DNA of 64,000 bases. It comes from Rhizobium leguminosarum. Lineage in GTDB: Bacteria > Pseudomonadota > Alphaproteobacteria > Rhizobiales > Rhizobiaceae. The stretch's first letter is position 1, and every line of letters starts with the position of its first letter. The stretch is from NCBI RefSeq assembly GCF_001679785.1, contig NZ_CP016286.1:4474501-4538500 (forward strand). The letters run 5' to 3'. This document shows positions 1-64,000 of the stretch, piece after piece. The notes beneath the pieces were generated by a model. The model saw nothing but the letters and a program-made list of their open reading frames with translations. It did no database searches and was not told the DNA's origin. A program made the position numbers and the translations under genes.

Positions 1-352
1 CCTCGCGCACGACGAACACGCTCTTCTGCAGCTTGGCGAGCGTGCCGAAGATCGGCCAGTCGCTCACCTCGATCTTGGCGATGAAGGCGACGTCGGCAAC
101 GGCCGACAGCACCATGATATCAAGCCAGGAGGAATGGTTGGAGCAGAGCATCAGCGGCCGGCGGTCTTCCAGCCTGCCCGTGACGTGGACGCGGATGCCG
201 AGACAATAGCAGACGATGCGGTGCCAGACGCGCGGCAGCCGGCGGCGCAGCCGCCAGTCGAAGCGTAGCGCCAGCAGTTGCAGCGGCATGAGCACGATGC
301 TGACCGCAAGGATGACGACCGCGGCGAAGGCGATGCGCAGCCAGGCGATCAA
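1..352 (-). CDS. plsC: 1-acyl-sn-glycerol-3-phosphate acyltransferase, partial (runs off the left edge)
   Basis: This is the N-terminal part (about 117 residues) of a PlsC-type lysophosphatidate acyltransferase, which acylates lysophosphatidic acid to phosphatidic acid at the inner membrane. An N-terminal hydrophobic segment (about residues 7-28) is followed by the catalytic H-x4-D box NHSSWLD at residues 72-78, then a FIAKIEV and FGTLAKLQKSVFVVRE stretch typical of the family. No ATG is in frame after the fur stop codon; the first start is TTG at 352, with GGGAG about 8 bases upstream, so I chose TTG. The gene follows fur closely and is probably cotranscribed. The C-terminal part is outside the window. 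Confidence 0.85.
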   Translation of the reverse strand, partial: MIAWLRIAFAAVVILAVSIVLMPLQLLALRFDWRLRRRLPRVWHRIVCYCLGIRVHVTGRLEDRRPLMLCSNHSSWLDIMVLSAVADVAFIAKIEVSDWPIFGTLAKLQKSVFVVRE

Positions 353-379
353 ATGCTGGTCTCCCGGGCGGCCATTGCT

Positions 380-808
380 TCAGAGGTCTTCCTTCTTCAG
401 CGGGACGCCGTAGAGCTCCAGCCGATGGTCAACCAGCCGGAAGCCGTGCTCGCGGGCGATGCGCTCCTGCAGCGCCTCGATCTCCGGCGAGCGGAATTCG
501 ATGACCGTGCCGGTCTTCAGGTCGATGAGATGGTCGTGGTGTTCTTCCGGCACCGTTTCGTAGCGCGAGCGCCCGTCGCGGAAGTCGTGGCGGGCGATGA
601 TGCCGGCATCTTCGAACAGCTTTACGGTGCGGTAGACGGTCGAGATCGAGATCTTCGCGTCGACCTTCACCGAGCGGCGGTAGAGTTCTTCGACGTCGGG
701 ATGGTCTTCCGAGTCTTCCAGGATGCGCGCGATCACGCGGCGCTGCTCGGTCATGCGCATGCCGCGTTCGGTGCAAAGCTCCTCAAGGGTCTTGGCTACA
801 TCAGTCAT
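380..808 (-). CDS. fur: Fur-family metalloregulator (Mur-type in rhizobia)
   Basis: 142-residue Fur-family repressor: an N-terminal winged helix (TEQRRVIARIL, about 20-30; recognition region ISTVYRTVKLF, 54-65) and a C-terminal dimer/metal domain with the HHDHLID metal box at 90-96. The paired CxxC zinc motifs of enterobacterial Fur are absent; the only cysteine is C12. In Rhizobium leguminosarum and relatives the orthologous protein works mainly as Mur, a manganese-responsive repressor of manganese uptake genes, so the metal is likely Mn(II) rather than Fe(II). That assignment is from family knowledge, not visible here. The ATG start gives the normal family length. Downstream comes plsC, upstream rimI and tsaB. 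Confidence 0.9.
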   Translation of the reverse strand: MTDVAKTLEELCTERGMRMTEQRRVIARILEDSEDHPDVEELYRRSVKVDAKISISTVYRTVKLFEDAGIIARHDFRDGRSRYETVPEEHHDHLIDLKTGTVIEFRSPEIEALQERIAREHGFRLVDHRLELYGVPLKKEDL

Positions 809-890
809 CGCCGGCCTATAGAGAATTCGTGTTTCGACAACGCCGCTGGGGCATTTGCGCCAGCCTGCATGTTGTCTCGCTGCCAGGGAA

Positions 891-1391
891 CTACCGAAGA
901 ACGCGCTTCATGACAAGCGCCGTGGAGAGGGCGCCGTTTTCTTGTCTGTAGTAACCCTGACGTTCGCCGACCTTTTCGAAGCCGAGCTTGCGGTAAAGGC
1001 CAAGCGCTGCCGTATTGCCGTTGTCGACCTCGAGAAACATGCTCTCGCCGCCGCGCGACCGCGCTTCCCGCATCGCCGCCTGCATCAGTCGCCAGCCAAG
1101 TCCGGCACGGGCGACCTTCGCCTGCACGGCAATCGTCAGGATCTCCGCCTCGCCGGCGACATGGCGGGCGAGAATGAACCCCGGAAGCGGCTTTTTCAGG
1201 AAGGCATTGGTCTGGCGCGCGACGAAGCCGAAGACGGTATCCTGCATCAGCAGCCCGTGAAATTCACCGTCGCCCCAGGGCCGGGCGAACCGCTCGCCAT
1301 GCAGGGCGGCAACATCGCGGCAATCCTCGCGCTCCATGGCGATGATCTCGAATTCCGGTTTCAGCGTCAGATAGCTTTCCAGCATCGTCAT
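891..1391 (-). CDS. rimI: Ribosomal protein S18-alanine N-acetyltransferase (GNAT)
   Basis: 166-residue GNAT acetyltransferase. The acetyl-CoA loop is visible as ARAGLGWRLM (about 92-101) and the C-terminal part carries the RimI-like segment EVDNGNTAALGLYRKLGF. RimI acetylates the N-terminal alanine of ribosomal protein S18. The start overlaps the 3' end of tsaB by four bases, an arrangement (tsaB-rimI) common in bacteria, which supports the specific name over a generic GNAT. Probably translated by coupling from tsaB and followed by fur. Confidence 0.87.
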   Translation of the reverse strand: MTMLESYLTLKPEFEIIAMEREDCRDVAALHGERFARPWGDGEFHGLLMQDTVFGFVARQTNAFLKKPLPGFILARHVAGEAEILTIAVQAKVARAGLGWRLMQAAMREARSRGGESMFLEVDNGNTAALGLYRKLGFEKVGERQGYYRQENGALSTALVMKRVLR

Positions 1392-2050
1392 ACTCGTCGC
1401 GCAATCGCGTACCCGGCCTGCGGCTTGGCATCGGGTCCGCGCAGATAAAGGGGCTTCGGCTTTCCGGCATCGGGGGAGGCGGCAGCGCCCAGGCGCGCCA
1501 CGACGGAGATTGGATACCTGTTGGTGTGATCGCCGAAGGCGTCGGCCCTGAGGAGCGGCGTCGCCGAACCGGTAATCTCGCCGTCGAAACCGGCGGCAAA
1601 AACCTGCGCTTCCGCAACACTGACTGCCCGTGGCGCGTCGAGGGGCGAACCGTCGGCCGCGAAGGACTGGAGGTAGATTTCGTCCCGCTTAGCATCCATC
1701 GCCGCCAGCACGTCGCGATGAGGCGTCTCGTTACGCTGGGCTGATGCCATGACTTGGAGCGTGGTGACGCCGACGGCCGGCACATTGAGGGAAAGCGCAA
1801 AACCGCGGGCTGCGGCAACGCCGACGCGGATACCGGTAAAGGAGCCGGGACCGATGGTGACGGCAAGGCGGTCGACATCCGAAAGGGCCAGTCCCGCCTG
1901 ATCGAGTGCGCGATCGACGATACCAATCAGATGTTCAGCATGCCCCTTGCCGATCATGTCCGATGCCTCCCCCAGCACCGTATCCCTGCCGCTGTCATAG
2001 ACGGCGGCAGCGCAGTCCACACCTGCCGTGTCGAGCGCCAGAATGATCAT
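1388..2050 (-). CDS. tsaB: tRNA t6A biosynthesis protein TsaB
   Basis: 220-residue protein of the TsaB (YeaZ) family, an ASKHA-fold partner of TsaD in making N6-threonylcarbamoyladenosine on ANN-decoding tRNAs. The N-terminus MIILALDTAGVDCAAAVYD and the following GPGSFTGIRVGVAAARG segment (about 72-88) are family signatures. TsaB lacks the full metal site of TsaD and acts as a scaffold; this length matches TsaB, not the longer TsaD. The start ATG is the first in the frame. It overlaps rimI by four bases. Confidence 0.92.
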   Translation of the reverse strand: MIILALDTAGVDCAAAVYDSGRDTVLGEASDMIGKGHAEHLIGIVDRALDQAGLALSDVDRLAVTIGPGSFTGIRVGVAAARGFALSLNVPAVGVTTLQVMASAQRNETPHRDVLAAMDAKRDEIYLQSFAADGSPLDAPRAVSVAEAQVFAAGFDGEITGSATPLLRADAFGDHTNRYPISVVARLGAAASPDAGKPKPLYLRGPDAKPQAGYAIARRV

Positions 2051-2138
2051 GCCATCAATTTCCGAATAAACCAGTGTCGCCTATCGATAAATCCGTTCGG
2101 CCGAACCTGAGATGAACGGCTGGACGAATTCAAGATTT

Positions 2139-2705
2139 TTAAGCGGCAATCACTTCCTGCACTTCCGGAACGAAATGGCGCAGCAGGTTCTGGACGCCGT
2201 GCTTCAGCGTTGCCGTCGAAGACGGGCAGCCGGCGCAGGACCCCTTCATGTTCAGGTAGACCTTGCCGTCCTTGAAGCCGCGGAAGGTGATGTCGCCGCC
2301 GTCCTGGGCAACGGCAGGGCGCACGCGGGTCTCCAGAAGCTCCTTGATGGTCAGCACGATCGATTCATCGCCTTCGTCGAAGAATTCGTCGCCGGCATCG
2401 GCGTCTTCGGAGAGGATGGAGGCATCGCCCATGACCGGCTTGCCGGACATGAAGTGCTCCATGATCGAGCCTAATATAGCCGGCTTAAGATGCTGCCAGT
2501 CGGCATTGTCCTTGGAGACGGAAATGAAATCATAGCCGAAATAGACGCCGGTGACGCCCGATATTTCGAACAGGCGGGCGGCGAGCGGTGAAGCTTGAGC
2601 TTCTTCGGCGCTGCGGAACTCGGCCGTGCCGTTTTCCATCACCACCTTGCCCGGCAGGAACTTCTGCGTGGCGGGGTTCGGCGTGGCTTCGGTCTGAATG
2701 AACAT
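2139..2705 (-). CDS. NifU-like Fe-S cluster scaffold/carrier (Nfu type)
   Basis: 188-residue Nfu-type protein: N-terminal Nfu_N domain starting MFIQTEATPNPATQKFLPG and a C-terminal NifU domain with the cluster-binding CAGC at residues 157-160. It transfers Fe-S clusters to apoproteins. An upstream in-frame ATG at 2717 would add four residues (MENQ), but GGAGAA sits 8 bases before the ATG at 2705 and homologues begin MFIQTE, so 2705 is preferred. An acidic linker (about 100-114) separates the domains. Transcription likely runs separately from tsaB, which starts 88 bases downstream. Confidence 0.92.
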   Translation of the reverse strand: MFIQTEATPNPATQKFLPGKVVMENGTAEFRSAEEAQASPLAARLFEISGVTGVYFGYDFISVSKDNADWQHLKPAILGSIMEHFMSGKPVMGDASILSEDADAGDEFFDEGDESIVLTIKELLETRVRPAVAQDGGDITFRGFKDGKVYLNMKGSCAGCPSSTATLKHGVQNLLRHFVPEVQEVIAA

Positions 2706-2816
2706 CTGGTTCTCCATGCGGTCGGCCCAGGGCCTCGGCCGTCTTTAGAATTCTTCAAAAGAAGATAAGCCGATTGACGGCTCTAATCAAGACACTTGCA
2801 CTCAAGAAAAGCTTGG

Positions 2817-2926
2817 ACAGGATGATTTTAGGCCTGTTCTGCCTAAAATCTGAATCCTGTCCTACATTATATAGTTAGGCATGATATCGTCCGAAAATTC
2901 CTCACAGTTTTCGGCATCATGCTCTA
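2817..2926. repeat. Palindromic intergenic repeat, family 1, copy A (RIME-like)
   Basis: Two consecutive palindromes: one built on GGATGATTTTAGGC...GCCTAAAATC, the second on GGCATGAT...ATCATGCTCTAG with a CCGAAAA/TTTTCGG core. The same mosaic recurs near 7,625, 18,406, 35,550 and 41,781. It resembles the Rhizobium-specific intergenic mosaic elements (RIME) known from rhizobia. The right end contains the stop codon of the usp gene. Confidence 0.8.
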
Positions 2927-3415
2927 GCAGAGAGCGTCGATTTCCTCATTGGTCAGCGTATCCGGCAGCACCGTGACCGGGATCGGAAACGCCGCTGCGC
3001 GGCCGGCGACCGACGAGACCAGCGGCCCTGGACCTTCCTTCGCCGAACCGGCGGCCAGAACCAGGATCGCCACATCGCGGTCTTCCTCGATCACGGCGTT
3101 GATCTGTTCGGCAGCACCGCCCTCGCGGATGACGACTTCAGGCTCGATGCCGATGGTCTCGCGCACGATCTGGGCGATCTTGGCAACGACCGCCTCGGCC
3201 TCTTCACGCGCTTCGGCCCGCATGATTTCTTCGACGCCGAGCCATTGCTGGAAATCCCCATCCGGGATCACATAGAGCAGCACCAGCCCGCCATTGGAAT
3301 TCTTCGCGCGCCGGCCGGCATAATGAACGGCGCGTTGGCATTCGGGTGTGCCGTCGATTACCGCCATGAATTTGCGGCGGTGACCTTCCAGCCGTGAGAG
3401 TCGCTTCGATACCAT
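2924..3415 (-). CDS. Universal stress protein family (UspA-like)
   Basis: 163-residue single-domain Usp protein: MAVIDGTPECQRAVHYA after a short basic N-terminus, then VLLYVIPD, and the C-terminal VLAAGSAKEGPGPLVSSVAGRAA, which takes the place of the ATP-binding G-2x-G-9x-G(S/T) region. Proteins of this family bind ATP or accumulate under stress; the exact role is unknown. A longer frame reaches 3520, but the extra 35 residues look non-coding, and the ATG at 3415 is used here. The TAG stop lies inside the end of an intergenic repeat. Confidence 0.83.
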   Translation of the reverse strand: MVSKRLSRLEGHRRKFMAVIDGTPECQRAVHYAGRRAKNSNGGLVLLYVIPDGDFQQWLGVEEIMRAEAREEAEAVVAKIAQIVRETIGIEPEVVIREGGAAEQINAVIEEDRDVAILVLAAGSAKEGPGPLVSSVAGRAAAFPIPVTVLPDTLTNEEIDALC

Positions 3416-3544
3416 GGCGCGGACTCTGACACCCGAAGCGGAAAATTTGCAAGTCCAGTTTTTGTCCTGATGCCCGAGAGGAAATCCTCTTCTCCCCAGG
3501 GGAAGGTCCCCTTCTCCCACGGCAGAGAGAAGAGGAGATTTATC

Positions 3545-4609
3545 TCAATAGAGGAAGCCGATGACGTCGCGCACCTGGCGCATCGTCACCTCGGCGCGTG
3601 CCCTGGCGCGTTCGCCTCCCTTGCGCAGGATCGCGTCGATATGGCTGGTATCGTCCATCAGCCGGCGCATTTCGCGGGTGATCGGCGCGAGCACGTTGAT
3701 CGCCAGGTCGACCAGCGCCGGTTTGAAGACGGAGAATTGCTGGCCGCCGAATTCGGCAAGCACGTCCGCCTTCGACCTGTCGGCGAGTGCGGCATAGATC
3801 GCCACCAGATTGTCGGCTTCCGGACGGCCCTGCAGCCCGTCGATCTCGCTCGGCAAGCCGTCCGGATCGGTCTTGGCCTTGCGCATCTTCTTCGAGATCG
3901 CGTCCTCATCGTCCATCAGATTGATGCGCGAGAGATCGGAGGGGTCCGACTTCGACATTTTCTTGGTGCCGTCGCGCAACGACATGACGCGCGGTGCCGG
4001 TCCGCCGATCAGCGGCTCGACCATCGGGAAATAGGCATGCACCGGCTCGTTGCCGACGGTGATGTCGACGCCGTAATCGGTCCTGCTGATATGCTCGGCA
4101 TAGTCGAGGTTGAACTTCATCGCGATGTCGCGGGCAAGCTCCAGATGCTGCTTCTGGTCCTCACCAACAGGCACATGGGTGGCGCGATAGACGAGAATGT
4201 CGGCAGCCATCAGGCTCGGATAGGCGTAGAGCCCGAGCGAGGCCTGCTCTCGGTCCTTGCCGGCCTTGTCCTTGAACTGCGTCATCCGGTTCATCCAGCC
4301 TATGCGGGCGACGCAGTTGAAGATCCAGGCGAGTTCGGCATGCTGCGGCACGGCCGACTGATTGAAGACGATATGTTTTTCCGGATCGATGCCGGCGGCG
4401 ATGAAGGCGGCGGCGATCGAGCGCGTCTGGCTCGGCATGTCCTCATGCACGAGCTGGGCGGTGAGCGCATGCATGTCGACGACGCAGTAGATGCAGTCAT
4501 TGCCTTCCTGCAGCGCCACGAACCGGCGGATCGCGCCGAGATAATTGCCGAGATGCAGATTGCCGGTCGGCTGTACGCCGGAGAATACGAGTTTCTTGAA
4601 TTCGTTCAT
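3545..4609 (-). CDS. trpS: Tryptophanyl-tRNA synthetase
   Basis: 354-residue class I aminoacyl-tRNA synthetase charging tRNA-Trp. The HIGH-equivalent is seen as [12 protein letters not shown] (about 15-26) and the second signature as [10 protein letters not shown] past residue 200, flanked by the usual [21 protein letters not shown] context. The C-terminal helix carries the RALARAR-type [13 protein letters not shown]. Full length for the family; ATG at 4609. In related rhizobia it sits between a Usp gene and murJ, as here, apart from the accessory patch at 4,700-8,160. Confidence 0.97.
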
Positions 4610-4705
4610 GTCGTCCTCAATAGGCTGGTGGAGGGCCCCAGGGCTCTGCGCCCATGTTGCTAACGCGGCGGCTTATGCACGGGCGACTGGTCGCAATCAA
4701 GGGGT

Positions 4706-5104
4706 TCAGGCGGCAGTGTGCTGGATCAGATCGAAAGTGTTGCCGTAGGGATCCGCAAACACCGCCACCGTGCCGTAAACCTCGTGACGCGGCTCTTCCA
4801 GAAAGCGCACGCCGACTGCCAGCATCGCGGCATGGTCGCGGGCGAAATCGTCGGTCTTCAGAAAGAAGCCGACACGCCCGCCGGTCTGATTGCCGATGGC
4901 CGCGCGCTGCGTCTCGTCTGCCGCCTGCGCCAGCAGAAAGGCGGCTCCATCCCCACCCTTCGGCTTCACCACCACCCAGCGCTTGCCCTCCGGCTGCAGC
5001 TCGTCCTGCAGGCAGTCGAAACCGAGACCATTGCAGTAAAAAGCCTTGGCGCGGTCGTAATCGTCGACCACGAGGGTGACGAGAAAAATAGACTGGATCG
5101 TCAT
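4706..5104 (-). CDS. Glyoxalase/bleomycin-resistance (VOC) family protein
   Basis: 132-residue vicinal-oxygen-chelate fold protein. It shows the beta-alpha-beta-beta-beta pattern: VTLVVDDYDRAKAFYCNGLGF at the start of the first module and TVAVFADPYGNTFDLIQ at the end of the second, the usual place of the metal-ligand glutamate, here Asp in FDLIQ. That substitution makes the metal chemistry uncertain. Upstream in-frame sequence to 5407 reads as non-coding, and the ATG at 5104 begins the family homology. Substrate unknown. Confidence 0.8.
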   Translation of the reverse strand: MTIQSIFLVTLVVDDYDRAKAFYCNGLGFDCLQDELQPEGKRWVVVKPKGGDGAAFLLAQAADETQRAAIGNQTGGRVGFFLKTDDFARDHAAMLAVGVRFLEEPRHEVYGTVAVFADPYGNTFDLIQHTAA

Positions 5105-5292
5105 GTACTGCCTCGCGTTTGAGATGTTTATTCCAGTTGTGAGCGGCAATTCTCTGGATTTTAAGCCGAATTGATCAACTGCCTTACTCACAATTGAGTA
5201 TAAAATTTCACAAAAAAGCTTTTTTTGAACCGAAAATCCTGCGCCTGGTGCCGGCGCCGTTGGGGTCGCTGGGATAGCCGATCGGAGCGACC

Positions 5293-5721
5293 ATGCAGAA
5301 CGCAATTTTGCTCGCCATGGCAGGCCTTTTCGCCCTACAATCAGCAACGGCTGCCGTCGGTCAAGACATGAAAAGGCATGCCATTCATCTTCCAAAACCT
5401 CAGGCACGTCTCGCCTACACGGTCCAGACCGTCAGCGTTCGTGCCAGCTGCTTTCCGGGGCGCCTGCGTGCGGTCCTGTCGCATATTGCTGCGAAGACCG
5501 GCCGGCGCCCGGTGATAACCTCGGGCCACAGGCCGCATCCCCGCCGCCACGGGTCCCTGCACGGGAAGTGTCTGGCGGCCGACATCAGGATACCCGGCCT
5601 GTCGGAGCGCACGATCATTGCTGCCGCAAGAAGCGCGCCGGGCATCGGCGGCATCGGCAGCTATTGCAACGGCATCATTCATGTCGATGTCGGACCGCAG
5701 CGACGATGGGTGGATTGCTGA
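5293..5721 (+). CDS. Secreted M15-type (YcbK-like) peptidase domain protein
   Basis: 142 residues. An N-terminal signal peptide (about 1-21, ending SATA/AVG) is followed by a compact domain with SGHR, SLHGKCLAADIRI (about 87-99) and IIHVDVG (about 128-134), which match the zinc ligand pattern H-x6-D plus HxD of peptidase family M15_3 / YcbK. Members are D-Ala-D-Ala carboxypeptidase-like cell-wall proteins. The predicted location is periplasmic. It stands alone between two convergent or divergent minus-strand genes. Two cysteines near the ends could form a disulfide. Confidence 0.75.
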   Translation: MQNAILLAMAGLFALQSATAAVGQDMKRHAIHLPKPQARLAYTVQTVSVRASCFPGRLRAVLSHIAAKTGRRPVITSGHRPHPRRHGSLHGKCLAADIRIPGLSERTIIAAARSAPGIGGIGSYCNGIIHVDVGPQRRWVDC

Positions 5722-5803
5722 GGAATCATGCGGTCCGCCTTTTCCCATTCCGGTTTAAGGATCGCCGATTCAGTGGCGGCGCAAAGACCTGCCGCGACCA
5801 ACT

Positions 5804-6424
5804 CTATTGGCCGCTCCGCGGCGTCACCGCCACCCGCAAGAGGCGCATGAATAGTTTTGTATCGTCATCGAGGCTGGAACCATTCCATTGCGCGTGTTTG
5901 ATCCCATCCATTGCAGCCATCATGATATTGGCCAATTGATGAGGCGAGGCCTGCAGTGGTTCGAGATCGATTTCCTTGGCTTCCGCAGCGACATTCAGCG
6001 TCTGTGTCAGCATAGTCAATAGCCGTGTCCGCGCGTCGAGCGTGATATCCGCAGCCAAGGCCATATTGGCGGCAAACAGTTCTTCTGCATCGGAACTGCC
6101 GCCAAAAGGGGCGATTAACTCCCGCTGAAACAGTGCTATGGCCATTTCCATGCGGTCAAACGCGTTCCCCTGTCCCGCCAGGGCCGCTTCTACCTTATCC
6201 AGTGCGCGAGTATGCGCCCGCATCGAGCCGGCTCGGAAAAGCTCTTCCTTGCTGTTGAAGCTCAGATAGAGCGATGCTCGCGAAATTCCTGCGGCGCGCG
6301 CAATGTCGGCCATGGAAGTCTTGCGAAAGCCGAAACGCACGAACACCGGCAGGGCGGCATCCAGGATTTGGGCGATTTTTCGATCAGTCTGCGTCATTTG
6401 GACAGACTGGCATTTTATGACCAT
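5804..6424 (-). CDS. TetR/AcrR-family transcriptional regulator
   Basis: 206-residue TetR regulator: helix-turn-helix in residues about 17-60 (FGFRKTSMADIARAAGISRASLYLSFNSKEELF), then an all-helical ligand/dimer domain. It is divergent from the reductase gene at 6506, with an 81-base gap that holds a 25-bp near-perfect palindrome, so it most likely controls itself and that gene. An alternative ATG at 6397 (MTQTDRKIA) would trim nine residues; neither start has a good ribosome site. Ligand unknown. Confidence 0.85.
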   Translation of the reverse strand: MVIKCQSVQMTQTDRKIAQILDAALPVFVRFGFRKTSMADIARAAGISRASLYLSFNSKEELFRAGSMRAHTRALDKVEAALAGQGNAFDRMEMAIALFQRELIAPFGGSSDAEELFAANMALAADITLDARTRLLTMLTQTLNVAAEAKEIDLEPLQASPHQLANIMMAAMDGIKHAQWNGSSLDDDTKLFMRLLRVAVTPRSGQ

Positions 6425-6440
6425 TCTGTCAAAAGACGAG

Positions 6441-6465
6441 TAGACAAATAATGTGTATCTGTCTA
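6441..6465. promoter_or_regulatory. Probable TetR operator between the divergent genes
   Basis: Inverted repeat TAGACAAATA (6441-6450) and TATCTGTCTA (6456-6465) around a 5-base centre; nine of ten positions pair. It sits midway between the TetR start and the reductase start, as expected for an autoregulatory operator. Further TGTC/GACA elements (TGGACAGACTGG near 6400, CTGTCAAAAGACGAG near 6426-6440) may be extra half sites. Confidence 0.65.
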
Positions 6466-6505
6466 AATCGATGAAAGCGCATCGGTGCGCAGTCAGGAGA
6501 TACCC

Positions 6506-7588
6506 ATGAGTATCACGTCAGATAATTCTAATGGCGCCAACGTACTGGTGACCGGCATTGGCGGATTTCTCGCAGGCCACATTGCCTTGCAGTTGCTCAA
6601 GCAGGGGTATCGGGTCAGAGGAAGCCTGCGCAGCATCGGTACAAGCGCTGCGACGGTCGGTCTGCTTGGAGCGCACACTGACGGGCAACTGCAAAATCTC
6701 AGTCTGGTGCAGGCCGATCTTGATAGCGATGGCGGTTGGGCTGCGGCTGTCGAAGGATGCGACTATGTCATTCACACCGCATCGCCTTTCCCTCCGGGAT
6801 ATCCTGAAAATGAGAATGCACTGATCCAGACAGCCCGCGATGGTGCGTTGCGTGTGCTTCGCGAGGCGCATCGGGCACGGGTCAAACGTGTGGTTCTGAC
6901 ATCCTCCATAGCTGCCACCAACCATGGCGACGGGCAGGCGCCCTTTACCGAAGAGAATTGGACCGACCCGGAAAGCCCGCGGGCGACGCCCTATTACAAA
7001 TCCAAGACGCTGACTGAGCGGGCTGCCTGGGCCTTTGCTCATGAAGTCGGGCTCGATCTGGCCGTGATCAATCCAAGCACGATCCTCGGGCCGTTGCTCG
7101 GGCCGAATTTCGGGACGTCCGTTGGATTGATCCACCATTTGATGACGGGACGATTCAACGGTATCCCGCGCTTTGGCTTCTCCGTCGTGGATGTGCGCGA
7201 TACCGCCGATGCCCACATTCGAGCGATGACCAATCCTGCTGCCGGCGGCCAACGGTTCATCATCGGTGGACGGTTTTTCTGGCTCAAGGACCTTGTGGCC
7301 ATTCTTGCCCATTCCTTTCCCGACCATGCCTCCCGCCTGCCGTCAGGCGAAGTCTCTGACGAGATGGTCAGGGTCATGGCGCAATCCGACCCTGATGCAC
7401 GAACCATTGTTCATGAGCTCAATCGCGACCTCAGTGTCAGTGCAGCAAAAGCCCACCGCGTCCTCGGGTGGCGCTCACGTCCAGATGAGCAATGCATCCG
7501 CGCCAGCGCCCAAAGCCTCATCGACTTGGGATTGGTGCCGACCTCGAATGGAGAACCGGCAACGCGACGGCCAGTGACTGCATCATAG
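6506..7588 (+). CDS. NAD(P)-dependent epimerase/dihydroflavonol-reductase-like protein
   Basis: 360-residue extended short-chain dehydrogenase. A Rossmann motif VTGIGGFLAGHIA (about 15-27, GxxGxxA form) and the catalytic YYKSKTLTE segment (YxxxK) with a preceding serine (VVLTSSIAA) are visible; IHTASPFP is typical of dihydroflavonol/cinnamoyl-CoA-type reductases. The family reduces aldehydes or ketones with NADPH; substrate unknown. The ATG at 6506 follows CAGGAGA, better than an upstream in-frame start at 6485. Likely repressed by the divergent TetR protein, as is typical of stress- or xenobiotic-induced reductases. Confidence 0.87.
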   Translation: MSITSDNSNGANVLVTGIGGFLAGHIALQLLKQGYRVRGSLRSIGTSAATVGLLGAHTDGQLQNLSLVQADLDSDGGWAAAVEGCDYVIHTASPFPPGYPENENALIQTARDGALRVLREAHRARVKRVVLTSSIAATNHGDGQAPFTEENWTDPESPRATPYYKSKTLTERAAWAFAHEVGLDLAVINPSTILGPLLGPNFGTSVGLIHHLMTGRFNGIPRFGFSVVDVRDTADAHIRAMTNPAAGGQRFIIGGRFFWLKDLVAILAHSFPDHASRLPSGEVSDEMVRVMAQSDPDARTIVHELNRDLSVSAAKAHRVLGWRSRPDEQCIRASAQSLIDLGLVPTSNGEPATRRPVTAS

Positions 7589-7624
7589 TCGCCGCCTATG
7601 CCGAGAGAATTAACCGATCCTTAG

Positions 7625-7731
7625 AACAGGATGATTTTAGGCCGGTCGGCCTGAGATAGAATCCTGTTCAAAATCAAATAATTAGAGCACGATGTTGTCC
7701 GAAACCGCTGACGCTTTCGGCATCATGCTCC
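7625..7731. repeat. Palindromic intergenic repeat, family 1, copy B
   Basis: Same two-palindrome mosaic as at 2817 (AACAGGATGATTTTAGGCC..., then TTAGAGCACGATGTTGTCC...TTTCGGCATCATGCTC), more diverged. It separates the reductase gene from the NTF2-like gene. Confidence 0.75.
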
Positions 7732-7752
7732 AGCTTCAATTGGAGAACGGAC

Positions 7753-8157
7753 ATGACAATCCCGACCGTCGACGCATCCCAATCGGCCAGTGAGGCCAAC
7801 CTTCTTCGCGAAACGGAGCGCGCGAGGCTGCGTGCCCTGATCAACGCCGATATGCTTCGGGCACGGCAGCTTCACGCTCCGGACTTCCAGCTGATAACGC
7901 CGATCGGTGCCGCGCTTTCTAAGGAAGAATATCTGGGTGCGATCGCCTCCGGGCAGATCAAATACCTGACCTGGCAGCCCGCTGACATTGCCGTGCGGCT
8001 TTATGACGGTGTAGCCGTTCTTCGGTATCGCGCTCAGCTGGAGGTCGTCTTCGGCGGCCACAAAGTCGCCCTCAACGACTACTGGCACACTGACACGTAT
8101 GAGCGGCATGACGAACGATGGATGGTTGTCTGGTCTCAAGCCACAGCTATCAAGTAG
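7753..8157 (+). CDS. NTF2-like (DUF4440/SnoaL-type) protein
   Basis: 134 residues with the cone-shaped NTF2-like fold pattern: an N-terminal helix (ETERARLRALINADMLRARQLHAPDFQLITPIG), a middle YLGAIASGQIKYL helix and C-terminal strands ending RWMVVWSQATAI. Members act as small-molecule enzymes or binding proteins; no catalytic assignment can be made. It starts at ATG after GGAGAACGGAC. It converges with murJ. Confidence 0.7.
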   Translation: MTIPTVDASQSASEANLLRETERARLRALINADMLRARQLHAPDFQLITPIGAALSKEEYLGAIASGQIKYLTWQPADIAVRLYDGVAVLRYRAQLEVVFGGHKVALNDYWHTDTYERHDERWMVVWSQATAIK

Positions 8158-8183
8158 TCAGAGTCACGGTGGTACGACTGGCC

Positions 8184-9764
8184 TCACCCGTCCTTTGCCG
8201 GCGCCGGTTTGCGCTTCAGATTGCGTCGGATCATGCCGAGATTTGCACCGCCGACCAGGAAGGCGGCGGCGAAATAGATCAGCATGGCGATTGCAATCAG
8301 CAGCCCGAGGGTGCCGATCTTGGTAAGAAGCGGCGCGCCGGAAGCAAGCCAAGGCGCCCAATATTGCTTGAGGAAGACGATGGCCGCACCCATGACGGCC
8401 GCAGCGACGATCAGCAGCGCGGTGCGCTTTGCCAGCGCCCATTCCCATGTCAGGTGGCCACGGCGCAAAAGCGTGGCAAACAGCAGCACGGTGCTGATCC
8501 AGCCGGCCGTGGCTTCGGCAACGGCGATGCCGGGCGCGCCCATATAGGGAAAGAGGGTCAGCGCCGTAGCGCAATTGGTCGCGACCGCGATGGCCGAAAA
8601 ACGCATCGGCGTCTTGGTGTCCTCGCGGGCATAGAAACCTGGCTGCAGCGCCTTGATCAGCACGAAGGCCGGCAGGCCGATGCCGTAAATCGCCAGGATC
8701 GAGCCGACGACGGCGGTGTTTTCCTGATGGAAGGCGCCGCGCTCGTAGAGCACGCGGATGATCTCGTCTGACAGGATCCAGAGCGCGAAAGCAGCGGGGA
8801 TCGTCAGGAACAGCACGAATTCGATCGAGCGGTTCTGCAGGTTTCCGGCCTCGCGCAGGTTGCCGCCCTTCAGCGCCCGGGCAAGCTCCGGCAGCAGCAC
8901 GACGCCGACGGCGACGCCGACGACGCCGAGCGGCAGCTGATAAATGCGGTCGGCATATTGCAGTGCTGCGATCGCGCCGTCGCGGGATGACGCAATCGCC
9001 TGGCCGATCAGCTGGTTGATCTGCGTGATGCCGCCGGTCACCGCCGCCGGCACCGCCAGGATCAGCAGCCGCTTGACATTCGCAGTCATCTTCGGGAAGC
9101 GGAAGCCGATGCTCATGCCGGCTGCAAGCACGCCGACATAGACGACGGCGAGCTGCAGGACGCCGGCGGCAAGAACGCCCCAGGAGAGGTACCACGCCGT
9201 CGCCAGCGGATCGGCGCCGGTATAGAGCGCATAAAACAGCGCCCCGATCATCACCACGTTGAGGAAGACGGGTGCTATGGCGGCGGCGAAGAAATGATGC
9301 AGCGAATTCAGCATGCCGCTCATCATCGCCGTCAGCGACATGCACATCAGATAGGGAAACATCACGGCCGCCATGCGGATCGTGATCGAGAATTTTTCGG
9401 GATCGTCGGCAAAGCCCGGCGCGATGACGAAGCGCACCAAGAGCGGCATGGCAAGCTCCATGACGATGGTGATGAGGAGCAGCACCGAAAACAACACGCC
9501 GAACACTTCTTCGGAAAAGCGCTTGGCGCCATCCGTGCCGTTCGCCTCGATCTCTTTGGCAAAGAGCGGCACGAAGGCGGCGTTGAAGGCGCCCTCGGCA
9601 AACAGCCGGCGGAAGAGATTCGGAAAGCGGAAGGCGGCGTAGAAGACGTCGGCCATTGGTCCGGTTCCGAGCGCCGCAGCCATCAGCGTTTCGCGGGCGA
9701 AGCCGAAGATGCGGCTGCCGAGGGTGGCGCCGCCGACGGTCGCGAATTTCTTGACCAGGCTCAT
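8184..9764 (-). CDS. murJ: Lipid II flippase MurJ (MviN)
   Basis: 526-residue integral membrane protein of the MOP superfamily that flips lipid II across the inner membrane for peptidoglycan synthesis. The N-terminus MSLVKKFATVGGATLGSRIFGFARE, with the conserved SRIFGFARE segment, is diagnostic. About 14 hydrophobic segments follow. Short gap (38 bases) to the upstream glnD; the pair is probably one unit, as in other rhizobia. The basic tail (about 510-526) is cytoplasmic. Confidence 0.95.
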   Translation of the reverse strand: MSLVKKFATVGGATLGSRIFGFARETLMAAALGTGPMADVFYAAFRFPNLFRRLFAEGAFNAAFVPLFAKEIEANGTDGAKRFSEEVFGVLFSVLLLITIVMELAMPLLVRFVIAPGFADDPEKFSITIRMAAVMFPYLMCMSLTAMMSGMLNSLHHFFAAAIAPVFLNVVMIGALFYALYTGADPLATAWYLSWGVLAAGVLQLAVVYVGVLAAGMSIGFRFPKMTANVKRLLILAVPAAVTGGITQINQLIGQAIASSRDGAIAALQYADRIYQLPLGVVGVAVGVVLLPELARALKGGNLREAGNLQNRSIEFVLFLTIPAAFALWILSDEIIRVLYERGAFHQENTAVVGSILAIYGIGLPAFVLIKALQPGFYAREDTKTPMRFSAIAVATNCATALTLFPYMGAPGIAVAEATAGWISTVLLFATLLRRGHLTWEWALAKRTALLIVAAAVMGAAIVFLKQYWAPWLASGAPLLTKIGTLGLLIAIAMLIYFAAAFLVGGANLGMIRRNLKRKPAPAKDG

Positions 9765-9802
9765 GCGTTTGGGCTCATGCGTGGGGACTCATGCGTTCAA
9801 GC

Positions 9803-12709
9803 TCATATGGGGGAACCGGCCTTCTTTTCGTTGGCAGGCGGGGTCCGGGCGGTGGCGGCGGGTGCGATGATGCCGGAGGGCATGCGCTCGCGCAGCTCGT
9901 CTTCTTCCTCGGCCATGACGGCCTTCATCCGGGCGGTGATATTTGCGCGCTTGCTGTCGCCTGATATTTTCTGGCCGACCAGATCGGTGACGTAGAAGGT
10001 GTCGATCACCTTCTCGCCGAAGGTGGTGATGCGCGCCGACTGGATGTCGAGCGACAGATCGGAAAGGACGGCAGTGATCTCCGACAGCAGTCCCGGCCGG
10101 TCGAGGCATTCGACTTCGATGACCGTGAACTTGTTCGACAGGCTGTTGGTGATGTTGACCGACGGCGGAATGACGAAGGCCTTGCTCTTCTTGCGGTTGC
10201 GCGCGCGTGTGGCGATGACCTCGGGCAGGCGCTTGCGGCCGGACAGCACGTCCTCGATCATCCGGCCGATCGTCGCGGCCCGGCGCAGCTCGTCGGCATC
10301 GTCGGTAAATTCGCGGCTCACATGGATCGTGTCGAGCGCCCGTCCGTCCGATGTCGTGAAAATCTGGGCGTCGACGATGTTGGCCCCAGCCGCGGCACAG
10401 GCGCCGGCAATGACGGCGAGCAGTCGAGGATGGTCGGGCGACAGCACGGTGATCTCGGTGATCGCGTGGAAACTGTCGGTGCGCACCGTGGTGGCGAGCG
10501 CCTGGCCCGCTTTATCCGCCTGGCGGATGAAATGGGCATGGCGGATCTGGTCTTCCAGCGGCACGGAGAGCAGATAGGGCTGGTAGTGCAGCTTGGTATA
10601 GATGTTGCGGTCCTTCTGGCTCCAGTCGGCGAGTGCGGACCGCAGCGCGTCGGCCGCGGCATTGGCCCGCTCCTTGCGGGAGACCTCCGAAAAGCCGCCG
10701 GCGAGCAGCAGCTCGGTCTCATAATAGAGCGTGCGCAGCAACTGACCCTTCCAGCCGTTCCACACACCCGGACCGACGGCGCGGATATCGCAGATCGTCA
10801 GGATCAAGAGCATCTTGAGCCGGTCGAGAGACTGCACGCGGTCGGCAAAATCGGTGATTGTCTTGCGGTCGGTGAGGTCGCGGGTCTGCGCCACCATCGA
10901 CATGGTCAGATGTTCTTCGATCAGCCAGACGACGATTTCCGTCTGCTTCTGCGACAGGCCGAAGCGGGCGCAGAGCTTGCGGGCGACGCGGGCCCCGGCG
11001 ATCGAATGATCCTCCTGGCGGCCCTTGGCAATGTCGTGGAGGAGAACGGCGAGATAAAGCGCCTCGCGGTCTTCGATGCCAGGCATCAGCTTGTTGGCGA
11101 GCGGATGCAGGTCCTCGGCGCGCCCCTTGTCGATCTCTGAGAGAATGTCGACGGTGCGGATCAGATGTTCGTCGACCGTATAGTGGTGATACATGTTGAA
11201 TTGCATCATCGCGACGATCTTGCCGAATTCGGGGATGAAACGGCCGAGCACGCCGGCCTCGTTCATCCGGCGCAGGATGAGCGCCGGGTCGCGTTTCGAC
11301 GTCAGGATCGACAGGAACAGGCGGTTCGCCTCGTCGTTTTCCCGCAGGTCGTTGTCGATCAAAGCGAGGGAACGGGTGACGCGTTTCAGCGCGTCCGGGT
11401 GGAATTCCAGCCCGTTGATGTCGGCGACGTGGAAGAGCCGAATGATGTTGACGGGATCGCGCTTGAAGACTTCGGGGTCGGCCAGCGCAATACGGCCGCG
11501 GTCTTCGACGAATTCGACGCTGCCGGCGATCTTGCGGTTGCGATGGGTGAAGCGGCTGATGACGCCGGTGAGGCCCGGGATCGACTTCGCCTGCTGGTCT
11601 TCAAGTGCGGCGCACAGGATGCGCGTGAGATCGCCGACATCCTTGGCGACGAGGAAATAGTGCTTCATGAAGCGCTCGACGGCCGAAAGGCCCGGGCGGG
11701 TGTGATAGCCGAAGGCTTCGGCGATCTCGCGCTGGATATCGAAGGACAGGCGCTCCTCGGCCTTGCCGGTCAGGAAGTGCATATGGCAGCGCACCGCCCA
11801 GAGAAAATCGTCGGCTTTCTCAAGCAGGCGGTATTCGTGCTTGGAGAGCACCCCGAGCTTGACCAGCTCCGCCTGGTCGCGCACGTGATAATAATATTTC
11901 GAGATCCAGAACAGCGTGTGCAGGTCGCGAAGCCCGCCCTTGCCTTCCTTGACGTTCGGTTCGACGAGATAACGCGTATCGCCCGCCTTGCGGTGGCGCT
12001 CGTCGCGCTCGGCAAGCTTGGCGGCGATGAATTCCGGTCCGGTGCCGGTGACGATCTCCTTGTCGAAGCGGGTCTCGAGCTCGGTCTCCAGCCGCTGCAG
12101 ACCGCAGATGTAGCGCATTTCCAGGATGGCGGTGCGGATCGTCATGTCGGACTTGGAAAGCGCAATGCATTCCTCCACCGTGCGGGTGGCGTGACCGACC
12201 TTGAAGCCCATGTCCCAGAGCACGTAGAGCATGAATTCGACCGCTTTGTGCGTCTCTTCGACAGGCCTCGGCAGGAAGAGGAACAGCAGGTCGATATCCG
12301 AACCGGGCGCCAGCGTGTCGCGGCCGTAGCCACCGACGGCGGTGACCGCGAACTTGTCCTTCTGCTGCGGAAAGATATGGGTGGTGGCGAAATTGTAGAG
12401 GACGGTGGTGATCTGATCCTGCAGCCAGGAAATCCGGTAGGCGCAATTGAGCCCGCCGCCATCGGCCATCAGTGCGGCGCGCGCCTTCTGCCGGCCTTCG
12501 GTGCTCGCCTTCTTAAGCACCGCCAGAAGATCGGCGCGCAGGACATCGGGCCGGTTCCGGTTGGCCTCGGCAACGGCGTCACACTGCTTCTGCAAGAGCT
12601 CGACGTCGAGGATATTGGAGAAATCGAGGTCGCGCATCGCTATCGCCGGGGCGGTTTCCTGTTCATGCCGGACTGCCGGTTCACGGCCTGCCGCTTGTTT
12701 CGTCTGCAT
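9803..12709 (-). CDS. glnD: Bifunctional uridylyltransferase/uridylyl-removing enzyme GlnD
   Basis: 968-residue nitrogen sensor that uridylylates PII proteins (GlnB/GlnK) when glutamine is low and deuridylylates them when it is high. Domains: nucleotidyltransferase with [10 protein letters not shown] (near 137-146), PII-uridylyl linker, HD domain with LLHDIAKGR (near 550), then two C-terminal ACT domains (from about 740 and 855) that sense glutamine. The ATG at 12709 gives the rhizobial length. With rpoN and ptsN elsewhere in the window, it adds to the nitrogen-control theme. A proline/alanine-rich tail ends the protein. Confidence 0.97.
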
Positions 12710-12844
12710 GCGCTATAGCCCCTTTGCCCGGCAATTGACACGGGCCTTCATACTGCAAGAACCTTTAAATTTGGCGAAATGGTGTTGCCAAGCGGCAAGA
12801 AGCGAGAGCGCTTTGACGCAAGGCGCCGACTGTTCCCGAAAAGC

Positions 12845-13120
12845 TCAGGCTGCGGCCCGCGCATTCAGCAGATGCAGCACCTGCCGTGTCTCGCGCATGA
12901 TCTCCTCGATCGCCTGCCTGTCGCATTCGCGATAGCCGGCCTTGGCAATCGAGGTGCCGAGCTCTGAGATCACAGCGCAGCAGCGGGTGATTTTCAGCAT
13001 GCCGATCGGCGACGTCCAGCCGCGGGCATTGCGGTCCTTATCGGCCCGCCGCATCGTATCGAGCATGGAGCAGATGAGCGAGAGGCGCTCGGTTTCGCGA
13101 ACCAGTTTTTCCATGAACAT
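12845..13120 (-). CDS. Conserved small protein of unknown function between mutS and glnD
   Basis: 91 residues, mostly helical, charged at both ends (METER, ECDRQAIEEIMRETRQVLHLL), with three cysteines and no signal peptide or membrane segment. It lies 12 bases after the mutS stop on the same strand, so it is likely cotranscribed with mutS. I do not recognise the family. The starts at 13120 and 13114 (M3) are both possible. Confidence 0.65.
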   Translation of the reverse strand: MFMEKLVRETERLSLICSMLDTMRRADKDRNARGWTSPIGMLKITRCCAVISELGTSIAKAGYRECDRQAIEEIMRETRQVLHLLNARAAA

Positions 13121-13132
13121 GGCGCGCCGCTC

Positions 13133-15859
13133 CTATTTCAGCTTGTTCTTGAGGTCGTAAAGCGCATCCATTGCCTCGCGCGGCGTCATGTCGTCAAGGC
13201 TCATCGCCTTCAGCGCCTCCTCGACCTTAGAGGCCCCGCGGGCCGTTTCCTCACGGCGCACCGCCACCTGGAAAAGCGGCAGGTCGTCGATCAGCTGGCT
13301 CGCCGGGTTCTTGCGGTCGGCATCTTCGAGACGGGTGAGCACGTCGCGGGCCCGCGCCACGACCGAGGCCGGAAGCCCGGCAAGGCGGGCGACCTGGATG
13401 CCGTAGGAGCGGTCCGCCGCACCCGGCCCGACCTCGTGCAGGAAGATGACGTCGCCGTCCCATTCCTTGACGCGCATCGTCGCGTTCGATAGCCGGCCAA
13501 GCTTTTCCGAAAGCACGGTCAGTTCGTGGAAATGTGTGGCGAAGAGGCCGCGGCAGCGGTTGGCCTCATGCAGGTGCTCGACGGCGGCCCAGGCGATCGA
13601 CAGACCGTCGAAGGTGGCGGTGCCGCGGCCGATCTCATCGAGGATGACGAGCGAACGGTCGCTCGCCTGGTTGAGGATCGCAGCCGTTTCCACCATCTCG
13701 ACCATGAAGGTGGAGCGCCCGCGCGCCAGGTCGTCGGAGGCGCCGACACGCGAGAAAAGTCGGTCGACGATACCGATATGGGCTGATGTCGCCGGCACGA
13801 AGGAGCCCATCTGCGCCAGGATCGATATCAGCGCGTTCTGGCGCAGGAAGGTCGACTTGCCGCCCATGTTCGGGCCGGTCAGCAGCCAGATCGCCCCGTC
13901 CCGGTCGCCGGTCCTCGGCGACAGATCGCAATGATTGGCGACGAAGGGGCCGCCCGCCTGCCGCCGCAGCGCCTGCTCGACGACCGGGTGGCGCCCGCCC
14001 TCGATGGCAAACATCTTCGAGCCGTCGACCTGCGGGCGGCAATAGGCCTGCTCCTCGGCGAGAAGCGCCAAGCCTGCGGCGACGTCGATGACGGCAAGCG
14101 CCCGGGCGCCCGCTTTGATCGCCTCGGCTTCGGCAACGACGGCCGCCGTCATCCTGTCGAAGGCTTCGAGCTCGATCGTCAGCGCCTGGTCGGCGGCATT
14201 GGCGATGCGGCTTTCGAGGTCGGCAAGTTCGGTCGTGGTGAAGCGCATCGCGTTCGCCATGGTCTGGCGGTGGATGAAGCGGGCCTTCGCGTCCGCCGTC
14301 TCCGTCATCGGCGAGGCGTTGCCGGCGGTGACTTCGATGAAATAGCCGAGGACGTTGTTGTGCTTGATCTTCAGCGACCGGATGCCGGTCTCCTCGGCAT
14401 ATTGCAGTTGCAGGCCGGCGATGACGCGACGCGACTGGTCGCGCAGCGCCCGGACTTCGTCGAGCTCGGCGCTGGCGCCGTCGCGCAGGAAGCCGCCATC
14501 GCGCTTCAACAGCGGCAATTCGTCGACGAGCGTTTCGGCAAGCAGTTTTTCCAGGGCCGCGGGAAGGGCCTGCAGCCCGGATCGCGCCTGGCCGAGCTCT
14601 TCGGGCAGCATCGCCTTGCCGAGCATCGCCGCAACTCCGCTCGCCGCGTCAAGACCTTGGCGTATCGCTGAGAGATCGCGCGGGCCGCCGCGGTCGAGCG
14701 CCAGGCGCGACAGGGCGCGCGGCATGTCGGGCACATGTTTCAGCGTGTCGCGCAGATTGCCGCAGAGCAGGGGTTCGTCGATCAGGAAGCCGATCGAATC
14801 GAGCCGCGCATTGATGCGAGCAGGGTCGGTCAGCGGCGACATCAGCCGCTCGGCAAGAAGCCTGGCGCCGCCGCCGGTAACGGTGCGGTCGATCGCCTTC
14901 AAGAGCGAACCGTTGCGATCGCCGGATAGCGTGCGGGCAAGTTCGAGATTGGCGCGGGTGGCGGGGTCGATGAACAGCGTCGAAGCCGCACTTTCCCGCT
15001 CCGGCTTTCCAAGCGGTGGCCGCTCGGCGATCTGCGTCTTCTCGACATAGGCGACGGCTGCCGCTGCGGCCGCAAGTTCGGCGCGCGAGAAGGTGCCGAA
15101 GCCGTCGAGCGTCGAAACGCCGAAATACCGCGCGATCCGGCCTTCGGCGCTGGCGCTGTCGAAGAGCACGGAAGGCTGCGGCACCGCTGTGCGGCCGAGC
15201 ACGTCGAAGACCGGCTTGAGTTCGGGATCGTGAAACATCGTGTCGGGCAGGATGAGCTCGCGCGGATCGATGCGCAGGATATCGGCAAGGAGGCGCGAGG
15301 CTTCGGTCTCGGCAAGCCGGAAGACGCCTGTGGAAATATCGATCCAGGCAAGCGCCAGCAAAGCCTCGCCGCTGGCGCGAATGCGGGTCAGCGCCATCAG
15401 ATAGTTGGATTCCGAGGGCGAAAGCAGCTTTTCCTCGGTGATCGTGCCGGGTGTGACGAGGCGCACAACGTCACGTTTGACGACGGATTTCGCGCCGCGT
15501 TTTTTCGCTTCCGCCGGATCCTCGATCTGCTCGCAGACGGCGACGCGGAAGCCGAGTGAAATCAGCTTCTGCAGATAATCGTCGGCTGCATGCACCGGAA
15601 CGCCGCACATCGGAATATCCTGGCCCATGTGCTGGCCGCGCTTGGTCAGCGTGATACCGAGCGCGCGTGAGGCTTCCAGCGCATCCTCGAAAAACAGCTC
15701 GTAGAAGTCGCCCATGCGATAGAAGAGCAGCGAACCCGGATTGTTCGCCTTGATCTCGATAAATTGCTCCATCATCGGCGTCGCCGAGGCACGGCTTTCC
15801 GCCGTGGCGAGCTCGGCCGCCGAAAAAGCTTCATTCCCTGTGTCTATTCGTGCGTTCAC
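13133..15859 (-). CDS. mutS: DNA mismatch repair protein MutS
   Basis: 908-residue mismatch-recognition ATPase. The N-terminal mismatch domain carries [29 protein letters not shown] (around residues 28-56), including the F-x-E equivalent; the Walker A loop [14 protein letters not shown] is near residue 660 and the Walker B DEIGRGT downstream. The C-terminus has the usual RLEDAD and LYDLKNKL segments. It acts with MutL in post-replicative repair. It diverges from tme across a 113-base gap. Confidence 0.98.
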
Positions 15860-15972
15860 GGAGGTGCAGTTTTTCCCAAAAAAACAGGTGCCAACCCTAT
15901 CCGCGCGCCGCTATAGATGACAACAGCATTTGAGGAAGAGCAAAGCGTCGCCCACAGGACGTTGGAGGATTT

Positions 15973-18255
15973 ATGCCCGATATCGATAAGAAGGACCGGC
16001 CGGTGACCTCAGTTACCGACCAGGAGGCGCTCGATTTTCACGCAATGGGCCGGCCCGGCAAGCTGGAGATCAACCCGACCAAGCCGATGGCGACGCAACG
16101 CGACCTCTCGCTTGCCTATTCGCCGGGTGTTGCCGTGCCCGTGAAGGCGATCGCCGCCGATCCGCAGACAGCCTACGATTATACGGCGCGCGGCAATATG
16201 GTTGCCGTCATTTCCAACGGCACGGCGATCCTCGGCCTCGGCAATCTCGGCGCGCTGGCGTCCAAGCCGGTCATGGAAGGCAAGGCGGTGCTGTTCAAAC
16301 GCTTTGCCGATGTCGATTCAATCGACCTCGAGATCGATACGGAAAATGTCGACGAGTTCATCAACTGCGTACGCTTCCTCGGTCCTTCCTTCGGCGGCAT
16401 CAACCTCGAGGATATCAAGGCGCCGGATTGTTTCGTCATCGAAAGCCGGCTGCGCGAGCTGATGGACATTCCGGTGTTCCATGACGACCAGCATGGTACG
16501 GCGATCATCGCCGCCGCCGGCCTGATCAACGCGCTGGAGCTGACCGGCCGCGACCTGAAGACGACGAAGCTCGTCTGCAACGGTGCGGGTGCGGCGGCGA
16601 TCGCCTGCGTCGAACTCATCAAGGCAATGGGATTTGCGCCCGAGAACGTTATCCTCTGCGACACCAAGGGCGTCATCTACCAGGGCCGCACCGAGGGTAT
16701 GAACCAGTGGAAATCGGCGCATGCGGCAAAGACCGACACGCGCACGCTGGAAGAGGCGATGAAGGGTGCCGACGTCGTTTTCGGCCTGTCGCAGAAGGGC
16801 GCGTTTTCGGCCAAGATGATCCGCTCGATGGCGGAGCGGCCGATCATCTTCGCCATGGCCAATCCCGATCCCGAGATCACCCCGGAAGAGGTGGCCCGAA
16901 TCCGCGACGACGCCATCATGGCGACCGGCCGTTCGGACTATCCGAACCAGGTCAACAACGTCCTCGGCTTTCCCTATATCTTCCGCGGCGCTCTCGATGT
17001 CCGCGCCTCCACAATCAACGACGCAATGAAGATCGCCGCCGTCAACGCGTTGGCGAACCTTGCCCGCGAGGACGTGCCCGATGACGTCGTTGCCGCCTAC
17101 CAGGGCAACCGGCCGCGTTTCGGATCGCAATACATCATCCCCGTTCCCTTCGATCCCAGGCTGATCTCGGCGATCCCGGTGGCGGTCGCGCAAGCCGCGA
17201 TTGAAAGCGGTGTCGCCCGCAAGGTGATCACCGACATGGCGGGTTATGCCCGCGAGCTTTCGGCGCGCCGCGATCCGATCGCCTCGACGCTCGCCAGCCT
17301 TTACGAGCGCGTCCGCCGCCGCCCGAAGCGGATTGTCTTTGCCGAGGCCGAGGAAGAGCAGGTCCTGCGCGCCGCCATGTCCTACGCCAACCAGCAGCTC
17401 GGCACCGCCATCCTGCTCGGCCGCGAGGACCTGATCCGGGCGACGGCGGAACGCGCCGGCATCGATCTCAACCGGCCCGGCCTCGAAATCGTCAATGCCC
17501 GGCTTTCGACCCGGGTCGAGGCCTATATCGATTATCTCTATGCCAGGCTGCAGCGACACGGTTACCTCCACCGCGACGCCCAGCGGCTGATCCACAACGA
17601 CCGTAACCACTTCGCCGCCACCATGGTGGCGCTTGGCGATGCCGACGGCATGGTGACGGGCATCACCCGAAACTATTCGACGGCACTCGAAGATGTGCGC
17701 CGCTGCATCGACGAGAAGCCCGGCCACCGTGTCATCGGCGTATCGCTGGCGCTCTGCCGCGGTCGCACGGTCTTTGTTGCCGATACCGCGGTGCACGACA
17801 TGCCGACGGCCGAGGAGCTTGCCGATATTGCCGAAGAGGCCGCCGGTCTCGCGCGGCGCATGGGTTATTCGCCGCGGGTCGCCATGCTGGCCTATTCCAC
17901 CTTCGGCCATCCCTCGGGCGAACGTTCCGAGCGGGTGCGCGAGGCGGTAAAGATCCTCGACAAGCGCCGCGTCGAATTCGAATATGACGGCGAGATGGCG
18001 GCCGATGTCGCTCTGAACCGCAAGGTGATGGAGCAATATCCCTTCTGCCGCCTCTCCGGCCCGGCCAACGTGCTCGTCATGCCGGCTTTCCACTCGGCCT
18101 CGATCTCGACCAAGATGCTGCAGGAACTCGGCGGCTCCACGGTGATCGGCCCGATCCTCGTCGGCCTCGACAAGCCGGTGCAGATCACCTCGATGGGCGC
18201 CAAGGACAGCGACATCGTCAACATGGCGGCGATCGCCGCCTACGGGGCGGGTTAG
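15973..18255 (+). CDS. tme: NADP-dependent malic enzyme with phosphotransacetylase-like C-terminal domain
   Basis: 760-residue oxidative decarboxylating malate dehydrogenase (malate to pyruvate). The N-terminal half has the malic enzyme core (YSPGVAVP near 50; FHDDQHGTAIIAAAGLINAL near 172; VCNGAGAAAIACVELI nucleotide fold), and the C-terminal ~320 residues are a phosphate-acetyltransferase-like domain, the large rhizobial form. Position beside mutS matches tme rather than dme in Sinorhizobium as I recall it; the alternative name is maeB/dme. Strong ribosome site GGAGGA before ATG. In nodules malic enzymes supply pyruvate from plant dicarboxylates. Confidence 0.9.
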   Translation: MPDIDKKDRPVTSVTDQEALDFHAMGRPGKLEINPTKPMATQRDLSLAYSPGVAVPVKAIAADPQTAYDYTARGNMVAVISNGTAILGLGNLGALASKPVMEGKAVLFKRFADVDSIDLEIDTENVDEFINCVRFLGPSFGGINLEDIKAPDCFVIESRLRELMDIPVFHDDQHGTAIIAAAGLINALELTGRDLKTTKLVCNGAGAAAIACVELIKAMGFAPENVILCDTKGVIYQGRTEGMNQWKSAHAAKTDTRTLEEAMKGADVVFGLSQKGAFSAKMIRSMAERPIIFAMANPDPEITPEEVARIRDDAIMATGRSDYPNQVNNVLGFPYIFRGALDVRASTINDAMKIAAVNALANLAREDVPDDVVAAYQGNRPRFGSQYIIPVPFDPRLISAIPVAVAQAAIESGVARKVITDMAGYARELSARRDPIASTLASLYERVRRRPKRIVFAEAEEEQVLRAAMSYANQQLGTAILLGREDLIRATAERAGIDLNRPGLEIVNARLSTRVEAYIDYLYARLQRHGYLHRDAQRLIHNDRNHFAATMVALGDADGMVTGITRNYSTALEDVRRCIDEKPGHRVIGVSLALCRGRTVFVADTAVHDMPTAEELADIAEEAAGLARRMGYSPRVAMLAYSTFGHPSGERSERVREAVKILDKRRVEFEYDGEMAADVALNRKVMEQYPFCRLSGPANVLVMPAFHSASISTKMLQELGGSTVIGPILVGLDKPVQITSMGAKDSDIVNMAAIAAYGAG

Positions 18256-18279
18256 TAGTCTTCCTCGCCTATAACAGAG

Positions 18280-18322
18280 ATATGTGCTCGGCTAGCAGCG
18301 CGTCCGCCGGGCACATATTTTT
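18280..18322 (+). terminator. Rho-independent terminator after tme
   Basis: A 13-bp stem (ATATGTGCTCGGC at 18280-18292 and GCCGGGCACATAT at 18306-18318, one wobble pair) with a 13-base loop, followed by TTTT. Confidence 0.8.
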
Positions 18323-18405
18323 CGGTGATTGAGACATGAACGGGAGTTCAATACGCTGGGGGACCGTTAAGACCGACCCCTCAACGCTGCTTCGTCTGAA
18401 TTACC

Positions 18406-18522
18406 CTAGAGCATGATGCCGAAAAGTGTGAGCGGTTTTCGGACGACATCATGCTCTAACTATATAATGTAGAACAGGATTCAGATTTTAGGCCGAACCG
18501 GCCTAAAACCATCCTGTTCTAG
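18406..18522. repeat. Palindromic intergenic repeat, family 1, copy C (inverted orientation)
   Basis: CTAGAGCATGATGCCGAAAAG...ATCATGCTCTA, then ACTATATAATGTAGAACAGG, then ATTTTAGGCCG...CGGCCTAAAA, ending TGTTCTAG. Both ends carry CTAG. The right end holds the olsB stop codon. Confidence 0.82.
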
Positions 18523-19397
18523 CTCGCGAAGCGGCCAGCGTCGGCGCCGTAATAATTCAGATAGCGGTCCGAAATGCTGGAGATCGGCAGCACGATCAGC
18601 ACGTCGGTCGTGTTGAAGGCATGATCAACGACCGCGTGGGAGCCGACCATCGCACCGAGGCGCAGATAGCCCTTGATCAGCGGCGGCAGGGCCATCAGTG
18701 CCCGCTTCGGGTTGATGGCCTCGACCGGCATCAGGTCCATGTTGCGGGCCAGATGCGGCAGGGCGCCGACGGCCCATTCGTTCTTAGCCAGCACATTGTG
18801 GTAGAGGAAGGACAGCGCCAGCGCGTGGCTTTCGAGATAGACGCCGGGGAAAGAGGCGCAGCCGAACATGGCGCTGACACCGTGCTTCAGCGCGTAGGCC
18901 CAATTGCCCTGCCACAGGAGCTCGACGGTGCGCTTGGTGCGGTATTCCGGCAGCACGCAGGAGCGGCCGAGCTCCATGAAGCGCTTGTCCGGATGTTTGG
19001 CGATGAGGCCTTCGATTTCGAATTCGGAAGCCGAGTAAAAACCGCCATTGGCGATAGCGACATCCTGACGCAGCAGACGGTAGGTGCCGACGATCTGGTC
19101 TTCCGGGTCGCCCTCGATCGAGCGGTCGAGCACGAGAAGATGATCGCAGACAGCGTCATAGGCATCGACATCGCGCTGGCGGCGCATGGCGTCCAGCGGC
19201 AGCTGCGCCTTCATTTCGTCGACGAAGACGCGGTAGCGCACGGCCTGGGCAGCATCGATCTCGCGTGCCGTGCGGGCAAGGCGGGTCTCCAGATTGCCGA
19301 TGCGGCCGAGGATATCACCGTCCTTCTGCACGGCAGCCGTCGAGGGCCGTGCAGCCTCCGCCGTGGTGTCACGATTCAGGATGTCGATGGCGGACAT
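18519..19397 (-). CDS. olsB: L-ornithine N(alpha)-acyltransferase (ornithine lipid synthesis)
   Basis: 292-residue acyltransferase of the OlsB family (GNAT-related), which transfers a 3-hydroxyacyl chain from ACP to the alpha amino group of ornithine to make lyso-ornithine lipid. Family features seen are AQAVRYRVFVDEM (about 50-62), VCDHLLVLD, VGTYRLLR, FMELGRSCVLPEYR and LWQGNWAYALKHGVSAMFGCASF. Ornithine lipids replace phospholipids under phosphate limitation in rhizobia. The position next to tme matches Sinorhizobium meliloti as I recall it. The TAG stop lies inside a repeat element. Confidence 0.88.
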   Translation of the reverse strand: MSAIDILNRDTTAEAARPSTAAVQKDGDILGRIGNLETRLARTAREIDAAQAVRYRVFVDEMKAQLPLDAMRRQRDVDAYDAVCDHLLVLDRSIEGDPEDQIVGTYRLLRQDVAIANGGFYSASEFEIEGLIAKHPDKRFMELGRSCVLPEYRTKRTVELLWQGNWAYALKHGVSAMFGCASFPGVYLESHALALSFLYHNVLAKNEWAVGALPHLARNMDLMPVEAINPKRALMALPPLIKGYLRLGAMVGSHAVVDHAFNTTDVLIVLPISSISDRYLNYYGADAGRFAS

Positions 19398-19505
19398 GAC
19401 GATTCTCCCGTTGCCGGCTTATCGACGCCATAAAACACTTCTCTACGACAGGAAAGTGACATTTTGAATTTCCAAGCGCAAGAAGCGTGCCGGTTTCTAA
19501 GGCGC

Positions 19506-21788
19506 TCACCGCGCCTCTGCCCGGCGGGCGGAAAGGGCGGCAACCGCCTGAACTTCGGTCAGCAGCCGCACCGGATCAACCGGCTTTATCATGACGCGGT
19601 TGGCGCCGTTGAGCAAGACTTGGCGGCGTGATTCGTCGCTCTTGTCGGCAGTCAGTACGATCACCGGCACCGGGGCGAGATCGAGCCGCCGCTCGTGGCC
19701 GCGCAGGCGTCCCAGCATGTCGATACCGTTGCCGCCAGGCATCGAAAGATCGCTGATGATGATATCGGGCCGGGCATTGGCCTCGCAGAGCGCACAGTCG
19801 AGCAGTGTCTCGAAATCTTCGACATGGCGCACCTTGTGCTCGCCCTTTTCCAGAACGACACGCACCAGCATGGCATTGATCGGATCGTCTTCGCCGAGCA
19901 GGATGCTGAGCCCGCTGGCGGCAACCAGCGTCTCCGCCACCGAAAGCCCGAAACCCGGCTGGTTGTCGTTCAGCGCATCGCGCTTCTCCATGCCGCGCAT
20001 GCGCCCGCGCAGCACGTCGATCAGCGACTGTTCGCGCAGCGGCCGGATCAGCCAGGCATCGAAGAGGTCAAGCGGATGGGCGCTACGCTCTTCCGGATTG
20101 ACGAGCAGGACCTTGCGCAGGCCAAGTGCGGCGATTTCGGCGCGATCGGCAAGATGAGCGGAAAATTCCGCCGACATGCGATGGTCGATGATGATGTCGG
20201 TCGGCCGCCGTCCGCCCTTCGCCAGTTCGAGCAGCGTTGCCCGCGCCGTCTCGCCGTCGCCGACCAGATGGCAGAGACCGCCGAGCGCAGTGATCGTTTC
20301 GGCGATGGCAGTGCGCGCCGCACCTGCCGGCGCCAGCAGTACGACACTGTTGCCGGCAAGCAGGGTGTTTCGCCGGTCGGGGCGCTCGCTGCCGATATCG
20401 ACAGGGAAGCGGATGGTGAATTCGCTGCCTCTGCCCATTTCGCTGGCAACCGTCAGCGCGCCGTTGAATTCGCGCATGATGCGGGCGGAGATGGCAAGGC
20501 CGAGCCCGGTCCCGCTGCTCTTGTCGGCAACGCTCCCGCCCTGCTCGAACTCGCCGAAGACGCGCGCCTGCTCCTCCGCCGTCATGCCGGGACCGCTATC
20601 GGTGACGGTGATCAGCAAGTCGCCGGCGTCGAGCGACACGCGGATGAAGACGCCGCCGACCTGGGTGAACTTCACGGCATTGCCGATGACGTTGAAGAGG
20701 ACCTGGCGCAGCCGCGCCGGATCGAAGCTCATATTTTCGGGCACGTCGGATGACACGGTGGCGCCGATCTCGATGCCCTTTTCATGCGCCCGATGGGCGA
20801 GCATCTCGACGACGCTTTCCAGCAGTTTGCGCAGCGATTCCGAGCGCGGGTGCAGCGCGAAGCGGCCGACTTCGATGGTGGAGAAGTCGAGCAGATCCTC
20901 GACGAGCTGCGTCAAGGCGTGGCCGGACTGGCGGATGTTTGCGAGATAGTTCTGCTGCTCCTGCGTCAGCCGCGTCTCGGCGATCAGATGCGTCATGCCG
21001 AGGATGCCGGAAAGCGGCGTGCGCACCTCGTGGCTGACGGTGGCAAGCAGCCTCGATTTGGCGGCGCTGTTATACTCGGCCTTCTGGCGAGCCTCCTCGC
21101 GGCCCTGTGCGATTAGCCGCTCGTCGGTCACGTCGCGGGCAACGCTCTGCAGCAGCAGGCGGCCGTTTGCCGGGTCGCGGGTGACGACATCGCGCCAGAG
21201 GAAGATGCGCTGGCCCTCCGGCGTCGAAATCTCGACATCGTAGCAATGCGGTACCGGGCCGGGGCGGAAGGCAATCCCGATCTCCTCGCAGGTGCGTCCT
21301 TCCGGACGCAGCCGCCCGGTCAGGCGGCGAAAAGTATCGTTGGCGGAGATGATCCGCCGGTCCATGGTGCGGCTGACCGTGATGTCGCCGAGCACGTCGT
21401 GCACGTCGGCGAACAGCTTTACGCCGGCGTCCCAATCCGGCATGGGTTGACCGGGGCGCTGCCCGGCCCTGCGCGAGCGAACCATCAACAGGGCATAGCT
21501 GGCGATGACGGCCAGGCCAAGGATGACGAGACCACCCGAAAGCAGCAGCGGATCGCCGGCGTGGGCAAGTAGCATCAGGATCGTTGCGGCAAGAAGGCCG
21601 GCGCCGCCAAGCCAGTAGAACAGCAGGCGCCGTGTCGGTGCAGGCCCGCTCTGGCGGTCATCGGCGCCCCGGGGTGCCGCTGCGTTCGGCCGCGGGGAAA
21701 GGACCTCCATCCGCTTCTCATGCGGCTTGGCGGCGGGTCCACCGAAGGCGGCGGACAATCTTTCCTGCAACTGTCCCAGGTTCTGCAT
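19506..21788 (-). CDS. Hybrid sensor histidine kinase with two receiver-like domains
   Basis: 760 residues. Two membrane helices (about 54-75 and 80-103), a PAS-like sensor region (about 128-225), HisKA with VSHEVRTPL (His253), a HATPase domain (N-box FNVIGNAVKF; GTGLGLAIS), then two receiver modules. The first (about 485-605) has IIIDHRMS but RPLRE where the receiver lysine should be, so it may be inactive; the second (about 625-750) has IIISDLSMPG and MIKPVDP and looks active. The periplasmic loop between the helices is very short, so sensing is probably cytoplasmic or within the membrane. No response regulator is adjacent. Signal unknown. Confidence 0.88.
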   Translation of the reverse strand: MQNLGQLQERLSAAFGGPAAKPHEKRMEVLSPRPNAAAPRGADDRQSGPAPTRRLLFYWLGGAGLLAATILMLLAHAGDPLLLSGGLVILGLAVIASYALLMVRSRRAGQRPGQPMPDWDAGVKLFADVHDVLGDITVSRTMDRRIISANDTFRRLTGRLRPEGRTCEEIGIAFRPGPVPHCYDVEISTPEGQRIFLWRDVVTRDPANGRLLLQSVARDVTDERLIAQGREEARQKAEYNSAAKSRLLATVSHEVRTPLSGILGMTHLIAETRLTQEQQNYLANIRQSGHALTQLVEDLLDFSTIEVGRFALHPRSESLRKLLESVVEMLAHRAHEKGIEIGATVSSDVPENMSFDPARLRQVLFNVIGNAVKFTQVGGVFIRVSLDAGDLLITVTDSGPGMTAEEQARVFGEFEQGGSVADKSSGTGLGLAISARIMREFNGALTVASEMGRGSEFTIRFPVDIGSERPDRRNTLLAGNSVVLLAPAGAARTAIAETITALGGLCHLVGDGETARATLLELAKGGRRPTDIIIDHRMSAEFSAHLADRAEIAALGLRKVLLVNPEERSAHPLDLFDAWLIRPLREQSLIDVLRGRMRGMEKRDALNDNQPGFGLSVAETLVAASGLSILLGEDDPINAMLVRVVLEKGEHKVRHVEDFETLLDCALCEANARPDIIISDLSMPGGNGIDMLGRLRGHERRLDLAPVPVIVLTADKSDESRRQVLLNGANRVMIKPVDPVRLLTEVQAVAALSARRAEAR

Positions 21789-21843
21789 GCTATCTGGCTA
21801 ACATGAGGCCCGTTCCGAATGCCTTCAGGATTTCGATAAGATT

Positions 21844-22347
21844 TTAGCGGCTGGCCTTTTTCGGCAGCAGCAGTTCGTCGAGAATGACGCAGCCGGCGCC
21901 GATGGTGATGAAACTGTCGGCGAGATTGAAGACAGCGAATGACCAGCTCTCGGTGTAGAAAAGAATGTAATCGATCACATGCCCATAGGCGAAGCGGTCA
22001 ACGAGATTGCCGATCGCGCCTGCGATGATCAGCGCATAACCGAGATGAGCGATCCAGCGATCCTTCGCCGTGCGGTACCATAGCCAGATGACGAAGGCGA
22101 CGATGACGAGACGCATGCCGACGATGAACCAGCCGTCCATGCCTGATAGCATCGAAAAGGCGACGCCGAGATTGTAGGTCCGGTAGAGCGCCAGCATCGG
22201 AACGACGGGCACCGCCTCCTGCAGCGGCAGGTAATGATCAACAGTGATCTTGACGGCCTGGTCGATGAGAACGGCGACGACGATGAAGATGAGGATCGGT
22301 GCCGGGCGCGAAAACAGCGCCGGGCGTGCATGCGTCTGTTCGGTCAT
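21844..22347 (-). CDS. lspA: Prolipoprotein signal peptidase (signal peptidase II)
   Basis: 167-residue aspartyl protease of the inner membrane that cleaves lipoprotein signal peptides after lipidation. Four hydrophobic segments are visible. The catalytic aspartates fall in [19 protein letters not shown] and [19 protein letters not shown], and YNLGVAFSM fills the conserved N-x-G-x-A-F position. Its start overlaps the stop of the upstream TrmH-family gene by four bases, suggesting translational coupling. Confidence 0.96.
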
Positions 22348-23204
22348 TTGCCCTCGGCAAGTGAGAGGAGATGGCGGCGTGCCTCGAAAAGCATGACGGC
22401 GGTGGCGACGGCGAGGTTGAGTGAATCGGCGCGGCCCTGCTGCGGAATGCGGGCAAGCGCGTCGGCCTCCCTGGCCAACTGCTCGGGCAGGCCGGATTGT
22501 TCGTTGCCCATCAACAGCACGACGGGCTTTTTCCGGTAGTCGATCGTCCGGTAATCGACCGCGCCGGCAAGATGTGTCGCGACGACGGAAACGCCGGCCG
22601 ATTTCCGCCAGGCAATGAATTCCTCAGGCGTCGCCCGCGCGACCGGAACGGCAAAGACCGAGCCCATGGTTGCCCGCACCGTTTCGAGCGAGAAGGGATC
22701 GGTCGTTTCTCCGAGAAGTATGATGCCGGAAGCCCCAGCCGCATCAGCCGTGCGGATGATGGTGCCGAGATTGCCGGGGTCGCGTACCCGGTCGAGCGCC
22801 ACCCATGTCTCGCCCTCGCTCGGTCGGATACCCTTCAGCGGCGTCCAGCGCTGCTCGAAGATGCCGACGACCATCTGCGGATTGTCGCGGCGGGTGATCG
22901 AGGCGATCACCTTTTCGCTGACCTCGAGCACCAGCCCGCCCGAGGCGACGGTCTTTGCCGCCATCTGCTCGACCAGCGGCTTGCCCTTGGCGCCCTTGGC
23001 ATAGACCAGCGTGCGGATCGCCCAGCCGAGTTCGATCGCATCGATGACGAGCTTCAGTCCTTCGGCGAGGAAAGTACCGCTTTCCTCGCGAGACTTCTTG
23101 TTCGTCAGCGCCTTGATATCCTTGATGATCGGATTGGCGAGCGAAGTGACTTCCTTCACCTGTCCGACCCTGCGCGGTCCCCGATCGTGGAAGTCCTTGC
23201 TCAT
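22344..23204 (-). CDS. TrmH/SpoU-family RNA 2'-O-methyltransferase
   Basis: 286 residues. An N-terminal substrate-binding domain is followed by the SPOUT knot with its three motifs: [37 protein letters not shown] and [22 protein letters not shown]. Proteins of this type methylate ribose in rRNA or tRNA; which nucleotide is unknown. Four-base overlaps with both neighbours (the SAM methyltransferase upstream, lspA downstream) suggest one operon. Confidence 0.9.
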
Positions 23205-24277
23205 TTCGGCACCCAGCGGGAAAAGAGGGAGGTGGAAAGCGCGCGGCCCTGCGTCTTGCCGTCGGTGCCGGCTTCGCGAATCACCAACTCGCCGGATTCG
23301 ACCACACCGCCGGCGCCCCGCATCGTCTCGCGCATCAGCTCGTGGATCGAATAGAAGCTGGCGCGGATCGAATAGGCCGTCAGCACCAGGCCCACCGCCT
23401 TCGGCGACAGGATCTCGCGGCAGACATCGAGCATCAACGGCAGATGTTCGAAGAGATGCCAGACTTCGCCATTGGGGCCACGGCCGAATTTCGGCGGATC
23501 GGTGAGGATGATATCGTATTGGCTGCCGCGGCGTTCCTCGCGCAGGATGAATTTCATCGCATCCTCGCAGATCCAGCGGATCGGCAGCTTCTCCATGCGC
23601 CCGAGCGCCTGGTTTTCCCGCGCCCAGCCGATCGCCTTCTTCGAGGCGTCGACATGGGTGACCTCGGCGCCGGCAGCGGCGGCAACCAGCGAGGCGACGC
23701 CGGTATAACCGAAGAGGTTCAGCACTTTCAGCGGCCGGCCGGCCTTTTCGACCTCATCCTTCATCCAGCTCCAGTGCACGATCTGTTCGGGGAAGACGCC
23801 GACATGGCGGAAGGAGGTGAAGCGGCCGAGGAAATCGACGCCGAGCAGGTTGAGCGGCCAGGTCTCGCCGAGTGCCTCCTTCGGGAAGCGCCAGCGGCCG
23901 GTGCCTTCCTCGTCGGTGTCGCCGGTGAAGGCGGCATCGACCTTTTCCCAGATATGGGCGGGCAGAGAAGGCCGCCACAGCGCCTGGGCTTCCGGACGGA
24001 TGATGCGATAGGGGCCGTATTGCTCGAGTTTTTCGCCGTTGCCGCTGTCGATCAGATGGAAGTCGCCGGCCCCGAGCGATTCGAGGATGACCGGCACGCG
24101 CTCGGTCGGGCGCTCGCCGCTGCGTGTCATCAGGGGACGCACGACGGCGGCAGGCACAGCAGCCTCGCGCACCGCCTCACGGCTTGCCGCGGGCCGCGCG
24201 ACCGGCTTCGGCGGCCGGCCTGCCCGATCGTCCCTGCGGCTTTCACCGGACGGACCCGATGTTTTCTTCTGTTTCAA
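23201..24277 (-). CDS. Class I SAM-dependent RNA methyltransferase (RlmI/RlmK-like)
   Basis: 358 residues. The SAM site is LNLFGYTGVASLVAAAAGAEV followed by THVDASKKAIGWARENQ (about 182-220), and the catalytic DPPKFGRGPNGEVW (about 260) fits the RlmI/RlmK (YccW/YcbY) methyltransferase domain. The first ~75 residues are basic and low-complexity (KKTSGPSGESRRDDRAGRPP), suggesting RNA contact. No PUA domain is evident. Target is probably 23S rRNA, but this is inference. Confidence 0.85.
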   Translation of the reverse strand: MKQKKTSGPSGESRRDDRAGRPPKPVARPAASREAVREAAVPAAVVRPLMTRSGERPTERVPVILESLGAGDFHLIDSGNGEKLEQYGPYRIIRPEAQALWRPSLPAHIWEKVDAAFTGDTDEEGTGRWRFPKEALGETWPLNLLGVDFLGRFTSFRHVGVFPEQIVHWSWMKDEVEKAGRPLKVLNLFGYTGVASLVAAAAGAEVTHVDASKKAIGWARENQALGRMEKLPIRWICEDAMKFILREERRGSQYDIILTDPPKFGRGPNGEVWHLFEHLPLMLDVCREILSPKAVGLVLTAYSIRASFYSIHELMRETMRGAGGVVESGELVIREAGTDGKTQGRALSTSLFSRWVPK

Positions 24278-24328
24278 CGTGCTCTTCCGCGTTTCTATCG
24301 GGGTGTCTTATCGGTTTTGCGTCGGCTG

Positions 24329-24387
24329 CAGGCCCGCGCGTCTTTTGAAACGCGCGCAAAGACACTGCGGCACTTTGAATATGCAGT
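24329..24387. repeat. Hairpin repeat, family 3 (GCGCGTCTTTT...GCGC / CACTTTGAAT), copy 1
   Basis: CGCGCGTCTTTTGAAACGCGCGCAAAG followed by GCGGCACTTTGAATATGC. Related hairpins occur near 26,531, 32,076 and 53,739, and the CTTTGAAT tail recurs at 32,117. It lies upstream of the minus-strand methyltransferase gene. Confidence 0.6.
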
Positions 24388-24468
24388 AGCCCAGAAAAGC
24401 GGGGCGGATCAACTGCGCCGCCGGCCAAGCCCGGGCAAGAGGAGAGTTTTCCCGGCGAGTCGCCTATT

Positions 24469-25053
24469 TCAAGCCTTCGGAGGCCGCGTGCGAAGCCAGC
24501 TTTCCGCTGCATAGAGGGCTGCGACATGCATCGACTGCATGATGACGGCGCCGGACTGCAGCTTGCCGAGGATGGCAGCAAGATCCGCAAACAGCAGCTC
24601 AACCTTCTCGCCCGGGTCAAAAGACGGTTCGCCGGCCCGGCTGAGGCCGAGCGCCAGCCAGCTCGTCACCACGTTGCTGTGGTTGGCGGCATTCGGATAG
24701 GAGGTGAGCAGCTTGACGAAGGTCGAGGCTTCATAGCCGGTCTCCTCCCGGAGTTCGCGCTCGGCCGCCGCCATCGCCGCATCGCCGGTCTTGCTGTCGC
24801 CGGGTTCGAGGCTGCCGGCGACCAGACCGAGTATGATTTCGCCGCGGCCATGTCGATATTCCCGCGTCAGCAGCACGCGTCCGTCGGGCATCACAGGGAT
24901 GACGTTGATCCAGTCGGGATAATCGAGCACATGGAAGGGCGCGACGACGATTCCATCGGCGGTGATGCAATCGTCGCTCCGGACCCGGATCCAGCGATCC
25001 TCATAGGTGATGCGGCTTGCCGTCACGCTCCAGGGCTTCAGTTCGTCGTTCAT
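24469..25053 (-). CDS. Nudix hydrolase (ADP-ribose pyrophosphatase-like)
   Basis: 194 residues. The Nudix box is GDSKTGD-x7-RELREETGY (about 94-116): G-x5-D-x7-REL-x-EE-x-GY, with Asp in place of the usual first Glu. The preceding ILGLVAGSLEPGD resembles ADP-ribose/NDP-sugar pyrophosphatases. The ATG at 25053 (MNDELKPWSV) is preferred over an in-frame start at 25116 because homology begins here. Substrate not assignable. Divergent from the CoxG-like gene. Confidence 0.85.
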   Translation of the reverse strand: MNDELKPWSVTASRITYEDRWIRVRSDDCITADGIVVAPFHVLDYPDWINVIPVMPDGRVLLTREYRHGRGEIILGLVAGSLEPGDSKTGDAAMAAAERELREETGYEASTFVKLLTSYPNAANHSNVVTSWLALGLSRAGEPSFDPGEKVELLFADLAAILGKLQSGAVIMQSMHVAALYAAESWLRTRPPKA

Positions 25054-25166
25054 CGGCCCATCCCCTATGTGTGTCAGATCGCAACCGGCAGATAACATTC
25101 CGTGCCGCCTTGGCAAAGCGCTTTCCCGCTGGGATAAGATGAGCGAATCGAAGATGGGGCCATCGA

Positions 25167-25622
25167 ATGGATTTCACCGGCGAAGAACGCATCGCCGCGC
25201 CGCGGGACGTCGTCTGGGCAGCGCTCAACGATCCCGAGATGATGCGCGGCTGCATTCCGGGCTGCCAGAGCATCGAGCGGCTGTCGCCTGATGTCTTCGA
25301 GGCGACGATCAAGGTCAAGTTCAGCCTGCTGTCTGCCACCTTCCATGGGCTGCTGACGCTTTCCAATGTCGATGCACCGAGGAGCTATACGCTGTCGGCC
25401 GAAGGCAAGGGCGGCCTTGCCGGCTTCGCCAGGGGCAGCGCCGATGTCGTGCTTGAGGAACGGGGAGCCGAGACGATCCTGCGCTACCGGTCGAAGGCCG
25501 AACTCGGCGGCAGGCTCGCCCAGCTCGGCGCCCGCCTGCTCGATTCGACCTCGCAGAGGCTCGCCGAAGGGTTCTTTTCGGACTTCAATGCTGCCGTCGT
25601 CGCGAAGATGGCAGCCGGTTAG
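25167..25622 (+). CDS. CoxG/SRPBCC-family protein
   Basis: 151 residues of the START/SRPBCC fold, CoxG subfamily: MDFTGEERIAAPRDVVWAALNDPEMMRGCIPGCQSIE at the start, a middle KVKFSLLSATFHGLLTLS strand pair and a C-terminal helix ending FFSDFNAAVVAKM. CoxG-like proteins are linked to carbon-monoxide dehydrogenase assembly, but no cox genes lie nearby, so here it is probably a general ligand-binding or membrane-associated protein. ATG at 25167. Confidence 0.82.
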   Translation: MDFTGEERIAAPRDVVWAALNDPEMMRGCIPGCQSIERLSPDVFEATIKVKFSLLSATFHGLLTLSNVDAPRSYTLSAEGKGGLAGFARGSADVVLEERGAETILRYRSKAELGGRLAQLGARLLDSTSQRLAEGFFSDFNAAVVAKMAAG

Positions 25623-25657
25623 GCTTGGCGCGGGCCGGGGGTGTTTAAATCGACGTC

Positions 25658-26092
25658 ATGACGTGGACCATCAGGCCGCCGCGGGCGGAAGATCAGGAAG
25701 TGCTTGCGGAGATTTACCTTTCCGTGCGCCGCGAAACATTCGTCTGGGTCGATCCGGGCAAATTCCATCGCGAGGATTTCGCCGCCCATACCAATGGCGA
25801 GACGGTCTTCGTCTGCGCGCATGAAAGCGGCAGCGTCGCCGGCTTCCTGTCGCTTTGGCCGGAGGACGACTTCATCCACATGCTCTACCTAAAACCGGAA
25901 TTCCAGGGTCAGGGCGCCGGCACGGCGCTGCTGCACGCCCTGCCGGAATGGCCGCAGCACCGGTATCGGCTGAAGTGCCTGGTGAAGAACCGGCGGGCAA
26001 AGGCGTTCTACCTCGCCCACGGTTTCCAGGTGACCGGCAACGGCACCTCCCCGGAGGGCGACTATGAGGAACTGAGCTTTTTTCCGGTTTGA
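25658..26092 (+). CDS. GNAT-family N-acetyltransferase
   Basis: 144 residues. The acetyl-CoA loop is QGQGAGTALLHAL (about 83-95) and the C-terminal part, KNRRAKAFYLAHGFQVTGNG, is a classical GNAT end. It starts at ATG 35 bases after the CoxG-like gene and is probably cotranscribed with it. Substrate unknown. Confidence 0.85.
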   Translation: MTWTIRPPRAEDQEVLAEIYLSVRRETFVWVDPGKFHREDFAAHTNGETVFVCAHESGSVAGFLSLWPEDDFIHMLYLKPEFQGQGAGTALLHALPEWPQHRYRLKCLVKNRRAKAFYLAHGFQVTGNGTSPEGDYEELSFFPV

Positions 26093-26144
26093 CGGCCGCC
26101 GAAAGCCGGCCGCCGAACCCGAGCCAATCGAATGCTGACCAGTT

Positions 26145-26477
26145 TTACCGCGCCGGCAGCTGCCCGGCAATTTCTTCTGCGCGGTTCTTGTGGCGGTCGG
26201 CCTCGCTTTGCCAGCGGATGGCCTCCTTGGCCTCGGTGCGGGCGCGCTTGCGGTGTTTGCCCTGGCTGAACCAGGTGGCGGCCGCCCCGATCAGCATGCC
26301 CGTGATCAGCGCGACGACCAGGAAGACGAAGAAGGGCGCGGAAACTGCAAGCACCTGGTCTTCCGGCCGGAACGGATTGAAGGCGAGCGTGACGCTCTGC
26401 CGGTTGGCGACGCAGAAGACGATGAGGATGACGCCGAGCGGCAGCAGAATCAACAGGTTGACGATCTTCTTGGCCAT
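26145..26477 (-). CDS. LapA-domain (DUF1049) inner membrane protein
   Basis: 110 residues: two transmembrane helices (about 6-26 and 46-68) around a short loop with NRQSVTLAFNPF, then a basic helical cytoplasmic tail (HRKRARTEAKEAIRWQSEADRHKNRAEEIA). This is the LapA/YciS architecture, linked in enterobacteria to lipopolysaccharide control. The start ATG at 26477 (MAKKIVNLL) fits homologues; longer frames lack support. It follows ihfB in the same direction. Confidence 0.83.
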   Translation of the reverse strand: MAKKIVNLLILLPLGVILIVFCVANRQSVTLAFNPFRPEDQVLAVSAPFFVFLVVALITGMLIGAAATWFSQGKHRKRARTEAKEAIRWQSEADRHKNRAEEIAGQLPAR

Positions 26478-26530
26478 TTGAGGTCTCCACGCGGCAGATT
26501 GCGCCGGTATTTTTGAAGGGCGCGTTTCAT

Positions 26531-26566
26531 GCTTGCAGCGCCACGCGTCTTTGTAAGACGCGGAAA
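26531..26566. repeat. Hairpin repeat, family 3, copy 2
   Basis: CAGCGCCACGCGTCTTTGTAAGACGCG: an ACGCGTCTT/AAGACGCG stem-loop, close to the sequence at 32,076. It lies between ihfB and the LapA-like gene. Confidence 0.6.
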
Positions 26567-26637
26567 GCACGATGAACTACCAGAATAGGAAAACGGCCCT
26601 CGAGTTCAAGTGCGGTTTCGCCGCAGGCAGCGACGGC

Positions 26638-26937
26638 TCAATCCTCTTCGTCGGCCTGGCCGGGATTAAGCCGCTCGCGCAGCTCCTTGCCGGTCTTGAA
26701 GAAGGGAACCCACTTCTCCTCGACGAAGACGGTATCGCCGGTCCGCGGGTTGCGGCCGGAGCGCGAAGGGCGGTTCTTGACCGAAAAGGCGCCAAAGCCG
26801 CGCAATTCGACTCGGTTACCCGCAGCCAGTGCATCCGTGATCTCGTCGAGAACCGCGTTGACGATATTCTCGACGTCGCGATGATAGAGATGCGGGTTGC
26901 GTGCCGCAACAATCTGCACCAATTCGGACTTGATCAC
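26638..26937 (-). CDS. ihfB: Integration host factor beta subunit
   Basis: 99-residue HU/IHF-family DNA-bending protein. The arm region [31 protein letters not shown] is IhfB-type rather than HU. The partner IhfA is not in the window. IHF bends DNA at sigma-54 promoters, so it is functionally linked to the rpoN gene in this window. The acidic tail (QADEED) is typical of rhizobial forms. It is 29 bases downstream of sppA, probably one transcript. Confidence 0.95.
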
Positions 26938-26966
26938 TTTCGCCCCCTTAAATTATTGATTTCTTA

Positions 26967-27917
26967 TCAATCGTGGCCAACCTGCCAAACTGAAAGCAGC
27001 CCGTCAAGAAGCAACTTTGGGGGCAGGATTCCATTGATATCCTGGGTTTTCATGAGATCACCATAACCGAAGATCGTAATCAACCGCGAAACAGCCCCAG
27101 CGAGCAGAAAGGGCGTATTGCTCTTCTTGTCCCAGTCTACCATCGGCAGATCGCTGTCGACGCCGCGTGACGTCAGATAGGCGCGGATCTCAGCCTCGCC
27201 GCCGATTGTATCGACGAGTTTAGCCTTCAGCGCCTGGCGGCCGGTATAGATCGTGCCGTCGGCCAGTTTCAGCGCCTCGTCGCGCGGCAGCTTGCGCCGG
27301 TCGGCGACCAGGTCGACGAACCAGTTATAGCTGTCGACCACCATGTTGCGGATCATCGCCTTGGCTTCCTCGCTCGCCTCGTGGAAGGGCGAGGGCTCGG
27401 CCTTCAGCGGCGAGGACTTGATCTCCTGCAGCGAGACGCCGATTTTGTCGAGCAGCGGCTGGATCTGCGGATACTGGAAGATGACGCCGATCGAACCGGT
27501 GATCGAGCTGTCGCCGGCAATGATCGTATCGCCGGCGGTGGCGATCATGTAGCCGGCGGAAGCGGCAAGCGTGCGCACGTCGGAGACGACAGGCTTCTTG
27601 GCCGATATCGCACGGATCGCCTTGAAGACTTTTTCGCCGCCATAGGTCGTGCCGCCGGGCGAGGAGATCGAAATCACCGCTGCCTTCACCTGGTCGCTGG
27701 TTTCGACCTTCTTCAGCCGCTCGAGAAGCTCGTCGTCGTCGACGATCAGCCCGGATATCGTCACATGGGCGATGTGCGGGCGCTGCGTCCCGGCATCGCC
27801 GAGAGCAAAGCGGTAGAAGGCGAAACCAAGTGCCACGATGAGGGCCACCGCGACGAGGCGCCAGAAGCCGAGCTTGCGGCGCAGCCGCCGGCGATCGGCG
27901 ATCATCGAACTGTCCAT
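26967..27917 (-). CDS. sppA: Signal peptide peptidase SppA (S49 family), short form
   Basis: 316-residue membrane-anchored serine protease: one N-terminal membrane helix (about 18-38), then the S49 domain. The likely nucleophile is Ser120 in TLAASAGYM and the general base Lys172 in IKSSPLKAEP, by alignment with short Bacillus-type SppA. It degrades cleaved signal peptides. The ATG at 27917 follows GGAGG by 6 bases and was chosen over an in-frame start at 28049. It diverges from lptC. Confidence 0.92.
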   Translation of the reverse strand: MDSSMIADRRRLRRKLGFWRLVAVALIVALGFAFYRFALGDAGTQRPHIAHVTISGLIVDDDELLERLKKVETSDQVKAAVISISSPGGTTYGGEKVFKAIRAISAKKPVVSDVRTLAASAGYMIATAGDTIIAGDSSITGSIGVIFQYPQIQPLLDKIGVSLQEIKSSPLKAEPSPFHEASEEAKAMIRNMVVDSYNWFVDLVADRRKLPRDEALKLADGTIYTGRQALKAKLVDTIGGEAEIRAYLTSRGVDSDLPMVDWDKKSNTPFLLAGAVSRLITIFGYGDLMKTQDINGILPPKLLLDGLLSVWQVGHD

Positions 27918-28142
27918 AGAAACCTCCAGCGCTGGCACCGGTTTCGGCTTGCCGCCGATCGATCCGGTGAAATAGGGTGGCAGCGGCCCGTACGAATGCC
28001 ACTTTTCAATGTTTTTCCATTTTGTTGCTTGTTGCAGAAAAAATTCCATATTGGCAAGCCAATGTAATAATGCGAAACGAACTGTGATTGGCGGCCGGCT
28101 TTGTTATAGAGGCGCGGCGATCACCGCACATGGACGAGGCTT

Positions 28143-28808
28143 ATGCTCGATACCCTGAAGAACAACGGACATGCCGCCTATTCAGGGTCCGGCAGGAGCG
28201 CTTATGGCGATGCGTTGTTCCATTCCGCCCGCGTGCGGCGGCTGAAGATATTGCTGCCTGTGGCGGCCCTCATCATCGCGGCGAGCCTCACCGCGGTGGC
28301 GTTGGTCAGCATCTATCTGCCCGAGAACATCAAGATGGAAGGCGCCAAGATCGAGAACGGCAAGGTCGTGATGGAAAAGCCGGCGATATCAGGCCGCAAT
28401 TCCGACGGCATCAATTATTCGATGCTGGCCGAAAGGGCGCTGCAGGATATCCGCAATCCCGATCTCATCACCCTCGAGACCATCAAGGCCGCCGTGCCGA
28501 TGAATGACGGCCTGATCGCCCGCGTCGTCGCCTCGACCGCCGATTACAACCGCGCCACCGACAATCTGCATATGACGGCTCCCTTCACCCTGGTGCTGAG
28601 CAGTGGCCTCAATGCGAATTTCCAGTCCGCGCAGCTCGACATCAAGGGCGGAAACATGCGGAGCGACGACCCCGTCACCATCACCAAGGACAATGCCTCC
28701 ATTGTTGCGAAGACGCTTCAGATAACGGATAAGGGACGGGTGATCACATTCGAGGGGAATGTTCGCATGAATGTCGATCCATCCACCATCCATAAACAGG
28801 GCACTTAA
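28143..28808 (+). CDS. lptC: LPS export system protein LptC
   Basis: 221 residues: a cytoplasmic N-terminus, one transmembrane helix (about 36-58, LLPVAALIIAASLTAVALVSIYL) and a periplasmic beta-jellyroll domain. LptC links the inner-membrane LptB2FG transporter to LptA. Identification rests on the fold pattern plus the neighbours lptA and lptB. First gene of the lptC-lptA-lptB-rpoN run. Confidence 0.9.
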   Translation: MLDTLKNNGHAAYSGSGRSAYGDALFHSARVRRLKILLPVAALIIAASLTAVALVSIYLPENIKMEGAKIENGKVVMEKPAISGRNSDGINYSMLAERALQDIRNPDLITLETIKAAVPMNDGLIARVVASTADYNRATDNLHMTAPFTLVLSSGLNANFQSAQLDIKGGNMRSDDPVTITKDNASIVAKTLQITDKGRVITFEGNVRMNVDPSTIHKQGT

Positions 28809-28823
28809 CCAGCCGGGTCATCC

Positions 28824-29465
28824 ATGACAAAAGATTGTCGCATTTCCACTTGCAAGACTGGCTTGGCATTCATTGCCGGCGCATTTGCCCTTATTCTGAC
28901 GGCCTCAGGCGCCGGCGCGCAGCAGGCGACGGCGACGATGCCGGGCATGAAGCTTTCCAACGACCAGCCGATCCAGATCGAAAGCGACAAGCTGGAGATC
29001 CACGACCAGGAACACACCGCGCTCTTCACTGGCAACGTCAAGGTCGTCCAGGGGACAACGACGATGCAGTCCGGCAAGATGACCGTCTATTACAAGGACA
29101 AGGCGGCAAAGCCGGCTGCTGACGGCGCGCAGCCCGCAGCGCAGCCGGAACAGTCGGCCTCGCTTGCATCGGGAAGTGCCGATATCGACAAGATCCTGGT
29201 GACGGACAAGGTCTTCCTGAGCTCGGGCACGCAGACGGCGACCGCCGATGACGGCAATTTCGACATGGCCTCGCAGACATTCATCCTCACGGCGGATGAG
29301 GGGAATAAAGTTATTCTGTCGGACGGGCCGAACGTCTTTACCGGCTGCAAACTGACGGTTCATATGCAGACCGGTCAGGCGCAGCTTGAAAGCTGCGGCG
29401 GGCGTGTCCAGATTCAGCTCGATCCGAAATCGCAGCCGAATGCGCAGCAGCAGAAGCAGAACTGA
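28824..29465 (+). CDS. lptA: LPS transport periplasmic protein LptA (OstA-like)
   Basis: 213 residues with a signal peptide (about 1-32, ending SGAGAQQ) and an OstA/LptA beta-jellyroll: IQIESDKLEIHDQEHTALFTGNVKVVQG and the repeated TADDGNFDMASQTFILTADEGNKVILSDG. An acidic/Ala-Gln insert (about 92-118) is an alphaproteobacterial feature. It bridges LPS across the periplasm. It starts 16 bases after lptC. Confidence 0.92.
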   Translation: MTKDCRISTCKTGLAFIAGAFALILTASGAGAQQATATMPGMKLSNDQPIQIESDKLEIHDQEHTALFTGNVKVVQGTTTMQSGKMTVYYKDKAAKPAADGAQPAAQPEQSASLASGSADIDKILVTDKVFLSSGTQTATADDGNFDMASQTFILTADEGNKVILSDGPNVFTGCKLTVHMQTGQAQLESCGGRVQIQLDPKSQPNAQQQKQN

Positions 29466-29481
29466 GAAGCCGGCCTCCCAC

Positions 29482-30282
29482 GTGAAATTATCATCGCTAT
29501 CCACCATGTTCGGCAAGCCCGGGCCACAAGCTGCGGGTGCCGCCGACAAGAGCCGCTATCAGGGAACGCTGATCGCACGGGGTCTGACGAAGACCTATGC
29601 GACGCGGCGCGTCGTCAACGGCGTCTCGCTGGTGGTGCGCCGTGGCGAGGCCGTCGGCCTGCTCGGCCCGAACGGCGCCGGCAAGACCACCTGTTTTTAC
29701 ATGATCACCGGCCTCGTGCCGGTCGATGAAGGCACGATCGAGATCGACGGCAACGACGTCACGACCATGCCGATGTACCGCCGCTCGCGCCTCGGCGTCG
29801 GTTACCTGCCGCAGGAAGCCTCGATCTTCCGCGGCCTGACGGTGGAAGAGAATATCCGCGCCGTCCTCGAAGTGCATGTGAAGGACAAGGCCGAGCGCGA
29901 GCAGAAGCTGAACGAGCTGCTGGAGGAATTCCATATCCAGAAGCTGCGCAAGAGTGCCGCCGTCGCCCTGTCCGGCGGTGAGCGCCGCCGCCTCGAAATC
30001 GCGCGTGCGCTTGCGACCGACCCGACCTTCATGCTGCTCGACGAGCCCTTTGCCGGCGTCGACCCGATCTCGGTCGCCGACATCCAGAATCTCGTTCACC
30101 ACCTGACGGCGCGCGGCATCGGCGTTCTCATTACCGACCACAATGTGCGCGAGACGCTGGGTCTGATCGACCGCGCCTACATCATCCATGCCGGTGAGGT
30201 GCTGACCCATGGCCGGGCGAACGACATCGTCAACAATCCGGAAGTGCGCCGGCTCTACCTCGGCGACAATTTCAGCCTCTGA
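29482..30282 (+). CDS. lptB: LPS export ABC transporter ATP-binding protein LptB
   Basis: About 266 residues. Walker A GPNGAGKTTCFYM, signature SGGERRRLEIARAL and Walker B MLLDEPFAGVDP are all present, and the Q-loop PQEASIF is LptB-type. It powers LPS extraction with LptFG (not in the window). The start is uncertain: GTG at 29482 (used here) or ATG at 29506; neither has a strong ribosome site. Downstream rpoN is a long-known partner of this gene in rhizobia. Confidence 0.95.
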   Translation: MKLSSLSTMFGKPGPQAAGAADKSRYQGTLIARGLTKTYATRRVVNGVSLVVRRGEAVGLLGPNGAGKTTCFYMITGLVPVDEGTIEIDGNDVTTMPMYRRSRLGVGYLPQEASIFRGLTVEENIRAVLEVHVKDKAEREQKLNELLEEFHIQKLRKSAAVALSGGERRRLEIARALATDPTFMLLDEPFAGVDPISVADIQNLVHHLTARGIGVLITDHNVRETLGLIDRAYIIHAGEVLTHGRANDIVNNPEVRRLYLGDNFSL

Positions 30283-30289
30283 CGCCGGA

Positions 30290-30322
30290 TCCGGATGATT
30301 TTAGGCCGGATCGGCAGAAATT
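30290..30322. repeat. Fragment of intergenic repeat family 1
   Basis: GGATGATTTTAGGCCGGATCGGC matches one palindrome of the full elements at 2817 and 18406; the second palindrome is missing. It lies between lptB and rpoN. Confidence 0.55.
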
Positions 30323-30455
30323 CACAGTGCCGTCATAGTTCCGCTTGACCAAATACAATAAAAAAGCAATTTTTGGGCCAACTTGGATTTCCGTGGCCTG
30401 AAGCCTTGATCGGACGCGGTTTCCCGGAGGAATCGAGGGGAGTTTCGCGTCCGTC

Positions 30456-32015
30456 ATGGCACTGTCCGCCAATCTTTTCCTGCGCCAGACCCAGTCTTTG
30501 GTGATGACACCGCAACTGATGCAATCCATCCAGTTGCTGCAGATGACTCATTTCGAACTCAACCAGTTCATCGCCCTGGAAGTGGAGAAGAACCCGCTGC
30601 TCGAATTTCCGTCGAATGACGGCGAGGCGGGCGGTGAACGCGGCGATGCCGAAGATGGAGAATATGCTCATCAGCCCGAGGATGCCGGCTCCGACGACGG
30701 CTACGACAACCGCACCGAGGCGCTCTCCAGCGACTGGTATGACAATGGCGGCAGCGCCAGCACCAGCCGGCTGAACGACGAACTCGACGCCAATTACACC
30801 AATGTCTTTCCTGATGACGGTGCCCCGCAGCGCCTCGATGCGCCGGAACTCGTCAGCCAGTGGAAGTCGATGCCGGGCAGCGGTGAGGGCGCCGACTACG
30901 ATCTCGACGATTTCGTCGCCGGCCAGGTGTCGCTGCGCGATCATCTCGCCCAGCAGATCCCTTTCGTCCTGCCTGACATGGCCGACCGGCTGATCGCGCA
31001 GAATTTCGTCGACCAGCTCGACGACTGCGGTTATCTGCAGGCCGATATCGTCGAGGCGGGCGAGAGGCTGGGCACGAGCCTCGTACAGGCCGAGCGCGTG
31101 CTTGCCACCCTGCAGAGCCTTGATCCGCCAGGTGTTTTCGCCCGTAGCCTCGCCGAATGCCTGGCGATCCAGCTCAGGCAGAAGGACCGGTACGACCCGG
31201 CCATGCAGGCTCTGGTCGAAAACCTCGAACTGCTGGCCCGGCGCGATTTTGCCACGCTGAAGCGGCTCTGCGGCGTCGACGAGGAAGATCTTCTCGACAT
31301 GCTCGGCGAGATCCGTCAGCTCAATCCCAAGCCCGGCAGCGGCTTCGAAGCGGGTGTTTCCGAAGCGATCACGCCGGATGTAGTCGTCAGGCCCGCCTCG
31401 GACGGCGGCTGGCTGGTCGAGCTCAATCCGGATACGCTGCCGCGCGTGCTGGTCAACCAATCCTATTTTTCCCGTGTGACGAAGAACGGCGAGGACCACG
31501 CCTTCCTCTCCGATTGCCTGCAGAGCGCCAACTGGCTGACGCGCAGCCTCGACCAGCGGGCAAAAACCATCATGAAGGTGGCAAGCGAAATCGTCCGCCA
31601 GCAGGACGCCTTCCTGCTGCACGGCGTCGATCACCTGCGCCCGCTGAACCTGAAAACGGTCGCCGAAGCGATCAAGATGCATGAATCCACCGTCAGTCGC
31701 GTCACGTCGAACAAATATATGCTGACGCCGCGCGGCCTCTTTGAACTCAAATATTTCTTCACCGTCTCGATCAGCGCCGTCGCCGGCGGCGACAGCCATT
31801 CGGCCGAGGCCGTGCGTCACAAGATCCGTGCGCTGATCCTGCAGGAGAGCCCGGAGGCGGTGCTTTCCGATGACGATATCGTCGACATGCTGAAGAAGGG
31901 TGGCGTCGATCTCGCCCGCCGCACCGTTGCGAAATACAGGGAGGCAATGAACATCGCCTCTTCGGTCCAGCGCCGCCGCGAGAAGCGGGCGCTCGCCAAG
32001 GTCGCGGGCTTCTGA
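30456..32015 (+). CDS. rpoN: RNA polymerase sigma-54 factor
   Basis: 519 residues. Region I is glutamine- and leucine-rich (LFLRQTQSLVMTPQLMQSIQLLQM, about 6-29), followed by an acidic region II (about 50-115), the core-binding region, the helix-turn-helix near 385-410 (ESTVSRVTSNKYMLTPRG) and the RpoN box ARRTVAKYREAMNI near 485-498. It directs transcription of nitrogen-assimilation and, in symbiosis, nitrogen-fixation genes with enhancer-binding activators. Upstream lptB, downstream hpf and ptsN. Confidence 0.98.
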   Translation: MALSANLFLRQTQSLVMTPQLMQSIQLLQMTHFELNQFIALEVEKNPLLEFPSNDGEAGGERGDAEDGEYAHQPEDAGSDDGYDNRTEALSSDWYDNGGSASTSRLNDELDANYTNVFPDDGAPQRLDAPELVSQWKSMPGSGEGADYDLDDFVAGQVSLRDHLAQQIPFVLPDMADRLIAQNFVDQLDDCGYLQADIVEAGERLGTSLVQAERVLATLQSLDPPGVFARSLAECLAIQLRQKDRYDPAMQALVENLELLARRDFATLKRLCGVDEEDLLDMLGEIRQLNPKPGSGFEAGVSEAITPDVVVRPASDGGWLVELNPDTLPRVLVNQSYFSRVTKNGEDHAFLSDCLQSANWLTRSLDQRAKTIMKVASEIVRQQDAFLLHGVDHLRPLNLKTVAEAIKMHESTVSRVTSNKYMLTPRGLFELKYFFTVSISAVAGGDSHSAEAVRHKIRALILQESPEAVLSDDDIVDMLKKGGVDLARRTVAKYREAMNIASSVQRRREKRALAKVAGF

Positions 32016-32071
32016 CGCAGCAATGCTTCGACCTCGATCGAAGCATCCGGCCCGCAAATCCCGCTATTCCT

Positions 32072-32126
32072 CTCCAGCGCCACGCGTCTTTTCAGACGCG
32101 CAACGGCGCCGCAACCCTTTGAATTG
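32072..32126. repeat. Hairpin repeat, family 3, copy 3
   Basis: CCAGCGCCACGCGTCTTTTCAGACGCGCAACGGCGCC, then CAACCCTTTGAATTG. The ACGCGTCT/AGACGCG stem is shared with copies near 26,534 and 53,739. It sits between rpoN and the DMT gene. Confidence 0.65.
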
Positions 32127-32144
32127 TCTTCAACGAAGATCGAA

Positions 32145-33068
32145 ATGCCGACCATGACGCCGCAAAATCAGAACCTTGCCAGGGAGCTTTTCCTGCTGCT
32201 GGTGCTGGCGACCCTCTGGGGTTCCTCCTATAGCTTCATCAAGATCGGCGTCGAGACGATCCCGCCGATAACGTTGATCGCCGCCCGCACGCTGATTGCC
32301 GGCGGCATTCTGCTGGCCGTCCTGCACCACCGGCGTGTCCGTCTGCCGCGCGATCGTGCCACCTGGCGGCGGTTTTTCGTTCAGGCCTGCCTGAACAGCG
32401 TCGTCCCCTTCACGCTGATCGCCTGGGCGGAACAGTTCGTCGATGCCGGATTGGCGGTGATCCTGAATTCGGCAACGCCGATTTTCACCTTCCTGCTGGC
32501 CGTGCTGATCACCGGCCATGAGCAGGTGACGCTGCGACGGCTTTTCGGCGTCATGGCCGGGCTTGCCGGCATCTGCCTCGTCATCGGCGTCGAAGCGCTC
32601 GGTGGTCTCGGTGAAAACCTGATGGCGCAGCTTGCCATCATCCTGGCGACCATCTGTTATGCAGGTGCCGCGATTTTCAGCAAGAACTTCAAGGGGCTCG
32701 ATCCCGCAGTGCCGGCGGCTGGCTCGTTGATCTCGGGCGCGGTCATTCTCTTGCCGATGAGCCTCGTCGTCGATCGGCCGTGGGAAATCGATCCTTCGGC
32801 GGCATCGATGCTGGCGCTGCTGGCCCTCTCCGCCTTCTCGACGGCGCTTGCCTTTGTGATCTATTTCCGTCTTGTCCAGACGCTGGGTTCGGTCGGAACC
32901 ACCGCGCAAGCCTATCTCAGAGTGCCGATCGGTGTTGCGATCGGCATCGTCTTCCTCGACGAAAGGCTGAGCTCGACGGCCTGGATCGGACTCGTTTGCG
33001 TCATATCAGGTGTCGCCGCCATGACGATCCCCGCAAGAAGGCGCGCAACGCAAGCGCGAAACGCGTAA
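32145..33068 (+). CDS. EamA/DMT-superfamily transporter
   Basis: 307 residues with ten hydrophobic segments in two EamA repeats (first repeat ends near residue 145, second begins about 152). LWGSSYSFIKIGVETIPP is a typical family N-terminus. It is probably an exporter of amino acids or metabolites; substrate unknown. The ATG at 32145 was chosen; ATG at 32154 is possible. It stands between rpoN and hpf, which usually adjoin, and is bordered by a repeat, suggesting insertion. Confidence 0.86.
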   Translation: MPTMTPQNQNLARELFLLLVLATLWGSSYSFIKIGVETIPPITLIAARTLIAGGILLAVLHHRRVRLPRDRATWRRFFVQACLNSVVPFTLIAWAEQFVDAGLAVILNSATPIFTFLLAVLITGHEQVTLRRLFGVMAGLAGICLVIGVEALGGLGENLMAQLAIILATICYAGAAIFSKNFKGLDPAVPAAGSLISGAVILLPMSLVVDRPWEIDPSAASMLALLALSAFSTALAFVIYFRLVQTLGSVGTTAQAYLRVPIGVAIGIVFLDERLSSTAWIGLVCVISGVAAMTIPARRRATQARNA

Positions 33069-33160
33069 AGTAGACAGGGTGGCGATCGGCGGTATGCCTT
33101 GGCCGGCAAGGTATCCGCCACCCGTTGACCGAGTGCCGGCGATGGTGATTCGGCGCCCTA

Positions 33161-33189
33161 TTGACTTTTAGGCAAGCTCTGGCTAGAAG
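33161..33189 (+). promoter_or_regulatory. Candidate sigma-70 promoter upstream of hpf
   Basis: TTGACT (33161-33166) and TAGAAG (33184-33189), 17 bases apart, within the 292-base gap between the DMT gene and hpf. The -10 match is poor. No other structure is evident in this gap. Confidence 0.35.
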
Positions 33190-33360
33190 CCCGCCGCAAT
33201 CGATGCCGTGAACGGCGTCTGGAGTTATCCCCAGCATCAGAAGGGCACCAAGGACCCGCAGGCCTAAGCCGATCTTGCTTGAGATTGTGCGAAGTGCTTG
33301 GATGAACCTGAGGCTTGGCGTAAACTGATACCCGCAAACGACCATAAGAAGGGAAACTCC

Positions 33361-33936
33361 ATGAGTGTGCGTGTATCCGGGAAACATATGGAAATTGGTG
33401 AATCGTTCCGTCAAAAGATCGAGGACCAAATTGGTATGGCCATCACGAAATACTTCGACGGGGGATATTCCGGCCAGGTGACCGTGGAAAAGGCGAGTTC
33501 TCGTTACTCGGCGGATTGCAAGCTTCATCTCGACAGCGGGGTGGTGCTGCATGCAGCCGGCGAGGCGACCGACCCGCAATTGGCTTTCGACGCGGCTTCC
33601 CAGCGGATCGAAAAGCGGCTGCGGCGTTACAAGCGCAAGCTGAAGGACCATCACGCCGGAAACCATCTGAATGGTTTTGCAGAGGTCTCCTACACGGTTA
33701 TGGATTCCGTTCCTGATCACGATGATGAAATCGCCGACGATTTCGCTCCGGCGATCGTCGCTGAAAGCACGAAGCAGCTGAAGACCATGTCGGTCGCCAC
33801 CGCAGTGATGGCGCTCGACATGACCGACGAGCCGCTTCTTCTGTTCCGCAGCCCCGGCAAGGAACATCTGAACATCGTTTACCGTCGGCACGACGGAAAT
33901 ATTGGCTGGATCGATTCAGCCAGTATCAAAGGCTGA
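33361..33936 (+). CDS. hpf: Ribosome hibernation promoting factor, long form
   Basis: 191 residues: an N-terminal HPF/YfiA ribosome-binding domain (MSVRVSGKHMEIGESFRQKIEDQI..., about 1-105) and a C-terminal dimerisation domain (about 130-188, VMALDMTDEPLLLFRSPGKEHLNIVYRRHDGNIGWI), i.e. the long form that joins 70S ribosomes into 100S dimers. The ATG at 33361 follows AAGGGAAA. Its place before ptsN and after rpoN is the common rpoN-hpf-ptsN order with one gene inserted. Confidence 0.94.
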   Translation: MSVRVSGKHMEIGESFRQKIEDQIGMAITKYFDGGYSGQVTVEKASSRYSADCKLHLDSGVVLHAAGEATDPQLAFDAASQRIEKRLRRYKRKLKDHHAGNHLNGFAEVSYTVMDSVPDHDDEIADDFAPAIVAESTKQLKTMSVATAVMALDMTDEPLLLFRSPGKEHLNIVYRRHDGNIGWIDSASIKG

Positions 33937-34006
33937 GATCAGGGTGGTGAGCGGCGGTATTGCCGCCGCTCCTTGCATTTGATCCCGGCGACAGAAGGAA
34001 AAAGAA

Positions 34007-34471
34007 ATGGCATTGGCAGATTTGCTCCATCAGGATGCGATCATTCCCGCCCTCAGAGTAAATTCCAAGAAACAGTTGCTTCAGGAATTGGCTGCAAGAG
34101 CCTCCAGGATCACGGGGCTTTCCGAGCGCGAGATCTTCGACGTCATCCTGCAGCGCGAACGCCTTGGCTCGACTGGAGTCGGCAACGGCATCGCCATTCC
34201 TCACGGCAAGCTGGTGAACATTCATTCGATCGTCGGCATCTTTGCCCGGCTGGAGCAGCCGGTCGATTTCGAGGCGCTGGACGACCAGCCTGTCGATCTC
34301 GTCTTCCTGCTGCTGGCGCCGGAGGGCGCGGGCGCCGATCATCTCAAGGCACTGTCGCGGATCGCCCGCGTGCTGCGCGATCACGATCTAGTCGCCAAGC
34401 TCCGCGCCACCGATTCCGCCTCGGCGATCTACGCCTTCCTCAACGAAGAGCAGACGTCGAACGCTGCCTGA
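34007..34471 (+). CDS. ptsN: Nitrogen-PTS EIIA component
   Basis: 154-residue EIIA-Ntr protein. The phosphorylated histidine lies in GNGIAIPHGKL (about residue 66). It receives phosphate from the PTS-Ntr cascade (PtsP-NPr) and regulates potassium uptake and nitrogen/carbon balance in alphaproteobacteria. It follows hpf by 70 bases. No sugar-specific PTS genes are near. Confidence 0.96.
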   Translation: MALADLLHQDAIIPALRVNSKKQLLQELAARASRITGLSEREIFDVILQRERLGSTGVGNGIAIPHGKLVNIHSIVGIFARLEQPVDFEALDDQPVDLVFLLLAPEGAGADHLKALSRIARVLRDHDLVAKLRATDSASAIYAFLNEEQTSNAA

Positions 34472-34505
34472 CGCGCGTCGCGCGATAACGCATTAATTCT
34501 CGAAT

Positions 34506-34539
34506 GCAAAAGGCGCCGGGTCTCCCAGGCGCCTTTTGC
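34506..34539 (+). terminator. Rho-independent-type terminator after ptsN
   Basis: Perfect 12-bp stem GCAAAAGGCGCC (34506-34517) / GGCGCCTTTTGC (34528-34539) with a 10-base loop; T-run inside the 3' arm. Confidence 0.8.
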
Positions 34540-34633
34540 GTTGAAGAGACTGAGCGGAACTTGTCGAGCAAACCCGGTGCCGGCCATACGAAACAGCACA
34601 TCGGCGCCTGTCGCCGTCTATCCCTTCAAGATT

Positions 34634-35533
34634 TCATATCCTGTCTGCGACTTCCGCGCTCAAGGGGATCGACGGTTGCGCTCCGGCTTTGAGGCAGGCG
34701 AGCGAACCGGCGACCGCCGCACGGCGCAGCGCCGAGACAAAATCGAGGCTGTCGTCGAGGCTGGCGGCGAAATAGCCGCAGAAGGTGTCTCCGGCGCCGA
34801 CCGTATCGACAGGTTCGATCTTGAGACCCTGCGCCCTTGAAATCGACCCGTCGCGAATGGCGATGACCCCGTCGGCGCCGAGCGTCACGATCAGCGTCTG
34901 GCCCGTCTCCGCATGCAGGCGCATAAGGGCTGCCTCTCGCGCTTGCGCGTCCATGCCCTCCTGCCCGGCGAGCCGCTCGAACTCGGTCTCGTTGGCAATG
35001 ACGATATCGGCGAGCCGGCCGAGACGCGGCGCATCGGGGATCAGCGGCGCGAGGTTGAGGATGCTGGTGACGCCCTTGGCGCGGGCCGCCGACAGCGCGC
35101 GTTCGACGGCAGCAGCCGGCACTTCAAGCTGCAGCATCAGGATATCGCCTTCGCTCATGCGGCCGATCGCCGTCTCGGCATTGGCAGGCGTGACGAGGCC
35201 GTTGGCGCCGGGAACGACGGCAATCATGTTTTCGCCGTCGCCGCCGACAAGGATCAGCGCCGTGCCGGTGGGACCGTCGACATGGTTGACGAGAGAAAGA
35301 TCGGTGCCTGCATCATCGAGCAGGGCCAGCGCCTCCGCAGCAAAGGCATCCTTGCCGACGGCGCCGGCCATATGCACATAGCGGCCGGCGCGCCGCGCTG
35401 CCAGCGCCTGGTTGGCGCCCTTGCCGCCGGCGGCCGTGGCAAAGCCGTTGCCGGCCACCGTCTCGCCGGGCTTCGGCAGGCGCTCGGTCGTGGCGATGAG
35501 ATCCATGTTGATGGACCCGAAAACTGTGATCAT
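34634..35533 (-). CDS. rbsK: Ribokinase (PfkB family)
   Basis: 299 residues. N-terminal GSINMDLIATTERLPKPGETVAG and GGKGANQALAAARRAG are ribokinase signatures; the C-terminal DTVGAGDTFCGYFAA (about 243-257) holds the catalytic aspartate. It phosphorylates ribose to ribose-5-phosphate. No ribose transporter genes adjoin, so the sugar specificity is by family only. It converges with ptsN. Confidence 0.87.
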   Translation of the reverse strand: MITVFGSINMDLIATTERLPKPGETVAGNGFATAAGGKGANQALAARRAGRYVHMAGAVGKDAFAAEALALLDDAGTDLSLVNHVDGPTGTALILVGGDGENMIAVVPGANGLVTPANAETAIGRMSEGDILMLQLEVPAAAVERALSAARAKGVTSILNLAPLIPDAPRLGRLADIVIANETEFERLAGQEGMDAQAREAALMRLHAETGQTLIVTLGADGVIAIRDGSISRAQGLKIEPVDTVGAGDTFCGYFAASLDDSLDFVSALRRAAVAGSLACLKAGAQPSIPLSAEVADRI

Positions 35534-35549
35534 GAATGTGTCCCGTCTT

Positions 35550-35662
35550 CTAGAGCATGATGCCGAAAAGTGAGCGGTTTTCGGACGACATCATGCTCTA
35601 ACTATATAATGTAGAACGGGATTCAGATTTTAGGCCGACCCGGCCTAAAATCATCCTTTTCT
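35550..35662. repeat. Palindromic intergenic repeat, family 1, copy D
   Basis: CTAGAGCATGATGCCGAAAAG...ATCATGCTCTA, ACTATATAATGTAGAACGG, ATTTTAGGCCG.CCCGGCCTAAAATCATCC. Same orientation as the copy at 18406. It lies between rmuC and the ribokinase gene. Confidence 0.82.
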
Positions 35663-35723
35663 GGAGCTGCAAGTGACATCATGCTCCTACTGTTTCATGC
35701 GGGCGAGACACTGCCCGAAGCGA

Positions 35724-36947
35724 TCACTCCTCGTCAACCACCCGCAGCTTCAGAAGACCGGTGCGGCTTTCCACCGATTTGGCCGCGGCTTCGCTGTCGC
35801 GGGCGGGCTTGGCCTCGCCGCCGGCCTCGAATTCCAGCGCTTCGATCCTGGCGCCGCGCTTGGTCAGCTTGTCGGCTGACGTGACCACCATGTCGATATC
35901 CTTCTGCGCCATGGCGAAATGGCCCTGCAGCTTGCGCACCCGCTCATCGAGACGGCTGAGATCGTCCATCAGGATCGCCACTTCGCCCTGGATCAGATGC
36001 GCCTGCGCCCGCATGCGCTGATCCTTGAGCACGGCCTGGATGACCTGGATCGACAGCATCAGCAGCGACGGCGAGACGATGACGATGCGTGCGCGGTGCG
36101 CTTTCTGCACCACCGGCTCGAAGTGCTCGTGGATCTCAGCGAAGATCGATTCGGACGGCACGAAGAGAAAGGCCGTATCCTGGGTTTCCCCCTGGATCAG
36201 ATATTTCTCCGAAATGTCCCTTATATGGACCTCCATGTCGCGGCGGAACTGCTGGCCGGCGATCTTGCCGGCTTCGGGGCTGCCGGCGTCGCGGATCGCG
36301 TTCCAGGCTTCGAGCGGAAATTTCGCGTCAATCACCAGCGGCGGCGCGCCGTTCGGCATGCGGATCGTGCAGTCGGGCCGCGAACCGTTGGACAGTGTCT
36401 GCTGGAAGGCGTAGGCGCCCATCGGCAGACCGTCGGCAACGATCGTTTCCATCCTGGACTGGCCGAAGGCGCCGCGCGTCTGCTTGTTGGACAGAATGGC
36501 CTGCAGCCCGACGACATCCTTGGCAAGCGTCTGGATATTGTTCTGCGCGGCATCGATGACCGCCAGCCGCTCCTGCAGCCGCTGCAGGTTCTCATGCGTC
36601 GATTTGGTCTGCTCGGTGATCGTCGAGCTGACGCGCTGCGACATGCCGTCGAGGCGTTGGCTGATCGTCTGGTTGAGTTCGCTCTGCCGCGCGCCGAAGA
36701 CCTCGGTCATCGCCGCGATGCGGCCCTGCATCTCTGCCTGGATCTTCAAAAGCTCGGCCATGCGCGCTTCGTTTTCCTGAGCACGAAAGTTCGCTTCCTC
36801 CGCCTGCTCGCGGCGAAGGCCGGCGCCGCGCAGCAGAAGCACGATCACCAGCAGGGCGAGGGCGGCGAGAACGCCGCCGGCAAGCGCCAGCAAGGCCGGG
36901 TTGATCGAGGCAAGGGCAAGGGCGAGCGATTCGGAATGGATGGTCAT
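35724..36947 (-). CDS. rmuC: DNA recombination protein RmuC homologue
   Basis: 407 residues: an N-terminal membrane helix (about 20-42), a long coiled coil (about 45-155) and the RmuC domain (about 160-350) with AFQQTLSNGSRPDCTIRMPNG, VIDAKFPLEAW and FVPSESIFAEI. RmuC limits recombination at inverted repeats; the mechanism is poorly known. ATG at 36947. It diverges from the globin-coupled receptor gene. Confidence 0.92.
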   Translation of the reverse strand: MTIHSESLALALASINPALLALAGGVLAALALLVIVLLLRGAGLRREQAEEANFRAQENEARMAELLKIQAEMQGRIAAMTEVFGARQSELNQTISQRLDGMSQRVSSTITEQTKSTHENLQRLQERLAVIDAAQNNIQTLAKDVVGLQAILSNKQTRGAFGQSRMETIVADGLPMGAYAFQQTLSNGSRPDCTIRMPNGAPPLVIDAKFPLEAWNAIRDAGSPEAGKIAGQQFRRDMEVHIRDISEKYLIQGETQDTAFLFVPSESIFAEIHEHFEPVVQKAHRARIVIVSPSLLMLSIQVIQAVLKDQRMRAQAHLIQGEVAILMDDLSRLDERVRKLQGHFAMAQKDIDMVVTSADKLTKRGARIEALEFEAGGEAKPARDSEAAAKSVESRTGLLKLRVVDEE

Positions 36948-37153
36948 GTCGCAAGCATAACAGAAGAAGCGGCGAGTTATAGATCAAAACGTGAACAGAA
37001 TTGACGATCCTCAATATCTTCGCAAGCCGCTGCTCTTCCGCGTCCACCGAAAAGAAATGTCGACGCGACTTAACGATTGCTCAACCATATTCGCCAAAAC
37101 CTGCGGCGCAGAAATTCCTTCCCGCGCGCGTCGCGCCAAGTACAGAGATCCCC

Positions 37154-38650
37154 ATGACCGCCCAGCAGACCGACAGTGCCCTCAGGCAGCGCCTCGATTT
37201 CATCGAACTGGATGATGCAGCGCGCAAGTCGATGCGGGATCTGCGCCCTGTCATATCAGAGCTGATCGGCGGCGCCCTCGATAAATTCTACGCCAAGATC
37301 GCCAAGACCCCAGCTGTCGCAGGCTTCTTCGCCGATAAGAACCATGTCGGCCATGCCAAGAAGCGCCAGCAGGACCATTGGGCCAATCTCGCCGGCGGCG
37401 CGTTCGACGAGAGCTACGTCAACGGCGTGACCGCGGTCGGCCGGACGCACGCCCGCATCGGGCTGGAGCCGCGCTGGTATATTGGCGGCTACGCCATCGT
37501 CATGTCCGAGCTGGTCAAGGGCATCATGGAGAAGCAGTGGCCGTCGATCTTCGCGCGCCGAGAGGGCAAGGCATTGGCCGAGAAATTGTCGGCCGTCATC
37601 AAATCAGGCATGCTCGACATGGATTATTCCATCTCGGTCTATCTCGAGACGCTCGAAGCCAAGCGCCGCGCCTTGGAAGAGCAGCGCGCTCAGGCCGAAT
37701 CCGACCAGGCGATCGCGCTGGAGCAGCTGCGCCGCGGTCTGGAAGCGCTGTCGAACGGCGATCTCGAAGCCACCCTGCCGTCCGACCTGCCGGGCAATTT
37801 TCGGCAGATGGCCGAGGACTACAATCGCGCCGTCAGGGCGCTAAGCCAGTCCTTCGCATCCGTGCGCGAGACTTCTGGCCATATCATGACCGGTGCCGAC
37901 GTCATTTCCAATGCGACCAACGATCTGGCGCTGCGCACTGCCCAGCAGGCGGCAGGCGTCGAGGAGAGCTCGGCCGCGCTGCAGCAGCTGTCCGTCAGCG
38001 TCGGCCAGACGGCCGCCAATGCCGAAAAGGCGTCGGATGCCGTGCGCGAGACGCAGCAGAAGGCGAAGAACTCCGGCGAGCTCGTCACCAGCGCCGTCTC
38101 GGCGATGGCCGGCATCGAGAAATCCTCGACCGGGATCTCCAAGATCATCGGCGTCATCGATGAGATCGCCTTCCAGACCAACCTGCTGGCGCTGAACGCT
38201 GGCGTCGAGGCGGCCCGTGCCGGCGATGCCGGTAAGGGTTTTGCCGTAGTCGCCCAGGAAGTCCGCCAGCTCGCCCAGCGCACCGCGGAAGCGGCCAAGG
38301 AGATCAAGAACCTGATCTCGCAGAGCTCGACGCAGGTCAATCAGGGCGTCGGCATCGTCTCCAGCACCGGCGAGGCGCTGAACGACATGATCAGCCGCAT
38401 CGACATCATCAACCGTTTCGTCGCCGATATCGCCGCCGCCGCCCGCGATCAGGCGACGGGTGTCAACGAAGTCAGTATCGCCGTCCGCAACATGGGTGCG
38501 ATCACCCAGCAGAATTCCGACATGGTCGAGCAATCCTCGGCGGAAACCCGCCGCCTCAAGGACGAGGTGGAGACCCTGATCGAGCTGCTGCGGCGCTTCC
38601 GCGCCCGGCCGGAAGGCCGTCCTGCCGGTGCTGTCCGCCGGGCGGCGTGA
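37154..38650 (+). CDS. Globin-coupled methyl-accepting chemotaxis protein (aerotaxis sensor)
   Basis: 498 residues with no membrane helix. An N-terminal globin-coupled-sensor domain (about 1-165) has the proximal haem histidine His99 in [18 protein letters not shown], as in HemAT. A HAMP-like linker ([20 protein letters not shown], about 235-255) leads to the MCP signalling domain with the hairpin tip [23 protein letters not shown]. It most likely senses oxygen for aerotaxis through CheA/CheW. The ATG at 37154 begins the homology; longer frames add non-coding sequence. Confidence 0.9.
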
Positions 38651-38747
38651 GGCGAATATGGCGAAATTCCAGGCGGGGATGCAAAAAAGCGTATTCCCCG
38701 CCTACCGGATAATTCCATAGTCGGAAAAGATGGGTTATGGGAACGCC

Positions 38748-39263
38748 ATGACCATCAAGCCACTCATCATTCTTCCCGATCCCGTTCTCCGCCAGCTGTC
38801 CAAGCCGATCGAGCGGGTGGATTCCGACCTGCAGCGTCTTGCCGACGATATGCTGGAAACCATGTATGACGCGCCGGGCATCGGCCTTGCCGCGATCCAG
38901 ATCGGCGTGCCGCGCCGCATGCTCGTCATCGATATCTCGCGCGAAGGCGAGGAAAAGCAGCCGCAGGTCTTCATCAATCCTGAGATCGTCAAATCTTCCG
39001 ACGAGCGTTCCGTCTATGAGGAAGGCTGTCTTTCGATTCCGGATTATTATGCTGAGGTCGAGCGCCCGGCTGTCGTCTCGGTCAAATATCTCGATCGGAA
39101 CGGCAAGGAACAGACGGTCGAAGCCGACGGCCTGCTCGCCACCTGCCTGCAGCACGAGATCGACCATCTGAACGGCGTGCTGTTCATCGATTACATCTCG
39201 CGGCTGAAGCGGGAGATGGTGATCAAGAAATTCACCAAGGCGGCGAAGTCCAAGGCGCTCTGA
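38748..39263 (+). CDS. def: Peptide deformylase
   Basis: 171 residues with all three motifs: [10 protein letters not shown] (about 44-53), [10 protein letters not shown] (cysteine near 96) and QHEIDHLNG (about 137-145), giving the Cys-His-His metal site. It removes the formyl group from nascent Met. The ATG at 38748 is used (MTIKPLIIL); an in-frame upstream ATG at 38730 is less likely. def normally adjoins fmt; here a toxin-antitoxin pair separates them. Confidence 0.96.
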
Positions 39264-39291
39264 CGCTGCGTTGAAAATTCACCGGCGAGGC

Positions 39292-39316
39292 ATTATGATA
39301 TCACTGATATCATAAT
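39292..39316. promoter_or_regulatory. Perfect 25-bp palindrome, probable antitoxin operator
   Basis: Arms ATTATGATATCA (39292-39303) and TGATATCATAAT (39305-39316) around a single C. It ends just before GGAGGTG (39317-39323), the ribosome site of the antitoxin gene. RHH antitoxins of FitA/VapB type bind such palindromes to repress their own operon. The AT-rich site stands out in GC-rich surroundings. Confidence 0.82.
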
Positions 39317-39328
39317 GGAGGTGCTGAA

Positions 39329-39589
39329 ATGGGCGACCTGCTTATTCGGGATGTTCCGGATGCGATGAAGCGGCAGCTTCAGGAAAGCGCGCAACGCAAT
39401 GGGCGCAGCCTTTCAGAAGAGGCGATCGAAATCATGAGCCGACAGATTGCGGTGCAGCGCTCAGGAGCTTCCGCCGGCCAGCGCCTGCGTTCCCTGATGG
39501 GTGACGAAAGATTGAGCGAAGATGAAGTTGAGGCCATCGCCGCATCTCGCCACGAACGCGACCGCGAACCGCCGCGCTTCGACACATGA
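39329..39589 (+). CDS. FitA/VapB-type ribbon-helix-helix antitoxin
   Basis: 86 residues. The N-terminal Arc-like RHH domain reads LLIRDVPDAMKRQLQESAQRNGRSLSEEAIEIM (about 4-36), as in FitA; the C-terminal tail (DEVEAIAASRHERDREPPRF) is the usual toxin-binding region. The ATG follows GGAGGTG. It overlaps the toxin start by four bases. Confidence 0.87.
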   Translation: MGDLLIRDVPDAMKRQLQESAQRNGRSLSEEAIEIMSRQIAVQRSGASAGQRLRSLMGDERLSEDEVEAIAASRHERDREPPRFDT

Positions 39590-40005
39590 TCGTCCTCGAC
39601 ACGAATGTGATTTCCGAGATGCAGGGGAGGACCCACAGCGAGCGGATACTGAGCTGGCTGGACGCCTACGACGTTGAGACGCTTTTTCTGACGACGATTG
39701 CCGTCGCGGAAATGCGTTACGGTCTTGAGCTCCTTGATGATGGCAGGCGAAAGACAGCGCTGGTGGCCGACTTCAATCGGATCGAGTCGGAATTTGCCGG
39801 CCGCATACTCGGTTTTTCCCTGAGTGCGGCGCGTCGATACGGCCTGTTGGCCGCCGAGCGCAGAAAGGCGGGACGGCCGATGGAAACGAAGGATGCCATG
39901 ATAGCCGCCATCTGCCTTGCCAACGGTGCGACGCTTGCGACTCGTAACACCCGAGATTTCGAGGGGCTTGATCTCAAGCTCGTAAACCCGTTTGAAGACG
40001 GTTGA
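39586..40005 (+). CDS. FitB/VapC-type PIN-domain toxin
   Basis: 139-residue PIN ribonuclease. The acidic catalytic set is present: Asp5 in LDTNVISE, Glu in [13 protein letters not shown] [13 protein letters not shown] (about 45), Asp in [10 protein letters not shown] (about 105) and Asp in RNTRDFEGL (about 125). It probably cleaves tRNA or rRNA when free of antitoxin. It ends 20 bases before fmt, so fmt could be transcribed with it. Confidence 0.88.
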
Positions 40006-40025
40006 TCCTCAATTGGCGAGATAAA

Positions 40026-40961
40026 ATGTCTCTTCGCATCATCTTTATGGGAACCCCGGAGTTCTCGGTTCCGACCCTGCGCCTGCTCGTCGATGCCGGC
40101 CACAGGATCGTTGCGGTCTATACGCAGCCGCCGCGGCCGGGCGGGCGGCGCGGCCTCGATCTGCAGAAATCGCCGGTGCATCAGGCGGCCGAACTGCTTG
40201 GCTTGCCGGTCTTCACCCCGGTCAATTTCAAAGACCCCGAGGAGCGCGAGAGGTTTCGTGGCCTGAATGCCGATGTCGGCGTCGTCGTTGCCTACGGGCT
40301 GTTGCTGCCGGAAGCGATTTTGAACGGCACCCGCGATGGCTGCTACAACGGTCATGCCTCGCTGCTGCCGCGCTGGCGGGGTGCGGCACCCATCCAGCGG
40401 GCGATCATGGCTGGTGACGCAAAGACCGGCATGATGGTGATGAAGATGGACAAAGGTCTGGATACCGGCGCCGTGGCACTCACCCGCGAGGTCGAGATTG
40501 GCCCGAACATGACGGCTGGCGAACTGCACGACCGGCTGATGCTGGTCGGCGCCAAGGCGATGGCGGAGGCCATGGTGAAACTCGAAATGAACGACCTGCC
40601 GCTGACGCCGCAGCCGGATGAGGGCGTTCTCTATGCCGCCAAGATCGACAAGGCCGAGACGCGCATCGATTTTTCCAGGGATGCCAGCGACGTGCACAAC
40701 CATATCCGCGGCCTGGCGCCGTTTCCGGGCGCCTGGTTCGAGCTCGAAATCGGCGGCAAGCCGGAGCGGGTGAAGGTGCTGGCGTCCGAACTGGCTGAAG
40801 GGCAGGGTGCTGTCGGGCAATTGCTGACGGATGATCTCGTGGTCGCCTGCGGCTCGGGCGCGGTGCGGCTCACCAGGCTGCAGAAGGCCGGCGGCAAGCC
40901 GCTGGCGGCGGCCGATTTCCTCAGGGGCACGCCGCTTGCGGCGGGCACGGGGCTTAGCTGA
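40026..40961 (+). CDS. fmt: Methionyl-tRNA formyltransferase
   Basis: 311 residues: [16 protein letters not shown] at the start, the substrate motif [23 protein letters not shown] (about 106-128, with Asn/His/Asp catalytic positions; Asn-His in NGHAS) and a C-terminal OB-like domain (about 208-305). It formylates initiator Met-tRNA with 10-formyl-THF. ATG at 40026 chosen from homology over an in-frame start at 40002. The stop codon overlaps the truA start (TGATG). Confidence 0.96.
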
Positions 40962-41779
40962 TGCCGCGTTTCCGCATGACCGTCGAATATGACGGCGGCC
41001 CCTATGTCGGCTGGCAGCGGCAGGAAAATGGCCCCTCGGTGCAGGGCGCGATCGAGGCGGCGGTGCTGTCGCTGACCGGCGAGACGGTGTCGGTTCGCGG
41101 CGCCGGACGCACCGATTCCGGCGTCCACGCCATGGGGCAGGTGATCCATGCCGATCTTTCGAAGGACTGGTCGCCCTACCAGCTGCAGAATGCCTTGAAC
41201 GCGCATCTGAGGCTCGCCGGCGAGCGGGTCTCCATTCTCGACGTCGAGGCGGCGCCCGAGTTCTTCGATGCCCGTTTTTCGGCGCTGCGGCGCCATTACC
41301 TCTATCGCATCGTCAGCCGCCGGGCGCCGCTGGCGCTCGAAGTCGGCAAGGCCTGGTGGGTGCCGAAGGTGCTCGATCACGAGGTCATGCACGCCGCCGC
41401 CCAAAAGCTGGTCGGCAGGCACGATTTCTCCACCTTCCGCGCCGCCCATTGCCAGGCAAACAGCCCGGTGCGCACGCTCGACCGGCTGGATGTGACGCGC
41501 AACGGCGAGCTGATCGAGATCCGCGCCACGGCGCAGAGTTTTCTCCATAACCAGATCCGTTCGTTCGCCGGCACGCTAAAGCTTGCCGGCGAAGGCAAAT
41601 GGACACCTGATGATGTCGAGGCGGCGCTGGCGGCACGCGACCGCAAGGCCTGCGGCCCGGTGGCGCCGCCGGACGGGCTCTATTTCATGCAGGTGGATTA
41701 TCCCGACGTGATCCCCGACCGCCGAAGACCGGTCACCGATGCCGATGCCAATGACGAGGATGCTGATGATCCCTCCTAA
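40961..41779 (+). CDS. truA: tRNA pseudouridine(38-40) synthase TruA
   Basis: 272 residues. [17 protein letters not shown] at the start and the catalytic [17 protein letters not shown] (Asp52 region) are diagnostic; [20 protein letters not shown] and [15 protein letters not shown] are the later conserved motifs. It modifies positions 38-40 of the anticodon stem. A short acidic tail (NDEDADDPS) is unusual but harmless. Translationally coupled to fmt. Confidence 0.97.
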
Positions 41780-41780
41780 G

Positions 41781-41872
41781 TTTGCCTAAAATCTGAATCC
41801 TGTTCTAAATTAAAGAATTAGAGCATGATGTCGCCCGAAAACCGCTCACACTTTTCGGCATCATGCTCTAGG
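41781..41872. repeat. Palindromic intergenic repeat, family 1, copy E (5' truncated)
   Basis: GCCTAAAATCTGAATCCTG, TCTAAATTAAAGAATTAGAG, CATGATGTCGCCCGAAAACC...TTTTCGGCATCATGCTCTAG. Half of the first palindrome is missing. The right end supplies the stop codon of the membrane protein gene. Confidence 0.78.
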
Positions 41873-42464
41873 CGGGATAGATGCCGAGGAAGTGCTGCAG
41901 ATATTCCGAAAGGATCATCGACGGCACGAGCAGCACCAGTGTCAGCGCCCCGGTCATCAGCGTATGGCCATGGCAGATCATCCGGAGAATGCGCGCCAGC
42001 ACGAAGACCTGCGCCAGCATGAAGGCGAGCAGCAGCAGCGAGACGAGGCCGACGGAGCCGGGCAGGAAGAACACCAGCGCCAGCAGCAGCCCATTGATAT
42101 AGGAAAGCGGCACGCCGAGCCAGTTGACGCTGACGACGACGGGGGCGAAACGCTCGCCCATGCGGAAGGCAAGCAGCAGCAGCCCGGCAAAGACCAGCGG
42201 CACGAACCAGTTGGCGACCTCGACGAGGCTGAGCCTGATATAGAAGGCAAAGTTGACATCGGCTTCCGGCGGCATCGACCGCAGGAAGGCCTGTCGCCAC
42301 CAGAGCCAGGAAATACCCATCGGCGGCAGGCACCAGAGCATCGCCCAGAACGAACGGTTGACACCGCGCTCGGACATATCGAGGTAGCGGAAGCCGCGCG
42401 GATCCAGCTGGATCAGCAGCCAGAGGCCGGCCAGGTAATATTGAACCTCCCTAAAGCCCGGCAT
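41868..42464 (-). CDS. Inner membrane protein of unknown function downstream of dapE
   Basis: 198 residues with about five or six hydrophobic segments (near 35-53, 83-104, 110-140, 142-165, 170-190). It may be a Yip1-like or transporter-associated protein; I do not recognise it with certainty. It overlaps the 3' end of dapE by 14 bases on the same strand and is probably cotranscribed. The N-terminal part is hydrophilic ([21 protein letters not shown]). The TAG stop comes from a repeat element. Confidence 0.7.
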
Positions 42465-43644
42465 TGGCGAACCAGCGGGCGATGAAGGTTTCGTAGATCG
42501 CCGTCAGCGTCTCCAGATCGGCGACAGCGACGCGCTCGTCGACCATGTGCATCGTCTGGCCGACGAGGCCGAACTCGACGACCGGGCAATAATCCTTGAT
42601 GAAGCGCGCATCCGATGTGCCGCCGGTGGTCGAAAGCCGCGGCGACTGGCCGGCAACGCTTTCGACGGCTGAAGACAGCGAGGCGATCAGCGCATTGTTG
42701 CGCGTCAGGAAGACATGGCTCGGCCGGTCGGCCCAGACAATATCATAGGCCACCGGTTCACGGCCCGGCCGCAAGGCGCCATCCCGGGCCGCGGCGTCGA
42801 GACGGCGCAGGATTTCGGCACGCAGCGTTTCGACGGTCCAGCCGTCGTTGAAGCGGATGTTGAAGCTTGCCGATGCCTTGGCCGGAATGACGTTGGTCGC
42901 CGGATTACCGACATCGACCGTGGTCACTTCGAGGTTCGACGGCTGGAAATCGTCGGTGCCGCCGTCAAACGGCGGGTCCATCAGCGCCTGCGTCAGCTGC
43001 AGCATGCCGCGCACCGGATTGTCTGCCAGGTGCGGATAGGCGGCATGGCCCTGCACGCCGTGAACGGTGATTTTACCCGACAGCGAGCCGCGCCGGCCGA
43101 TCTTGATCATGTCGCCCAGCCTGTCCGGATTGGTCGGCTCGCCGACCAGGCAGGCATCCCAATGCTCACCGCGCTCGGCCGCCCATTGCAGCAGCTTGAT
43201 CGTGCCGTTGATTGCCGGACCTTCCTCGTCGCCGGTGATCAGGAAGGAAATCGAGCCGTTGGGTGGCCCGTTTTTCTCGACATGGCGGGCAACGGCGGCG
43301 ACGAAACAGGCAATACCGCCCTTCATATCGACGGCGCCACGGCCGAAAAGCTCGCCCTTCGAAATCTGGGCGGCAAACGGCGGATGCGTCCAGGCGGCTT
43401 CGTCGCCGACCGGCACGACATCGGTATGGCCGGCAAACATCAGATGCGGACCGTCCTTGCCAAGGCGGGCATAGAGGTTTTCGATCTCGGGTGTTCCCTC
43501 TTCGCTCGCCTTCACCCTGTCGACCGTAAAGCCGAGCGGCGCAAGCATCGCCTCCAGCGCCGTGAGCGCGCCGCCTTCGGCGGGCGTCACGGACGGGCAG
43601 CGAATCAGCGTCTGGAGATTGGCGACGGGGTCGGTAGCGGTCAT
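42451..43644 (-). CDS. dapE: Succinyl-diaminopimelate desuccinylase
   Basis: 397-residue M20 metallopeptidase fold protein. [12 protein letters not shown] (about 66-77) carries the first metal ligand, [13 protein letters not shown] the bridging Asp, [12 protein letters not shown] the catalytic Glu pair and the C-terminal [11 protein letters not shown] segment. It makes LL-diaminopimelate for lysine and peptidoglycan. The ATG at 43644 ([13 protein letters not shown]) is preferred over an in-frame start at 43680. Follows dapD, 101 bases apart. Confidence 0.95.
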
Positions 43645-43745
43645 GGCGGTCGAACTATCCGGCGGGAATGGCAAAGACATGGCAAGGCGGGGCCGCCTCG
43701 CGTAAAAAGACGCCGTCTGTTTACCGGATCAACGTCCCGGTGTCA

Positions 43746-44606
43746 TCAATCTCTGAGCAGCTCGTTGATGCCGGTCTTCGAGCGGGTCTTTTCATCGACG
43801 CGCTTGACGATGACGGCGCAGTAGAGATGCGGCGCCGGCTGGCCGTTGCCCATCGTCGCATTGCCCGACGGCATCGAGCCGGCGACGACGACGGAATAGG
43901 GCGGCACTTCGCCGTAGGTCACCTCGCCGGTGGCGCGGTCGACGATCTTGGTCGACTTGCCGATAAAGACGCCCATGCCGAGCACCGAGCCTTCGCGGAT
44001 GATGCAGCCTTCGACCACCTCGGAACGGGCGCCGATGAAGCAATTGTCCTCGATGATCGTCGGGCCCGCCTGCATCGGCTCCAACACGCCGCCAATGCCG
44101 ACGCCGCCGGAGAGATGCACATGTTTGCCGATCTGCGCGCATGAGCCGACCGTTGCCCAGGTATCGACCATGGTGCCTTCGCCGACATAGGCGCCGAGAT
44201 TGACGAAGGAAGGCATCAGGATGGCGTTCGGGGCGATATAGGCCGAGCGGCGCACGACGCAGTTCGGCACAGCGCGGAAGCCGGCGGCGCGGAAGTGGTT
44301 CTCGCCCCAGTTTTCGAACTTCGAAGGAACCTTGTCCCACCAGGTCGAGTTGCCCGAGCCGCCCTTCACTACATCCATGTCGTTGAGGCGGAAGGACAGC
44401 AGCACGGCCTTCTTCAGCCACTGATTGACCGACCAGGCGCCGTCGGCGGAGCGTTCGGCGACACGGGCCTTGCCGGCATCGAGCAGATCGAGCGCTGCTT
44501 CGACCGCATCGCGAACCTCGCCCTTCGTCGACGTGTTCACATTGTCGCGATTGTCGAAGGCGGTTTCGATGATCTTTTCGAGGGATGCGAGGTCGGTGGC
44601 GCTCAT
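43746..44606 (-). CDS. dapD: Tetrahydrodipicolinate N-succinyltransferase
   Basis: 286 residues with a left-handed beta-helix of hexapeptide repeats (about 105-245, e.g. [40 protein letters not shown]). It transfers succinate from succinyl-CoA in the succinylase branch of lysine/DAP synthesis, the step before DapC/DapE. Together with dapE it shows the succinylase route in this organism. Confidence 0.96.
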
Positions 44607-44801
44607 GAGAATTCCTTAAACTTCAATCTTTATCGTGGAGACGGCGGGGTCTCCGGAATTTAGGTTGGCGGGGGGTGTATCCTGCTCTACAGCATGAACC
44701 CGTAGAACGGAATGATTTTTCCGACAAGATCATATCTGGATTCAAGGCGTTATAGCGACATATCCGGCTTCGTGGCCGGCAATACTGAAAGGCATTTCGA
44801 C

Positions 44802-45668
44802 ATGGCGAAGGGACGAAACGGCGGTTCGCGGCGCAAGGATGGCGTATGGGACCCGCTGAAGAGCAGCTCGACCGACAGGCAGCGCGCCGAAGCCGTGCCG
44901 AAGACGCCGCAGACGATGTCGCCTGCCTACCGCCTTGCCTATGTCGACGAGGATTTCCTTTGCCGCGAGGAGCTGCGGCCGATCCGCCTGCAGCTGGAGC
45001 TGTTGAAGACGGAGATGATGCTGACCGAACGCGGCATCAAGTCGACCGTCGTCATGTTCGGCGGCGCTCGCATTCCCGCCCCCGGCCAGAGCGCCTGGGC
45101 AGCCCGCAACGATATCCAGCGCGTCAACCTGGAGGCGGCTTCCGTCTATTATGACGAGGCGCGCAAATTCGCCCGGCTCTGCTCGAAATATTCGGCCACC
45201 TTCAATTTCCACGAATATGTCATCGTCACCGGCGGTGGCCCCGGCGTGATGGAGGCCGGCAATCGCGGCGCGGCCGACGAGGGCGCGCCTTCGATCGGCC
45301 TCAACATCGTGCTGCCGCACGAGCAGGCGCCGAACGCCTATGTGACGCCGGAGCTCAGCTTCAATTTCCACTATTTCGCCATCCGCAAGATGCACTTCAT
45401 GGTGCGCGCCAAGGCGATCGCCGTCTTTCCCGGCGGCTTCGGCACGCTCGACGAATTCTTCGAATGCCTGACGCTGATCCAGACCGGCCGCATGGAGCGC
45501 CTGCCGCTGATCCTTTTCGGCGAGGCGTTCTGGCGAAGCATTATCAATTTCGACGCATTGGCCGAATTCGGCACCATCGCACCTGACGACGTCAAGCTGA
45601 TCAGCTTCGTCGACACGGCCGAAGAGGCATGGAAGATCGTTCAGAGTTTCTACGAACACCGCGAATAG
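44802..45668 (+). CDS. LOG-family Rossmann protein (TIGR00730-like)
   Basis: 288 residues. The LOG signatures GGGPGVMEAGNRGA (about 145-158) and PGGFGTLDEFFE (about 209-220) are intact. Family members release free cytokinin or ribose-5-phosphate from nucleotides; older databases call them lysine decarboxylases in error. An N-terminal basic stretch (AKGRNGGSRRKDG) precedes the domain. In a plant-associated bacterium a cytokinin-activating role is possible but not shown. Confidence 0.87.
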   Translation: MAKGRNGGSRRKDGVWDPLKSSSTDRQRAEAVPKTPQTMSPAYRLAYVDEDFLCREELRPIRLQLELLKTEMMLTERGIKSTVVMFGGARIPAPGQSAWAARNDIQRVNLEAASVYYDEARKFARLCSKYSATFNFHEYVIVTGGGPGVMEAGNRGAADEGAPSIGLNIVLPHEQAPNAYVTPELSFNFHYFAIRKMHFMVRAKAIAVFPGGFGTLDEFFECLTLIQTGRMERLPLILFGEAFWRSIINFDALAEFGTIAPDDVKLISFVDTAEEAWKIVQSFYEHRE

Positions 45669-45742
45669 GCGCTTCGGAGGGACAAGCCGCAAAGCCTCTC
45701 CCCGCCGAGGCGGGAAAAGGCAGGGGAGGTCGTCATCTTGTT

Positions 45743-46369
45743 CTAGAGCAGTGGCCGGTCCGGCATGTCGTCGATCGAGATGACGCCATCCTTGTTGCGG
45801 TCCATCCGAGTGAACAGCTTGTCCATGCCGGCTTCAGCTTCCTGTTTGGAAATCTGGCCGTTCTGGTCGGTGTCGACCCGCTGCATCATGATCGAGGCAC
45901 GCATGATGTTGCCGCCATGGCGCATCCAGCGATGCCCGTCACGGCCGTCGTGACCGTCGCGAGGCGGCCGTCCCTGGTCGTTATTGTCTGCCGTCGCGGC
46001 TGCGGCGTTCGCATCCTTGTTTTCGCCGGCCTCCTGCTTGCGCTGGTCTCTCATCGCCTGCATCTGCGTTTGCCGGTACGCACGGATTTCGCCCGGGGTC
46101 AGCGAGCCATCCTTGTTAGTATCGATCGCGGCGAAGATCTTGTCGAGGCCGGCGGTCGCCTCGTCCTTGGAGACCTGTCCGTCCTTGTTCGTATCGAATT
46201 GCTTGAGCATGCGGACATAGGTGATTTCGCGGAAGGCATCAGGCCCCGGACCGTGCCTGCCGGCATGCTGACGCGGCCCGTCACCGGGTGCGGCAAAAAC
46301 TGCCCCGGCGGCTGCGCCGAAAATGAGGGTGGAGGAAAGCGCTGCCAGTATCAGCTTGTTGCGGTACAT
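45743..46369 (-). CDS. Secreted EF-hand calcium-binding protein
   Basis: 208 residues. Signal peptide (about 1-27, ending AVFAAPG). Four canonical EF loops are visible: DTNKDGQVSKDE, DTNKDGSLTPGE, DTDQNGQISKQE and DRNKDGVISIDD. A His/Gly/Asp-rich linker (about 130-150, GRPPRDGHDGRDGHRWMRHGG) could bind metals. The location is periplasmic or extracellular; role unknown. Resembles calsymin-type proteins of rhizobia in general form, but not clearly orthologous. Confidence 0.83.
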   Translation of the reverse strand: MYRNKLILAALSSTLIFGAAAGAVFAAPGDGPRQHAGRHGPGPDAFREITYVRMLKQFDTNKDGQVSKDEATAGLDKIFAAIDTNKDGSLTPGEIRAYRQTQMQAMRDQRKQEAGENKDANAAAATADNNDQGRPPRDGHDGRDGHRWMRHGGNIMRASIMMQRVDTDQNGQISKQEAEAGMDKLFTRMDRNKDGVISIDDMPDRPLL

Positions 46370-46473
46370 CGTGTTTGCCTTTCGTAAGGTGTCCCCTCAC
46401 GAAAGAAGCTATGGCAGCGGACCCGGAAGCCCCAGTTAAACATCGGTAAGCTGAGTGAAAACTTGGTAATGCT

Positions 46474-47181
46474 TCAGCCGGTAATCTTGCCGAGGAAGAC
46501 GGCGAGATCGTCGGTGACGAAATCGATATGATCCTCCTCGCCGCTGGTCTTTTCCCACCATTCGACGACCGTCTCTTCCAGATTGCGCGGCACCAGCAGC
46601 ACGGTCTGCATGCCGAGCGCCTTCGGCACCGTCAGGTTACGCGGCAGATCCTCGAACATAGCCGCCTTGTTGGTTTCGACCCGCTTCAGCGCCGCGAACT
46701 TGTCGTAGGTCGCCTGCGCCGGCTTCGGCACGTAATCGGCGGCGACGATATCGAAGATGTCGTCGAAATGCTCGAGGATGCCGAGCGCCTCCGCCGTCAT
46801 TTCGGCATGTTTGACGCTGCCATTGGTGAAGATGAACTTGCGCCCCGGCAGCGCCTTGATCGCCTCGCCGAGTTCCGGCTGCGGCGTCAGCGCCGTGTAA
46901 TCGATCGCATGCGCCTTTTCGAGAAAGTCGTTCGGGTCGATGCCGTGATGGATCATCAGGCCCTGCAGCGTCGTGCCATGGTCGAGATAATATTGCTTCT
47001 GCAGCTTGCGCGCCTCTTCCCGCTCCATCTGCAGGAGTGCTGCGACATAGGCGGTCATGTTCTTGTCGATCTGCGCGAAGAGATTGACATGATGCGGATA
47101 GAGCGTGTTGTCGAGGTCGAAGACCCAGTCTGTGACGTGCTGGAAATCGGCTTTATCAGGCGTGCGGTCGATCTTGGTCAT
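46474..47181 (-). CDS. Pyrimidine 5'-nucleotidase-like HAD hydrolase
   Basis: 235-residue HAD-superfamily phosphatase, subfamily IA. Motif I is WVFDLDNTLYPH (about 19-30), motif II FIFTNGS (about 115) and motif IV AAMFEDLPRNL. It corresponds to the SDT1/pyrimidine nucleotidase type (TIGR01993) widespread in alphaproteobacteria. A caution is that substrate range in this family varies. It lies on the minus strand between the EF-hand gene and the divergent ada gene. Confidence 0.88.
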   Translation of the reverse strand: MTKIDRTPDKADFQHVTDWVFDLDNTLYPHHVNLFAQIDKNMTAYVAALLQMEREEARKLQKQYYLDHGTTLQGLMIHHGIDPNDFLEKAHAIDYTALTPQPELGEAIKALPGRKFIFTNGSVKHAEMTAEALGILEHFDDIFDIVAADYVPKPAQATYDKFAALKRVETNKAAMFEDLPRNLTVPKALGMQTVLLVPRNLEETVVEWWEKTSGEEDHIDFVTDDLAVFLGKITG

Positions 47182-47283
47182 GGCGGTCTTATGGCACGGC
47201 TAATGCGCCAAGGAAATCGGCAAGAAAGAATAGACGCCCGATTTTCGGCGGACGGCACGGACACGGAATGCTAGAAAGCGGTC

Positions 47284-48360
47284 ATGCTTTTCGAACGCCC
47301 CGATGATGATACGCTCTATGATGCCCTGATCACGCGCAGCGCCGATTATGAGGGGCAGGCCTATGTCTGCGTCAAGACGACAGGCATCTTCTGCCGTCTG
47401 ACCTGCCCCGCGCGCAAGCCGAAGCGGGAAAATACGCTCTTTTTCGACACGATCGCCGCCTGCATGCATTCCGGCTTCCGCCCGTGCCAGCGCTGCAGAC
47501 CGCTGGAGCAGCCGGGCAGGGAGCCGATCGTCGACGAGCTGCTCGCCGCATTGGACCGCGAGCCCCAGCTGCGCTGGAGCGAGGATGAGCTCGTGCGCCG
47601 CGGCCACGATCCTTCAACCGTGCGCCGCGCCTTCAAACGCGGGCTCGGCATGACCTTCCACGATATCGTCCGCTATATCCGGCTGGGCGAGGCGGCCCGG
47701 CAGCTGGCCGATGGCGCGCGCGTCATCGATGCGCAGCTCGATGCGGGTTATGACTCCCCAAGCGGTTTCCGGGCGGCTTTCCAGCGCCTGGCCGGCAAGG
47801 CGCCGGCGCTGTCGCAGAACCGTGAACTGCTCTTTGCCGACTGGTTCGAGACGCCGCTCGGACCGATGATAGCCGTTGCCGACCAGACGCATCTGCATCT
47901 TCTCGAATTCCACGATCGCAAGGCACTGCCGACCGAGCTCGAGGCGCTGCAGAAGGGCGTCCGCTCGTCAGTCGCGATCGGCCGCACGCCGGCGATCGAT
48001 CAGATCGCGGCGGAGATCCGGGATTATTTCGAAGGGCGGCTCACCGTCTTCAAGACGCCGTTGGCGCCCGGCGGCACACCCTTCGAAAAACATGTCTGGG
48101 CAAAGCTCATGGAGATTCCTGCCGGCCAGACGCGCGCCTATGGCGATCTCGCAAGGGAGATGGAAAGGCCGGAGGTGGTGCGCGCCGTCGGCCGCGCCAA
48201 TGGCGCCAACCAGCTTGCCATCATCGTGCCCTGCCATCGCATCCTCGGCGCGGATGGTTCGTTGACCGGCTATGGCGGCGGACTCTGGCGCAAGCAATGG
48301 CTGCTGCGGCATGAAGAGAAGATCAGCGCACAAGCATCCAACATGGAGGAGACGGCATGA
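47284..48360 (+). CDS. ada: Ada: DNA-repair methyltransferase and AraC-type regulator
   Basis: 358 residues in the full Ada layout. The N-terminal zinc domain has FCRLTCPARKPKRENTLFF and GFRPCQRCRP (four cysteines, one the methylphosphotriester acceptor); then an AraC HTH (about 85-180) and a C-terminal O6-methylguanine methyltransferase domain with active-site IIVPCHRIL (near 320). It repairs alkylated DNA and, once methylated, activates the adaptive response. It ends by overlapping the next gene by four bases. Confidence 0.94.
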   Translation: MLFERPDDDTLYDALITRSADYEGQAYVCVKTTGIFCRLTCPARKPKRENTLFFDTIAACMHSGFRPCQRCRPLEQPGREPIVDELLAALDREPQLRWSEDELVRRGHDPSTVRRAFKRGLGMTFHDIVRYIRLGEAARQLADGARVIDAQLDAGYDSPSGFRAAFQRLAGKAPALSQNRELLFADWFETPLGPMIAVADQTHLHLLEFHDRKALPTELEALQKGVRSSVAIGRTPAIDQIAAEIRDYFEGRLTVFKTPLAPGGTPFEKHVWAKLMEIPAGQTRAYGDLAREMERPEVVRAVGRANGANQLAIIVPCHRILGADGSLTGYGGGLWRKQWLLRHEEKISAQASNMEETA

Positions 48361-49127
48361 ACCAGAGTGAAAAGGCCAAGGCATTCGGCGCATTGCACCG
48401 TAAGGGCGACCCGGTTGTTCTCTACAATATCTGGGATGCCGGCACGGCAAAGGCCGTCGCGGATGCCGGCGCCAAGGCGCTTGCAACAGGAAGCTGGTCG
48501 GTGGCCGCTGCCCATGGTTATGCAGACGGTGAGAAGCTGCCGATGTCGGTGCTGGTCGACACGGCGAAATCCATCACCGCTGCCGTCGACCTGCCGCTTT
48601 CGGTCGATTTCGAAGGCGCCTATTCGGCCGAGGCTGAAGGTGCGGCCGCCAATGTCGCCAAGCTGGTGGAGGTCGGCGCTATCGGCATCAATTTCGAGGA
48701 TCAGGTGGTCGGCGGCGATGGCCTCTATCCGGTGGAGAGGCAGGTGGCCCGCATCCGCGCCATTCGCGAGATGGCCGAGGGCAAGGACATTCCCTTCTTC
48801 ATCAACGCCCGCACCGACCTTTTCCTTGCGGAAAGCGATCTTTCCAAACATGCCGGTCTGGTGGACGAGGCGATCGAGCGCGGCAAGGCCTATGCGGCCG
48901 CCGGCGGCAGCGGCTTCTTCGTGCCTGGCTTGATCGATCCTGCCTTGATCGAAAAGATCTGCGCGGCATCGCCGCTGCCGGTCAACATCATGATGCGGAC
49001 AGGCGCTCCGGATGTAAAGACGCTGGCAAGGCTCGGTGTCGGCCGCGTCAGTTATGGTCCGGGGCCTTACCGGTCGATGATGGAAAAGTTGAAACAGGAG
49101 GCAGCGGCGATTTATAGCCCGCTCTGA
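48357..49127 (+). CDS. Isocitrate lyase/PEP-mutase family enzyme
   Basis: 256-residue TIM-barrel protein of the ICL/PEPM superfamily. VLYNIWDAGTAKAVADAGAKALATGSW is typical, LSVDFEGAY holds the metal Asp/Glu and INFEDQ the later acidic motif. The lyase KKCGH loop of isocitrate lyase is absent, so it is likely a carboxyvinyl-phosphonate-mutase-like or oxaloacetase-like enzyme; substrate unknown. Overlaps ada by four bases (ATGA), so the two are coupled in translation. Confidence 0.83.
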   Translation: MNQSEKAKAFGALHRKGDPVVLYNIWDAGTAKAVADAGAKALATGSWSVAAAHGYADGEKLPMSVLVDTAKSITAAVDLPLSVDFEGAYSAEAEGAAANVAKLVEVGAIGINFEDQVVGGDGLYPVERQVARIRAIREMAEGKDIPFFINARTDLFLAESDLSKHAGLVDEAIERGKAYAAAGGSGFFVPGLIDPALIEKICAASPLPVNIMMRTGAPDVKTLARLGVGRVSYGPGPYRSMMEKLKQEAAAIYSPL

Positions 49128-49152
49128 CGTCGAATGCCCGAGGGCCGCAGAT

Positions 49153-49260
49153 CTAAAGCATGTCGCGCAAAAGTGTGCAGCGGTTTTGCGACAACGGCAT
49201 GCGTAAAAACAAAGAGCTAAAGCGCGACGAGCGAATCCGAAAGATCGCGACGCGCTTTAG
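49153..49260. repeat. 108-bp palindromic intergenic repeat, family 2, copy 1
   Basis: Begins CTAAAGCATGTCGCGCAAAA and ends GATCGCGACGCGCTTTAG. Two palindromes: ATGTCGCGCAAAA/TTTTGCGACAACGGCAT and CTAAAGCGCG/CGCGCTTTAG. It differs from the copy at 53562 at four of 108 positions. It lies between the PEP-mutase-like gene and lldD. Confidence 0.88.
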
Positions 49261-49298
49261 TGCGAAAGGCTGCGGCCCGGAATGAAATCCCGTTCCGC

Positions 49299-50447
49299 TC
49301 AGGAACGGAAACGCAGATTTCGCCGGCTGAGCTGGCTGACCGAGGTGCAGCCCATCAGCTTCATGCCGCGCTCGATCTCGGTGCGCATCGTCTCCAGCGC
49401 CCGTTCGACGCCGGGCTGTCCGGCAGCGGCAAGCGGGAAGAGATAGTAGCGCCCGAGCCCGACGGCCTTCGCCCCCAGCGACAGCGCTTTAAGAACATGC
49501 GTTCCCCGCTGCACGCCGCCATCCATCATCACGTCGATCCGGTCGCCCACGGCGTCGACGATCTCGGCCAGTTGGTCGAATGCGCTGCGCGAGCCGTCGA
49601 GCTGGCGCCCGCCATGATTGGAAAGCACGATGCCGCTGCAGCCGATCTCGGCCGCGCGCTTGGCGTCTTCGACCGACATGATGCCCTTCAGGCAGAATGG
49701 CCCGCCCCATTCGCGCACCATCTCCGCCACGTCGTCCCACGACATCGAGGGGTCCAGCATCTCAGTGAAGTATCGGCTGATCGACAGCGCGCCGCCATCC
49801 ATCTTGACGTGGTTTTCGAGCTGCGGCAGCCGGAAGCGCTCGTGCGTCAGCCAGTCGATTGCCCAGGAAGGCTTGATCGCGAACTGGGTCATGCCAGCAA
49901 GATTGAGCTTGAAGGGAATGGCAAAGCCCGTGCGCTTGTCGCGCTCGCGGTTGCCGCCGGTGATGCTGTCGACCGTCAGCATCATGGCCTGCACGCCGGC
50001 ATTTTTCGCTCGCGCCATCATCTCGCGGTTGAGGCCGCGGTCCTTGTGGAAATAGAACTGATAGACTTGCGGCCCGTTGCTGATCTGTCTGGCTTCCTCC
50101 AGGCTGATCGTGCCGAGCGAGGAGACGCCGAACATCGTCCCGTGTTTTGCCGCCGCTGCCGCGACCGCCCGCTCCCCCTGGTGGTGGAAAAGGCGCTGCA
50201 ACGCCGTCGGCGAGCAATAGACCGGCATTGCGAGCTTCTGCCCCATGACGGTCACTGACATGTCGACATCGGCCACACCGCGCAAGACGTCAGGCACCAG
50301 ATCGCAGGCCTCGAAGGCCGCGGTATTGCGCCGGTACGTCACCTCGTCATCGGCGCCGCCGTCTATATAGTCGAATATCGGTCCGGGAAGACGCCGTTTG
50401 GCCATGCGCCGGAAATCGTGAAAATTATAGCAGTCTGTCAGGCGCAT
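49299..50447 (-). CDS. lldD: FMN-dependent L-lactate dehydrogenase-type enzyme
   Basis: 382-residue alpha-hydroxy-acid dehydrogenase fold. It begins NFHDFRRMAKRRLPGPIFDYIDGGADDE, has FMN and substrate positions in SNHGGRQLDGSRSAF (His/Arg near 275) and DGGVQRGTHVLKALSLGAKAVGLGR near 310-335. It most likely oxidises L-lactate to pyruvate into the respiratory chain; other 2-hydroxy acids are possible. Transcribed away from argB's neighbour on the same strand, 69 bases after argB. Confidence 0.87.
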   Translation of the reverse strand: MRLTDCYNFHDFRRMAKRRLPGPIFDYIDGGADDEVTYRRNTAAFEACDLVPDVLRGVADVDMSVTVMGQKLAMPVYCSPTALQRLFHHQGERAVAAAAAKHGTMFGVSSLGTISLEEARQISNGPQVYQFYFHKDRGLNREMMARAKNAGVQAMMLTVDSITGGNRERDKRTGFAIPFKLNLAGMTQFAIKPSWAIDWLTHERFRLPQLENHVKMDGGALSISRYFTEMLDPSMSWDDVAEMVREWGGPFCLKGIMSVEDAKRAAEIGCSGIVLSNHGGRQLDGSRSAFDQLAEIVDAVGDRIDVMMDGGVQRGTHVLKALSLGAKAVGLGRYYLFPLAAAGQPGVERALETMRTEIERGMKLMGCTSVSQLSRRNLRFRS

Positions 50448-50516
50448 TTCGTTCCTCGATACCCTGTTCCCGTGCCAGGAAGATCCGCCCTTCGCAAGTG
50501 AAGGGCGCAGCCTCGT

Positions 50517-51404
50517 TCAGGGAACGATCAGCGTTCCGACGCCATGTTCGGTGAAGATCTCGAGCAGGACGGAATGGGCGGTCTTGCCGTTCAGGATGAC
50601 GACACCCTGCACGCCGGCCTTGATCGCATCGATGCAGGTCTCGACCTTCGGGATCATGCCGCCCGAAATCGTGCCATCGGCGATCAGCGCATGTGCTTCG
50701 GCGACCGAAAGCTCCTTGATGAGCTGGCCGTTCTTGTCGAGCACGCCGGGCACATCGGTCAGGAACAGCAGTCGGGTGGCATTCAGCGCACCGGCAATGG
50801 CACCGGCGAACGTGTCGGCGTTGATATTGTAGGTGGCGCCGTCCCTGCCAGGCGCCACGGGGGCGATGACCGGGATCATCTCGGAGCGGGCGAGCAGATC
50901 GAGCAGCGTCCGGTCGACCTCGACCACTTCGCCGACGAAACCGAGATCGAGCACGCGCTCGATGTTCGAATCCGGATCCTTGATGGTCTTGCGCGCCTTT
51001 TCGGCGAAGACCATGTTGCCGTCCTTGCCGCAAAGGCCGATCGCCCATTCGCCGGTCTGGTTGATGAGCGCGACGATTTCCTTGTTGATCGAGCCGGCGA
51101 GCACCATCTCGACGATCTCGACCGTTTTCTGGTCGGTGACGCGAAGCCCGCCCTCGAATTTCGATTCGATGCCCATCTTGCTCAGCATGGCGCCGATCTG
51201 CGGGCCGCCGCCGTGAACGACGATCGGGTTGACGCCCGATTGCTTCAACAGCGCGATGTCGCTGGCAAAGGCCTTGCCGAGCTCGGGATTGCCCATGGCG
51301 TGGCCGCCATATTTCACGACAATCGTCTTGTTCTCGTAACGCTGCATGAAGGGCAGTGCCTTGGCCAGAAGCCGTGCCTGCATTTCGCTTTCGGTTTCGT
51401 TCAT
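50517..51404 (-). CDS. argB: Acetylglutamate kinase
   Basis: 295 residues: [11 protein letters not shown] (about 27-37), [10 protein letters not shown] and [14 protein letters not shown] N-binding motif, then the C-terminal [16 protein letters not shown]. It phosphorylates N-acetylglutamate in arginine synthesis and is usually activated by PII, linking to GlnD in this window. ATG at 51404 ([11 protein letters not shown]); longer frames lack homology. Confidence 0.96.
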
Positions 51405-51547
51405 GGGAACCCCGCAGAATTGTTCGCGGCCTTTTATCGCAAGTTTCTGACAGAGGGAATAATCCAGAGGGCAATAGTTTTTCGTATCTGTCGCGGAGCC
51501 GGACGTCGTTACCGTCTGGCGCACGCAAGCTTGAGATGAGGAACGGC

Positions 51548-52087
51548 ATGCAAGGCGATGAGATCGTAGACTTGATCGGCCGCGTCGCACTCGGCGATCG
51601 CAGGGCTTTCGTGGCCCTCTACAATCAGACCGGACCGAAACTTTTCTCGATCTGCCTGCGTATCTTGAAGGATCGCACGGAAGCCGAAGAGGCTCTGCAG
51701 GAAGTCTATATCAGCATCTGGCAACGCGCTCGCAGCTTCTCCGTCGCCTCGGGTTCGTCCTCGGCATGGCTGGCCGCAATTGCCCGCAACCGGTCGATCG
51801 ATGCGCTGCGGGCGCACAAGCCCGTCGCCGACGAATTGGACACGGTCTACGATCTTGCCGATGCCGGACCCGACCCGGAAATGCAGACGGTGACCAAGGA
51901 TGAAGGAAGGCGGATTGACACCTGCATGGAAGAGTTGGAAGCTGATCGTGCGGTCGCGGTGAAACGGGCTTATGTCGAAGGGCTGAGCTATCAGGAACTG
52001 GCCGATCAGTTTGGTGTCCCGCTGAACACGATGCGGACCTGGCTCAGGCGCAGCCTCTTGAAACTGAGAGAGTGCATGGAACGATGA
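51548..52087 (+). CDS. ECF sigma factor (SigK-like)
   Basis: 179 residues. Sigma region 2 (about 18-85, [36 protein letters not shown]) and region 4 (about 125-175, [27 protein letters not shown]) are clear; no region 3. It overlaps the anti-sigma gene by four bases. GAGGAA precedes ATG 51548 (ATG 51536 is an alternative). The pairing with an RskA-like anti-sigma and a downstream fasciclin gene resembles mycobacterial sigK. Confidence 0.9.
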
Positions 52088-52803
52088 CATCGCCCGACAA
52101 AAGCAAGGGAGACCGCTCCCGCGACGAGGTTCTCGCCGGCGAATATGTGCTTGGCGTCCTGTCGTTGCAGGATCGCCGGGTGGTGGAAGAGCGCATACGC
52201 CACGACCGGCCCTTCGCTGCGATCGTCAGCCGCTGGGAAACCAACCTCTCCGCCTTCAACGACGAGTATGAAGGCGTCGCTCCGAACCGGGAAACCTTCA
52301 AGCAGATCGAGGCGCGGCTGTTCGGCGATGGCCAAAAGCCCCCCTCTTTTTCTCAGGGGCTGTGGAATTCCGCCGTTTTCTGGCGCTCGCTGAGCTTCGC
52401 CTGCATCGTCGTCGCCGTCAGCGCCGTCATCTTCGCCTCCGGCGTGGTGCCCGAGCCGCAGGGTCCGGCACCGCTGGTGGCCTCGCTTTCGGGCCAGAAC
52501 AGCACCATCAATCTTCTCGCCTCCTACGAGCTTCAGAGCGGCCGGCTGAAAATTGTTCCGGTCGCCGCCGGCAAGCCGGAGGAGAAGTCGCTGGAACTTT
52601 GGCTGGTGCCGGGCAGCGGCATGACGAGATCGCTCGGCGTCTTGCAGCCGGGCGAAAGCGGTGAACTTGTCATTCCCGCCGAACTGCGCAGCATGGTAGC
52701 CGATGGCGCAACGCTTGCCGTCAGTCTCGAACCCTTCGGCGGTTCGCCGACCGGCCAGGCGACTGGTCCGGTGATCGCAAGCGGTCCCCTGCGCCGACCA
52801 TAA
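52084..52803 (+). CDS. RskA-like membrane anti-sigma factor
   Basis: 239 residues. An N-terminal cytoplasmic anti-sigma segment (about 14-80, VLAGEYVLGVLSLQDRRVVEERI), one transmembrane helix (about 101-120) and a periplasmic RskA domain with LELWLVPGSGMTRSLGVL and LAVSLEPFGGSPTGQATGPVIASG. It should hold the ECF sigma until a signal triggers regulated proteolysis. The start overlaps the sigma stop (ATGA), giving equal expression. Confidence 0.9.
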   Translation: MTSPDKSKGDRSRDEVLAGEYVLGVLSLQDRRVVEERIRHDRPFAAIVSRWETNLSAFNDEYEGVAPNRETFKQIEARLFGDGQKPPSFSQGLWNSAVFWRSLSFACIVVAVSAVIFASGVVPEPQGPAPLVASLSGQNSTINLLASYELQSGRLKIVPVAAGKPEEKSLELWLVPGSGMTRSLGVLQPGESGELVIPAELRSMVADGATLAVSLEPFGGSPTGQATGPVIASGPLRRP

Positions 52804-52939
52804 GCGCGCCGGCTATAATCGCCCCGGCCGTAAATTATGTCTCCTCTCTGAAACTCTTGGCGCCGCCTTCCGTAGTTCGAAATGTCCGGACGACGCTAAG
52901 GCATAAAGCCGGCGGACGGTTTCCGGTGAGGAGAAAATC

Positions 52940-53494
52940 ATGATCAAGTCCGTATTGCGCGGCTTCGCGCTCGCCACCGCCATGTCCGCCGTCGCCTTTG
53001 CCGCCGCGAAAAACCCGACGGTCGGCGGTGCGGCGATGTTCGATAGCAAGAACATCATCGAGAACGCCGTGAACTCGAAGGATCACACGACGCTGGTCGC
53101 CGCCGTCAAGGCAGCCGGCCTCGTCGGCACGCTCGAGGGCAAAGGCCCCTTCACCGTCTTTGCGCCGACCAACGAAGCTTTCGCCGCCCTGCCGAAGGGC
53201 ACTGTCGATACGCTGCTGAAGCCGGAAAACAAGGCAACGCTGACCAAGGTTTTGACTTGCCACGTCGTTGCGGCCGATGCGATGGCCAATACCGTTGCCA
53301 AGATGATCAAGGATGACGGCGGCGAGCACGACATCAAGACCGTCGGCGGCTGCGTGCTGAAAGCCAAGGAAAACATGGGCAAGATCACCCTGACCGATGA
53401 AAACGGCGGCGTCTCCCATGTGACGATCGCCGACGTCAAGCAGTCGAACGGCGTCATCCACGTCGTCGACAAGGTGCTGTTGCCGAAGATGTAA
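52940..53494 (+). CDS. Secreted fasciclin (FAS1) domain protein
   Basis: 184 residues: a signal peptide (about 1-22, SAVAFAAAK) and one FAS1 domain (about 40-184) with LVAAVKAAGLVGTLEGKGPFTVFAPTNEAFAAL and the C-terminal SNGVIHVVDKVLLP. FAS1 proteins mediate surface adhesion; in Sinorhizobium a fasciclin protein (nex18) affects symbiosis, as I recall. The ATG follows GGTGAGGAGAAAATC. Likely regulated by the upstream ECF sigma, by analogy with SigK and Mpt70/83. Confidence 0.9.
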   Translation: MIKSVLRGFALATAMSAVAFAAAKNPTVGGAAMFDSKNIIENAVNSKDHTTLVAAVKAAGLVGTLEGKGPFTVFAPTNEAFAALPKGTVDTLLKPENKATLTKVLTCHVVAADAMANTVAKMIKDDGGEHDIKTVGGCVLKAKENMGKITLTDENGGVSHVTIADVKQSNGVIHVVDKVLLPKM

Positions 53495-53561
53495 GCCCGC
53501 TCGTATCGGCAGACGAATTGGGGCGCTCTTCGGGGCGCCCCAAACACAATTGATGAGGTGG

Positions 53562-53669
53562 CTAAAGCATGTCGCGCAAAAGTGTGCAGCGGTTTTGCGA
53601 CAACGACATGCGTAAAAACAAAGACCTAAAGCGCGAGGAGCGAATCTGAAAGATCGCGACGCGCTTTAG
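53562..53669. repeat. 108-bp palindromic intergenic repeat, family 2, copy 2
   Basis: Same element as at 49153, same orientation, 104 of 108 bases identical. It follows a G+C-rich hairpin (GGGGCGC at 53520 / GCGCCCC at 53535) at the end of the fasciclin gene. A third unit, CCCCGAAAATCGGAATCGATT with TTTTCGG, lies directly after it. Confidence 0.88.
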
Positions 53670-53733
53670 CGCATAACCCCGAAAATCGGAATCGATTTTC
53701 GGAAAGGATTACGCGCAGATTCAAAGTGATAGA

Positions 53734-53772
53734 GCGTCCTTAGCGCGTCTGAAAAGACGCGCGGCGCTCTAT
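53734..53772. repeat. Hairpin repeat, family 3, copy 4 (inverted)
   Basis: AGCGTCCTTAGCGCGTCTG with AAAAGACGCGCGGCGCTCT: the CGCGTCT/AGACGCG stem seen near 26,534 and 32,085, here right after the 108-bp repeat, and overlapping the end of the kinase gene. Confidence 0.6.
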
Positions 53773-54845
53773 CGGGCCGCTTCGGCTCTCGGGAAGACGA
53801 GGGAGACACTCATCCCGGCGTCAGGGGACGAGCTGACTTCAACCTCGGCGCGGGCATTCTGTTTCAGCGACTGCACGATCATCGCGCTCAGCTTTCCCGG
53901 CTGCGGCCAAGTCACATCCTGGGGAAGACCGACGCCATTGTCAGCGACGGTGATCCTGCACCCGGTATCGCCGACCACGCAGCGGAGCGTGATCTCGCCG
54001 CCATCACGCCCCACGAAGGCATGCTTCAGCGTATTGGTGAGAAGTTCGTTGATGACGAGCCCGGCCGGCATGGCGACATCGACCGAAACCGGCCAGGTAT
54101 CGACCTTCATGTCCAGCCGGATCCCTTCCACGGCATGGGCCGCCATCACCGAGGCGGCAATCTGGCTGACATAGGTGCCAAGATCGACCGTGGCGCCTTT
54201 CTCTTCGTCCGACAGCGAGCGATAGAGAAGGGCCAAGGCTTCAATCCGCCCGGCAAGCCGTGCAAACCTCTCGCTTTCCTCATTCTGCTGAGCATTGCGC
54301 GCCTCCATTCGGATGAGCGCTGTGATCATCTGAAGATTGTTCTTCACACGATGCTGAAGTTCCCGCAGAAGGACATCTTTCTCCGTCAGCAGTTCGCTGA
54401 AGCTCTCAGCGGCCGTCGCCTCATTTCGGGCAGCAAAGGCCACCAGTCGGAAAAGCGGCGTGTCGTCGTCGTCGACGATCGTATTCGACCAGACATCGAT
54501 AATAACGGTGCTCTCGGGTTCGGCGGCGAGCGAGAAGGCGCCAATATACTCCTCCGCGGAGGTCACCACGGCTGTGAGCGGCACCTCTCCGGAAACGGCG
54601 GTGGAATTCAATTCAATGTCCGGCCAGGGTTTTCCCTGGACCTGGGTTGCCCCGAGCGCCGTCAGCCGTTCGAATTCGAGATTGACGTAGATCAGCGGTT
54701 CATTGCCACCGAGTTCGGAGACAGCCACCGCAAACGGCACATGATCGAGAAAGTGTCGAAACCGGTCGTCATCAAGGGCTTCGGCAAGATGGGGCAAGTT
54801 GCCGACGCCTTCCGGCGAAATCGGCTGGTCTTTGCTATCGGTCAT
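53769..54845 (-). CDS. PAS-containing sensor kinase of the HisKA_2 family
   Basis: 358 residues. A PAS domain (about 25-145, FLDHVPFAVAVSELGGNEPLIYVNLEFERLTAL) precedes a HisKA_2 module with LLRELQHRVKNNLQMITALIRME (phospho-His near 168) and a HATPase (NELLTNTLKHAF, DNGVGLP). No membrane helices, so it is a cytosolic sensor. Kinases of this kind often feed PhyR/EcfG-type stress signalling or phyllosphere light responses, but no response regulator is adjacent. Starts at ATG 54845 or 54848. Confidence 0.87.
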   Translation of the reverse strand: MTDSKDQPISPEGVGNLPHLAEALDDDRFRHFLDHVPFAVAVSELGGNEPLIYVNLEFERLTALGATQVQGKPWPDIELNSTAVSGEVPLTAVVTSAEEYIGAFSLAAEPESTVIIDVWSNTIVDDDDTPLFRLVAFAARNEATAAESFSELLTEKDVLLRELQHRVKNNLQMITALIRMEARNAQQNEESERFARLAGRIEALALLYRSLSDEEKGATVDLGTYVSQIAASVMAAHAVEGIRLDMKVDTWPVSVDVAMPAGLVINELLTNTLKHAFVGRDGGEITLRCVVGDTGCRITVADNGVGLPQDVTWPQPGKLSAMIVQSLKQNARAEVEVSSSPDAGMSVSLVFPRAEAAR

Positions 54846-54980
54846 CAAATATTACTCGTGGACGCGGCTGCTCCGGACAGCAGGAGAACTAGGGTTGCTT
54901 CAAAAACTGCAGGGACGCAAGCGCAATCGACCCCGGTCAGGCCATGCAACGCGTTTCTTAACTCGCCGATTGTTCGAGAT

Positions 54981-55256
54981 TTAAGTACGGTCATAGGTAA
55001 ATGACGTCAGCAGGGTTGTGACGAAATTGCTTGCCCTTTCCTTGACCAGGACTTCCGTCCATTCATCAGTCCCGCGCAGCCGCAAATCCGTGTAAATACT
55101 GTCGACGGCCGCTTCTTCGATACGCTTGATATGGGTCTTGAACGAAGCTTCGCCGCCGCCGTGATACATATCTCTGATCACCATGCGCAGGATTTCCTGA
55201 ATGGCGATCTGCCAAGCCGTATTGATCGACTGAATTTCGTTCGCAGTCTCTGCCAT
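54981..55256 (-). CDS. Small protein of unknown function
   Basis: 91 residues, mostly helical by composition (AETANEIQSINTAWQIAIQEILRMVIRDMY...), no signal peptide, no cysteine, one central HGGGEASF segment. AGGAAG lies 6 bases before the ATG at 55256, supporting a real start; an in-frame extension to 55331 is less likely. Sits between the sensor kinase and another small gene. No family recognised. Confidence 0.6.
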   Translation of the reverse strand: MAETANEIQSINTAWQIAIQEILRMVIRDMYHGGGEASFKTHIKRIEEAAVDSIYTDLRLRGTDEWTEVLVKERASNFVTTLLTSFTYDRT

Positions 55257-55376
55257 AGACGCTTCCTTGGTGCGAGTGAATGCCAGCACGCCTTCGGCCA
55301 TGCTGCAACGCGTGATCTGCAAGCCCGTCATTTCAGACGCGTTTAAATCTCGAGCCTTGCCGATCGGTGTGCGATC

Positions 55377-55601
55377 TCAGCGGGCTCTGGCGCGTTTCGC
55401 AATGAGGGCAGAGGTTGCCGACACCCGGTTACTATGTTCCCTCGCAAGCCGGGCCTCCCGAAGCCGCAACGTCTTTGCCTGTTGCGATTGGGCGTCGGAT
55501 TCGAGCTCTTCGGCCGCCTGGTTCTTCGCGAAGAACTGGGTCTGGACGTTACCGAAGGCTATCTCCGCCCGCTGGCGAGATTTGCTGTATGTCTCTGTCA
55601 T
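55377..55601 (-). CDS. Small basic protein of unknown function upstream of the kinase block
   Basis: 74 residues: MTETYSKSRQRAEIAFGNVQTQFFAKNQAAEEL..., a highly charged amphipathic helix (QQAKTLRLREARLAREHSNRV), ending ALIAKRARAR. It may be a coiled-coil or nucleic-acid-associated protein, and similar short proteins are familiar in rhizobia, without known function. An in-frame ATG at 55715 would read through the cspA terminator, so the start at 55601 is used. Confidence 0.6.
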   Translation of the reverse strand: MTETYSKSRQRAEIAFGNVQTQFFAKNQAAEELESDAQSQQAKTLRLREARLAREHSNRVSATSALIAKRARAR

Positions 55602-55645
55602 CTTGGGTCCGATACTGCGGGCTCGACACGCGAGCGAAAACGAAA

Positions 55646-55670
55646 AAGGCCAGGCAAATCGCCTGGCCTT
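55646..55670 (-). terminator. Rho-independent terminator of cspA
   Basis: On the minus strand: AAGGCCAGGC / GCCTGGCCTT, a perfect 10-bp stem with loop GATTT, followed by TTTCG. Confidence 0.85.
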
Positions 55671-55733
55671 GGATTGATAACGTGCTTCCGGCAGTGCCAG
55701 TACATCCGTGGTCAAAGGGAAGCAGATACCGAT

Positions 55734-55943
55734 TTAAGCGTTCTGGAGATTGCAAGCGGACATCTTGCCCGACTTGTTGTCACGCTCGAGGTCGAAGCCG
55801 ATCTTCTGGCCTTCGACGAGTTCGCGCATTCCGGCGCGCTCGACAGCGGAGATGTGAACGAAGGCGTCGTCGCCGCCATTATCAGGCTGAATGAAGCCGA
55901 AGCCTTTGGTGGAATTGAACCATTTAACTGTGCCAGTGGCCAT
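55734..55943 (-). CDS. cspA: Cold-shock protein, CspA family
   Basis: 69-residue cold-shock domain: [19 protein letters not shown] with RNP1 (KGFGFIQ) and FVHISAV (RNP2). It binds single-stranded nucleic acids. The ATG at 55943 is used; the in-frame ATG at 55988 would add 15 non-homologous residues. A sigma-70 promoter lies about 146 bases upstream, so the transcript has a long leader, as usual for cold-shock genes. Confidence 0.93.
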
Positions 55944-56088
55944 GATGATGAACCCTTTCATAGCAATATTGAAGAACCGCAACGCCAAGGCGGTGCGGAT
56001 GGTGATAGCGATTTTTGAAAGGAAGTTCGTTCAGGGCGCGGTGCCAATCGCGCGATAACCAAGCCAGCAAGCAAAATTCGATGGTCGC

Positions 56089-56117
56089 TATCTAGCTCAT
56101 CAAGCCTGCGACGTCAA
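56089..56117 (-). promoter_or_regulatory. Sigma-70 promoter of cspA
   Basis: Minus strand: TTGACG (-35, 56117-56112), 17 bases, TAGATA (-10, 56094-56089). A near-consensus promoter. It gives a leader of roughly 140 bases (55944-56083). Confidence 0.7.
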
Positions 56118-56210
56118 CTGTTAGTTTTTCGGCGGCGTTGTGTTCAACTGTGGGATGTCGCGGCGACCTTTACACCAAACATGGCTTCGCGTTCGGGTAC
56201 TCAGGCCTTC

Positions 56211-56864
56211 CTACTTCCAGCGGGCGATGCCGACGGTTTCGGCGATCGCCTGGCGAAGTTCGTCCAGCCCATCGCCCTTTTCGGACGAGGTGGACAGAAC
56301 GCCCGGATAGGCGGCCGGGCGCTTGCGGATCTTTTCCGCCGTTTCGGCAATGAGCTTCGGCACACCGGCTGCCTTGATCTTGTCGGTCTTGGTGAGCACG
56401 ATCTGGTAGGAGACGGCGGCCTTGTCGAGCAGATCAAGCACATCGTCGTCGTTCTTCTTGATGCCGTGGCGGCTGTCGATCAGCACATAGACGCGCTTCA
56501 GCGTCGCGCGGCCGCGCAAATAATCGAAGACGAGCTTGGTCCACTTGTCGACCTGCTCCTTCGGCGCCTGCGCATAACCATAGCCCGGCATGTCGACGAT
56601 CGCCGTCGGCGGCAGGTCGCCGCCTTCGCCGGAATAGCCGTCCGGAACGAAATAGTTCAGTTCCTGCGTGCGTCCCGGCGTGTTCGAGGTGCGCGCCAAC
56701 CCCTTCTGGCCGACCAGCGCATTGATCAGCGACGACTTGCCCACATTCGAGCGACCGGCGAAGGCCACTTCCAACGGCCCTTCCGGCGGCAGGAAATTCA
56801 GGGAGGGCACGCCGCGGATGAAAATCCATGGGTGGCCGAAGAGCGGCTTTTCGATGTCGGACAT
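56211..56864 (-). CDS. engB: Ribosome-assembly GTPase EngB (YihA/YsxC)
   Basis: 217 residues: G1 [14 protein letters not shown] (about 36-49), G3 [14 protein letters not shown]4 TKTDKI, plus the family N-terminus [17 protein letters not shown]. It is an essential GTPase in 50S assembly. It follows yidC, a typical alphaproteobacterial order, 153 bases after it. Confidence 0.96.
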
Positions 56865-56987
56865 GCGGGTTCTGCAATCTCTGGGTTCGGTCTTTCACCG
56901 GGCTTCATGGTTTTGCGGGCGGATGTCAAGCTTTTCAGGCGCCTGCGCGGCATGCCTTGTTTCCTTCGTCCGCCGACCGGAAATGAA

Positions 56988-57009
56988 AAGCCCCGCCGGA
57001 GCGGGGCTT
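56988..57009 (-). terminator. Terminator after yidC
   Basis: Minus strand: AAGCCCCGC / GCGGGGCTT (9-bp stem, loop TCCG), then TTCATTT. It ends the rpmH-rnpA-yidC transcript, so engB may have its own promoter. Confidence 0.8.
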
Positions 57010-57017
57010 GGCAAGCG

Positions 57018-58811
57018 TCATTTCGACGGTACTTCTTTTCGTCGGAACAGACCCTTCAGATTGTCGAAGAGTTCGACCTTGACGCCGTGGCGCTTCATGA
57101 TCAGCCCCTGCTGGGCCACCGAGAGCGTGTTGTTCCAGGCCCAGTAGATGACCAGGCCGGCCGGGAAGCTGGCCAGCATGAACATGAACACCAGCGGCAT
57201 CCAGTTGAAGATCATCGCCTGTGTCGGATCGGGCGGCGTCGGGTTCATGCGCATCTGCACGAACATGGTGATGCCCATGATCAGCGGCCAGACGCCGAGG
57301 TGCAGCAGCGCCGGCCCCTCGAAAGGCAGCAGGCCGAACAGATTGACGATCGTCGTCGGATCGGGCGCCGAAAGGTCCTTGATCCAGCCGAAGAAGGGTG
57401 CGTGCCGCATTTCGATGGTGATGTAGATCACCTTATAGAGCGAGAAGAAGATCGGAATCTGCAGCGCCACCGGCCAGCAGCCGGCGATCGGATTGATCTT
57501 CTCTTCCTTGTAGAGCTGCATCATCGCCTGTTGCAGCCCCATGCGGTCGTCGCCGAATTTTGCCTTCAACTCCTCCATCTTCGGCTGCATGCGCTTCATG
57601 TTCGCCATCGAAGCGTACTGCTTGCTGGCGAGCGGGAAGAACAGGAGCTTGACGACGATGGTCGTGCACAGGATCGCCACGCCGAAATTGCCGAAGTAGC
57701 GGAAGAAGAAGTCCATCAGCTTGAACATCGGCTTGGTGATGAAATAGAACCAGCCCCAGTCGATCAGGCGGTCGAACTTCGGGATCGAGTAGCTGGCCTC
57801 ATAACCGTCGATAACAGGCACTTCCTTGGCGCCGGCAAAGACGAGGTTCTTGAGCTCGATCGATTGGCCCGGCGCAACGGTGAAGGCATCATCCTTGTAA
57901 TCGGCCTGATAGCGCGGCTGGCCATCGGCAAAGTGGGAGAAGCGCGCCTCATAGGCCGCACTTTGCGGCGGAACGATCGTCGCCGCCCAATATTTGTCGG
58001 TGATGCCAAGCCAGCCGCCGGTGGATTTCGCCGGCGTGACGGCTTCCTCCTCGACGGCGCTATATTTGGTTTCGATCAGGCCGTCGCCGATCACGCCGAT
58101 GAAGCCTTCATGCAGGACATAGACGGAGGGCGTCGTCGGCTTGTTGTAGCGCGTCACCCGGCCGTAGGAAGACAACGATGCGGGCGCCTGGCCGGTATTC
58201 TCGATCTTGTCGGCGACGGTGAACATGTAGCGTTCGTCGACGGAAATGGTGCGGGTGAAGGTCAGGCCCTTGTCATTGGTGTAGGAGAGCGTCACCGGCG
58301 TCTTTTCGGTGAGCTTGGCGCCCTCGGGCGCGGTCCAGAGCGTCGAGGCACCCGGAACGGCGCCTGTCGCGTCGCTGCCGATATAGCCGAGTTCGGTGAA
58401 ATAGCCGTCCTTGGTCTCGGCCGGGCTGAACAGCGTGATGATCGGGCTCGAGTCGTCGACCGTCTCGTGATAGCCCTTGAGCTTCAGATCGTCGAGACGG
58501 GCGCCGGCAAGGTTGATAGAGCCGGAAAGTGCCGGCGTATCGATGGCGACGCGCGGGGCCTTTGCCAGCGCCTGCTCGAGCGTCGCTGTCGCGGCTGCCT
58601 GGCCGGAAGGGGCCGTACCGCTCGGCTGGGCCGGCGTCTCGCCGCCGGCTGCCGGCTGCCGCACCTGCTCGGTCTGTTGCTGCGCCTTCTGCGCTTCCTG
58701 CGCCTTGCGCTGGGCCTCGATGCGCGGATTCATATAGAGAAACTGCCAGCCGAGGACGATCAGCACCGAGAGAGCGATCGCAATGAAATAATTGCGGTTG
58801 TTTTCCATCAT
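57018..58811 (-). CDS. yidC: Membrane protein insertase YidC (Oxa1 family)
   Basis: 597 residues: N-terminal membrane helix (about 5-25, [20 protein letters not shown]), an Ala/Gln-rich linker, a large periplasmic beta-sandwich domain (about 80-365), then the five-helix Oxa1 core with [44 protein letters not shown]. Conserved basic tail (RRKEVPSK). It inserts membrane proteins alone or with Sec. Overlaps rnpA by four bases. Confidence 0.97.
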
Positions 58812-59209
58812 ACGTTCCTGGGGCGTCCGTCTCCGGAGCGCCGGTGTTTCGGCCTGGTTTCCACGCGGGATTTCAGTTCCGCGGCCAATTCCTGGAAGGA
58901 CGCGTCAAGCACGTCCCTGCGCGCGACAACCACATAGTCGTGTCCGGGCTGCATTGCAAACCCCGCATGAAGCCGCACCGCCTCTTTCAGGCGGCGGCGC
59001 ATACGGTTCCGTTCGACCGCGTTGCCATGTTTTTTGGTGACTGTAAAACCGACGCGTGCTTGGCTGTCGGGGTCCTTCCGGTCGAGGACCTCGAGAAGGA
59101 AGAAGCCGCCCCGGCGTTTTTCGCCCTCGCGCACGGCAAGAAACTGCGGGCGGCTCTTCAGCCGCCCGACAGTGTGTTTCTTCTCACTGATCGTCAATTC
59201 GCCCGCCAT
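58808..59209 (-). CDS. rnpA: Ribonuclease P protein component
   Basis: 133 residues. [29 protein letters not shown] is the RNase P protein signature. It stabilises the RNase P RNA and helps 5' tRNA processing. It lies 20 bases after rpmH, and its stop overlaps the yidC start. No yidD gene lies between rnpA and yidC, unlike in many bacteria. Confidence 0.95.
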
Positions 59210-59229
59210 CTTTTACCGGGCAACCCGGC

Positions 59230-59364
59230 TTACGCCGACAGACGATTGCGGCCCTGCGCGCGGCGGGCTGCGATGACCTTGCGGCCACCCTTCGTGGACA
59301 TGCGGGCACGGAAACCGTGGCGACGCTTGCGAACAAGCTTGGATGGTTGGTAGGTACGCTTCAT
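59230..59364 (-). CDS. rpmH: Ribosomal protein L34
   Basis: 44-residue protein found by translating the minus strand: [20 protein letters not shown] (first 20 residues), ending GRNRLSA. Small, basic, full length for bL34. The promoter at 59475-59503 starts the rpmH-rnpA-yidC operon. Confidence 0.98.
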
Positions 59365-59784
59365 TTATTTTAAACACCGCGGAGTGCGGCCCTTCTTGGA
59401 TTTGCATAGTGCAAGGAGCGTTGTTTTTCGAACGGGCGGGCCATGAAAGGCCTAAGTGACCGGACGTGCGCGGGCTTATAAGGATGAAGCCCGTAAAAGT
59501 CAATTATGCCGGATAATTTCGCTATGTACTGCCGGCCTCGAAAGTAAATTCGCACTCTGGTGTTAAGAAATACGGGTTGCCCTGAACGGTTGTAGTTTTG
59601 CGCCGCGACGGATAGATCACCCAGCTTTTCAAGCGTTTAGCCTCCCGAAGACATTCGGCATGGATAATTTCCGAAGCCATAATCGTAAATATTAGAAATC
59701 TAACTTTAATAAATTTCGCCGATATTCAACGCATCGACTGGGAATTTGCTTTCCAGGCACTGGGCGTAGCTAGGAGGCATTGCA
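59365..59784. other. 420-base gap between rpmH and the chemoreceptor gene
   Basis: Divergent promoter region. The rpmH promoter is at 59475-59503 (minus strand). The rest is relatively AT-rich toward the right end (TAAATATTAGAAATC, TTAATAAATTTCGCC). No RNA gene or open frame is evident. The chemoreceptor's start has AGGAGG at 59772. Confidence 0.5.
59475..59503 (-). promoter_or_regulatory. Sigma-70 promoter of rpmH-rnpA-yidC
   Basis: Minus strand: TTGACT (59503-59498), 17 bases, TATAAG (59480-59475). Near-consensus, with about 105 bases to the rpmH start. Confidence 0.75.
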
Positions 59785-61782
59785 TTGAAGATCCGTGGTA
59801 AAATCAATCTGCTGGTTTGCGTTATGGGCGCGGTGGCACTTCTGATCGGCGCAACGGCGTTGTCCGCCATGCACGAATACAGTCGCAACCTGACGGCTTA
59901 CGAGCATGCCGCCAGCCGCGCCTATGCCGGCGAACGCCTCAATCGTTTCGTCACGGCCGTGGTCATGGAATCGCGCGGCATCTATGCCGCCAAAACGATC
60001 AAGGATACGCCGAATTTCGCCAAGGGCTTGCTGGCTGGCCTCGATGAGATCGACAAGGTCATCTCCGGCTGGGCGCCGCTCGTTCCCGAGGATGAGAAGG
60101 ACGATTTTGCCAAGCTCGTCGCCCGTGCCGCGGAATTCCGCACCTTCCGCACGGAAACGGCCCGCCTCGGCACGGAAGTCGGCCCCGAGGCCGCAAGCCA
60201 ACAAGGCAACAATGAGGCCAACCGCGCCAACCGCAAGGCGTTCCAGGCGGAAATCGATGCCGTCGTCGCCATCGACAAGGCAGCGCTGGAGACCGTCAAT
60301 GCCGAGATCGAGAGCTTCCGCTCCTGGGTGCTGATGCTCGTGCTCAGCATCACCGGCATCGGCATCGCGGTCGGCATCGGCATGGGCTTCTATATCGGCA
60401 CCAGCCATCTCAGCCGCCCGATCAAGCGCGTCACCCATGCGATCAACGAAGTCGCCAATGGTAATTTCGACGCCGAGGTGCCCTTTGCCGGCCGTCCGGA
60501 CGAAATCGGCGAGATGGCCGCAGCGGTTGCGGTCTTCAAGGCGAACGGCCTTGCCGTCAAGCGCCTGAACGCCCAGGAGGCGGCAATGCGCGCCAAGAGC
60601 GACGACCTGCAGTCGAGCATGTCCGTCGTCGTGGCTGCGGCTGCGGCCGGCGATTTCGGCCACCGCATCAGCAAGGACTATGAGGACGACAACCTCAACC
60701 AGTTTGCCGGCAACATCAATATGCTGCTGTCGAGCGTCGATGCCGGCATCGGCGAGACCCGCCGCGTCGTCGCAAGCCTTGCCGAAGGCGACCTCACCCA
60801 GACGATGAGCGGCAACTTCCAGGGCGCCTTCGCCGAGCTGCAGCGGAACGTCAACAATACCTTTGTCACTCTGCAGGCGACGATGCGCGAAGTGCGGGAG
60901 ACGACCGAAGCGATGAACGGCAACACCGCCGAGCTGCGAAATGCCAGCGACGACCTGTCGAAGCGCACCGAGCAGCAGGCAGCCGCCCTCGAAGAGACCT
61001 CGGCAGCGCTCGACGAGATCACCGCCGTCGTCCAGAACTCCACCGAGCGGGCCCACGAAGCAACCATCATGGTGTCCGAAGCCAAGGAGAATGCAGGCCG
61101 CTCCGGCGTCGTCGTGCGCAATGCCGTCGAGGCCATGGGCCGCATCGAACAGGCCTCACGCGAAATCAGCCAGATCATCAACGTCATCGATGAGATCGCC
61201 TTCCAGACCAACTTGCTGGCGCTGAACGCCGGCGTCGAGGCGGCCCGCGCCGGCGATGCCGGAAAGGGCTTCGCGGTGGTGGCGCAGGAGGTGCGGGAAT
61301 TGGCCCAGCGTTCGGCAACGGCTGCCAAGGACATCAAGGCGCTGATCACCAAATCCGGCAACGAGGTGCAGGTCGGCGTCAAGCTCGTCCAGGCGACCGG
61401 CGAGGCGCTGGCCGAAATCGGCACCCGCGTCATTGCCATCAACGACCATATCCATTCGATCGCGACAGCTGCGACCGAGCAGTCGACCGGCCTCAAGGAG
61501 GTCAATACCGCCGTCAACCAGATGGACCAGGTGACCCAGCAGAATGCTGCGATGGTGGAAGAAACCTCCGCCGCCACGCACAGGCTTTCGGCCGAAGCCG
61601 GTGGCCTGGTGCGCCTCATTGCCCGCTTCAAGCTGTCGGATGATGCGCCGGCACCTGTGGCGCTCGTTCGCAACGAGCCGCAAAGGCCGGTCGCTTCGCC
61701 CGCCCGCCGGGCGATCGCCAAAGTCGCCCGCGCCTTCGGTGGCAATGCGGCCGCAGCCGAGCAGAGCTGGGAAGAGTTCTAA
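59785..61782 (+). CDS. Methyl-accepting chemotaxis protein with two membrane helices
   Basis: 665 residues. TM1 (about 7-29), a helical periplasmic sensor (about 30-178), TM2 (about 180-205), a HAMP domain, a second HAMP-like segment ([28 protein letters not shown]) and a signalling domain with [23 protein letters not shown]. It ends SWEEF, matching the W-x-x-F pentapeptide that tethers CheR/CheB. Starts at TTG 59785, with AGGAGG 7 bases upstream; no ATG fits. Ligand unknown. Confidence 0.92.
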
Positions 61783-61805
61783 GCTTTACTGATCACGCGC
61801 CTTTT

Positions 61806-61835
61806 AACGCCGCCTCCGGGCGGCGTTAGTTTTTT
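61806..61835 (+). terminator. Rho-independent terminator after the chemoreceptor gene
   Basis: AACGCCGCC (61806-61814) / GGCGGCGTT (61819-61827), perfect 9-bp stem, loop TCCG, then AGTTTTTT. Confidence 0.88.
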
Positions 61836-61870
61836 CTGCCCGTCCGCGCCGGGCAAAGACCCCGCCCCAA

Positions 61871-62002
61871 ACCCCTCCCCACAAGGGGGAGGGGCTTAAC
61901 CTGTCGCACTGGCGCTTCCCACTTCGTCGTTTCATCCGCGGAAAGGCTGATATTTGCTGCGCGGGCGCCACAAATTAGTCCCTCCCCCTTGTGGGGAGGG
62001 GT
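61871..62002. repeat. G/C-run inverted repeat pair
   Basis: ACCCCTCCCCACAAGGGGGA (start of the 22-base arm at 61871-61892) has a perfect inverted copy at 61981-62002; 88 bases lie between. Each arm is itself palindromic (CCCCTCCCC...). The remaining sequence of the 365-base gap 61783-62147 shows no gene. Confidence 0.75.
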
Positions 62003-62147
62003 TGGGGAGGGGCCTTCCTCCTCTCGGGCGGCGTTTCTTTGTGACGACGTGACGCTGCTCGCAAAGATTTGAAAGCGGAGCATCTTGGTCTAAGATAGAG
62101 CTCAACGGTAAAGGCGGCCTGGGTGCTGTCGATCGGGCGAGACGAGA

Positions 62148-63668
62148 ATGCCGACAAGAGACCAGGGCGACAATCCTTCGGCGGAAATCCCGGCGGCCGG
62201 CGAGGCCGCAAGGGCGCCGTGCCCGTCTGCCCGCATGTTCGGCGGCCTCTCCGGCAAGCTGCTCTGGCTCACCGTCGTCTTTATCATGCTCGCCGAAATC
62301 CTGATCTTCTTTCCATCGGTCGCCAGCATGCGCTTGCGCTGGCTGCAGGACAGGCTGAACACCGCCGCCGCCGCCGCCATCGTCATCGATGGGCTGCAGC
62401 CCGTCGAGCTGCCGCGCGCGCTGCAGAAGGAGACGCTGGAGGCAACCGGCACCAAGGCGATCGTGCTGCGCAAGGACGGCACCTCGCGGCTGCTGGCGAC
62501 GACCGACATGCCGGCCTCCGTCGATGAAGCCTATGATCTCACTGACGTGCCGCCGGTGACGGCGATACGTGACGCACTCGACACCTTGATCTTCGGCGGC
62601 AGCAGGATAATCCGCGTCTATGGCCCCGTCGGTGACACTAACACCGGCGTCGAGGTGGTGATGAAGGACCGGCAGCTGCGCACGGCGATGTTCGCCTATT
62701 CCCGCAACGTCCTATTGCTGTCGGTGCTGATCTCGCTGTTCACGGCGACGCTGATCTTCTTTGCGATCAACCGCATCCTCATCGGCCCGATCCGCCGGCT
62801 GACCGGCAGCATGCAGCAATTCTCCTCCGATCCCGAGAACCCCGCCCATATCTATATCGGCGACGGCGGCCGCGACGAACTGGCGGTCGCCGGCCGCAAT
62901 CTCACCTCGATGCAGATGGAGCTGCAAAAGACGCTGAAGCAGCAGAAGAACCTCGCCGCTCTCGGCCTCGCGGTCTCCAAGATCAATCACGACATGCGCA
63001 ATATCCTGGCCTCTGCGCAGCTGATGTCGGATCGGCTGGTCGATGTAGACGACCCGATGGTGAAAAGCTTTGCCCCGAAACTCTTGCGCACCATCGACCG
63101 CGCCGTCGGTTACACCACCGAGGTGCTGTCCTACGGGAAGGCGAGTGAATCCGCGCCGCGTCGCCGCCATATCCGCCTGTTGGAACTGACCCAGGACGTC
63201 AAGGACATGCTGGCGATCGATCCGCAAAGCGGCATCGAATTTGCAGAGCAGATCGGCGCCGAGCTTGAGGTCGATGCCGATGGCGAGCAGCTTTTCCGCG
63301 TCATCCACAATCTCTGCCGCAACGCGCTGCAGGCGCTGACGTCGCCGGGCGAGGGTGGCCCGGGCTCCGTCCGGCGCATCACCGTTTCCGCCCAGCGCGT
63401 CGGCAGCGTCGTCAGCATCACGGTGGATGATACCGGCCCCGGCATGCCGCTGAAGGCGCGCCAGAACCTTTTTGCCGCCTTCCGCGGCTCCGCCCGCTCC
63501 GGCGGCACCGGCCTCGGCCTCACCATCGCCCGCGAGCTGGTGCTCGCCCATGGCGGCACGATCGCGCTGGTGGAAAAACCGACGGTCGGCACGCAGTTCC
63601 GCATCGAGATCCCCGATCGCCCGGTTTCGCTGGAGGATTACCGCAGCCGGACGCACATCGAGAAGTGA
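62148..63668 (+). CDS. Membrane sensor histidine kinase
   Basis: 506 residues. TM1 (about 35-56), a periplasmic sensor of about 130 residues, TM2 (about 188-212), HAMP, then LAALGLAVSKINHDMRNIL with the phospho-His (near 283) and a HATPase domain (NLCRNALQAL; DDTGPGMP; GGTGLGLTIAREL). The H-box reads NHDMRN rather than the usual SHELRTPL, which marks a less common subtype. No receiver domain or adjacent regulator gene. Signal unknown. Confidence 0.88.
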   Translation: MPTRDQGDNPSAEIPAAGEAARAPCPSARMFGGLSGKLLWLTVVFIMLAEILIFFPSVASMRLRWLQDRLNTAAAAAIVIDGLQPVELPRALQKETLEATGTKAIVLRKDGTSRLLATTDMPASVDEAYDLTDVPPVTAIRDALDTLIFGGSRIIRVYGPVGDTNTGVEVVMKDRQLRTAMFAYSRNVLLLSVLISLFTATLIFFAINRILIGPIRRLTGSMQQFSSDPENPAHIYIGDGGRDELAVAGRNLTSMQMELQKTLKQQKNLAALGLAVSKINHDMRNILASAQLMSDRLVDVDDPMVKSFAPKLLRTIDRAVGYTTEVLSYGKASESAPRRRHIRLLELTQDVKDMLAIDPQSGIEFAEQIGAELEVDADGEQLFRVIHNLCRNALQALTSPGEGGPGSVRRITVSAQRVGSVVSITVDDTGPGMPLKARQNLFAAFRGSARSGGTGLGLTIARELVLAHGGTIALVEKPTVGTQFRIEIPDRPVSLEDYRSRTHIEK

Positions 63669-63749
63669 AGTGATTTCCGAAGGCGCGGCTGCTGGCAGAC
63701 AAACACGCGATTTTTTCAGAAATGCTCTTGCATTGTCCCGAAGGACGTT

Positions 63750-64000
63750 TTAGAGGATCGCCACGCAAGCGGCACCGCCGCATTTTGCACGCACCCGTAG
63801 CTCAGCTGGATAGAGCACCAGACTACGAATCTGGGGGTCAGGAGTTCGAATCTCTTCGGGTGCGCCATTCTTCCATACAAAACTGGGCACTCCAGCCGCA
63901 GCCTCTCCGCTCATCACCAGACGTTCCAGAACGTCCCGCCTTCCGTGGATGCGGATGTCGTCGTCATCGACTTCGACCTGATCGATAACGGAGCGAAGGT
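63750..64000 (-). CDS. C-terminal end of a probable site-specific recombinase, partial, overlapping tRNA-Arg
   Basis: On the minus strand a frame enters from the right edge: LRSVIDQVEVDDDDIRIHG followed by RRDVLERLVMSG and GVPSFVWKNG, resembling the end of rhizobial resolvase/invertase-type recombinases. It then reads antisense through the whole tRNA-Arg gene (IRTPDPQIRSLVLYPAEL) to a TAA at 63752-63750. Such read-through at a tRNA attachment site is expected for an element integrated on the right. The catalytic part is outside the window, so function is inferred. It could also be a truncated remnant. Confidence 0.5.
   Translation of the reverse strand, partial: LRSVIDQVEVDDDDIRIHGRRDVLERLVMSGEAAAGVPSFVWKNGAPEEIRTPDPQIRSLVLYPAELRVRAKCGGAACVAIL
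63791..63867 (+). tRNA. tRNA-Arg (anticodon ACG)
   Basis: 77 bases with encoded CCA. Acceptor GCACCCG pairs with CGGGTGC; D-arm AGCTCAGCTGGATAGAGC; anticodon stem CAGAC/TACG-loop with CTACGAA (anticodon ACG); T-arm AGGAGTTCGAATCTCTT region; discriminator G. It decodes CGN arginine codons, with A34 to be deaminated to inosine. Confidence 0.97.

Follow-up and report, generated by a model that had tools for sequence, protein, structure and literature searches.

We analysed a 64,000 nt stretch of the Rhizobium leguminosarum genome (the window) and found three genes in it that encode an ECF sigma factor, an RskA-type anti-sigma factor and a secreted FAS1 (fasciclin) protein. The three probably form a SigK-type switch, a reading to which we give a probability of about 0.82: a sigma factor held by the RskA-like protein would, once freed, read a predicted box at 52849-52874 and drive expression of the secreted FAS1 protein. 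Control of FAS1 by the sigma factor had been proposed in an earlier sequence-only reading of this DNA and is supported here by the box itself, by the co-occurrence of the box with RskA and by the joint loss of sigma and FAS1. Under this reading the RskA-like protein would use its N-terminal helices to keep sigma at the inner membrane until a signal on the periplasmic side freed it, perhaps aided by oxidation of sigma's own cysteine pair. Release could occur by regulated proteolysis or follow from the published dual action of RskA as activator and inhibitor, and free sigma would then bind the box and drive FAS1.

Layout and conservation of the module

The features of the locus were as follows.

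51430..51464, strand not assigned: conserved block between the minus-strand argB-like gene and the sigma gene (alignment of 18 genus loci, by eye)
51548..52087, plus strand: ECF sigma factor gene, SigK-like (Pfam Sigma70_r2 58 bits and r4_2 50 bits; NCBIfam)
52084..52803, plus strand: RskA-type anti-sigma gene (RskA_C 70 bits, AlphaFold2 model, profile-profile match to mycobacterial RskA)
52849..52874, plus strand: predicted ECF promoter of the FAS1 gene (footprint in 18/18 aligned genus loci; order-wide and held-out counts)
52940..53494, plus strand: secreted single-domain FAS1 (fasciclin) gene, the likely target (Fasciclin 114 bits)

The sigma, anti-sigma and FAS1 genes lie head to tail on the plus strand, and domain searches recovered all three parts of the module as the sequence-only reading had described it. 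The four-base overlap it had noted between sigma stop and anti-sigma start is exactly ATGA, with the anti-sigma ATG at 52084 and the stop codon at 52801-52803. A second in-frame ATG for sigma lies at 51536, and the ATG kept across the alignment of 18 genus loci is 51548. Upstream of the module an amino-acid-kinase gene that looks like argB is transcribed divergently, and downstream is a HisKA_2 histidine kinase gene on the minus strand. The conserved block at 51430..51464 is probably a promoter or leader of argB, of the sigma gene or of both, and not an ECF box.

The anti-sigma factor is 239 aa long, with cytoplasmic helices within residues 13-80, one hydrophobic membrane helix at 97-120 and a periplasmic beta-sandwich at 131-235; both the single membrane helix and the C-terminal pattern LELWLV...LEPFGGSP claimed earlier were found in the translation. 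An AlphaFold2 model (mean pLDDT 83) gave four N-terminal helices, one membrane helix and the beta-sandwich. Its best Foldseek match was apo SOD1 (E 1.4e-3), which was not relied on. The FAS1 protein is 184 aa long with a single domain and, by eye, a Sec-type signal peptide and no lipobox, in agreement with the secreted product expected after the anti-sigma gene. The window genome has no other Fasciclin match, and Cys107 and Cys138 of the protein were conserved in 17/17 genus genomes whose alignment covers both positions. FAS1 proteins are widespread; to our knowledge their role in bacteria is unclear.

The grouping of the three genes is not due to chance, as it recurs in both the genus and the order. 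In the genus sample the anti-sigma gene was present in 19/19 genomes with sigma and FAS1 adjoining in 18, one of these 18 loci having a contig end within FAS1; the exception (L020) kept the anti-sigma gene and had lost both sigma and FAS1. Among 120 genomes of the order, a Fasciclin match was detected in 67, an RskA_C match in 55 and both in 37. The two domains were no more than 8 kb apart in 29 of these 37 genomes and no more than 2 kb apart in 26, and FAS1 was directly downstream on the same strand in 24. The order FAS1-sigma-RskA, with FAS1 first, was seen in G286 and probably also applies to G057 and G188, judged by coordinates only.

The box before FAS1 and the control of its expression

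The predicted FAS1 promoter consists of a -35 element TGAAACT, a 14-nt spacer and a -10 element CCGTA, with 65 nt from the box to the start codon. Alignment of the region before FAS1 from 18 genus loci showed CTGAAACT and CGTA in 18/18 with a variable spacer. The sequence-only reading had expected a promoter motif shared by the regions before 51548 and 52940, and this was not supported: of the two, only 52940 is preceded by the box, and among 77 regions upstream of sigma ORFs, which include some of the same genes counted in overlapping loci, GAAAC...CGT had 4 forward and 5 reverse matches. By eye, the regions before sigma and FAS1 both showed a CCGGACG-type repeat, which was gone after alignment of the 18 genus loci. 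Scanning the window genome with the strict pattern gave three forward and zero reverse sites, and the reversed-pattern control gave two and four. The other two forward sites (L030 and L031) look like chance matches and were rejected as a wider regulon in this genome. By eye, the L030 site lies just before a citrate-synthase-like gene.

FAS1 genes across the order were then scored with two patterns. With the stricter, genus-derived pattern (GAAAC-N14-18-CGTA within 600 bp) the box was detected before 13/30 FAS1 genes linked to RskA, 8/35 unlinked FAS1 genes in RskA-bearing genomes and 1/42 in genomes without RskA; in the same three classes the reverse strand gave 1, 1 and 0 and the reversed pattern 0, 0 and 0. 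The relaxed pattern, GAAAC-N15-17-CGT at 120-450 bp before the FAS1 domain, had its -10 element loosened after the order data had been seen, and it matched 28/30 linked FAS1 genes, 10/35 unlinked genes in RskA-bearing genomes and 0/42 in genomes without RskA, with 0, 4 and 0 on the reverse strand. This sample held all but 7 of 114 FAS1 matches, those not retrieved being one same-genome match and six without RskA. Two of the 28 linked matches (G108 and G136) lie at 376-384 bp, outside the cluster at 210-326 bp, and may be due to chance. Spacing was sharply peaked at 16 (12/78) and 17 (39/78), with every other spacing from 8 to 26 at no more than 2/78; without RskA no spacing exceeded 2/64.

Counted by genome, the relaxed box was present in 33/37 genomes with both genes, four having none, as compared to 0/29 without RskA. 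Counted by family, it was present in 14/18 families with RskA and 0/21 without. Five families hold both kinds of genome; four of them showed the contrast and the fifth had no box in either kind. As the species are related, p-values overstate independence and the family counts are the safer guide. In five genomes (G019, G023, G050, G121 and G124) the box stands before an unlinked FAS1 gene and a linked FAS1 gene is absent. With the pattern fixed, 13/13 held-out FAS1 genes of the order from 12 genomes carried the box (8/8 linked and 5/5 unlinked), and the reverse strand gave 0 linked and 3/5 unlinked matches; several order members of this held-out phylum sample come from families represented in the first sample, and the sample leaves aside repeats within multi-FAS1 proteins and short fragments. 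Five of the seven reverse-strand matches in the unlinked classes (4/35 and 3/5) came from one family. Outside the order the box was found before 4/9 linked, 4/36 unlinked and 0/22 FAS1 genes without RskA, and the reversed pattern gave 3/22 without RskA and 0 in the other classes. With only 4/9 linked FAS1 genes outside the order carrying it, the box is not universal.

Natural losses in Rhizobium bear on the same question. Searching 100 genus genomes with the FAS1 protein gave a homologue match in 93 and none in 7; in two of the 93 (G338 and G403) the match was only a paralogue of about 50 percent identity, so that 9/100 genomes lack this FAS1. Sigma was broken or absent in 8/9 of these and in 0/13 FAS1-bearing controls (Fisher p 2.8e-5), the controls having been picked out of 91. 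The best sigma match in the whole genome was a paralogue of 26-28 percent identity in three of them (G002, G330 and G396), and in five (G338, G354, G398, G400 and G403) the sigma gene was truncated, frame-shifted or carried stops. The sole case with FAS1 gone and sigma intact (G364) may represent the first step of loss. Anti-sigma dS was 0.154 between G403 and its intact relative G009, 0.211 between G403 and G398 and 0.225 between G398 and G009; G338 and the group of G002, G354, G400 and G364 are other lineages. Together the dS pattern and the separate lineages indicate that several of the losses were probably independent. The anti-sigma gene was still a full open frame in six FAS1-lacking genomes (G002, G338, G354, G398, G400 and G403), and pairwise dN/dS of these orphans was 0.12-0.33, a range shared with intact genomes and including time before the loss. 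An intact orphan anti-sigma may reflect recent loss or a second role, and would be relevant to the proposal in print that RskA does more than inhibit.

Two other accounts of FAS1 transcription were weighed against these data. Another ECF sigma factor, such as the general stress factor EcfG, might read the FAS1 box, the neighbouring sigma pair being linked by position only. GAAAC/CGTA does resemble many ECF promoters, and the EcfG consensus, GGAAC/CGTT, is two letters away. Genomes of the order without RskA should mostly have EcfG, yet the box was missing from all 42 of their FAS1 genes; GGAAC-N15-18-CGTT was found in 0/107 FAS1 upstream regions of the order and, outside it, in 2/36 unlinked ones; and FAS1 was lost together with its neighbouring sigma. 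We consider this account very unlikely. It is equally hard to sustain, and if anything a little less credible, that FAS1 is no more than a third gene in the sigma operon, transcribed by read-through with the box minor or silent. The shared strand and 136-nt gap in the window would fit, as would the directly downstream FAS1 in 24/37 genomes, but the box also persists before FAS1 genes distant from sigma and before those located upstream of it in the opposite orientation (G026 and G268). The comparative evidence thus points to a switch in which, across the order, the neighbouring sigma would own FAS1 through its own box.

Kinship with SigK and RskA

The sigma factor is 179 aa long (183 aa from the ATG at 51536), has ECF-type Sigma-70 regions 2 and 4 by Pfam and carries a cysteine pair 50 residues apart, C130 and C180 in the 183-aa numbering. 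A PDB search gave M. tuberculosis SigK as the best match (4nqw, E 2e-26), and the two redox cysteines aligned. A cysteine pair near the C-terminus, 50 residues apart, was present in 76/76 SigK-like rows of the sigma tree as compared to 0/8 ECF paralogs from the window genome in the tree. According to the available text of PMC7509140, 94 percent of ECF18 proteins have the C133/C183-type pair, as do 56 percent of ECF19 proteins. In the tree of 79 rows, which used 7 of 80 mycobacterial loci and left out five long rows (L183, L306, L309, L313 and L321), mycobacterial SigK grouped with the main set of FAS1-linked alphaproteobacterial sigmas (support 99/94). When the own-genome paralog L309 was kept, one further row entered the SigK clade, and a first quick tree supported the clade at 92, not starred; the row shift and the weaker support indicate that long-branch effects are in play.

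On the anti-sigma side, RskA_C scored 70 bits over a cut-off of 29.4, and profile-profile comparison with mycobacterial RskA gave a nearly full-length match (probability 99.1, E 1.3e-18). BLASTP of the two single proteins was weak (E 0.038). Searching the PDB with the single anti-sigma sequence returned nothing up to E 1, and with the profile it returned five weak matches, the best at E 0.088. The profile match to RskA, the SigK clade, the shared cysteines and the 4nqw match bear out the proposed kinship, and the module is very probably homologous to SigK-RskA. The curated models disagree: sigma did not pass the NCBIfam SigK model NF007228 (136 bits against a cut-off of 226) and passed NF009167 (281 against 265 bits), and Pfam RskA_N (PF22618) had no match in the anti-sigma at E 0.1, with two mycobacterial RskA proteins matching. 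On these model scores the module is filed as a divergent branch and not as SigK proper.

Convergence on SigK, or a recent transfer of the cassette from actinobacteria, would fit the identity of about 30 percent between sigma and the SigK fragment, the long mycobacterial SigK branch (1.38) and the different letters before FAS1 near mycobacterial sigK. Either is highly improbable given the starred clade with mycobacterial SigK, the common cysteine pair and the near-full-length RskA match, and a tree placing mycobacterial SigK among those SigK-like sigmas of the order that have no FAS1 was rejected (AU p 1.3e-7, for a group named once the first tree was known). The presence of the box-bearing form in 14 families argues against recent transfer. 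A single clade of all FAS1-linked sigmas with SigK was also rejected (AU p 0.017); a second FAS1-linked sigma group stands apart, which implies repeated gain or loss of the link to FAS1. The module had been called ancient or transferred in the sequence-only reading. Its antiquity stands in part, on the box-bearing FAS1 genes in those 14 families, and transfer between phyla is neither established by these data nor at odds with them.

Mycobacterial loci were compared directly. Of 80 sigK loci, 10 had a FAS1 match, giving 13 FAS1 upstream regions; CCGAAT was found in 12/13 (as compared to 2 for the reverse strand) and CTCCGAAT in 10 of the 12 inspected. The dyad C(C/A)ATCC...CCGAA, which we take to be the mycobacterial SigK promoter consensus, was found in 5/13 (0 in reverse) and GAAAC...CGT in 0/13. 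The genus footprint is GAAACT/CGTA and not of the mycobacterial type; between the two boxes the -35 letters differ and the -10 letters CTCCG are alike. MPT70 and MPT83 are FAS1 proteins, in keeping with the MPT70 match found here. The rhizobial order is sigma-anti-sigma-FAS1 with one FAS1 gene, no lipobox by eye and no box before the sigma operon, in all of which it differs from Mycobacterium. The likeness to the SigK-RskA-MPT70/MPT83 system lies in an ECF sigma with a C133/C183-type pair, a co-transcribed RskA and FAS1 targets, as described in the available text of PMC7509140. The same text describes an 'mpt83-sigK-rskA minimal cassette' for mycobacteria and Yersinia, with the SigK site conserved even in Yersinia, and this published likeness makes a SigK-like cassette in a rhizobium less surprising. 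Compared by that description only, the Yersinia enterocolitica cassette has the same three parts in a Gram-negative and a SigK site before FAS1, but has FAS1 first, unlike the rhizobial order.

We presume the RpoE-ChrR group to be ECF11. Its PDB match scored below SigK for the rhizobial sigma (74 as compared to 96 bits). RpoE-ChrR is likewise an ECF response to reactive oxygen in alphaproteobacteria, but ChrR is a zinc anti-sigma in the accessible part of PMC7406223 whereas the rhizobial module has the RskA type. M. tuberculosis SigK is placed in ECF18 in the text seen of PMC7509140 and its anti-sigma is labelled AS19-1 in that of PMC7406223, so the group names are inconsistent. The kind of cassette is largely known, as SigK-RskA-FAS1 in mycobacteria and Yersinia. 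We found no description of the rhizobial module in the literature searched, which does not establish its absence from print; what is apparently new within that literature is a form found across the order that has a box of its own, together with the link to methionine sulfoxide reductase B (MsrB) described below and the intact orphan anti-sigmas.

MsrB neighbours and possible role

In 9/20 linked order loci with the downstream side fetched, an MsrB gene lay no more than about 1.1 kb downstream of FAS1 and in the same orientation, and all nine of these FAS1 genes carried the box. MsrB also followed FAS1 in G082, G114 and G053 (the last without a box) and in four members of the window's family in the phylum sample, and it lay beside unlinked box-bearing FAS1 genes in G023 (downstream) and G261 (upstream). 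Within the 1.4 kb covered downstream, MsrB was found after 8/20 FAS1 genes with the box, a count of 20 that leaves several minus-strand loci outside coverage, and after 1/2 linked genes without a box, 0/18 without RskA and 0/11 unlinked without a box. All 13 MsrB N-termini inspected (13/13) resembled Tat signals in having an RR motif ahead of a hydrophobic segment. Genes for cytochrome b561 and a molybdopterin oxidoreductase, a pair reminiscent of MsrPQ, came after FAS1 in G050 and G121, two genomes from a different family.

The Tat-type MsrB neighbours and the redox cysteine pair of sigma suggest, as the likeliest output of the module, a response to oxidative damage in the envelope. No MsrB was seen beside FAS1 in the genus loci, whose flanks extend some 0.6-0.9 kb beyond it, and the only MsrB match of the window genome is far from the module; for Rhizobium itself this role is therefore an extrapolation. 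A fuller version, which we offer tentatively and with the odds against it, is an order-wide SigK regulon with its own TGAAAC-N16/17-CGT box, in which FAS1 and a Tat-exported MsrB would repair methionine oxidation in the periplasm, the redox cysteines of sigma would gate the response and orphan RskA would be kept for a second job. Even for mycobacteria, the available text of PMC7509140 describes the activating signal of SigK as unknown. The MsrB link, if true, would provide a concrete candidate, namely oxidants acting on envelope methionine.

The sequence-only reading had raised a possible use on plant roots. FAS1 might then be an adhesin made on plant contact and the module a switch for root adhesion. 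FAS1 proteins of related bacteria include Fdp from Rhodobacter sphaeroides, which has an export signal, and its relative Nex18 from Sinorhizobium meliloti; in the available text of PMC7561615 Fdp is associated with adherence and Nex18 is expressed in nodules. The same text places Fdp under the Prr pathway, and that portion of it mentions no SigK-RskA partner. An R. sphaeroides FAS1 protein, RSP_1409, which may or may not be Fdp itself, is raised in the photooxidative-stress table seen in PMC7074977. With the Tat-type MsrB genes and the sigma cysteines pointing to oxidative damage instead, we regard root adhesion as doubtful. The two readings are not mutually exclusive. Rhizobium, which is harmless and simple to work with, offers a compact module, a single FAS1 gene and naturally sigma-less sister species, which make both the role of FAS1 and the SigK signal testable.

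Loss of module genes and repeated frames

Six Rhizobium genomes (carrying loci L020, L427, L428, L429, L430 and L431) had a sigma gene that was broken or gone and had lost FAS1. The anti-sigma frame was intact in these loci. In genome G200, a family member, the sole Fasciclin match was a short fragment covering 24 of 123 profile positions (C1:5236713-5236784), and no RskA_C match was detected in the genome, a state that would fit joint loss. In genome G000 a 547-aa open frame occurred at 11 sites on seven contigs (C1, C2, C3, C4, C5, C7 and C8). At each site it matched Sigma70_r4_2 weakly, and the score never differed. This repeated frame is probably an insertion sequence.

Predicted promoter boxes and neighbouring genes

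Family f33 (L055, L058, L205, L206, L208, L267 and L268) has RskA and FAS1 genes that are unlinked. The box pattern was found upstream of FAS1 on both strands in all five f33 genomes sampled. In two f33 genomes FAS1 was followed by genes for cytochrome b561 and an Oxidored_molyb protein. The following genes neighbour the module or its sigma gene, with L269 and L270 coming from two relatives of a different family.

L106:400-816, secreted DUF7282 protein gene, divergent from the sigma gene
L107:2242-2649, secreted DUF7282 protein gene, divergent from the sigma gene
Window 53769-54848, HWE/HisKA_2 histidine kinase, adjoining the module
L269:3298-4812, HWE/HisKA_2 histidine kinase, adjoining the module (assigned by Pfam)
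L270:3796-5385, HWE/HisKA_2 histidine kinase, adjoining the module (assigned by eye)

The DUF7282 gene is a possible further member of the regulon. A box was seen upstream of the sigma gene in L106 and L107, on the strand of the DUF7282 gene.

Anti-sigma and FAS1 protein features

The modelled RskA_C beta-sandwich of the window anti-sigma (52084-52803) was compared using Foldseek and resembled apo Cu,Zn superoxide dismutase (E 1.4e-3, TM 0.67 by target), a likeness that falls below firm significance. Cysteines 107 and 138 of the window FAS1 protein (52940-53494) were conserved across the genus and were missing in the more distant locus L023.
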